From: Owenia fusiformis
Lineage: Eukaryota > Annelida > Polychaeta > Sabellida > Oweniidae
Assembly: GCA_903813345.2 (NCBI GenBank)
Contig: CAIIXF020000001.1
Span: forward strand, 8,499,098-8,563,097
Reading direction: 5' to 3'
Length of the DNA stretch: 64,000 nt
Position numbers and translations under genes: made by a program. A model generated the notes under the pieces. It made no database searches, was not told the DNA's origin, and worked only from the letters and a program-made list of their open reading frames with translations. Shown here piece by piece: positions 1-64,000 of the stretch. Position 1 is the stretch's first letter. Every line of letters begins with the position of its first letter.

Positions 1-300
1 CCCTCGGTGGTGTATTCCTTCTGAAGATATTTCCAAATACTAATACTTTACTGGCAATTAAGAAGTTAGGTAGAAACTGAAAGATTAAAATGTCTAATGC
101 TCAATAAGTTCTGAGCAATTTCTATAGCCAGACAGGTCCAATACTTAATTTTTTTATATACGGTCTTCTTTGGCTCTATTACTATGAAAAATATTTATTT
201 AAACTGCTTAATATGGCATGAATGAAATCATTAATAGGGTTTATCTTGAACATCTGCATCTACTGTGTTCTAGTTAGCTTTAGTTGCATGTGTGACTCAC

Positions 301-9064
<8,764 letters not shown>

Positions 9065-9214
9065 GATGTGGGACTGAAAATATAAATAACATGATTTGAA
9101 GTGGCAGAAAGGGTAACAAAGCAGTTATTATACTGCAAACTGGTCTTGAAAGAAGCTTGGAAAGAATAACCTTAGCCTAACAAGGGGGCAGAGACATATG
9201 AGTTACAACTTTTT

Positions 9215-11752
9215 TCATGGCCTGACTGCGTCGGTAGAACTAGAAATATAAGAGTTACCTAGAGATTGGGAGTCTTACTTACCTTCAAGTGGTTAGAACA
9301 CACATTTCAATGAAACCATTACACCTTTGTTTTGTTCATGATGAAGCATAATCACAGTACTTGATTGAAATTTGTGTAAATGCTTTTTGACTCTTCCATT
9401 TTTCCTGGTGTTGACTTCCGGGAAGGCGTTGCCCCTATCACGAAATAATGCATTGACCTTGAACTTTAATTTGATGACATATTATCCAACCATGTCTGAT
9501 GTGAAAAGAATTAGACAATTAAAAAGAATGTTTTGCAGACGAGTTTTGGACAGGGCATGGAAGGATGGCCTGTTCTAAGATAGAAGAAACTGCATGATCT
9601 ACAGTGTAACTATTGGTCTGAATGAAATGCTGCGCAGAAAGTATGAATGGGTCGTCTGCTGTATTAGTCTATTAACACAGTAGGACTGGTTCGTGATGCT
9701 TTAGACCAAAATATAGAAGAATACACACATGTGTAAATCATGAAATCAACGAACAAACATTCAATTTTCACATATGTTGGTAATTTCTTGTATTGAAACT
9801 TCCGGAACTTACAAGGAAATCATTCATTTTCACGGTCCATATTATACCTCTAGGATATTGTGCTAAATGCTCTATGGTTGACGCAACAAAGGTGAAAGGG
9901 TTTCATTGAAATGTTTGTTCTTACCCCTAGAAGGTAAGTAAGACTCGCAATCTTTATGTAACTCTTATATTTCTAGTTCTTCCGACGCAGTCAGGCCATG
10001 AAAAAAAAATTAGTAGGCCTACAGTATGTCTCTTGGGGCTTCTGTTCACTATGGAATATCCTACAGTGCTGATATATAATAATAAAGGGTGCGCTTTCAA
10101 ACTGCCCTGTCCTAAACTCGTCTGCAGAAGAGACCACAAAACATTATTTTCAAATACTTAATTATTTTTACATCAGACATGGTTGGATGATATGTCACAA
10201 AATTAAAGTTCAAGGTCAATATCATTGTTTCAGCCAATGATGCCAACAAGCAGATAGACGTTATCATAATGGACTTTGCTAAAGCCTTTGATAAGGTCTC
10301 TCACCGTCATCTTGCTTATAAGCTCGACTACTATGGCATCAGAGGACAAACCAATGCCTGGATCTCGGACTTTCTGTCTGATAGAACCCAGAAAGTCCGT
10401 GTGGATGGTGCTTCATCTGAAATCGGACAGGTAACATCTGGCGTGCCACAGGGAACGGTATTGGGACCGATATTATTCCTGCTGTATATTAACGACCTCC
10501 CAGATGCTCTACAACATACAACCCTCCGATTATTCGCTGATGACAGTATCATCTACAGAGAAGTAAAGACACCACAAGATGCCACTCTACTGCAAGAAGA
10601 TCTGAATGCAGCTGTAGAATGGGAGAAAACTTGGCTGATGAAGTTTCATCCTGACAAATGTACTGCATTGTTTGCCAAGTTAAATCCCAAAATCTACAAG
10701 TATGAAATGAGTGGACACACCTTGGAGCATATACCATCTGCTAGCTACCTTGGTGTTACCTTACAAGACAACCTCAAATGGAACCAGCACATAGACAAGT
10801 CTATATCCAAGAGCAACCAACTTCTTGGCATGCTGAGAAGACACCTGTGGAAGGCCCCTCGCCACACAAAGCAGATGGCTTACTTTACTCTTGTAAGACC
10901 AAGACTGGAGTATGCTGCTGCTGTATGGGATCCACACACCCAAACCCACATAGCTGCACTAGAAATGGTCCAACGAAGAGCTGCACGCTATGTGATGAAT
11001 GACTACAGCCGTTACAGCTCAGTGACAACAATGCTGAATACACTACAATGGACACCACTTGAAACGAGGAGACAGCAACAACGGTTGACGATGATGTATA
11101 AGATCAAACAACAACTTGTTGCAATCCAACCAGACACATACCTCATGCCTCTCCAGCGCAGATCAAGGACTTCAAATAGTGAGAGCTTCCAGAGGTACAG
11201 TTGCAGGAAGGATGCAATGCTCCATTCCTTTTTCCCACGCACCATACCTGAGTGGAATATACTACCCGACAGCATTGTATTGGCAGAGAGCTTAGACCAG
11301 TTCAAGACTAGTCTAAGGGCTCACTACCTTACACCCATGCCTTAATCTTATACTGTCTTTTAACCTATTGTTTTAGCTTTTTATTACCTAACACTGTTTT
11401 TAGCTCATGAACTTGTGTTGATGTTCATGTTTTAACTTTCTCGTACTAACCCGCGATATAATGATCAGTAAAATTGATCAATCGTGTATTCAAATGATGA
11501 ATGATGAATACAGTATTTCGTGATAGAGTCAGAGCCATCCCGGAAGTAAACACGAGGAAAATGGAAGAGTCCAAAAAGCATTATCACAAATTTCAATCAA
11601 GTACTGTGCTTATGCTTCATCATGAACAAAACATAGCTGATATGGTTTCATTAAAATGAGTGTTCTAGCCTCTAGAGGGTAAGTAAGACTCCTAGGCCTA
11701 ATCTTCAGATAAATCTTATTTTTCAAGTTCTACTGACGAAGTCAGGCCATGA
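9215..11752. mobile_element. Nested foldback DNA element interrupted by a LINE
   Basis: The sequence starting CATGGCCTGACTGCGTCGG at 9215-9440 is the reverse complement of 11510-11752, and 9440-9590 pairs with 10085-10240. A further inverted copy of the left end lies at about 9770-10000. The simplest reading is a foldback transposon with arms of 350 bp or more, a second partial copy inside it, and a LINE (about 10240-11500) inserted between the inner and outer part of the right arm. No transposase frame is visible. It lies upstream of WDR33. Confidence 0.75.
10269..11345 (+). mobile_element. 5'-truncated non-LTR retrotransposon, C-terminal half of reverse transcriptase open for 358 codons
   Basis: The uninterrupted frame begins inside the reverse transcriptase palm (MDFAKAFDKVSHRHL), followed by SGVPQGTVLGPILFLLYIND and the catalytic FADDS motif (family FADD), then the thumb and the C-terminal region with LEYAAAVWDPHT, RRAARYV and FFPRTIPEWN seen in CR1/Jockey-group LINEs. 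Endonuclease and the first half of the RT are missing, as expected from 5' truncation. The tail ends in repeats of ATGATGA near 11490. No stops or frameshifts in 358 codons suggest a fairly young insertion. The exact clade cannot be fixed by eye. Confidence 0.92.
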
Positions 11753-12416
11753 GATCTACTCTATAGGTAAAAGTAAAACTGAACACAACCATGACAATAA
11801 TTCTGCATTTTGTTAATGAAAGGGTGAATATTCTGTGCTCGATACTCTGGAACATCACAGACTACTAGAAGTTATGCTACTGACTAAAGAGCATAGGAAA
11901 AAAATAGGAAACAAAAAATTATTTTCAAAAAATGAAAAAGGTTACCCATTGTTTACAATCTAAAAACCAAATTGCATGATCAAACGCTAATCTAACTAAT
12001 ACATTATGTCACTGTATTGATAAGGAATACATGCTTACATTTTTTTATCCTCGATAATGCAAATAAAATATGCTTCAATGAGAAATAGTAGAAACATGCA
12101 CACTTTCTAACGCCGCCATTTTCTTTAATCCGGAAAATACCGATAGCAGACGGAAGTTAACGATGAAATACAGGGAGCGATCATTTCAAGCAAGTGAATA
12201 GCGACTTTTGCTACATGACTTAACACTTTCACTTTAAAGCAAGCGGAGTTTCTTGAAAAATGATGCCATTTTCAAAAACATCGAACATTGTCACACCAAA
12301 CAACACTGCACATTTCCACTACTGGGCCTAACTTCGAAACAAATGGCCCGAAACTTATATGACCTTTTTTCTCCCCGGATCCGTCAGTCGATATCTCAGT
12401 CCGAGAAACCCATAGA

Positions 12417-12654
12417 CAGTGGCAGATCCAGGAACCAACAAGGGGGGGGGGCAAATTCTCGATCAGAGAAAAAAAACTTCCGAAAAATTTTGAGGCCAAA
12501 TTTTGAAGAAAATGGGCCTCAAATTTCGAAATTTGGGCCTTAGAAGTAATGAACAAAAAGGCCCACTTTTTGGGGCCTTTTTTGGCCCAAAATTCTTTAT
12601 TTCCTGGGCCCAACTTAGGGGGAGGGCCCATGGCCTCCCTTGGATCCGCCACTG
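12417..12654. mobile_element. Short G-rich MITE with CAGTGGC ends and 5-bp target duplication
   Basis: The ends CAGTGGCAGATCCAGG and CTTGGATCCGCCACTG form a terminal inverted repeat. Flanks are ATAGA at 12412-12416 and 12655-12659. The inside is built of GGGCC and AAATTTTG strings shared with 23895-24224. A 5-bp duplication is unusual; the hAT5 group or Transib are candidate sources, which is inference. Confidence 0.75.
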
Positions 12655-12726
12655 ATAGATACCCTGTCATTTGTAGATAATTTTGTAAAGTAAAATAAAG
12701 AAACCATAAAACTAAAAACTAAACTG

Positions 12727-12825
12727 ATAGATGCCAGTCAGATCGTTTTGTAGTAGGAGCTCATAGGCTCAAGGAATATTTATTGATCCTACTACCAAAC
12801 AATCTGACTGGCAGTCTGTACATTC
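12727..12825. repeat. Inverted repeat, arms of about 28 bp
   Basis: GATGCCAGTCAGAT and GTAGTAGGA on the left are matched by TCCTACTAC and ATCTGACTGGCA on the right, giving a hairpin-forming block of about 100 bp. It may be a very small MITE. No flanking duplication was established. Confidence 0.55.
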
Positions 12826-14446
12826 ACATACCAATATCCCCGCCAAAACGAATAAGCTTACATTGTTTCGCACAGAAAAGCAATGTTGCCATATAATTAC
12901 AAATAATCATCCTGATTCAGTGTGATAGATGTAGAATCAAATATAAAACAAATAATCATCCGACAAAAGAATTCACTCATGCAGACTGGATTTATTGCCA
13001 TTTAATTTGAAATAGGAAAAGGCGAGTGTTGGAACTTGTCATGGTGCTATCTTTATTTTATACGCTTTAATATTTTGTAGTTTATGTCTTTTGATACCGT
13101 TGCGAGTGATCAAAAACATTTGGGGCTATGATGTTGTCCTGCTCAGCCAATAGGGCTGCTTCTAAATAGGGCGAGGTTAAAAGAGAACTTGTTAGTGAGC
13201 GTGTACGGATGACCCATTTGGGTAAGTGTCCCCTCTCTTAGTGACCTATAAATATTTCCTCAGTCTTGCTTCATCAAGCTTCGGACCTATCCTCAGAACG
13301 ATAAAACGTAGTATAGGCTTAGTGATACACTTTTTAAAAACTTGTGAGTGAATGTGTAGAATTATGGTCCTCTGTGGATTAGTTCTTCCATTTGTAGTGT
13401 TTACTTGGCCGATTGAGTATAAAGGTAGACGAAGAGTTGTAATTAGGGGAAAGTGAATTGAGAGCGAGACAGTAATCCCGGGGGTCGAAATATTACACGC
13501 TCACGCACAGATTCTCTTAAAAAAAACGTGTAATTGAATTTGTAATAAACGTGTTATTTGACCTCTCCACCTTGCTTCCTAATGCATCCTGATAAAGACC
13601 AGTGTGTGCACAATTCTTGAAAAAAGTGTTAATAATTGGAAAACAGGGTCTCTTGACTCACTTCTATATCAGTTTCTCTTCCCATGACTTGACCTTTCTA
13701 TCAACAGTAACCTACATAAATGACCTCTACATTTAAAGCTTTGGATTTTAAGATGACATGACCTTTCATAAAGAAGCTTTACATCTTTAGAACACAATGG
13801 TCTTCAATCTTAATTTACAGAGAACTGTGAGACTTTGACCAGTGAGCTATCAATGTGATCTTCGACACCCTTCACTAAATGCTAAACAACTCTCTTGTCA
13901 ACCAGAGCAGGTTTGGTGACCTATATGTAATATGAAGTTACAATTCCAAATAATCTATTCAACTGCACGAAATTGAAGATAATTAAAAATGTTCTGTTTG
14001 TATATATTATCTTTGGGAACTCTAGTTTCAATGATATTTCAAAATAATAGTTATAGAAAATACAGGCTAGTGGCAGGTCAAAACATTTGTTTTTCTATTT
14101 GCAAAATAAAGGATTAGAACGCTGTAAAATAAAAATTTCAGTGTTTTGAGGGGTTTAAATAGGCAAAGGCACAAATGTATATTTTTTATATCTATTTATT
14201 TGTTTTCAATATGACATTCAGTACAGTGCAACGTTAAAAAACAAAAACATTCACAGCTAGTTATCTGATAAAAATTGAGAGTAGACCTACAGTAAAACCT
14301 GTACATCTCTTTAATCCAAACACCTCTCGATGTGAACATTTTTCTGTCCCAATTTTGATATTTCACTTTGACTGACATAAATGTGCATGCCTGCTAATGC
14401 AAACTCTTCCAGTGGTTTCGGATCAGAGGGGTCTTACTATACTTAC
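12826..14446. other. Non-coding spacer, nothing recognised
   Basis: AT-rich sequence downstream of HDAC1, read on both strands. I see no conserved frame, RNA gene or clear repeat. A TTTATT at 14195-14200 would be an AATAAA for a minus-strand transcript and might serve the 3' UTR of HDAC1, but it is a weak assignment. Confidence 0.4.
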
Positions 14447-14553
14447 TTCTGATGAACAAATGCAATTGTCAATCCTTTATTTATCCTTATGTCATGATAG
14501 ACTTCATTCTTAAGATGTAAAACTGCACCTTTGGTAAGGTGGACAGAAACTCC
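14447..14553 (-). other. Exon-like block of unknown parentage
   Basis: On the minus strand a good acceptor (CTTTTAG) precedes 107 open bases that end at a consensus donor (GTAAGTAT). One frame reads GVSVHLTKGAVLHLKNEVY and then HDIRINKGLTIAFVHQK, a composition that looks like real protein. It lies 3' of the HDAC1 stop and does not continue the HDAC1 frame. I do not recognise the protein, and I see no partner exon nearby. It could be an exon of a nested gene, an alternative 3' exon, or a remnant of a mobile gene. Confidence 0.35.
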
Positions 14554-14851
14554 CTAAAAGACAAAGACAGTTAAGTATTTTTCTAGCATGAAAAAAAATA
14601 TAGAAAAATAATTTAGTATGTGGACATTCATTTGGTCATGATTATTTGCAGATTTGTATGCTGGTGCAATGCAGCCATACACACAAATATCTGTATGTGC
14701 AGAACAGTCTTATTCTGAATATATCTCGCTTGGAAAATATGCCACTTTACAAAATAAATTTTGATTTGATAGTATTGCATATTAATCCATTTTGACTTCA
14801 TCCTAGCACTACTTTTTGTATCAGCAAAAACATTATGCATATTGTTCCACT

Positions 14852-17800
14852 TCATGTATCCATTTTCTCCTCTCCTGAGGGCACAGTGTCCTTGTTCTCT
14901 GGAGCTGGGGCATCTGCCTTTGGAGGTGCTGAGTCACCTTCACCCTTAGTGGTTGATTCTGTTGTAGAGTCACCACTGAAATACAAAGGGATAATATTAA
15001 TTAATCAAAGCATAAAATTAACATTGAAGAGAAATAATACGTTCATAAACTTTTCAAGAAATGACAATAAAAATCTGTGTGTATGAGCCAACTGATTTCA
15101 ATGATAAAAACAGAGTTGTCACCAGCCATGTTGTTGATGCATTGACAGAGAGTTTGTGTAAAGAGTTAAACAAGCAATCCTCATCCCAATTACTTGAATC
15201 GTTACAAGAGATCTACATGTTTTGTCATGTTATAGACTTTGAAGTAGCTAAGCTCTACTCACTTTTTCACCTTGTTTTCTTCAGATTTTTCAACTTTGGA
15301 CTCTGTTGCGTCTGATTTCTGTTCCTTCTCCCCTTCAGCACCATCTTTATCTGGAACATAATGTGTGTATGTACTATGTATAACATCAATTCACAACAGA
15401 CATGTTCATTGGCCATTTCTTTCTTTCCCCGGTTGTGATATCTCACTTCTATAGCAAATATGTCTTTCATTGAGACAGTATGATGACATTGGGATGGTCA
15501 TATTCATGAGATGAAGCATGGGATTTGACATGAACATTACATAAAAAGTGTACAAGGAAAATTCTTTCATTTTTCTTTATCCCGAGTAGTAACAGGAAAT
15601 AAATTAATTGCTTCACTGAGAGAGGTTGGTTACAGATAAATGAGCTGAGATGTCAAAAAAAGACATTTTAATAACGCAGATGCGAGTAGGTAGTTACCCG
15701 TTTCACCACCAGGTGGCTCATTCGGGTCAGATAACATGGCCGGTATAGTAGAAAGTTCCCTTTAACTTAAATTACATCTGTTTTCGTGGTTCAATTTTCA
15801 TAGAACCCTTATGTATCTAATAGTTATGCAAATTAAAATATGCCCAGTAAAAGAAAATGTTATCTGTCCAATACAGGAAAAGATATTTCACTTTTTGTGA
15901 TTTTGTAACATGGGGTCTATGGGGAATCAACCTGAACAAGAAGTCACATTTTCAAAAAAAAAAAATTTTTTTAAATTGATCGAACAATTTTCGAAACCAC
16001 ATATCTCGATGTACTTTTACATGTAGATTTCAAATATGACATCACTTTGACTGAATTTTGAATATTTAATGACGTAAATCAAGATTATTTCTACTCGCAT
16101 CTAGTCTATTGTGAGACTGCAACAGCTTTTTGAAGGTCTTATTGCCCGTCATCTTTATAAGCTTATTTCCTCTGTAGGATTCAACTATATGTTCTGCTAT
16201 TTGCTATATCTTACCTGCGGTTTCTTTGTTATCATCATCATCGGTCTTAAGTTTCTTACGCTGGAAGCTTTGTCTGTCCCGGCGTCCATCCTCCCCCTCA
16301 TCTTCACTATCGCTGTATACACCATCATCTGTGATACGTTTGTCAGTGGCACGTACTACAATCCAATCAACGCTCATTATTAAAAGTAAATTCTATTTTG
16401 ATCATTTTTTATCGCATGATACTTTAAGCTAAATCATTAGAGAATTACTCTTCAAAACACATACATATCCCCTGAATTCTCAACTTTTCAATTTACTCAC
16501 AAGTGCTGACCTGCGTGCTACAGTTTTCTAAACAATTCAATGACATACAGTAGTATTGGACTTACTTGAGACTCGTTCATCTGGCTTTCTGTCATCTTCA
16601 CTTTCTTCATCATTGATAGCATCTTCAGGGATATCTGGATTTAAATAAAATACTTTATCATTTATATCCTATCTATTTTATATTGATGATATCTGCCAAC
16701 ATTGGGAATTAAACATATTTTTGTGATTTTTGTAAAACTTGATTATTTTGAAAAAGGTTCATCAGTTCTAATTCTGTGAACTGAGTTCATGATTTGAAAC
16801 AGGTTTTTCAATGTTTTCCACCATATAAGTTTTTGGATATAATGTTACACATGAACTAAATGAAACAGAAAACAATCTCACGTACTTTGCATTTGTACAC
16901 CAGGGGCATGAGGTAACATTCTGAGATTTTCAAATAACCGAGTTTTTATTTTGTCCATATATTCTGTGGTGTTCTGATTTGCCATGTTAGATGGGCTAAT
17001 GTGAAGCTTGAAGTCTGGTCCATAGTACTCAAAGTAGTCATTGTATGGTAGCTCTGAAATGCATCAAAATTTTTCTATCCATAACAAGTTTTATTGATAA
17101 CGTCTACCATATAGTATAACATATTTAACATAATATCGCTCTTTAAGATAACATATAGAATATTGGCAGCAATGACCCTTTCAGATCAGCAAACAACCAG
17201 AAAATACATGCTGATATACAGGATTTCAATTCCCATTTTTCATATTGCCAAAATAAATATGACAGAAATGTGGGGCAAGTTTTTTCAAATATTGCCTTTT
17301 GTGATTCTATGTTTTGCATGAAATAATTTAACATTCAAAATTCATTGTGTAATGTCGTTAGCTTCTTACCATTTGCCACATCCACCCCAAGGGCAATTGA
17401 GGTTTCATATGTCCAGCATCTTGCCACATTACGTATGGTGTAACCACCACCCCCAAGTAGTAGGAGAGGAAGATTGTATTTCTTCATGAAGTCAACACAT
17501 TTGCCATGACCTAGAAATACATAGTACATATATAATGCATGACCAATCCTGATGAATCACAATGGAGAAGTATCTTTATTATCATTATTAATTCAAGTAG
17601 GAATGCTGATGAATAAAACACTGTTCAGATCTTTTCTTAATATCTCTCTTGTCAACTTAAATAACATTGTATTTTAGATGAAAAGGAGAGTTATAGTGTA
17701 ATATAAATTTGTTTTTCGTTAATTGTAGTTTGCGCATGCGTCGTAAAAATCTTCAGAAAAATAAAAATAAATTTTAACTTTGTTTATCATTTTTAGAAGT

Positions 17801-20800
17801 GTTTTGGAGTATTTTATGCTGATTTTTGGAAATAAATCAGTCCCTTAGGGATTGATATGTATGTTCAGTATTGAGTATTCCATACCTTTCAATGTGAGGT
17901 TGAAGCAGCCAAGCCTGTCTCCAGAGAGTGAATCTGCCCCACACTGTAACACCACTGCACTGGGTTGGTACATCTCCATTACCTTACACATTACCTATAT
18001 ATACACAAATGCTACATAGTTAAAATTGCAAACAATGGAGTTCATAGGCACAATTACTACATGTAGTACTCATATCCTTACCCTAATTTTCTAAAGGTTC
18101 AATTAATTTTTTAGACTATTCAAATCAATGTGCAGGACCTGGAATTCACAAACGAGGGTGCAAACAGCAAAAATGTAAAATGAGAATTCCAGGTACTCTA
18201 TTATAAGCAAACATAAAGAGACATACAAGGCTTTTTGTCCTGATATGATGATAAGCATGGTGATGAAAGACATTCTTAAATTTCTGGACAATGACAGTAG
18301 ATATGGTCTAAACATGCAATCAGTAAAAACAAAGCTAGAGCGAGACAAGACAATTATTACACAAGCAGTCATATATAAAGTTATATATGGGAACTGTTTA
18401 TGTATTTGGTGTGAAAATTACAATTATACACTTATATAAAATTGAGATATGGCATTGGTATTCAAGAAATCAAAGTAGAGATACTCCTTTGAAAGTTTGT
18501 CAGCCATTCACTTCATATATAAAAAAAAAAAAGCCATTCACTTCATGAACCATGAATTATATGTTCTATATATGGTTCATAGAATGGATATTTGTAGAAA
18601 ACTGTGAATGACTATTATTTGGAGCCCTTTATTTATTTAAATTATTATTGAGTCATATTTCTTACCGACATGAAAATCCCTCTTGGATTATCAATTCATT
18701 GAGAAGAATCTTATATTAAATGTATGGTTGTATATGTATACTACATAGATAAATGTTTTGAAACCAGTCACAGCATGCATAAACCTACATTCCCACTTAT
18801 TTCCATATTACACCAATGGGCCTAATCAATAAGCAATATTATGATGTCTGAAGGGGCCCAAATCTTTTAAAACTATTAAATGGATATGATATTTTGAAGT
18901 AATTTGCATTTGTCTTATACATTTCCAGCATCACACTTTCATAGAAAGACTAATGTATTACCAGCAAGATGAGCCCTTATGTTACCATAGCAACTATTAC
19001 CAAAGCAACATGTATCTATGATAAGTTGATAACATGGCAATGGAACATGAAATATGGTGAACTGCACATAAGCTCGGACCAGCCCTTACCTAGCCTACAA
19101 AAGTGACAGTACAAGGAGAGGTCTCAAAATGCAGTTAAGTCCATTCATAAATTAAGTGATTTTGAATTTAGAATTTGCTAATTGAAAAAAATATAGAAAC
19201 ATAATTTACATTCCATTAGTTTGATTATGTAGAATGTAAATGGACAATTTTGAATGATAATAATTGGGTTATATGAGACATACTCCAAGCTGCCTGTAGG
19301 ATAAGCTGGGCATGGGGACCAACACTTACTGGCTGGAATATTTGTTCATATGACTCATCGTTAATTCCATCTCTCAGAGGGAAGTTAACGGCGTAATATT
19401 TACCCTTTCCCGCACCAATGTCCTATAATAGAGGAAAATGTTGGTGTCAGAGATTATAGACCTTACACTTCATTAAGATTGCCATGTGCAATGTGAAGGG
19501 TCTATGCTAATTGCTGATACCATTTTCAGTAGTTTATAGGTCAGATGGCACATAGAATCTTCACATCACTGGCACATTTCAATATCTTCACAAGAAACCT
19601 ACTGATTGAAATATTGTCTGGAATGAGTCATCATCGATGCCATCACGAAGAGGGAAGTTCACTGCATAGTATTTACCCTTGCCTGCTCCTATGTCCTACA
19701 AAGTTACAATTTCAAGGGAAACATGAAATACAATATTTGATCAATGTGTAAATGCAAACCTAATTCTTTGAAGACATGACTTTTATAATATTATCGATAT
19801 TGAATACTACGATTTGATGCAGGTATTTTCAAAGAAACATCAAGCTATTCGATAATTATACGAGTTTGATTCCTGATAAATTATTTTACATTAATTTCAT
19901 ACATGTCATGTACATTATGATATATACAGGATACAATAACTGCATGTATTCAGTACTCACCCTGAGATCACCAGTGCCTGGGAAGTACTCCCCGTATTTA
20001 TGGAAGGAGACAGTCATCACTCTATCTGTGGTATAGAATGCCTCCTCTACTCCATCACCGTGATGGATGTCAATATCTATGTATAACACACGTTGGTGGT
20101 ATCTGCAATAAAATTGAGTATAACTTAGAAATATGAAATAGCGATGATCACTTTATGGTCTTCACTATGCGTCTCCTTGACAGCTTGTGGTTAAAAAATT
20201 AAATTGAATTAAAATAAGTTGTATATTAATTATATATAAATTTGAGATTTACTTTGTGTTTTGTAACTTTTTAAACTTTTTTGTGCATGTCATTGAGAAA
20301 CAAATCTACCTGAAAAGATATGAATTCAATAAATGACATACAAAGATTTGAACATTGGTAAAGTCTTACTTGAGGAGTTCTAATATTCCCAACACAATAT
20401 CATTGACATAACAGAATCCAGAAGCCTCAGATTTCTTAGCGTGATGAAGTCCACCACCCCAGTTTATGGCAATATCTGCAGCCTGCTTGTTCAGTTTAAC
20501 AGCTCCAGCTAAAAGAACGAGAGAACAAGTTACTTCAGAAAGTTACTTGTGAAATAATTATATTTTTTTATCTATATTATGTTCAATTAATAATTCAGCT
20601 CCATACTAATTATGAATATTTCACAAGTTAAAATAGTTTGAACATCTTGTGTCATAAAAATAAATGTAATACATGTAATTACCCAAATGCGAGTAGGTAG
20701 TTACCAGTTTCACCACCAGGTGGCTGATTCGGGTCAATTAACATGGCAGGTATATAAGAAAGTTCCCTTAAACTACAATATTATTAATTTAAGTGGCTCA

Positions 20801-23155
20801 ATTTTCATATAACCCTTATGTGTCTGATACTTATACTAATGAAAATATGTCCAGTAAAGCAAAATATTATCTGTCCACTCAAAGAAAAGATATTTCATTT
20901 TTTGTGGTTTTATAGCATGGGGTCTATGGGGAATCTCCCCGAGCTAGAAGTCACATTTTCAAAGAAAATTAATTTTTCAAAGTTGATAAACACTTTTTAA
21001 AACCACATTTCTAGATGTAATTTTACATGTAGATTTCAAATATGATATTACTTTGACTGAATTTTGAATTTTTAATGACGTAAATCAAGATTATTTCTAC
21101 TCGCATGTGGGTTATTCATTATTTCCAACTTACCTACAGAGCCCCCTGTTGAGAGTTGGCAGAACTCATACATTCCATCAAATACTGGGCAATCTTCTCC
21201 TACATTGACTGAAAAAATCAGTAAGAAGTAAGTTTGTGTTAACAAAATGTAATTGAAAAGCTCAGACATATAATATGATGTAAATACTTCACAATGTATG
21301 AGAAATGGTTTTATGTTGGCTCAGAAGAACTTTGTTAAATTCTATAAAGTGAAGTTTTGATAATATTTTTCTTGGAACTTGAAATTTTATGTCAGAATTC
21401 CTTAGACTTACATCTTTGCATCTGTTTGTTGTATTCTGACATGTTGTCTGGCCTGATGCTACGCAGAAACTTAATGTAATCATCACTGTGGAATTTTGTC
21501 ATCTCTTCCTGTGTGGCTTTATGAGGACGCTGGACAAATAGGAAAACGAAGAAACAATGTACATGTACAATAAGTAACATGTATTCTCGAGAACAAATTA
21601 CATGTTCACAATATGAAGTACCCTCATGCAAATCAAATATATATGAAAGAGGCCCTGTTACTGTAAGCCTCCTCTTATTTCCCCTCATAAAAAACACGAA
21701 TTAACTGCCCTATATATATTATATATGAAACTAGATGTATAGTAATGCATTAAATTGTACTCACATATATCTCCATCTTTCTATAGAGGCCATAATTTAG
21801 TAACAGGTTGTGTGTCATGCGTATACGATGGGGCTTCATGGGATGACCTTGGCCATAGTAGTAGTTGCCAATGTCTCCTGAAACATATAATGATTGTACA
21901 TTAAAAGCTGAAACCATATATTAAGTTAAAGTTATGCTTGATGGGACCTTTGTTACAAATTCTATTGAATAAAGGGCAAATATTCTGAAAAACATACAGT
22001 GAGTACACTAATACAGAACCTGAGACTAACATGATTTCATGTTAGTCTCAGTTTCTATATAGACTATAGGCTAGAGATTTGAGAAATGTCCTAGTTGACA
22101 TTATCCATTTGAGACTGTTTCAAAAAGAAAGATGTTATACTTTATGAAAGCAAAGCATTTTATGATAGACAATAAATAATAGTGGTTATTTTTTTCAATG
22201 AAATCGTGATATTTTTTTTTATATGACTAACAAAGAAACAGCCATCTTTACCCCATGCAAGATATTGCAATCTTTCATACTAAAAAGTCACATGCAAGAT
22301 GAGATTAACTTGTGACATCACTGGTTTATCAACATGACAACAGATACAACGATGTTATAACATCATTGCAATTGAAAGATGGTTTTATCATAAAAGAAAG
22401 GTGACAGTATGAGTATGGCTAACCAAACCCGTCTGGCCCAGTTATCTACTCCTGACGTCGTAGATCTTCGGAAGTAGATAACTGGGCCAGACGGGTTTGG
22501 TTAGAGTATGGCATAATTTAGAGTCATATGAGAAAAACATTCTTGTACTCGTACCTGTGCAATATCGTCCATCCTTGACTCGCTTTGATAATGATCTCAT
22601 CTCTGACTCGATAAAGAAGAATTATTAAAGCTCATCAAGTATAGACGATCTTACACAGCTACTCATACAAGAACTTCTATGTCTAAATGGAAATTATATC
22701 AAATTATTTACTTGAAACAATACTTGAAATTATCGGCCATATTGAACTACGAAATTATGGGCTTCCGTACTTCATTGTGCTTGTTTTGTCAGCTTGTTTT
22801 GTCGGTTTAAAAATGTACAGTTATGCAGATCATCGGTAGGACAAATGATATAAAACTAATTTGAGAATAGGCAATCCTATGTATCGTCACATCTTGAAAC
22901 TGAATCGAATTGATTGTGATTTATGGAAGCGTGGGTATTATGATCGCACCGGTTTTGAAATTTGTTGAATGAATCGCGCTTCTTCTGAAGTTTGAGTATC
23001 GAATCAGAAAAAATATGTGTTGAATCACAACGAAATCTGTGCATATGCAACTGCAATATCAAAGGAATACATAGAAGTGAATAAATACTAAATAAAGTAT
23101 ACATACCATCGTAATAATAGCAAATCTTTTTCTTACTATGCGGAGTACTCGACAT
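14852..23155 (-). CDS. HDAC1: Histone deacetylase 1/2 (class I HDAC), complete
   Basis: Zinc-dependent lysine deacetylase of Sin3, NuRD and CoREST complexes. Exons: 23155-23107, 21877-21765, 21529-21412, 21208-21134, 20508-20370, 20102-19961, one of 19695-19603 or 19422-19330, then 17994-17886, 17510-17370, 17053-16886, 16634-16566, 16355-16215, 15350-15263, 14975-14852. With one of the two alternative exons the frame is 1569 bases, 522 residues plus stop (vertebrate HDAC1/2 about 485). Catalytic parts are intact: [14 protein letters not shown] (His 140/141), [12 protein letters not shown] (Asp174, His176), [12 protein letters not shown] (Asp264), [14 protein letters not shown] (Tyr303). The tail from about residue 375 is acidic then lysine/glutamate-rich, with [19 protein letters not shown] resembling the CK2-phosphorylated serines of HDAC1/2; it is longer than in vertebrates and ends GEEKMDT. 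Intron 1 holds an 85-bp palindromic element, other introns two related MITEs. Confidence 0.97.
15680..16100. mobile_element. MITE with ATGCGAGTAG ends, copy 1
   Basis: The ends ATGCGAGTAG and CTACTCGCAT are inverted repeats around 421 bp of non-coding sequence (GTAGTTACC, CACCACCAGGTGGCT, ACATGGGGTCTATGGGGAAT). The same element is found at 20687-21106 in the same orientation. It lies in an HDAC1 intron, next to exon 16355-16215. Confidence 0.75.
19330..19422 (-). other. HDAC1: HDAC1 alternative exon 7, distal copy
   Basis: 93 bases between CTATTATAG and GTAAGTG, phase 0 at both ends. It encodes residues 213-243, beginning [20 protein letters not shown] and ending [11 protein letters not shown]. 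It joins exon 20102-19961 (ending GTGDLR) to exon 17994-17886 (starting VMCKVMEM). The neighbouring copy at 19603-19695 has the same length and phase, so either gives a complete deacetylase fold. Confidence 0.9.
19603..19695 (-). other. HDAC1: HDAC1 alternative exon 7, proximal copy
   Basis: 93 bases between ACTTTGTAG and GTAGGTTT, phase 0 at both ends. The first 20 residues are identical to the distal copy; the last 11 read [11 protein letters not shown], against [11 protein letters not shown]. Twelve of the 20 shared codons differ only at synonymous positions, so the duplication is old and the protein sequence has been kept. Inclusion of both exons would stay in frame but duplicate a 31-residue strand-loop-helix segment in the catalytic domain, which makes mutually exclusive use the likely mode. 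Confidence 0.9.
20687..21106. mobile_element. MITE with ATGCGAGTAG ends, copy 2
   Basis: 420 bp, same orientation and layout as 15680-16100, ending CTACTCGCAT. It sits in the HDAC1 intron between exons 21208-21134 and 20508-20370. Confidence 0.75.
22419..22503. mobile_element. 85-bp palindromic mini-element with 8-bp target duplication
   Basis: Positions 22419-22450 are the perfect reverse complement of 22473-22504 (32 of 32), with a 22-base loop. GAGTATGG occurs directly on both sides (22411-22418 and 22504-22511), as expected for a target site duplication; the last G of the right arm is shared with it. The element lies in HDAC1 intron 1. Confidence 0.8.
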
Positions 23156-23461
23156 TACGCTTCTTTCAAGTTTTCCAAGTATGCAAATGAAAGACCTCTT
23201 GAATAAAAGCGATAAATAGCTAAATGGATTTTAATAGATGTGCTAATAAAATACACTCTTGATCATCGGTTTGATTACAATGTGAATTCTAATACAAACA
23301 ATGACAAATAAATAAAGCTTATCTTTGCATTCGTTTAATAATCATCCCATTAATGTAAACAATATTTTAGTTTATACTATGGAGTCTTAAAAGTAAATCG
23401 ATTGACCTGACATCTTTGTTTGTTCATTATAAGCTACTGACTACGGTGGCCTATATATAGA

Positions 23462-23606
23462 GATTATCCTATACGAGGTTCAGGATATTGGGATTATCCC
23501 GAGGCTAATATAATATATTTGCCCGAGGGCCGCAGGTCCCGAGGGAAAATATATTATATTGGCCAAGGGATAATCCCAATATCCTGAACCGACTATAGGA
23601 TAATAT
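23462..23606. repeat. Long imperfect palindrome upstream of HDAC1
   Basis: ATTATCCTATA, GGTTCAGGATATTGGGATT and AATATAATATATTT on the left are mirrored by AAATATATTATATT, AATCCCAATATCCTGAACC and TATAGGATAAT on the right, around a CCGAGGG..CCCGAGGG centre. The arms are about 65 bp. It lies about 300 bp upstream of the HDAC1 start codon, so it is probably a small foldback element in the promoter region. Confidence 0.75.
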
Positions 23607-23894
23607 GTTATTCCATACCAATCTTGGTCATCTGGTTTACATTGTTCAATCGTGGAAATATGTTAGAATATTCATGTCCAGTTTTGTTTTCTTGGCCGTC
23701 GGCGGATTTTCCTGTTCTCTCAAATATTCCCACATTTATTTTCTCGAATTTTTGATTGATTAAGTGGATGCTCTTTCCTTTTTTTAAACCATCAAACAGA
23801 TCCCGATTGTCTGTGTTTTCTCCATTGTAGTTTACAGTCATTACGCAAACGTTACAAATTATGAACAAATATGCGAGCGGCGATTATGACGTAG

Positions 23895-24224
23895 CACTGA
23901 CGGATCTGGGGGGGGGGGCCCAGGGGCCCGGGCCCCCCCCATTGGGTGGGCCCAGAAAAAAAAATTTGTGCCCAAAAAAAATTTTGAGCCAAAAAAGGCC
24001 TAAAGGCCCCAAAAAGTAGGCCTTTTTGGTCATAAATGGGCCTTCTAAGGCCTTATTTTTAAATTTTAGGCCAAATTTTGAAGAAAATGGGCCTCAAAAT
24101 TTCAAAATTTGGGCCCACTTTTGGGTTTTAGGGGCCCAAAATTTTTTTCACCGCAAGCGCGGAAACTTTTTTCTCAGACCACAAGTTTGGGCCCCCCCCT
24201 TGTTGGTTCCCAGATCCGCCCCTG
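23895..24224. mobile_element. G/C-tract MITE related to 12417-12654, with 5-bp target duplication
   Basis: The ends CACTGACGGATCTGGG and CCCAGATCCGCCCCTG are inverted repeats; CGTAG flanks both sides (23890-23894 and 24225-24229). Internal GGGCCCAAAATTT strings match the element at 12417-12654. Immediately right, AGCGGGCAGATAT/ATATCTGCCCGCT (about 24228-24257) is a second, smaller palindrome. Confidence 0.75.
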
Positions 24225-24257
24225 CGTAGCGGGCAGATATACTATATCTGCCCGCTC

Positions 24258-26155
24258 GGAGCGGGACGTAAAGCTATATCTGCCCGCTGATGAAAATATA
24301 AGTTTTTACAAACCGGCTTTATGTACCCGTAACACGTCCAAGTATGGGATAAATAAATATATGCTGAGGTAGTAGTAAAAACCACAGGCAATGGAACATA
24401 GAAATAATCCCCCCACTCTCTATATAAAAGTAAATAAATAATATGAAATATCTTTTATAATTGTGTTTACAAGCACTCCTTTTCCCCCAGCTGATGTCTC
24501 GATTTTTTTTTTATTGAAGACTGTCATTGAAACATGGCCTTTAACAAGACAAGACTCATTGCAGGAATTAAAAATGTAATGATTGTCTATACCAGAATTA
24601 ACCAGTTAAACTCAGTGGTAACTTAATTAATCTGTTTTGTCTCAGAGTCTATTTTCAACATTTCAAAAGTATTTTTTGAATCATTGTGTATTCCGTCAGT
24701 CATTCTTACTAAGAGAATGCCTCAGAATTTATAAATGAACCCATCTTCATGTAATGATGCACCCCTAGTAGTGATGCTTGGGTAGTAGTAGAAATATCTG
24801 TGATTCTTCCATGATTTCGACTGACATGAGAAATTGAGTTCAATGGGTATAAATAAAAGGTATAAATAGGGATTTAAAATAAGTGATAGGGACCTCCATA
24901 TGTCAAGCAATCATATACAATATTATGAAAATTGAGAAGACCTGTTCTGAAATATGTAGATTGCAGGATAAAACATTTCTTAGAATCAGGAGTGGAAATT
25001 AACAAACAGTAATAAAGATCATATGTAAAAAAAGCAAAATGGTCACCATTTGATTTACTCAACACTAGTGCCAACAGAAAACCTGGAATTTTGATAAGAT
25101 TCATATAGCACCCACCCAACCATAAATATGCATGCCCATCAACACAAGACAATTTCAGTAGCACTTTTTTAAAACTCCAAATATGACACAAATTTGACAT
25201 ATTTACAATAATTAAATTATTTATTTTCTTACAAGTTCTTGTACACAATGCTGTTCATTATATGCTGATGAACTGCTAAAATAACCATATATACATCAAT
25301 TTGAAAGACAATTCATATCATGATAGAAATGATTATAATGCACTTTTTACATGTTTTAGAACTTAGAAAGCTCAAATATTCTATAAAATCAAAGTTCAGT
25401 AAAAAGAATTACTGTAATACATGTAATAATGAAAATATTTTGAAAGAACATCTGTTTTAAATCAAATCATTACACTGAAAATGAAATACCCTACCCCAGG
25501 TTCCAACTTTGGAACATTCTAACTTATGAATTTGTACTATGTCATTTTCATCTTACAGTAGACAAAGGTTTTCTAGGAAGCATAAGTTACATTTAAACCA
25601 TAAACAGTCCCAAGTTTTTTTCCCAGAAACATGCTAAGGCCAATCATTACATTTAACAACCAATAGATCTATTATCTATAGACCTGTAATTAAAATGGCA
25701 CAAAGTTGTTGCCATCAAACCTAAGACATTAGCTAACATGTCCATATAAAATACTGTCACGGGCCAAAACATCATTTTACAATATCTTAATATTCCAGTT
25801 TAGCTGAAACACCCTTTATTTAAATCTTAAAAATCCTATTTTGAATCATTTCATTGCACATATAGTCAAGTGAGGCGTCCTAAAAAATATGAATTAATCT
25901 TCATAACGGTAATATATATTTTAATGGGTACCAATCCCTCCATTATATTATCAGGTTATTGTGTTATTTAAGGTGAGATATAAAAAATAGATTTTCAAAA
26001 ATTCAGCAAATAATTTGAACATTTACATTTTGTCACAAAATGTATTATTATTGCACATCGGAGGAACCTTGTGAAATATTTTCAAATTATTGTACAAGTG
26101 ATAATATTTTCCTGGTTGGCTTTTTGATAATTGGAAAACAATTCATGAAACGATG
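24258..26155. other. Non-coding spacer between HDAC1 and TMEM259
   Basis: AT-rich sequence. I see no gene, RNA or well-bounded element. The 3' UTR of TMEM259 may reach into the right-hand end of the HDAC1-TMEM259 spacer; no strong polyadenylation signal could be singled out. Confidence 0.4.
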
Positions 26156-26865
26156 AAAGGAGGAGGGAAAGTATCGCAACAGATTTTGGACAATCATATG
26201 TCGGATTTTGGCTATTTTCTGAGGATTTAAACAGATGCATTTTATGTTAGGCCAATGCATCATATCCAGGAAAAGCAGATTATAAGATAATTTCGACTTT
26301 GAGACAGGGGAGATGCAAACAAACAACCCACATGTTTTTTTCTGAAATGTTGTCCTGATTTTCAACCCCTTCCACCCCTGCTTTTTCAATTTTTGTTCCA
26401 TCAATATGTTGTGTTTTAAGACACAGTTAACCCCTTTAAAGGAATAAGTAATTCCTCTTCGATAAAGTAAAAAAATCAATATTTTCCATGTTATTTTCCC
26501 ATAGGGAAAACTCATGCTAATTTTGGTCATCCATATTGGATATCTTTAAAACCCCTGAAGGAATAACTTATTCCTTTAAAGGAGTTAATTGTGTTTCAAA
26601 ACGCAACATACTGATGCAACAAAAATCGAAAAAGAAGGGGTGGAAGGGTTTGAAAATCAGGACAACATTTCAGAAAAAACATGTGGGTGGGTTGTTTGCA
26701 TCTTCCCTGTTTCAAAGTTGAAATTATTTCATCATTTCTATGAGTACTTTTCCTGGAGGATACACATTGGCCTAACATATATACCTGGTTAAATCCTCAG
26801 TTAGTAGCCAAAATCCAACATATGACTGTCCGAAACCTGTTGCGATACTTTCCCTCCTCCTTTTA
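26156..26865. mobile_element. Foldback element, copy 1
   Basis: The left arm starting GAGGGAAAGTATCGCAACAG is reversed in the right arm ending CTGTTGCGATACTTTCCCTC; arms are about 300 bp with several small indels around AAGGAATAACTTATTCCTTT. A second copy of the family lies at 40266-40924 in BABAM1. No transposase is visible. Confidence 0.75.
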
Positions 26866-27405
26866 ACTTGAAACAAATTTTTGAATGCCCAAAGACCAAA
26901 AATATATATACAGTTTCTCAGAAACTCAAAATATACTTTTACATCAAGATCCATACAAAAGTCTCGCCAATTGCCGTTTTATTTATGTTTGTTTTGGAAC
27001 CTAGGAGCTATACATATATGTACATAAATATATAGTGCTGCCTGAAGTAGTCATTCTGCGTAATGTACAGGACTTTAACAAGTAGTCCATGTCCCTTTTT
27101 CATCAATTTCCATTTGAAATACTGAATGATTTAACAATATTGTTCTTTGTAAATCATATAGTAAAGTGTTCAGGGATATAAAAACTGTACCATGTTTACT
27201 GCATTTGTTAATGAACTTATTTCAAACATCTACTTAGACACCCACCATGTAACAGCATGGATTTACTTCTGTTTGGAGATATCAAAAATTCCAACCCCCT
27301 TATTTTCAACTTTTATCTAAATACAAATTTTCCTGAAGAAGTTCACCCATGTTATTCTATCATGATGGGCTCCTATGAACCCTAGCAGATCTGTTTGGAC
27401 TAAAC

Positions 27406-33414
<6,009 letters not shown>

Positions 33415-33885
33415 GGCTGCTCACCTCTGAAAATTTCAAATTATGTTCACTCATAATTTTTTTGTTTTTGCACTAAAGTGCATAGAGCACGGGATGTCGC
33501 CATTTTTCAACTTTCAGTTTCGAAACTTCTAATTTCATGCATCTTTTTGCGTATAGCAGTCGTTATAGGCTGTCCTTCGTTAAAAATAATATACGGGAAT
33601 GAACCTAAGGAAACAAAGAACTCTAGGAACTACCAATTTTTAACAGTGGACGTGTCTTGAGGAAGAAATCGACTCTGGAGGTAATAATTTGGATGCGAAA
33701 ATTGCCGGTTCTTGCATTTTAATCACTTCTTTACATATTCTTCAGATTTCTCAGCAACTAGTGGATGGATTGCTACGATTTTGGGTAACTTTGCTCTGTA
33801 GTGTTGTTTGAATCAGCATGTTGATTATTGAAAGGATTCCTTATGATTTTACTGGATATATCTAACAATCATTTTCTACAAATTT

Positions 33886-35217
33886 CAGGAAGCATCAAAA
33901 ACGACCCCCCTTTTACTCTTAATAAGAAGTAGTGTTGTCGCGATGTGCCATAATCGTACATCGATGCATCGGCAATTTTCAGTAGTAAACATCGATGCAC
34001 ATCGCGAAAAGTGCACTGAAATACCGAATGCTAATGCACTAAAATATCGAACAGAACAAATTAATAAGAGTACGCTGGTACATCCGGGAACATAGTAACG
34101 GTGAAATGAAAGTTAAAGCGGCTCTAAGGTCTGTGGAGAGAAAAATGGAGAAATTTTACCTTTTCTGAGCTATCGGGGTGAAGTTTGGTCCAACATCTTC
34201 TTCCTTATTCCTATTTTATAAAAATGTATGCATATGGCAATATTCATCAACCAGTAGAACTGGCAAATAGTTTAGAATCTACAATTCCATACAAGGAGTC
34301 CCACTCATAGATTTTTCAAATTCTTCCCAAGTCGACGTCGAAACACCTAGTGGGTGAAATTGAAACTAATTTTTCTGGCTGCTCGAATCGATAAAATCTC
34401 TGATAGTGTGAGTCTTTTTATGAAATCTTTCTGATAGAAAACACTTAATTAATATTAGAAAGCATTAAATGTTGAATCCGAAGCGTAATCTGAAATAAAA
34501 GTGAAAAAACATTGCGCGGACGTCAGAGAAAAACTTCCGGTTTAATAAAAAATGGCGGACGTCGAAGGAGAAATTTTGACGAAGAATTAGAGGATTTTCC
34601 TTTGCCATTATCGATCGTTATAAGGTATGTGCATAAATTCTAGTAGCATACATGGAAAATAGATACATTTTTAAAGGCAACAACATATTCAAAGCTTTCA
34701 TTTTACGATAGGCCCAGGAACATTGGATACGACTCGGCAATCGATACTCCCACTTTAAGTAATTTTTTTAGACTTATGGTTCATTTCGACTAGCTAAAAC
34801 AGTTTTAAGCGAAAGAATATCAGAAAACATTTGAAAATGAAATAAGACATGAAAAAAGGTAAGCAATTTGTGTCAAAATAAGATAAGAAAGGGCGATTTT
34901 TAGCAAATTAAAATTTTTTAAAAACATCAATGTTTTGTTTCAGACATCGATGCATCGCCAGAACCAGCTTTGGCGATGTATATCGCGATGTATCGATTAA
35001 TCGCCACAACACTAATAAGAAGTACACACTCTTCGGAGGGCTTGCCCGACCCTTCAGACAAGCCCCTGTGATTAGCCTTTTGCAGATTATTGACATAGAC
35101 ATAGATATTTTCACCAACATATCAGATGAGATACTCCAATTTGCTTCATCCTGCTGTGGACAAGTTATCAAGATCTTGATTGAGATATCCGACAGTGAGA
35201 GTATTAGGGAAGTGTGA
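33886..35217 (+). pseudogene. Unidentified open frame split by a hAT element
   Basis: An acceptor (ACAAATTTCAG) at about 33890 opens a frame that runs into the hAT insertion at 33930 and resumes behind it at 35015 in the same register; with one copy of the 8-bp duplication removed it is open to the TGA at 35215-35217. The downstream part includes KKYTLFGGLARPFRQAP, DEILQFASSCCGQ and VIKILIEISDSESIREV. Upstream, 33648-33681 is bounded by AATTTTTAACAG and GTAATA and would join in frame. I find no start codon and do not recognise the protein. It may be a broken small gene divergent from TMEM259 or a host fragment. Confidence 0.4.
33930..35014. mobile_element. hAT-type non-autonomous transposon
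   Basis: The ends TAGTGTTGTCGCG and CGCCACAACACTA are inverted repeats, followed inward by ATCGATGCATCG-rich subterminal motifs. The 8-bp target duplication is ATAAGAAG (33922-33929 and 35015-35022). No transposase motif is visible. The part around 34140-34200 (TTTTCTGAGCTATC) resembles the TTAA-MITE family, suggesting an inner insertion. Confidence 0.85.
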
Positions 35218-35665
35218 GCTTAGATCTAATTATTATTGAAAATAAATAATTTTGATGAAAAAATCAAAATATGCCACTATTATCAAGCTGTTTTTAATCA
35301 ATTTAAGCTATTTATAAGCCAATTAATAACTTGAAACGAAGGATACATGTATCGCTAATACAAAAAACTTAAAATTACTCACTAATTTGAACTAGTTATG
35401 AACTAATATAGATGTTTTTGTCAATTTCGTTTACTTCTGGACGTCATTATTTCCAACCATTTTTAAATCTCGACAAAACGAGATCAAGATTAATTTTGCA
35501 CTTGCGGTGCATATCATTGATATAATGTTCTCCAAACCAATAACATAATTATTGATAAAATATAGGTAATCGAAATAGAGTAGTAAATAGTTCCAATGCA
35601 TGAAAATGACGTTTTTTATGTAAAATAAATATCTCGAAAAAGCGAGATCACGATTGTAAACAAAG

Positions 35666-38600
35666 ATGGCGGACGATCAGAAAAAAGCAGTTCTGAAAGA
35701 ATTAACACAAAGATTGCCTAAAACAGAGACTCACGCCAGTAATGATGCTCAAAAAGAGCATGCAAACATAAGTTCGACCTCTAATTCAAACATGAAACAA
35801 GCCAACACAGCCTCAAGTAGCAAAGTTAGGGATACAAATGACTATGAAAAACCACTTCCGCCTGTGCCAAAAAATGATGATGATTCTGCCTCATCTGCTG
35901 ATGAGGAAGTGATTGCTGAAATGCTATGTCCAAGAATCAATTGTCCTGAGAAAATAGTAGGTAGATATGCAGTCGAAGACAGAATTCTATAGATGGCCAA
36001 TATGTCCGGATGCGAGGTTCCATTGCTTTGCTTTGCATATACATCCAGCAATTTGATTCATTGATTGGTTCAAATTAGGTGCAACAAGTAGTGCAGAGGG
36101 GCCATTCAACGATCATGGACCAGTGTCAAAATATATTTAAGTTTGGATATTTCATCAAGACTAACATCTATTTTTATTTTCTACAAACAAACCCCCTAGA
36201 TTTATCCCGTTCCAGGACTTATGGTCCTGTACTGAGCGCATACATTTGCCTGTACGATTACAACTTGGGAGAATTATCTACGCCCCTTCCACTTAAGAAA
36301 CCTACCTCAATGCATTCTAGGACTCAAAATGTAACTTCTAATATATTGGAACCGCCGATTGTCTGGGTTAGTTGGCACAACAAGGTCTTTTTGTTTCTTA
36401 TGGCTCTTTTGGTCGAAGTTCGATTAAGATGGCGGTTATAACGGAATTTCCCGAAGTTTTCCGTAATAGCACGAACTTGGTATTTCGTTACGTCACTTCC
36501 GTGTAAAATGGATTTGTTTCCGGTAAGAGGGAATTTCGAAAATTTCGGACAATATTTTCAATATTTACTGCCATGTCGACATCCTATGCTCTTAACTGTA
36601 TACTGAATGGTTAAACAATGTTTCTTACCGGAAACAAATCCATTTAAACACGGAAGTGACGTAACGAAATACCAAGTTCGTGCTATTACGGAAAACTTCG
36701 GGAAATTCCGTTATAACCGCTATCTTAAAGTGCCTGATAAACTATAAAATGCGCATGCGTCCAGGTGTTGATAAACTATAAATAGCGAAAACCCAGGGTT
36801 TGTCATCACAAGGTAAGCCAGGACGTGTTGAGCGAACATCTAGTGTTGATATTGAATTTACATGTAGCCAGATAAGTTTCCTTATTGAAATTACATATAG
36901 TTATTAGCATACTTTGTAGGTGATAATTAATTAATAAAATATGAGTATATATGAAAGAACTTGGCCATTTCGAACCTGTTGAAAGTTTGTGTCTCTCGGC
37001 TACACCGGGGAATTTACTTCCATGAGTACAGACACAAATGTGGGGCTCCCCAAGAGGTACGTGAGAAGGTGACCTGGCATCAAATGTACGACTAAATGCT
37101 TCTATCGAGTAGATAAAAGAACGAATACGACAATAAGTTATTGCAAACGACAATTCCGAGCATTCATCTCACTGAAGTATTTTGAAGTGAAGAAAATATG
37201 ATTTTTGTTTTGAAACATGGATTCAGATGAACGTAACTTCATTCTGACAACTAATCAAAACTGAACAAGATTGATTATACGTAACAGACGATTTATCGTT
37301 TTACAATGTTTTGATCGGCTAAACGAATGAAACCAAGAAATTGTGACATGTAAAATGGCATTTTTGAAATGTAAAATTTAAAAGTGACAAACACAACCTC
37401 CCTATCCACTCTTTATGAGCCCTAATATGTACATGCAGCAGTGGTAGTGTACAGCTTATTATCACGCTTTGTATTCTAAAGCTTGTTGTTTTTGATAACA
37501 CTGTTCACTCGACGTAAATGTTTTGTGTGTGCGCAGTCAACGATAATCATTGTTTTATCCCGGTTATATGACCTCGGCAATTATAACAAAACCGTACTAA
37601 ACGAAAAAAAACACAAATAAGAGAAGGCTTTCACACACATATAAAAAATGAACTAGTCTAATCCGCCAGTATAAACTCTGTTATATACGTAGCCAGGTCG
37701 GGCGCACACTTTAATCGAACTTCGACCAAAAGAGCCATAAGAAACAAAAAGACCTCGTTGTGCCAACTAACCCAGACAATCGGCGGTTCCAATATATTAG
37801 AAGTTACATTTTGAGAATGCATTGAGGTAGGTTTCTTAAGTGGAAGGGGCGTAGATAATTCTCCCAAGTTGTAATCGTACAGGCAAATGTATGCGTTCAG
37901 TACAGGACCATAAGTCCTGGAACGGGATAACCCCTAGATAATCATTATTTCAGCTTATATTCCTCTTGAAACATGGTGGATCTTAAAAATATAAAAGTGG
38001 ACGTCCCCTTTTTGAAGCTTTAAACTGAATTTACACTTTTTAATGCCGAAATTGATAGTTTATCCATACATTTTAAGAAAATAGGTATGTCGAAGAAGAT
38101 GTTAAGCCAACTGTTGCCTTGATAGCGCAGAAAAAGTTAAAATTTTCCTATTTTCTCTACAAGCCTTATTGCCCCTTTAAAGTGCATGGGCAATCAATAA
38201 AGTACTCATATTTTGAGATAGACTAGACGTCACTTATGTCACTTAAAAATTCGAAATGATTTTACATGTTAATTCTGTACTTGGTCAGCCATGTTGGCGG
38301 AAGTTACACTGAAACGCAAACTCCATTAAACGAAACGAAATCATTAGAAAAATCCATGGCACACATTGTGCGCATGTGCAGCAAAGTTTAAACCAATCAG
38401 ATTATTTGATTATTTTGCATGGGCAATCAATAAAGTACTCATATTTTGAGATAGACTAGACGTCACTTATGTCACTTAAAAATAATATCTAATAATTATT
38501 AGGTTTATTTTTGTAAAGTGTAAAAACAAAAAGTATACATCCAACAGATTGAAGTGTAATGACAGAATGTCAGTCGAATATCAGAAGGTATGAGCTGTAT

Positions 38601-41600
38601 GGTAGTCTGCAGTTTTTATGGAAAGATAAAGATATTACACTACTTTTGTACAAAAGCAGTAGGTTGGCAAGTCTGTGTCATAATCTTTTTTATTTACATT
38701 TGTTGGCATATCATAAGCCATTGCAAGAAACCTCCTTCATTGACATCTGTCTTTGTGTGTATATGGGATCTTGTCAAATCAGAAAGAATCAAAACTGAAA
38801 CAGATCAGTCATGTTGTAACTCATTGAATTGATGAATTCCCCCAAAGTGACCTTGTAGTCTTAGCAAATGTTGAACTAAAAACTATCTCATAACTACTTT
38901 ATGTACAATTTACTTTTAGGTTATATGCTTAGATCTCTCAACTGAGATGGACAACATGACCTTTAGAACCAAGTCAGGGTAGGTTAATTAGAGATTATTT
39001 TACCAAAACAACATGTATTTAACTGTCTTATAGACATGAAAGAATATTTTTAATGCATCAAAGTGCTATGTTTAAAATTGTAAGTAATGATGATCTTGGT
39101 GACATTGTCTCCAACTTTTTTTATGTACAGTGGGGGGGGTGTATAGAGGGTTTTGGAAATGCATATACAATATTTTTCAGCTCTCTTATACCATATACAA
39201 TATTTTTTCACCCCTTTTACACCATATACAATATTTTTCACAGCTCTTATACCATATACGATATTTTAGGTGAAATACAATATACGATAATTTTGAAACT
39301 GCTTTTGATTAAAGTTTGGATATTTATAAGGAAATAATATTAGGAGAGAATCCATGTACTAAAGTAAATGTATTATTATAAGGGAAATAGACTCTACATA
39401 CATACCACAACAATTTCATTTATTACATTAAGAATAAGACACCATTCGGGTACATCCGCATGTTCAGAAAAGCTGTGACCACATTTTATTTTCAGGTAAA
39501 CAAGTTGATTTAAAACACATTTATGATATAAGATTCATGACTTATCTTTAGTGATTTCACAACCTACTTTGACCAAAAAACTAACTTTAACATTTCTGCA
39601 ATTTGCTAAAGCCATTAGCCCATTACCTGTAAAAGTACCATAAAGATATTCAAAATTAGCACAAAACCTGCATCAATGGAATGGGTGGAACTCAGTGTTC
39701 CTCTTTCTTATGACCTACTTTCCCATGACATATTTTAATGTCAATGGAATCCTTCATAGTGAGCCAGTGAAAAAAATCCTTGAAACATAATTGATGCAAA
39801 ATTGAGAATGTGGAATAAAAGATTCATCATGTGTTCTATGAAAATAAAGTTTGCTGAGGAAAATATGTATCAGATAGGTAATGAAGATTCACAAGGCACA
39901 ATAATTTTGTAAAGCAGTTACCTGAAAATATTAAGTATTGAAAACAGTTTCAGAAATAAAGGACTTCACAAACTTCCATGTAGATAATTCATTTTTGATT
40001 GGACTCGAGTCTGATAATTATAGTTTGAAATAAAGGCAAGACGAGACTTGATTGTTTAAACATTTGAAACAAGAGACACTTCGGGGTTTCAGATAAGGCA
40101 GCCTTAAAGACAGTATAAGTTAAACAAAGGTGTGTCAAAATAAAGCAAATTTCCATAAAGTTCAAACCACATGTTTCACGAATGATTTCAAGGCAAAGAT
40201 GTATTGATGAGAATGAAAACTACTCTATGCAACTAGAAATAACTTTCTTTTAAAGGACTTCAGACGGTATCGCAACAGATTTCAGTCATATATTGGATTT
40301 TGGCTATTTTCTGAGGATTTGAACAGGTGCATATGTTAGGCCAATGCATTAACTCCAGGACAAGCAATCATAGAGATTATAAAATAATTTGGACTTTAAG
40401 TCAGGGAAGGTGCAAATTTGCACCCCATCAACATGTTTTTTCTGTAATGTTGTCCTGATTTCCAGCCCTTTCCACACCTGTTTTTCAATGTTTGTTGCAT
40501 CGATCACTCTGTTGCGTTTTAAATGAAAATATGATTCATGCAGGGGTTTTAAAGATATCGATTTTGAATGACCAAAATTTAGCTGAAAACAATGGATCAC
40601 ATGAGTTTTCCCTATGGGAAAATAACATGGGAAATACATGTACTGTTTTCCACTTTATCCCAAATAAATCATATTTTAGAGGTTAACTGTGTCTCAAAAC
40701 TGTGTCTCAAAGTGCAACATATTGGTGCATCAAACATTGAAAAAACATATGTGGAAAGGCCTAAAAATCAGGACAACATTTCAGAAAAACCTTCCCTGTC
40801 TCAAAGTCCAAATTATTTTATTACCTCGATGAGTGCTTGATCTGGAGGTAATGCATTGGCCTAACATATGCACCTGTTCAAATCCCCAATGAATAGCCGA
40901 AATCCAACATATGACAGTTTGAAGACCAAATAAAAACCTTTTGCTATATTATGCTATATTAGCATTGTGATGCTTGTATTAAAACATGCGCTGTATGAAC
41001 ACTTTATACTCAAATATTTTAATGATTTATCCCACATACCCCGAAACACGAGTAGCCATAGTGACCATACTTTTCATCAAAGTTAAGATGAGTCAACATC
41101 GCCAACGTGCAAATGCCAATGTTTTTGCTATAAATCAAGCAACAATGGTCTGTACGACCTGTAATAAATATATAAGCAACGTTTTTATCACAAAATTCTT
41201 TGCAAATGATAGATAAAAAATAATCGAATAATTGAACGGAGGGGGGGGGGGGGGGTGAGTGAACGGAGGGGGGGTGGAGTAATATGTCTTTAAGGTGGAA
41301 GAAATTTCCACAAGTTTGTGTACTTGAAAAATGAACTCACTTACTCAGTAACTTGATGTTACAACTCTGAAAAGTGAAAAATGGGGACATATGGAGTTAA
41401 TGGAAGTTTTCATATGTCTTATAGACACATTACTCCCCCTCCGTTCAATTTTAATAACGTTCGATTACTTTTTATATAACGTATGGTAACGTGTTTTACA
41501 AAACCAATGATGACAATAGTTTTGTGATAATTACTTCACTTACAAGTATTTATTACAGGTCGTGTAGGCCCCTGTTGGTTGATTTATAGCAAAAAATTGG

Positions 41601-44600
41601 CATTTGCACGTTGTCGACGCTGCACTTTTTTAATAGATCTTTTATTTTAGAACTCCACAGTTCAAAAAAATCCAAGAAGACCTAACATATTCCCCCGTCC
41701 ACTGCGTCTATTCCTTTAGCCATTCAATTGTAAACTTTCTCTTGAAAAAATAAATCTTCAAGATTTGTTGAATTTTCTACCAAAAACCAGCTAGATCTAC
41801 CCCCCTCCGTTCATTTCTTCTGATCATCCGGCGTGATTCTTATTTGAGACTATATTTAACACCTCCTGTGAAAATTTGAATGAAAAGGGCACAAAACTCT
41901 TAGTTTGAGAAGGATTTTTTCTTAACTTACAGTATTGATTGACCTGGAATGTGGAACCAATTAGAGAGACTACTTTTCCATGTTTTTCCAACACGGTTAC
42001 AGTAAGAGAGTTGGCACAATGGGGAACTTTAGGGTGCACTTTCTTCATAATTAGCCTTTTTTAATTCTAGATACCATATATTCTCTATTATAATATACCA
42101 TATTTTTTACACCTCTTATACCATATACGATAAATTTTCCCCCCTCTTATACAATATACAAGAAATTTTCAGCCTCTTATACGATATACAATATCTCTAT
42201 ACACCCCCCCCTACAGTGTTTGGCATTCAGTGGTCAGCGTTCAACATCTGTAACAAATGACAAGTGGTGACATTTTGCATGTTAATGCCTTCTTTATTTT
42301 TGTAATTATTTCATCAGTACAATTTATCTATAAAATACTTTTTTTATTTGAGGTATTACATAAATAAAAGAAGTTATATTTGTATGATATCATTTCCAGT
42401 CAACTTCTAATACATAAATATTTCTTATTGTCTCGTATTGCAGAACAGCATTTTCTCCCCTGAAACTTATAAAAAGAGCCCTAGGTATATATGTCAACTT
42501 GAAGTCCAGAATTGACAGTAGACATCAGTTTGCATTGGTCTTCCTCAGGGACCAGGCCCTCTTGGTAAATCTTCTATTTACTTCTCATTTCTCAATACAA
42601 ATTCAGTTGTTTACAATGCTAGGTAACACTGGGGAATAGGGAACAAGTGAAACTCAGAGCAGATACAGTGAAGTGCATGAGGTAGCCCTGTCTTTATTTT
42701 TAAAATGTATATTAATTAAGGAATGATGTTTGTTCACTCAGATTGGAATTACTGTGAAAATTTCTACTCTCGCAGTTCAACTTTAAAACAGTGAATCTTA
42801 GAAATGGAATTTCTTTTGAACACAGTGTTTCAAGTAATAAAAACTGCCATTAATGATGCTTATAAATCAATTTCAAAGATGTTTAGCAATGTATCACAAA
42901 ATAAATGAACGTCAGTTCTCAGAATCAACAAGACGAATGTCTGGCAATTTATAATTCAATTATTTCTTGCAGATGGGCAACCTGACAACAGACCCACAAA
43001 GATTTCTGGAACTGCTTGAGGGACTGAATACTACTTATGAAGCAGACTCATTTGACATGACTTCACTTTTCAATTCAGTGTAAGTTTGAATAGTTTTTTG
43101 CACTTTTGATACCATAAAGTTAAACAACAGCACATGTAAGTACATGTAGTCAGACCAATTGTTTTCCATTATACATGTAGTTAGACCAATTGTATTCCAT
43201 TGTGCATGCAAGTACATGTATTCAGACCAATTGTATTCCATTGTACATGTAGTCAGACCAATTGTATTCCATTGTACATGTACATACATGTAGTTGGACC
43301 AATTGTTCTCCATTGAACTAATGCATGATTGATTTATTAATTTAATTTAATTTTTTGTTGTAGATGTGATAGGCTTGATTTGCCTAAGATAGACAATGTA
43401 GCCTTGACTCCACCACCTTATATTATACGTACAATATTCATATATGGAAGATCACACACAAAACCTCATTTCACAGATCAGCAGGTAGGACTTCAAACTC
43501 GTAACATATGCTATATATAATAATGCTCAGACTTTAGGCAATGTCTGTTAATACCATGGTACCAAAATTTGTGATAGATGGTTATAGGTAGCGATCTGAG
43601 GCACATCGATCAGGGTGTTGTCAGGACAATTTCTCTTGTGACTTAGGTTATGTATTTAGGTCTATCTCAACAGATTTTACTGGTCTTATGCGCCGCAAAT
43701 GGTGCGAAAGATGTTAAAATTGCATTTTCGACCCTAAAATTCAGATTTCTTGGGGGTACATTATTATTTAGCTATAAAACAAAAACTAAACAACCAATGC
43801 TTCTTTCTTTTGGTGTTTCTGTTAAGAGTAATCATACTTGAAATGCATATGTAAAAAGATTGAAGAATTTTAACTTTATTTAAAAACAGCAACATTTTTT
43901 CACCCTAAAATCATAGAATTTAGGGGGGTTGAGAGACATTGATTGGAATTGATTTTTTAATTTCTCAATCAATCTCAGTTTAATATTAATGGAACTTTCC
44001 TAAAAGTAGCACCAACATGTCCCCAACACATTACCATAAAGAAAAAACTCAAACTCTAACATGTTTTTTGCCTATATGGGTCAATTTAACTCTCCCCTCT
44101 TTCCCTTTTTAGAAGGGCGTGGCCATATTGGCATGTTCATCTAAAAATAAATACTTCATGTTCATATCCATCCTCCGATCACAGGGCTTCAAAATCCAGA
44201 ACATATTCTTTCTTTTTACCCCCAGCAATAAACAGTTACAATTTCCCCGATTAAGAACTCGCAATCTGATTGGCTGTCGCAACACTGCGACAGAAATCAT
44301 GTATAAGTCATTGTGCATAATTAGATCACGTGATTCAGTTAAATCAGGCGCGTCCAAATTGGTTATCGCAGGGGGAAGAAGGAGGTACAGATTCTGGACA
44401 CCTGCTTAGGAGGATGGTTCATATCATGTTATCATTTTTATGTCACCAACAAAAAGTGGTGACATATTGTTATAGTCTCTGTTCTTTTTTGACAGTGGTC
44501 AGTGGTCGGCGGTTTGTGGTTGGAGCTTGGCAATTGGTGTCTGTAACAAATTCTTACAATTTCAAATAATTAACAAATTCTGTATAGACTGACTTCAATT

Positions 44601-47600
44601 GTTTTCAAAATCATCTATGTGTTTTCAGATATTCAAATCTGACTTTATATTTAAGATTTGACCTTCAATGACCTTTTCAAGGTCAGAAAAAGTCTTTTTT
44701 CAACTTGCTTCAAATTAACCATTTTTTCAAAATCATCTATAAGTTATCAGAAGTTCAAATCTGACTTAAGGTTTGAGATTTGACCTTCAATGACCTTCTT
44801 AAGATTTAAGAATATAGATTTGATCATTAAATGACATTCTAAAGGTCAAAATAGATTTGACCTTTAGTGACCTCCTCAAGGTCAAAAAGGTATTTTTTAT
44901 CTTGTTTCAACTAGGTGGTGACATTTTGTCATGTTAATGCCTTGTTTTACGTGTAGCTAGTGAATGTCTTTGAAATGACATAAGCCTAATACAGTGGGAC
45001 CTGGGTTAGTGAACACCTTTCTCTAGTGAACACCTGTGTAAAATGAACACCCTGTTTTCAGCACATACCTTGATTCCAATACAAATTGTCTTTCTGTATT
45101 GAAATCTTTTTTGTGGCTCTATAGATGTTCACTTTACACAGGTTTTACTTTATACAAAACACCTTTATATTTAACTTTAATTAATAAACTGATTATCTAA
45201 TTGCAATAATAAATTGCTATCTATTATTTGCAGGGAACATGTAGCAAAACAATAAGGGAGAATAGTAAGCTATTAAAGGCTTATTACTGTCTGATGTTCT
45301 ATTATTAACTAATTTGATTGATTCAATTGATGGCTTTCTCAATCCATTCCAAATTGAGGACAATGATCATTTATACTGCATATCATATGGAATGCCAACA
45401 CCCTCTAATTTAGCAGATGATCTCTTAAATGCAGCATCCAAGGGCACACAAGCCTTTAAGCAATTTATTCAAGACCAATTTGTGCAGAAGGGAAAAAGTT
45501 TTCATGACCCCATAAAAGAATGAAACTGAAAACATCTGAATTCAATGCTGGAGTCAAAAAGGTGAAAAGCTCTGGAAACAAACTGATTGAGATTAGAGCT
45601 GAGCGCAATACATTTGGCCAGTTAGTCATGTTATCAGAGCAGCATAGTATCAGTCTAAAGCGAATATTGGAATATCCCCTGAGTCCAATACCCTGGGCTC
45701 TTGGAACACCTGATGGGCTCTTGGTTAAAACAGAAAAGTCAAAATTATTACATGAGCTGGAAACATATAATATTACATGGACCCAAACCAGAAAAAACAA
45801 TTATAGTCTATGATGGCAATGCATTGTTCCATATACTTCCTGAGCGACCCAAAACATTTGGATTATTGGCAGAGAGGATCCTTCAGATGCTTCCTATAAG
45901 AAAGATTCAATTAAAGAACCAGAAAGAATACGCAGGCGTGTCTCCAAAAAGCTAATAATAAAAGGACCTAATACCACAATTCCTAACAATTGGAAGGAAT
46001 TGCTTTCAAATGATGAGAATGAAATGCAGCTGAGTCAGTTGACCCTTGAAGAATGGAAAAAGATAAAAATGCTCCTAAACTCAAAGAAAGACAGATTCAT
46101 GTGGTGAGATCTGTACAGTGGTAACCAGTGATAGAACTACTGTTACACATAGAGTTGAATCAAGCCTGAAATCTTCCCACAAAGAGGCAGATACAAAAAT
46201 TATACTCCATGCAATTAACATGAAATAACTTGAAAATACAGAAAAAACTATAGTTGTGAGATCCCCAGATAGCGATGTTTTTGTACTTCTTGTGCACTTT
46301 CCAATCTTATTCAAACTCCATTAATTTTTGACACTGGTAGTGCAGACCATATATGACTTATTAAAGGTGCAACATTTAGTGCAGGGGGGTATTTCAACGA
46401 TCATTGACCAGTGTCAAAATATATTTAAGTTTGGATATTTCATCAAGAGTAACATATATTTTTATTATCTACAAAGAAACCCCCTTGATGAACATTATTT
46501 CAGCTGATATTCCTCTTGAAACGTGGTGAATCTTAAAAATCTATAAGTGGGACTCCCTTTATAGAAGCTTTGAACTGAATTTACACTTCTAAATTAAGAG
46601 TTTATCCATACATTTTAAGAAAATAGATATGTCAAAGAAGATGTTAAGCCAAATATTGACCTGATAGCTCAGAAAAAATTGAATTTTCTCTCTACAGTCC
46701 CTTGTTGCCCCTTTAATGTAAAGGAAGTAGGAAATGCGCTCAGTTCAGACATTTGTAAATTTGTAATGCTTTACCAGCCTTCCATTCATTCACTGGATGT
46801 GATTCCTTCAGTGCCTTTGTGAGAAGGGAGAAAGTGTCTCCCCCTAAATTACTTATGAGAATTTCAAAAAGGTTTTGGCACCATTGGAGGGGTCATTAGT
46901 GATCAAACTGCTAAATGTGCTGAGAAGTTTACTTGCCAGATGTATGGAAACAAAAAGTGTTCAAATATAAATGAGCTGAGATATACCTTATTCAAGAACA
47001 AATTTCAACCAAAATCTGCTCCAAGTGTGATAACAAGCTATGAAGGCACTAACAATAAGCCTCCTACCCCCATGTACAGATTCATTACAGCAGCATCTGG
47101 CAAGGGCCAGTTATCAAGCACACATATGGAAACTTGCCAACATCCCCTCCCCATCAATTCCCTCCCCTGTGTCACATGGATGGAGGATGAAAGATGGCCA
47201 TTTGGATTTCAATGGGTGTCAAATCCAGATAAAATTCTACCCCAGGACCTGGTAGATGTTATCGTATTAGATGATACTTTAGAAGATCAAAATGAAGAGG
47301 AAGTTTATGAAATACGAAGCTTTATGGATCAAATATATTCTGGTGAATAAAAACTACATTTGTGATGACAGAAATTCATACAATGAGTAAAATTAATATT
47401 ATGACTGAGTCGTGAACTGTGTATTAGATATTATTATATCACTATCTAGCTAGCGACAGTATGATTGGTCGAAACCGGGTCACATGTCGTGGGATATCTG
47501 GCGATATTCAATGGCAATGCTAATCAGAAAAAACAACCGTGAGATATCTAGCGATATCCCACGCTCCCGGGAATTTTCAAAGAATTTGTTTTCGTTCAGT

Positions 47601-49800
47601 GTAAATAATTTAGTTCAGTGTAAGTCAAAATGGCAGACGAACCGAGTAGATTCAATGTATTTCAATGTTAACCTATGACTTAATAATATTAGGGATGTTT
47701 AGCTAGACAGTGATATAATAAAACAAATATTTCACTCTATTTTCGGTGAATACCTGTAGCACTTTCACAAGGTGATATTCCACTTGCCCTTCGGGCTTCG
47801 TGGAATATCACTTGTGAAAGATGTACAGGTATTCACCTCAATAGAGTGAAATATTTGTTCAATATTCAACTTCAGATTTTTAATATTCTTATATCTCGAG
47901 CCTACATAGAAAAAAAAAATTGTATTATAAATAATTCACAGGTATGTACTATATGTTTACACCTAAGTGAAAATATTTTATGGTAATATATTTGATAAAA
48001 TACATGATATGTACATGTATTCATTTAATGTGACATCATGCTACTGTTTAAATCCACATGTATGAATGGCCACACCCCTTTTATAAGGGAAAGAGGGGAG
48101 AGGTAAATTGACCCATATAGGCAAAAAACATGTTAGAGTTTGAGTTTTTTCTTTATGGTAATGTGTTGGGGACATGTTGGTGCTACTTTTAGGAAAGTTC
48201 CATTAATATTAAACTGCGATTGATTGAGAAATTAAAAAATCAATTCCAATCAATGTCTCTCAACCCCCCTAAATTCTATGATTTTAGGGTGAAAAAATGT
48301 TGCTGTTTTTAAATAAAGTTAAAATTCTTCAATTTTTTTACATATGCATTTTAAGTATGATTACTCTTAACAGAAACATCAAAAGAAAGAAGCATTGGTT
48401 GTTTAGTTTTTGTTTTATAGCTAAATAATAATGTACCCCCAAGAAATCTGAATTTTAGGGTCGAAAATGCAATTTTAACATCTTTCGCACCATTTGCGGC
48501 GCATAAGACCAGTAAAATCTGTTGAGATAGACCTAAATACATAACCTAAGTCACAAGAGAAATTGTCCCGACAACACCCTGATCGAAGTGCCTCAGATCG
48601 CTACCTATTATGGTTAACTTCAAAAGTAATGGTCAAATTGATCAAATAGTAAGAACGAGTTGCTCTGATGCCCCTGTGTTTTTGAACAAATTCACAAAGA
48701 CCAATAAAATAATGTTAAAATGGCCTGAATTTCTATAGAACATCTAGATCAAATCCTGTACTTTTCATTTGATTTTACTGCACTACTATGAAAGGCCTTC
48801 TTGTGAGCATAATAATAAAGTCATACTTCAGTTATATTATCTGTTTCAGACCAGACGAATGTTACAGTCATCTCCATATTTCTTCTTTGATGCATTCTAT
48901 ATCCATGAGACACCGGGAGATGACAATGATTGTGAGGTTAGTTGAGCTGAAGCTCCTTCAAGTCTTGTATCATGCCTCTGTGTTCCTCACCCTATTCTTT
49001 CAATAGATAGTTGGGAAGGGGAATAGGGGAATATGACTTGATGAGAGACTAAAGTTCTTGCAGCACTAATTTATACATACTGGAGTTTCTCTAATAAGCC
49101 CATGGGCATTTATTTGAAAGAGAGGTAAAAAGTAAATTAATCTTGTTTTAAAACACCAATAACAATAATAGATGCCCAAAGTGGGGGGGAAGCATTCAAG
49201 AAAACGAATAGTACCCATTGAAATTGCCTATGATACTAGTGCCAAACAAAGATGATTAGCGTAAACTTGAAATGAAATATCAATTTTATATAATTTTATA
49301 ATATATATTTTATATATTTTATATTTGATATATATTTTTTAACTTAATGTCAAGATTATTTAGCCAATGATCACTGTAAAGTACGGAAAGCCTCCTTTTA
49401 AGAAAGTTGTTTAGATTTCAGAACGTTCATTGAACAGACAACATACAGCCTGTGAGTCATCAAAGAAAAATTATGCAAACTTCTAAAACTAATCCTTGAT
49501 TCTAGGATTAGGCCTATTACATTGTTATAAATATACACCTCTGTTTAAAGTAAATTTGTATTTGACTTGTCATTGATAGAAGTACAAGTATATTGTAATT
49601 TGTAAAACTACATTTTTTTGTTATTGCAGGCCATATATGATTACATCTGTGACTTGGATGACAAGGGACATTCCTATGTGTTTGAGGTTTCAAAAAATCC
49701 AACTAAACTCTATGACTGTATGGCCCAATTTCTAGCCCATCCCCTACAGAGACCATTACAAAAGGACATTTCTTATAAAATTGAGGCCAGGGAAAAATGA
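35666..49800 (+). CDS. BABAM1: BABAM1/MERIT40, complete
   Basis: Scaffold subunit of the BRCA1-A complex (K63-ubiquitin removal at DNA breaks) and of cytoplasmic BRISC. Exons: 35666-35956, 38920-38978, 42444-42564, 42973-43079, 43364-43484, 48850-48936, 49630-49800; 957 bases, 318 residues plus stop (human about 329). An in-frame TAA lies nine bases before the ATG, fixing the start. The first 85 residues are disordered and Ser/Asp-rich with KPLPPVPKN. The VWA-like domain follows: INCPEKI-VICLDLSTEM, then SRIDSRHQFALVFL, MGNLTTDPQRFLELLEGLN, VALTPPPYIIRTIFIYGRS, SSPYFFFDAFYIHE, SYVFEVSKN and MAQFLAHPLQRPLQK. Introns of 3.0, 3.5 and 5.4 kb are mostly transposons. Polyadenylation candidates are AATAAA at 50049-50054 and 50589-50594. 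Confidence 0.96.
36074..38176. mobile_element. TTAA-type MITE split by a MULE-like element
   Basis: The left part (GGTGCAACAAGTAGTGCAGAGG.. from about 36078) and the right part (37931-38176, ending TTGCCCC before TTAA) together correspond to the uninterrupted copy at 46365-46712. The break lies at CCCCTAGAT, which is duplicated by the inserted element at 36202-37930. Confidence 0.75.
36202..37930. mobile_element. MULE-like non-autonomous element, 1.7 kb, terminal inverted repeats of about 230 bp
   Basis: TTATCCCGTTCCAGGACTTA at the left is reversed in TAAGTCCTGGAACGGGATAA at the right, and the match continues for about 230 bp. Flanks carry a 9-bp duplication CCCCTAGAT (36193-36201 and 37931-37939). 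Long inverted repeats plus a 9-bp duplication are typical of Mutator-like elements. Inside lies another inverted repeat (36432-36530 against 36628-36725). No transposase was recognised. A smaller relative is at 53317-53862. Confidence 0.85.
40266..40924. mobile_element. Foldback element, copy 2
   Basis: Same family as 26156-26865: GTATCGCAACAGATTT near the left end, a central stretch with GTTTTCCCTATGGGAAAATAAC-like symmetry, and reversed arms ending near CATATGACAGTTTGAAG. It is more diverged than copy 1 and lies within the 39133-42211 element. Confidence 0.65.
40986..41640. repeat. Inverted repeat around long G and C tracts
   Basis: CAACGTGCAAATGCCAATGT, GGTCTGTACGACCTGTAATA and TTGAACGGAGGGG on the left are reversed in CCCCTCCGTTCAA, TATTACAGGTCGTGTAGGCC and TTGGCATTTGCACGTTG on the right. 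A related single arm lies at about 58180-58380. It is probably a foldback element of about 700 bp. Confidence 0.65.
43130..43312. repeat. Minisatellite, about five units of 34-43 bp
   Basis: Repeats of CAGACCAATTGTATTCCATT and TACATGTA spacers, variable in length, in the BABAM1 intron between exons 42973-43079 and 43364-43484. Confidence 0.8.
44655..44890. repeat. Degenerate repeats of TGACCTTCAATGACCTT
   Basis: Copies at 44659-44674, 44781-44796 and 44858-44873 and weaker ones between, in a block bounded by TGTCACCAACAAAAAGTGG and AGGTGGTGACATTTTG. Similar block ends occur near 1935 and 42280, so this is probably another dispersed element. Confidence 0.6.
45235..47350 (+). pseudogene. Decayed transposon-borne gene of the FTGCD family, FEN1/PIN-like motifs
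   Basis: Pieces in order: IDGFLNPFQIEDNDHLYCIS (45322), PIPWALGTPDGLLVKTEKSK, YDGNALFHILPERPKTFGLL (45810), SIKEPERIRRR and NWKELLSNDEN, then SSHKEADTKIILHA (46165), VRSPDSDVFVLLVHF (46260), LPAFHSFTGCDSFSAFVRR (46770), MYGNKKCSNINELRYTLF (46940) and QDLVDVIVLDDT. This order matches a long uncharacterised protein family common in invertebrate genomes, from memory. The copy has frameshifts near 45525, 45790, 45900 and 46880, a stop at 46224-46226, and a MITE at 46365-46712. The aspartates of DGN, EADTK, SPDSD and GCD follow the pattern of FEN1/XPG/PIN nucleases; that fold assignment is inference. Confidence 0.75.
46365..46712. mobile_element. TTAA-type MITE, intact copy inside the FTGCD pseudogene
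   Basis: 348 bp, flanked by TTAA (46361-46364 and 46713-46716). Ends AGGTGCAACA and TTGCCCCT are inverted repeats. Relatives at 36074-38176 and 52193-52512. TTAA duplications fit Kolobok or piggyBac superfamilies. It separates the codons for FDTG from those for FTGCD in the host pseudogene. Confidence 0.8.
47722..47859. repeat. Hairpin of about 60-bp arms
   Basis: AACAAATATTTCACTCTATT, GGTGAATACCTGTA and TGATATTCCAC on the left are mirrored by GTGGAATATCA, TACAGGTATTCACC and AATAGAGTGAAATATTTGTT on the right, with CCCTTCGGG at the tip. It is probably a small foldback insertion in the 5-kb element. Confidence 0.75.
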
Positions 49801-50048
49801 CAGCCATCTGAATTTGTGTTGAATGAGGTGGTGACAGTGCAATGACAGCAATGAGGTGAAAATAGAGAACCTAACCAACAAGTCTCACACTGAGAAAAGT
49901 TGCTGCTGCATGTAATACTAGTATGTATTATGACATGAGTATGAGAGGTCCCAGTTCATGGATGTTCATCCTCCTCTCTATCAATGGAGATGTCTGAATC
50001 TGAAGATGACTAAGGTGCTATTTAGGGAGATGGAATAGAATGTGATTT

Positions 50049-50054
50049 AATAAA
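50049..50054 (+). promoter_or_regulatory. BABAM1: Candidate polyadenylation signal of BABAM1
   Basis: AATAAA 249 bases after the stop codon. A second AATAAA at 50589-50594 would give a longer 3' UTR. Confidence 0.45.
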
Positions 50055-50709
50055 CATTCTTATTTTTCTATGTTAACAGTCAACTATGACATGTTTAATA
50101 TGTTTGGAAAATCCACAGAATACCAGCTTGTCTATAACCTAAGACCTCTTATATAGAACTCATAGGTTCTAAAATGTCAATAAGTACTCATAGTTGTAGC
50201 ATTGGTAACTGATATGTTGATGAAAAAGATGATGTATGTTGATTTTACTGTTAAGCATATCTTATGAATCATGTACTACAGCAAGTGCTATCATATGTAT
50301 CACCAAGTCTGCTTTGGGTCCTAAAGACCTTAGTAGGTAAATGGTATTACAATGAAAACATTCTAACTTTAAAGACAACATGAAGGATTCAATGACTATT
50401 GGCACTTCAAACACTGATGGTGATATTTATATTAATCAGTTGGATCAAAACAAGTTTTTACTTTGAACCATACATTAAGTCAGCACAAGATGTAGAATTT
50501 CTCTTTACAGATTTTTAACAATCTACAGTGTCCATTATTTCATAGTCATGTAAGTCAACTTGAATAGCACATTGTAACAATACATTCAAATAAAGAATTG
50601 CATTACTGTTGATAAACAAATTCTGGATTGTTATTGATACTTAACTGCCTCAATTCCTTTGGATCAAGCACATTCTGGAAACCCTGGTAATTGTACTGGC
50701 CAATACATA

Positions 50710-51776
50710 CAGGGTGTTCCAAAAGTAATAGGACTGGTGCTGGCATTTTGTTAAATATGCACCAATCATCTTCAAAATTTTACATAATGTACTCTCATGT
50801 ATCGTTACTAAAACTGCAAAGTTTTGACAAAAAATATGAAACACAGGTAGAGTTAAGGTTGCTATGGTAACATGACATCGTAATACCCGGGGCAACATTC
50901 CACGCAGAAAGTTACATTAAGACAGAAAGAGACATTAAGCATTTTGTACATCCCATATCAAAGTTGAAATGCAACAACTGGTGGGAATTACATTTGTTTT
51001 ACATAATTTGATATTCCTATGTATCCTCTACTTTGAAAAATAGGCTCCTATTTGGTCAGTAGAAGAGTAGCACTCTGCATCCATGACTCAAACACATGAG
51101 TCAACCCATTTGAGGACATGTCACGCATGACATGGTCCATTGAATAACTTGGAGAAGGTCATTCACATCTTTAAAGATCTTACAGCACTGTTAAGCATTC
51201 CATTCTCCATGTAAGTAAAAATTGGATGTTGCATGATCAGAAGAGTATGGAGCATGGTTTTAGAACTCAAGACCTAGATCCTCTATAGCTGCGTGGTCTT
51301 TAATGGTGACCTGCGGGAAGGCGCGTTATCAAGGTGGATGACTGGCTTTAAATTGGGTATTTTCAAAAACTCAACCATGAATTGTTCAGACCATAATTCA
51401 TGGTGATATTCCAGGAAATTGAATAAATATTATTATTATTATGAAATTATACTTATATCTGAGTTGTATTGCAACACCTTTACAACAAAGCAACTAATAA
51501 AATAAACAAGAAATGTTGTATTATAATAGGTGAATTAGATACTTTCTTCAGTAATACAAATATGTAAGATATCACATTTTCAGGAAAATGTTGCCCCGGG
51601 TATTGTGATGTCATGTTACTATAGTAACCACAACTCCACCCGCATTTTATCATTTTTTCTGAAATTATACAATTTTAGTTGCAATACTTCAAAGTACAAT
51701 TTGTAAAAATTTGAAGACACTCAGTGCAAAATTGACAAAATGCCAGCACCAGTCCTGTTACTTTTGGAACACCCTG
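50710..51776 (-). mobile_element. Mariner-type element with decayed transposase
   Basis: The ends CAGGGTGTTCCAAAAGTAAT and GTTACTTTTGGAACACCCTG are inverted repeats of classic mariner type, each next to a TA. The repeat extends inward about 200 bp (TTGCCCCGGGTATT near both sides). On the minus strand around 51350-51230 a broken frame reads VIHLDNAPSRRSP, matching the mariner HDNAPxH motif around a catalytic aspartate. Stops and frameshifts make it inactive. Between BABAM1 and FYCO1. Confidence 0.88.
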
Positions 51777-52192
51777 TACAGCTCCTAAATGACCTTATAA
51801 GTCAAAAATCTGAATGCACAACTTTTCATATTGAAATTTTACACTGTTTGGCTCACTATAGAACAGAACTGACCAATCAACTGTCTCCTTTCTTTCATTC
51901 ATCAATTTTTTGACAAATTAAAACTTGAGGTTGATAGTTTTCTCAAATGTATGAAAATTAAGAAAATTCTAGGATATTTAGAGAAATCTAGAACATCTAT
52001 ACAAGGTGAATCTAGAGGTTAACTTGGAGACGGGTTTAAATTCTGGGGTACCTCCTCTTAACCATAGGCTTGGGAACATGTAGAAAAAGATCATGTGGAA
52101 TCCACCAAGTAAAGACTTTCTTTGGTGGAATTGACTCAATCTTTTTTATACATGTTCCTGGGCCTAAACCCCCATTAACCCCAATCTGTATA

Positions 52193-52512
52193 TTAAAAAG
52201 GGGCAACAAGGCCTGTAGAGAAGGAATAAGAAAATTTTAACTTTTTCTGAGCTATCAAGGCAACATTTGGCTTAACATCGTGTCTTTGACATACCTATTT
52301 TCTTAAAATGTATGGATAAACTATCAATTTCAGCATAAAGAAGTGTAAATTCAGTTCAAAGCTTCAAAAGGGGGAAATCCACTTTTATATTTTTAAGATC
52401 CACCATTTTTCAAGAGGAATATCAGCTGAAATAATGTTCATCTAGGGGGTTTCTTTTTAGATAATAAAAATAGATGAAAGTCTTGATGAATTATCTTCTG
52501 CACTACTGTAAT
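52193..52512. mobile_element. TTAA-type MITE, inverted copy
   Basis: Reverse-oriented relative of 46365-46712: AGGGGCAACAAGGCCTGTAG at the left, TTTTTCTGAGCTATC, and CTAGGGGGTTTCTTTTTAGA near the right end. The left TTAA is at 52193-52196; the right end is degraded. Confidence 0.7.
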
Positions 52513-53284
52513 TGTTACACCATGTCCCCATTCGATTGTGCAAAAGCTGAAAGAAGTATGTGTACTTTAAAATAAGAAAGTAATCCAATTATGAAGCCAT
52601 TAAAATTTTTAACATCATGACATACCTTAATTTTCAAATAAAACTTATTATATGAAGAAAAGTAGGCTATTTGGGACTAGAAAGCCAAGCAAGAAATAGC
52701 TATTTGGGATTTATAGTTTAGATAATCTTTTAAAGATGGCAACTGTGTAGTAACATTTTGAACCTTTATCCAATCAAACAAGAGATTGTAGTGTAAGCTG
52801 GCTGCGTGATTGTAGTCTACACTATTGACTCACTTTAAAACTATTTAGGATCAGATTATGAAATGAAACCGTGTAGTAGCCTATAAAATCTTCAGTGGGA
52901 GGAAAAAGAAAGTTTTTCTGACAAAAGTAACCAATTTGCAATTAAATGAGAGGCCTGTTGAGGTAAGAATACCTGTTTTATTGAATATGAATATGTAAGC
53001 GTCACCGTATTTGTGAAACAAAGTTGTGTGTTCGAATCTAACACCTAAAAACAGATTGCAAAAAAACTTATTGCGTTTGACTTTGACTTTTTTTTAGCCA
53101 AAGTAAGTCTCTCTGCTATTTAGGGGCCTGATCTATTTACAGATGGGTGTAGTTCATTAATACCCTTAGAGTCTAGTTATTACTACCCTCTGCCTAGTAT
53201 TATATTACAGTTTAGTAACAAAGCCCATGCCAGGGGTGTAGCCAGGATTAGTGGCCGTAGTGCGCGAGGGTGAATCGCGAGCAT

Positions 53285-54440
53285 AGGCCAAGGGTAAAGA
53301 AATAGTAAGCCGTATATTATCCCGTTCCCGGACTATAGTCCTGCACTGATCGCATTCATTTGCCTGTACGATTACAACTTGGGAGAATTATCTACGCCCC
53401 TTACACTTAAGATACCTACCTCAATGCATTATAGAACTCAAGATGTAACTTCTAATATATTGGAACCGCCGATTGTCTGGGTATATCGGCAGAACGGGAA
53501 CATTTTCTCTTTTTCATCGAGAGAGATTCCATCACTTTTCAAAATGGCGGTTGGATTTAAAAGGGGAATCCCCCGTTTGGCTGTCCCGGATGTAGCCCGG
53601 AAGTACCAATATGGAGGAATTTGACGGTTGAAATAAGTTAAATGTTACACGCAAATATTGCGATCAAAAACGAAAATGTCTTCGTTCTGCCGATAAACCC
53701 AGACAATTGTGGATTCAACTACACGAAAAGAATGCTAAATTACCAAGGAATCTATTGAAGTAGGTATCTGAAGTGTAAGATCAGTAAAAAATTCTCCCAT
53801 GTTGTAATCGCACAGGCAAAAGATTGAGATGTTCACAGGACCATAGTCCGGGAACGGGATAAGCCGTATATAGAAGAGACAGGTGAACAACTCTGACTTA
53901 TAGGACTTATTAAGATGGAGATTTCAACAATATTTAGTGTATTATTTTCAAAAAGCCATGGGGAGTTGATAGAAAATTGATAGTTTGTAGCTCTTACCTA
54001 AGATTGAAACTCAGTCAGATGATATAGAGTGAATAATGCTGTCTAAAAGAGAGAATTTCTGAAAACCTACAATTGCTTGGCAAGTTCATTAGTAAACAAA
54101 ACAAGTGATCTGATTGGTCACTGCTGACCTCCCTGACCTCCACCAGTGACAATCAGTTTCAGCTTGCCAGGCAATTGCAGGTATCCATAGTTGTTGTTTT
54201 ATATGCAGTATTATATGCAGTTTTTAGATAAAGATTTGAAAAAAACAATGATATAAGTTTGAAAAACACTTTGAAGAAGATTTTCGAGAGATTTGGGAAT
54301 ACAATTTGATACCAGTAAGGAGAACTAGTGCCAAGACTAAAAAAATTTGAAAAATTTTCAATCTTACTTGTGGACCTGTCTCTTCTATATACAGCTTACT
54401 ATTACTTTTCCCTTGGCCTATGATCGCGAGGCCGAAGGCC
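53285..54440. mobile_element. Foldback element carrying a MULE-like insertion
   Basis: GGCCAAGGGTAAAGAAATAG plus, behind the insertion, TATATAGAAGAGACAGG are reversed at 54365-54420 (CCTGTCTCTTCTATATA, CTATTACTTTTCCCTTGGCC). The arms were therefore continuous before the element at 53317-53862 inserted into the left one. Confidence 0.65.
53317..53862. mobile_element. MULE-like non-autonomous element, 546 bp
   Basis: The ends TTATCCCGTTCCCGGACTAT and ATAGTCCGGGAACGGGATAA are inverted repeats of about 200 bp and closely resemble the element at 36202-37930. GCCGTATA flanks both sides (53309-53316 and 53863-53870), an 8-bp duplication. Confidence 0.83.
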
Positions 54441-54775
54441 GAGCCAAACTACCAAAATGCTTTGCGAACATGGTGATTTTTCGAATGTTTACTTGATAAC
54501 TGCAATCTGCAATCCGCGCGAAAATATAAACACGCGAAGTTAATGAATTTATAAAACATGTGAAAATTTACCCCCGCATAAATTAAGATGTCTACAGTAT
54601 GTGTAGTGTGTACTGTTGATGAATTGACCTGATGGCATGGGCACTTCGGTATTTTCTAGAAAATATTCAGTTGACTGCGGAAAAGTGCCTCCCATTTATA
54701 TAGACCTCACTTCACAAGTTTACCTCCACAAATATGCTGTTTCAGGTCATACTTATAGGTCTTCTTGACCTGCAG

Positions 54776-55275
54776 GGCTTTGTATAAAAAACCTCCTACC
54801 TCATACCCACCTTCCCACGTACGTGGGACATGATACAGTCTTTGAAGGGTTCGATTTTAAAGATCTTAGTTTATTAAATCTTAGTTTATGATGAACTATA
54901 GATGCATTTGTAATGACCCTTGATAGCAAGTTGCTACTACATCCCAGCTGGGTTCGATTCCCACAAGGGGCATCAAATTTAGAACACTTTCTATCAATTT
55001 CTTTATCTGGCTTGTTGGATCTATGCTCGTAGTCGTAAGTTATTTATTCCCCTGGGGCGCCCTCGGGTCATTACACATTAAAATGCATCCATATGCCTTT
55101 ATTTATGGATCTGTCATCTGTCTAGTCATAAAATAAAACCGGAATTGTAGAATTGTTAATAGTTTGAGCTATTTTGAGATTTAATAATCTTTCAAATTGA
55201 ACCCTTCAATGACTGTATCATGTTCCACGTAGGTGGGTAGGTGGGTATGAGGTAGGAGGTTTTTTATACAAAGCC
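54776..55275. mobile_element. 500-bp foldback element with 9-bp duplication and tRNA-like core
   Basis: The ends GGCTTTGTATAAAAAACCTC and GAGGTTTTTTATACAAAGCC start inverted arms of about 85 bp. GACCTGCAG flanks both sides (54767-54775 and 55276-55284). Length of duplication fits the Mutator group. A tRNA-like segment lies at 54914-54972. Confidence 0.85.
54914..54972 (+). other. tRNA-like sequence with B box
   Basis: GGTTCGATTCC (54951-54961) matches the pol III B box. TGACCCTTG (54914-54922) pairs with CAAGGGGCA (54964-54972), eight of nine positions, like an acceptor stem. Only 59 bases lie in the unit and the A box is poor, so this is a truncated tRNA or SINE-like remnant, not a working tRNA gene. 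Confidence 0.45.
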
Positions 55276-55610
55276 GACCTGCAGCTATTGATATAAATCT
55301 AGGCATTCTATTGAATTCTCTAGAACTAAGAAAACTATAGTATAGCTTATGACCTCATGTTTTTGGCACAGGAACTTTGTATCAACACCTACATCTAGTG
55401 GCCAAATTGGATTCTTGAAGAACATTGGACCCCAGGACAGTGAACTTTTCTAGGGAGAAACTATAGTTTGGCGATATAAGTTCTTGTTGTTTTTGTTCAT
55501 TCTTTTTTTTAAATGTTTACTCTTCTCAGCTATCTCATCTTGAAGATGTTCATCTGAGTTCAGTAAGTAGTATGTCAGTATAACACCTGAATCAGAAAAC
55601 TATATATATA

Positions 55611-57081
55611 GGGTTTGTAGAAAAACCGGGTACCGGGTAGTAAATCCTCCATGCCGGGTTCAAACTTGGTACCCAGTACCCGGTCGAAAAAACCAGGTAC
55701 CTAAAAACGAAAAATACAAAAATATAACATAATTAGATCATTAGAAAACGTATAAGATTTGTTTTGAATTTACAAAAGTGTATGTAACTGCCTTCAAAAT
55801 TGAGCTAGAAGCTTCAAATAAAAAGCATTTTAAGGCCCTTTTCTTCCTTTATCATCATGGTCATATTTTATCGCACCATCAAACCCCCTCCTGGCTAAGA
55901 CTATGACATTGTAAGACGATTTGAAAAACATGACAAATCAATCTTACTCTATATTAGAGGTGTGAATTTTTAATCGATCATCGATTAATTGATCGACACA
56001 CATTTAATCGAATAAGATTCTTATCACTCAATTAACTGATTCTCAAAAAGTTAATCTTCAATATCCCGCCGCGAGTAAGCTTACGTGACGTCACTGACTG
56101 ATTGAGCAGTGAATGTCAGGTTGCCACGCCAAGCTCAAACTACCAAACAAACTAATTACCCGAAGACTGACACTTACCTGTGACCTTTGTTGTTTTTTGA
56201 GTTTAATACCAATCCAATACATCCCATTGGTTTATTCAGTAGAAGTATGCGATCAAATTCAAGGTGAATAGTGGTGTATAATTTGAATGCAACCGTCCCA
56301 ATTTTATTCAGTCCAGAAGCAGTCGAAAAATGGCGACAACACCAGGAAAAAGAAGTTATGTATGGAAATATTTCAACAAAGAAGACGATGATCGCGTCAA
56401 ATGTTTGCTCTGCAATAATAAATACGAATATTCAAACAGTACATCTACTCTAAGCTACCACTTGTCAAATGCACACGGGGAAACTCCGAAAATAAATACT
56501 CCGACGTCGCCAATAACTTCATTTCTAGTCAGAAAGTCGGGACCCGTTTCTAAACTTGCCGCTGAAGATATCACTTATAAATTTGTCAATATGATTGTGG
56601 TCGACCTTCGTCCGATATCGCTTGTAGAAGGGCGAGGCTTTAATAGAACTAATGGGACATTTACGCCCAGGGTACAATGTGCCGAAGCGCAAAACAATAA
56701 CTCGTCGTATGGAATTAGAATTTGAGAAGGGTCAGATATCAGATTGGGGTCGATTAACCGATGATTAATCGATTAATATGTTTCGTTGATCGATTAAGTA
56801 ATGTGCCATCGGTGCACACCTCTACTCTATATGACCATGATGAGCCTTTTAAATGCTTTTTATTTGAAGCTTCTAGCTCAATTGCTCAATTTTTAAGGAA
56901 GTTACATACATTTTTGTAAATCCAAAACAAATCTTACACATTTTCTAATGATCTAATTACGTTATATTTTCATATTTTTCTTTTTTTAGTACCCGGTTTT
57001 TATGACCGGGTACCAAGTTTGAACCCAGCATGGAGGATTTACTACCCAGTACCCGGTACCTGGTTTTTTCTACAAACCCAT
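55611..57081. mobile_element. Foldback element split by a hAT element
   Basis: GGGTTTGTAGAAAAACCGGG at the left is reversed in the right end (GGTTTTTTCTACAAACCC); arms of about 250-300 bp include ACCCGGTACC repeats and GAGCTAGAAGCTTCAAATAAA. The hAT element 55955-56824 fills the centre. Confidence 0.8.
55955..56824 (+). mobile_element. hAT-type transposon carrying only a BED-finger open frame
   Basis: The ends TAGAGGTGTG and CACACCTCTA are perfect 10-bp inverted repeats, flanked by the 8-bp duplication CTCTATAT (55947-55954 and 56825-56832). ATCGATTAATCGAT motifs lie inside both ends. An open frame at 56330-56725 encodes 131 residues: MATTPGKRSYVWKYF, a BED zinc finger (VKCLLCNNKY..LSYHLSNAH), and PITSFLVRKSGP..ITYKFVNMIVVDLRPISLVE, the N-terminal part of hAT transposases. 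The catalytic region is deleted. Confidence 0.9.
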
Positions 57082-57802
57082 ATATCTGATAGAGTCAGAA
57101 TAAAGTACCAATCATCAATACTTGCATTCATTGTTTTCATGCTGTAGTACTTGTCTTCTCATTGGTCAATCACATGTCATGTGATTAAAAATCAAAAGTG
57201 GTATTTCATCCATACGCCAAAATGATGTATTAATCATTGAATATCCTGTGATATTCATTATTCAACTATCATGACATCATAGCTCAAATTCCCCGGAAAA
57301 TATGTCCTTTGGCAAGTGTGTGGTGCTCATCAAATCATAATTGATTAGACAACAAGTCCACACTATAGTCTCAGAGACTGATGATAACAATTGAAAATGT
57401 AGCCTTTTTGAAATTGTGAAATTAAAATAGTTATTTCCACGTGGCTATGAGTCTATCTTATCTTGGACAGTGCAATAGATATTACATAACATTTATTTTT
57501 CAGTTATTCTTGGTCGAGCACAAAGTCGATTAACGATTATAAAATAATCATAATTAAAGATAATTAAAAATATACATATGTTTTTAATTATCATGATAAT
57601 ATATGCAGTTATATTCCATTTGCATCATTGGTGACAAAATGTTTCTACTTTCCAAGTGAATGTCGAGTCTAACATCATACAAATGTAATTTTAGGCGATC
57701 TGTCTACATGGGGTGATATACTACCTAGGATAAAGATGTGTATTGACTTATCATGTATTTTCAATCTGCTGTACTTATAGTTTGTGGAAAGTTACTGGTT
57801 AG
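57082..57802. other. Non-coding spacer, probable FYCO1 5' region
   Basis: AT-rich, no element or gene recognised. The FYCO1 start codon follows a TAG stop in the same frame; GGTTAG before the ATG could also be an acceptor, in which case a 5' UTR exon lies here or further left. Confidence 0.4.
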
Positions 57803-60800
57803 ATGGCTGAGCCAGTCATGGAGAACCCTCTGCTGGCTGGAGGACAGCCTCAGTTTACCAAAATGGTGTCAGACTTACAAGGTATGTACAAGTAACATAC
57901 AGCCCACTACACCAAATTGTCTTTATACCCATAGGTCTAACCCAAGTTAAAAGACCAGGGAAAATAGCCCTGATTCTGAGCATAATGCTGATGGCAAGAA
58001 CTTTAAAAAAAAATAGATTTATATGTCTTTACGATGGAACAAATTCATAAGAACTCGTGTATTTGAAAAAACTAAACTCAGTACCCCAGTAAGAAACTGG
58101 ATATTATATCTCTGGAGAATGAAAAAATTCAAGTAGCATGTCTTATCATGTTTTATATACACGTTATCCCCCCTATATCCTATCCCCCTCCATCCAATAT
58201 TAATTTATTTCGATTATTTTTTGTATAATGCATGGAAACTAACTTTAAAAAGTAAGCAATGTCATTAGTATTGTTATAATAATGTCCCTTATACCTATTT
58301 ATTACAGGTCGTGTAGACCATTGTTGCCCGATTTATAGCAAAAACATTGACTCTTGCACGTTGGTGATGATGCACCTTTTTTTTAAAAGATCTCATATCT
58401 TAGAAGGGTATCAGTTCAAAAAAAATACTAGATGGCCTCAAATATTTTGCCATGCACTGCGCCTATTCATTTGGCAATTCAGTTATAAATTTTCTCTTGA
58501 AAAAATAAATCTTCCAAATTTGTTGAGTTTTCTTACAGAAATCGCCTAATCCCCCCTCCATCCATTTTGTATGATCACCGGGCGTGATATAGACTTTAAA
58601 GGAAGATCATGTACCATTTCTGCCTCCTTATGAAATATAAATCTTTTCTTTAGCCCATACTGTCTGGAATTAGAGAAAAACAAAAGATGTATACAGATTT
58701 GCTATTTCATTCAGAGTATTTTTTGATGAAATTCATGTTTCTTTCGAACACTCATAAATTCATGCGTAGTTTTAGGCTTGAATGAGTGATCCAGCCTTCC
58801 CAAGGATTTTGTTTTTATTTCATCTGTGAGCCAAAATATGAAAAGCTAATTTGCTGGTGCTGTGTATGCATAGTTGTTATTGCATGAAATAGATTGGTGA
58901 TCCTTTAATATCATAATGTTGCCAACTTTAATCAACTAACAGTAACTTGTATATCCAGGATGTATTCAAGAGATGAAGAGAGAATTTGTCGAGTCACAGG
59001 TCCCAATCAATGATGACAACCAGATGCTTCATCGCTTCACTGCAAAACTGGAATACCTATTACAGGCTGGACAGAAAGGTTGGTGCAATCTTGAAGATTT
59101 TTTCTTATGAGGACCTATTATCAGATTGCTCATGATAAATGTATAAATATTTTTTGGCCTATTTGTCAGATTGTCTATTTATAGCTAGGGCAGGACATTG
59201 TGCATTTCATGTTCTTGTATTTTTGTGAAACTAATTTCTTAAAATGGAGTAAAGCCTATCTTTGTTGAGGTAAAAATTGATATTAAGTTTCAGTGTCCAT
59301 AATCTTTAATAAATAGGGGGGTCTAATCCCGGGTAATTATTTTAAAGGAATAAACATTTGACTCGACCCCTAAACCTTGAAACCTTATACAGTGTACATG
59401 TATTGTAATTTTTTATTAATCTATTTTAGTGCGCACTGGCTTACTGGGAGGTAAAAAAGATTACTGGGACTATATTGTGGAGTGTCTATCAGCAACTAAA
59501 GGACAGCGTGAAGGCATCAAGTTTGTCAAGTCAAATGGAGAGGTAAATACATGTACAATATAAATTCACATGTACTGTTATATCAAAACACATAAAATTT
59601 AATCATGTCTCAAAAAATTACAGACCTGTAGAGCTAGAAGGTAACATACTTATTTGATATGTTTAGGTTTCTATGATATTTAAAATTGACATTGCTATTC
59701 ATTTTATATTTTAGTTGAAGACATCACTAGGTCGAGGGAGAGGCCTGATTAGATTTGCCCTGGTGCACCAGAGGCTAGCCGACACCTTACAGCAGTGTAT
59801 TATGAATGGAAGAGTAACAAGGTAACACGATAAGGGGATAGGCATACATAAAGAGGATATACTTTGGCTCATATTTCCCTATGGCTTGCCATTTAAGAAG
59901 TTCATACTAATATTCGGAGAATTACATTATTTTATTCCAAGATGAAGCTCAATTTCTACCAATATCGTAATTTCATGTTGTTTCAATAACCATGTTATAC
60001 AGCATCTGTATTTGTCTCTCACATTCGCAAAATCCTTGAATCTGTTGACACTTATCTGTTATATTTTCAGTGAATGGTTCCACCCAAAATCTGTATGGCT
60101 GAACCACGCTGTCTCTTCATCCATCATTAACGCTCTCTATGACCTCAATGATATTCAGTTTGACCTTTCATCCCAGGGTTATGACCTTGATGCGGCTTGG
60201 CCTACATTTGCAAGGTAAATAATCACAATACAATAAAACCTGTGTATATAGAACACCCTTAGTACTGACCAAAGATATTCCATACAGAGAGGGTTCATTA
60301 ACAAGTCCATGGGACCTGGTTCTTCTGAAAACTGTCACCTAGAGGTGTTCAGTTTTACAAGTTTTATACAAGTTTTTACTGTACATGTTCATTATTTGAT
60401 TTGAGAAAATTATTTCTTTCATACTAATATGTCACTGTTGAAATACATAAGTATTCTTTTGCAACCTTGTAAATGGGAAGTCTACAACAGTTTGCGTTAA
60501 CTTTGAAATCAATTAGTGCATTTGTATTTGTAGTTATGATAATTGGCACAATTAATGCAGCATTTGACAAGTTGGTGGAATCGATCATTGTGTATTGTAC
60601 CAAACTGTTAATAAAATGTTTCACATTTTCAGGAAAACCTTTGGTTCCCCTACCCCCAACTGGCCCGTGAGCAGAAGTAGGACAAGTAGTATCAGTAGTC
60701 TACAGAGTGTGGACCAGTCACCAATGAAGGCAGAGAGTATAGCTGAGACTGAGCTTCAGAGGCTAAGGAGAGAGCTTACTCAGTCTGAGGCACTAATTAA

Positions 60801-63800
60801 CGAGATGAAATTAAAGGTAAGCGGTTTTGCATGTTAGTCTTTATTTAGGCCGTTTACTGAGTCTTCTCTCACCTCTTATTTGATTTTGTTGATACCTTTT
60901 TGAAAATGTATGATATTTGTACTTTTAGAGGTAAATGCCTCTCATCTCATCCAAAAAATATTTTGTTTGGATCCAAAATAACAGTTGAATTTCCAATCTT
61001 TTACATAAATAAAACATAAATCCTCTCTTTGCCCAGAAATTGTATTATTAAATCATCAGTAACTCTGGCTTTGCTAGTTGCAGGCTCAACCCCACAGTTT
61101 CATGTTAAACTGCTCATATCATTGCATACATGTTCATTGAAGGTATCAGAAGCAGAGAAAGACAATGAGATGTCTGGTAGGCTCATGTCACAGACTGAAC
61201 AGCAGCTCAACACAACAAGGCAGAAGTGCAACGAATATGAAGTCATGTAAGCAATTATTTATAGATTAAAATATCGCAATTCTTATAACCTAGAGGTCCA
61301 GTCTGAATTATAAATAATAATATCCAGTCTTGGCGAGTTCACTGTACTGAGATAAAACTCTTGTTTCTTTTTAAAATGTCTCAAAAACAGCGGGCTAGTA
61401 TGATATACTTGATTGATTATGATGGATGACCAATATTACAATTATTTCAGTTTTATAAGAAATTTCCATAAACTATAATGTATATGTAGGGTGCCTGATA
61501 TTCAATCTGTGTTGTGTTTTGTAGGTGTGATAAACTAAACAATGAGCTAAAACTGAAGGAAGAATCGTGGAAAGAAAGAGAAGATAATATGTCCACCAAA
61601 CTCTCTGAGAAATCTCAGCAGATTGAGAATATCAAGGCTCAACTAGATGAGACAAATACACTCCTCAAGGAACAAACTGAAGCACTCCAGAATAAGGAGA
61701 GTGAGACAAAAACTAAAATTGAACATACAGAGAGACTCAACTCAGAATTACTGTTAAAAATGAAAAGTTACTCACAGAAAATGGAACACCAAGTAACACT
61801 CAGTGATAAAAAAGGTGAAGTGATCAATTCATTAGAGCAAAAATTAGTCACATTAGAGAAGAAAAATTCAGAATTGATGGGCAAAATTGAGATTATGGTA
61901 AAGGAAAAAGGATCGGAAGCATCTAATCACCTTGATTCAGCCAACAGGGCACATGAGTTGTTGCAGAAACTAACAGAAACAGAACAGTTGAACATAGACT
62001 TACGTGGTCAAAATGAGGATCATATAAGAAAATTGAATGTTTCTAATGAAAAATATGACAAACTGAGTAAATCTTCAAATGAAAAAATTACTACTTTAGA
62101 GACAGCCCAGCATAAACTTGAAGCTTCAGTTTCGGATCTTGAAGATGTTAATAAGGACAATTTGAGACACATTGGTGAATTAACAAATACAATAACAAAC
62201 TATGAATCAATGAAAGTTACAATGGAACAGAAAATTGAAGTATTACACAGTGAAAAGGCAGAATTTGAAAGTGTATCTGCAAAGCTATCTAATGATTTAG
62301 CTGATCTTCAACAAGAATATAGTCAAATGCATGAAGTTAAGGATACTGTGACAAATGAACTTCATGAATCTGAACAAATCAACCAAGAAATCAAACAGAA
62401 GATTGAACAATTAACACACGAGTTGAATGAGCGTGAAAAGTCAGTTGAACGTGACAAAGGTGAATATAGTGACCAGATTAGCACCATGGAGGCCAAATTA
62501 TCCAGTCTCGATGAAACAATTGCTAAAAGGACTAAAGAAAATGAAATATTGATATCAGAAAAAGATAAATTGATGGGTGAACATCAGGAAAGTGTTCTTG
62601 CCAATCAGGAAAGTTTACATAAGATCTGTACTCTTGAGGAATCCCTGGCTAGCAAGGAAGTGACAATTGGTATGTTAGAACAGCAACTGAGTGGACTCAA
62701 GGGTACATTAGAAAGTATGGAGAGTGGAGCTGATGATATTGACTCAGGAGAGGTAAGTGTATGTGATGTAATGAATTCCCAGTTTGTTTCTTATTTTAGG
62801 CCTTCTTAATTGCATTGGCACTTGGCAGTGGTTTGTTACCATGGATGCTTAATTCCAAAATCTTAAAAAAACTACTTATGTAAAAAATGAATCAAACAAG
62901 CAAAAATTTATATACTCAGTAGAATTTCATAAGAATTGATCTATAATTTCCTTAATTTACCTTTAAAAAGATGCATATAATGATATGTTTGCAAAAATAG
63001 TGTATGTTATTTTTAATTTGATAATTTGCAGTTGTAAATTTGAAGTGTGCCCATGGGTGCTCAAATATTGGGCTTTAAATCCACTTTTCTAAAAGATAAC
63101 ATAATTCTGCAATCTGCATACAATTCTTTAGGCTTCTCATGTTAGAATAATTAAGGTTTCCAAAATTAGTGTCTTTAGTCTTTTTAAGCTTAAATCCTCT
63201 GGAGTCTCTACAGACGCAGATCAACATTCTATCCAAAATGGCCAGTGGCCACCACAACTCCATTACTATATTGAGCTAGTCAGTTTTATGTTCTAGAACT
63301 CGAGGACTCGGAACTTCATTACATGCATTCATTTTAAGCTTCTCTAGATAACCTCTTATATTGTTTGAATAAACATTGCATTATCTTGTTATAAAGTCTA
63401 CAGACATTTTCTTTGCATTATTGGTATAGTTTTGATCTCACAATACAATTGTATCCAGCATTATTGTAAGTTAATGAGCTTATGTTTCTGCTGAATATAT
63501 GTGATTCCAACGTCCTGGTATCATAGACTTAATCCAACTAGTGAATTGACCTAAAATGAGTCAGTCAATAGGTCCCATAATTGTTGAAAATATTTTCCAA
63601 TTTTATTTTTTCACATAACGCCATATAGCTTGAATGTGAAACATGAATTATTCTATAATGATTTCATGAAACAGTGATATTCTTATTGAACTTACATTCC
63701 AGCTTAATGGAGTAGAAACAAATGGTAATATGGGTGATCGGTTGAAACATATTGTGGCTGATAGGAAGTTGTTACGTGGTCAACTTACAGCAATGGAGAC

Positions 63801-63846
63801 CCAGAATTCAACTCTCTCACTACAAATTCAACAATTGGAGAAAAAG
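57803..63846 (+). CDS. FYCO1: FYCO1, RUN and coiled-coil part (gene continues beyond the window)
   Basis: Adaptor linking PI3P, Rab7 and LC3 on autophagosomes and late endosomes to kinesin. Exons: 57803-57881, 58959-59078, 59430-59542, 59715-59821, 60071-60214, 60633-60816, 61143-61246, 61525-62752, 63703-63846; 2223 bases, 741 codons in frame so far. An in-frame TAG touches the ATG, fixing the start. The RUN domain covers about residues 35-185 with [36 protein letters not shown] and [20 protein letters not shown], a pattern specific for FYCO1 rather than RUFY proteins. A serine-rich linker ([18 protein letters not shown]) follows, then heptad coiled coil from about residue 230 onward, most of it in the 1.2-kb exon. 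The FYVE finger, LC3-interacting motif and GOLD domain must lie to the right. Confidence 0.94.
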
Positions 63847-64000
63847 GTAAGGTTTAAAATGAACTTGCCTTTTGTATTGAATGGTGTGGTGCGACAATGT
63901 ATTTTTAGAATTAGCAACATTTTTATGAATATTTGTCAGGTGAAAGTCAAATATACAAGATTATTCAAACCAAAAGGCATTTTATTGGAAATGTTTAAGT

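Follow-up and report, generated by a model that had tools for sequence, protein, structure and literature searches.

The HDAC1 gene of the annelid Owenia fusiformis was found to contain two adjacent versions of one exon of its catalytic domain, here named A (upstream) and B (downstream). Both copies are open and constrained, have usable-looking splice sites and lie in an otherwise complete gene. They are probably an old tandem exon pair that is used alternatively, perhaps with B as the default and A included with the help of splicing factors. All positions refer to the window, the 64,000-nt stretch of contig CAIIXF020000001.1 that was analysed (Table 1).

The HDAC1 gene and its exon pair

The rebuilt gene has GT-AG boundaries at 14 of 14 introns and encodes 522 residues with either A or B, with zero internal stops. 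Among the best 60 of 136 matches, the top full-length solved relatives of the protein were human HDAC1 and HDAC2 (about 895 bits), followed at lower scores by Rpd3 (631 bits), clr6 (610 bits), HDAC3 (600 bits), a chain named HDAC7 (462 bits) and HDAC8 (at most 369 bits). The Hist_deacetyl domain (PF00850) was present at 303–304 bits against a cut-off of 27.9, for the first 388 residues of the single-copy isoforms. The residues which we take to be catalytic (His140, His141, Asp176, His178, Asp264 and Tyr303) are identical to those of the relatives in the alignment, as in class I enzymes of the HDAC1/2 group. The B form is 87–88% identical to human HDAC1 and HDAC2 over 217 core residues and aligns without gaps to human HDAC1 across the catalytic core, which allows human residue numbering to be used. 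By homology, the gene is an animal-type HDAC1, a class I histone deacetylase of the HDAC1/2 group. Annelids are described in the available text of PMC12153100 as having at least one hdac1/2 gene, with a duplicate gene in one species.

Two different introns of the gene also carry a dispersed repeat of about 440 nt (15669–16110 and 20676–21116) in the same orientation, with 84% identity between the copies.

Table 1. Positions of the HDAC1 gene, the exon pair and neighbouring features in the window.
Feature	Position	Strand	Remarks
HDAC1 gene model, whole	14852..23155	(-)	presumed ATG at 23155 to stop at 14852, 15 coding exons; from homology
Upstream constitutive exon, metal-site segment inside	19961..20102	(-)	its donor would serve A or B
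Exon A, upstream copy, divergent	19603..19695	(-)	weakest donor of the HDAC1 gene
Intron between A and B	19423..19602	(-)	180 nt, GT-AG; CTGAC, branch-point-like, 24 nt before the 3' splice site
A-B intron stretch, hairpin-forming	19463..19519	(-)	weak lead; similar stretch downstream of B
Exon B, downstream copy, conventional	19330..19422	(-)	from sequence and class I enzyme comparison
Matching stretch downstream of B, hairpin-forming	19206..19262	(-)	weak lead; marginal significance
Downstream constitutive exon	17886..17994	(-)	its acceptor would serve A or B

Exons A and B each count 93 nt, start and end in phase 0, are flanked by GT-AG introns and encode residues 213–243 (human numbering). 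Neither contains an in-frame stop, and they agree at 25 of 31 residues and at 68 of 93 bases. Both peptides begin with the same 20 residues, yet 12 of these 20 codons differ, all by silent changes (13 of 13 base changes). In the last 11 residues, six positions differ (233, 235, 237, 238, 239 and 243) and five are common. A preliminary description of this DNA had given the same coordinates, 93-nt lengths, peptides and shared phase, had counted 12 silently different codons among the 20 shared ones and had placed the divergence in the last 11 residues, and each of these points was reproduced exactly on recheck. In similar length, frame, splice-site pattern and homology, A and B have the sequence properties of mutually exclusive tandem pairs.

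Constraint on the two copies

With 42 of the 180 possible single changes in the first 20 codons silent in each copy, 13 silent changes out of 13 have a probability of about 6×10−9 by chance, an estimate that assumes equal rates for all single-base changes. The confinement of all six replacements to the last 11 of 31 codons has a chance probability of 6×10−4. The Nei-Gojobori dN over the first 20 codons was 0.022; its departure from zero stems from the codon pair CGT/AGA, for which two-step paths are averaged. The dS between A and B was undefined (reported as −1), which we read as saturation, so that the duplication is probably old, a reading from which no date follows. The silent changes and the confined replacements support well the earlier proposal that both copies have long been under selection at the protein level. 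A recent allelic or assembly duplication was ruled out, as 25 of 93 bases differ and dS is undefined.

When all 15 exons were searched with tblastn against the 64-kb window, A and B matched each other (E = 5×10−15 and 1×10−14) and no second copy of any other exon was found, the best other non-self match having an E-value of 0.25. No third copy of the pair was found in the window at E-values up to 1; the sole extra hit was a 12-residue match (E = 0.90). As background, 1513 open fragments were scanned, which yielded 106 near same-strand matches in seven pairs after clustering (nine clustered rows, two pairs being present in both directions; a weaker pair close to a stronger one may be masked by this step). 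Among the six of seven pairs for which both values were computed, A/B was the only one in which protein identity (81%) exceeded DNA identity (74%) by more than one point. Relatives of the pair were also sought in virus, bacteria and archaea collections, which have no bearing on other animals: the full protein in viral contigs and a degenerate exon pattern in viral and bacterial/archaeal contigs gave zero matches, and a four-row alignment search of viral and genome contigs gave 67 and 84 pattern matches, of which none was confirmed by tblastn.

Several other repeats and coding fragments were observed in the window. A 449-nt unit is present twice in tandem with a 99% match (29170–30069) between two Membralin-like open stretches on the minus strand, which have PF09746 matches in 28624–29016 and 32544–32996. 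At 5318–6050, a 145-nt unit forms a tandem array of some five copies (91% match), and TACATGTA occurs 22 times in the whole window, with about 2.3 occurrences expected from base composition. On the plus strand, an open reverse transcriptase fragment (PF00078, 74 bits) at 10191–11342 is probably part of a retroelement, and an open frame at 56282–56722 that encodes a BED zinc finger (PF02892) perhaps belongs to a transposon or a derived gene.

The end of the exon was compared at residues 233–243 with six class I enzymes (human HDAC1, HDAC2, HDAC3 and HDAC8, yeast Rpd3 and fission-yeast clr6), the chain named HDAC7 being left out of this residue table. Of the 11 positions, eight in B and five in A agree with human HDAC1, and the counts for HDAC2 are the same. 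Tyr237 is found in all six enzymes and in B, with Phe in A; Pro243 is found in five of the six and in B, with Ser in A, the same as in HDAC8. Asn233 is an oddity of B itself, as five of the six enzymes have Asp there. Judged by these residues, A is the more unusual version and B the conventional one.

Residues 213–243 presumably form the VNFPLRDGI strand and then a helix, assignments taken from general knowledge of the HDAC fold. Tyr222, which we take to be the counterpart of an HDAC8 residue at the potassium site, is retained in both copies. Lys218 and Lys220 are likewise retained in both; according to the accessible text of PMC6527704, these are two acetylation sites whose modification reportedly inactivates human HDAC1. 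The Pfam domain score for the first 388 residues was 303.2 bits with B and 304.0 bits with A, and this equal scoring indicates that A has not decayed.

Splice sites and the choice between the copies

The donor of A (TCA|GTAGGT) scored 3.64 and is the weakest of 14 in the gene; that of B scored 7.46 and the other 12 ranged from 5.69 to 9.11, the scores being trained on a small set, namely the donors of this same HDAC1 gene. The acceptors of A and B are average (4.61 and 4.97; others 1.87–10.39). Both exons had been described earlier as having good splice sites, a statement that holds for the ordinary donor of B and needs qualifying for that of A. With the weakest donor on A and average acceptors on both, B would be favoured as the default, and A would need the help of splicing factors.

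The weak donor of A, together with the replacement of Tyr237 and Pro243, could also be read as a sign that only B is used and that A is a relic, or very rarely included, and has not yet decayed. This is unlikely, since A keeps its frame, length, both splice dinucleotides and full Pfam score, and about three quarters of the share of the 13 changes that fell on a drifting A would be expected to be replacements, while none was seen. That A and B are both used, as alternatives, is very probable.

The preliminary description went further and proposed two mutually exclusive isoforms. The two isoforms remain the best explanation, and strict mutual exclusion of A and B is likely; it is a step that we infer, as the enforcement mechanisms tested were not found. 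Because 93 is divisible by three, inclusion of both copies or of neither leaves the frame open, and nonsense decay cannot enforce the choice. No branch point was found near the donor of A in the 180-nt A-B intron, where the predicted branch-point-like words lie at least 62 nt away; the AG-free stretch before the acceptor of B counts 37 nt, within a range of 15–72 nt for the gene. Introns 6, 7 and 8 contain neither ATATCCTT nor GTATCCTT, the donor words of U12 introns. Splicing-factor words, such as TGCATG, are absent from introns 6 and 7 and from exons A and B; two copies of TGCATG lie far inside the 1335-nt intron 8. Branch-point distance, U2/U12 mismatch and frame are sufficient but not necessary features of enforcement, and none of them was found for A/B. 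In a human survey of 629 clusters, 57 were attributed to steric hindrance, five to U12 sites and 484 to other mechanisms (main text of PMC5740500).

One further mechanism for the choice would be competing intronic RNA structures, as proposed by Ivanov and Pervouchine for an exon duplicated together with an intronic stem-loop (available text of PMC6071210). A similar stretch of 58 columns does occur in the intron after A and in the intron after B, at comparable distance from the exon, and each of the two can form a hairpin. The similarity score for the first 150 nt was reached by 0 of 300 base-shuffled and 8 of 1000 dinucleotide-shuffled pairs, but by 31 of 1000 shuffles when 180 nt were taken and by 143 of 300 over the whole introns; in the 64-kb window, 17 and 78 of 1704 windows of 150 nt reached it, self matches included. 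Local folds were slightly more stable than those of shuffles: z was −1.47 for the A-B intron, a value that 5 of 100 shuffles also attained, and −1.58 for the region spanning A and B (6 of 100). The hairpin, which was chosen post hoc, had a z of −2.22 (5 of 100 shuffles as low), while hairpins on slightly longer stretches were unremarkable (z = −0.73 and −1.26). Pairing between introns 6, 7 and 8 showed no excess over shuffles in a crude whole-length test (z = −0.06 to 0.99), and the regions upstream of A and B have no sequence in common (986 of 1000 shuffles reach their score of 9). With pairing at background level and intronic similarity marginal in this search for docking and selector structures in one genome, a choice made through competing RNA structures is quite unlikely.

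Double inclusion and double skipping, both in frame, would give proteins of 553 and 491 residues. As no obstacle, steric or of frame, was found to joining the two copies, A and B could be neighbouring cassette exons from which these forms are also made, maybe as inactive competitors. The protein with both copies still has a high Pfam score, summed to 316.8 bits over two stretches, above the single-copy scores for the first 388 residues; this higher value arises because the repeat is counted twice, so the score alone carries no penalty for double inclusion. Double inclusion breaks the single domain match, which fits the earlier suggestion that it would insert a duplicate strand and helix. Without either copy, the score falls by about 52 bits to 250.7, again in two stretches.

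The cassette possibility is also opposed by zebrafish hdac1, where, in the available text of PMC6538190, a donor mutation of exon 7 led to skipping (a predicted deletion of 32 residues) or to intron retention, and both normal and shortened Hdac1 protein were undetected. As intron retention breaks the zebrafish frame after residue 213, exon 7 evidently corresponds to the A/B exon, and its skipping is in frame, as is the case here. It is a single exon and its skipping deletes 32 residues, whereas two copies of 31 residues are present here. The loss of protein indicates that at least one copy is probably needed; the accessible text of that paper gives no activity test of the exon-less protein. 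Of 16180 Drosophila X-chromosome exons annotated as not mutually exclusive, 90 resemble a neighbour in length, frame and homology (available text of PMC3228551), so that exons of other kinds seldom have these features there; applying this to the present animal is an extrapolation. Use of A and B as independent cassettes is considered very unlikely.

Old alternative exons thus remain the preferred reading. A tandem duplication of the HDAC1 exon for residues 213–243 would have left two copies that still code, and each mature mRNA would most likely carry one of them. B, with its ordinary donor and conventional sequence, would be taken by default, and A would be used where splicing factors compensate for its weak donor. 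A tentative proposal, at somewhat less than an even chance, is that the weak donor of A and trans-acting factors control the choice, and not RNA structure or nonsense decay. Both proteins would have the same whole catalytic scaffold, with the strand and the regulatory lysines of this segment in common; the differences would lie at six positions where the helix after the VNFPLRDGI strand begins. A functional difference between the isoforms is rather more probable than its absence; it may tune activity without removing it, for example through stability or through the fit of co-repressor partners.

Known exon duplications and significance

In the main texts of PMC9741552, PMC5740500 and PMC3228551, tandem duplicated exon pairs are neighbouring homologues that match in length, phase and splice type, in which conserved residues are kept and milder changes occur elsewhere, as in A and B. 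The present pair differs in lying in the catalytic core of a class I histone deacetylase, with an exclusivity that is likely. The words HDAC and deacetylase are absent from the main texts of PMC9741552 and PMC3228551, and HDAC is absent from that of PMC5740500. Among the papers listed by a literature search, whose scope excluded most subscription papers, supplements and gene-annotation databases, none was seen to describe an HDAC1 exon as duplicated or mutually exclusive.

Two duplicated exons of other enzymes offer a closer comparison. Exon 10 of the oyster alternative oxidase (AOX) gene is duplicated, the downstream copy being conserved across taxa and the upstream copy having new changes near functional sites (available text of PMC5589949), a pattern shared with B and A. 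The oyster exon is terminal and has its own stop, one mRNA contains both copies and their use was shown by mRNA; the A/B exon, in contrast, is internal, and use of both its copies is predicted. Exons 4a and 4b of OGDH are also a duplicated pair in a conserved enzyme, and their exclusivity is achieved by distant branch points 25–41 nt from the donor (available text of PMC7969005). Unlike in OGDH, the predicted branch words of the HDAC1 pair lie well beyond that distance from the donor of A, and the AG-free stretch before B takes up 37 nt of the 180-nt intron.

Tandem exon pairs are known as a kind, and the unusual part is the gene, in which a core chromatin deacetylase would vary within its catalytic fold. 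HDAC1, which is highly conserved, serves several repressor complexes as their common catalytic subunit. In a speculative and rather doubtful extension, the products of one HDAC1 gene might be two deacetylases, both catalytically competent and distinguished only where one core helix begins, which choose partners or set activity according to tissue or stage; they would be a splicing-based counterpart of the vertebrate HDAC1/HDAC2 gene pair.

As neither frame nor the distance between donor and branch point seems able to explain the exclusivity of A and B, control by a weak site or by factors is directly testable. If the reading is true, A and B would be a natural pair of core variants on the same scaffold, in which six changes provide a ready-made experiment on the role of the helix, and splicing would be able to diversify a core chromatin enzyme inside its fold.
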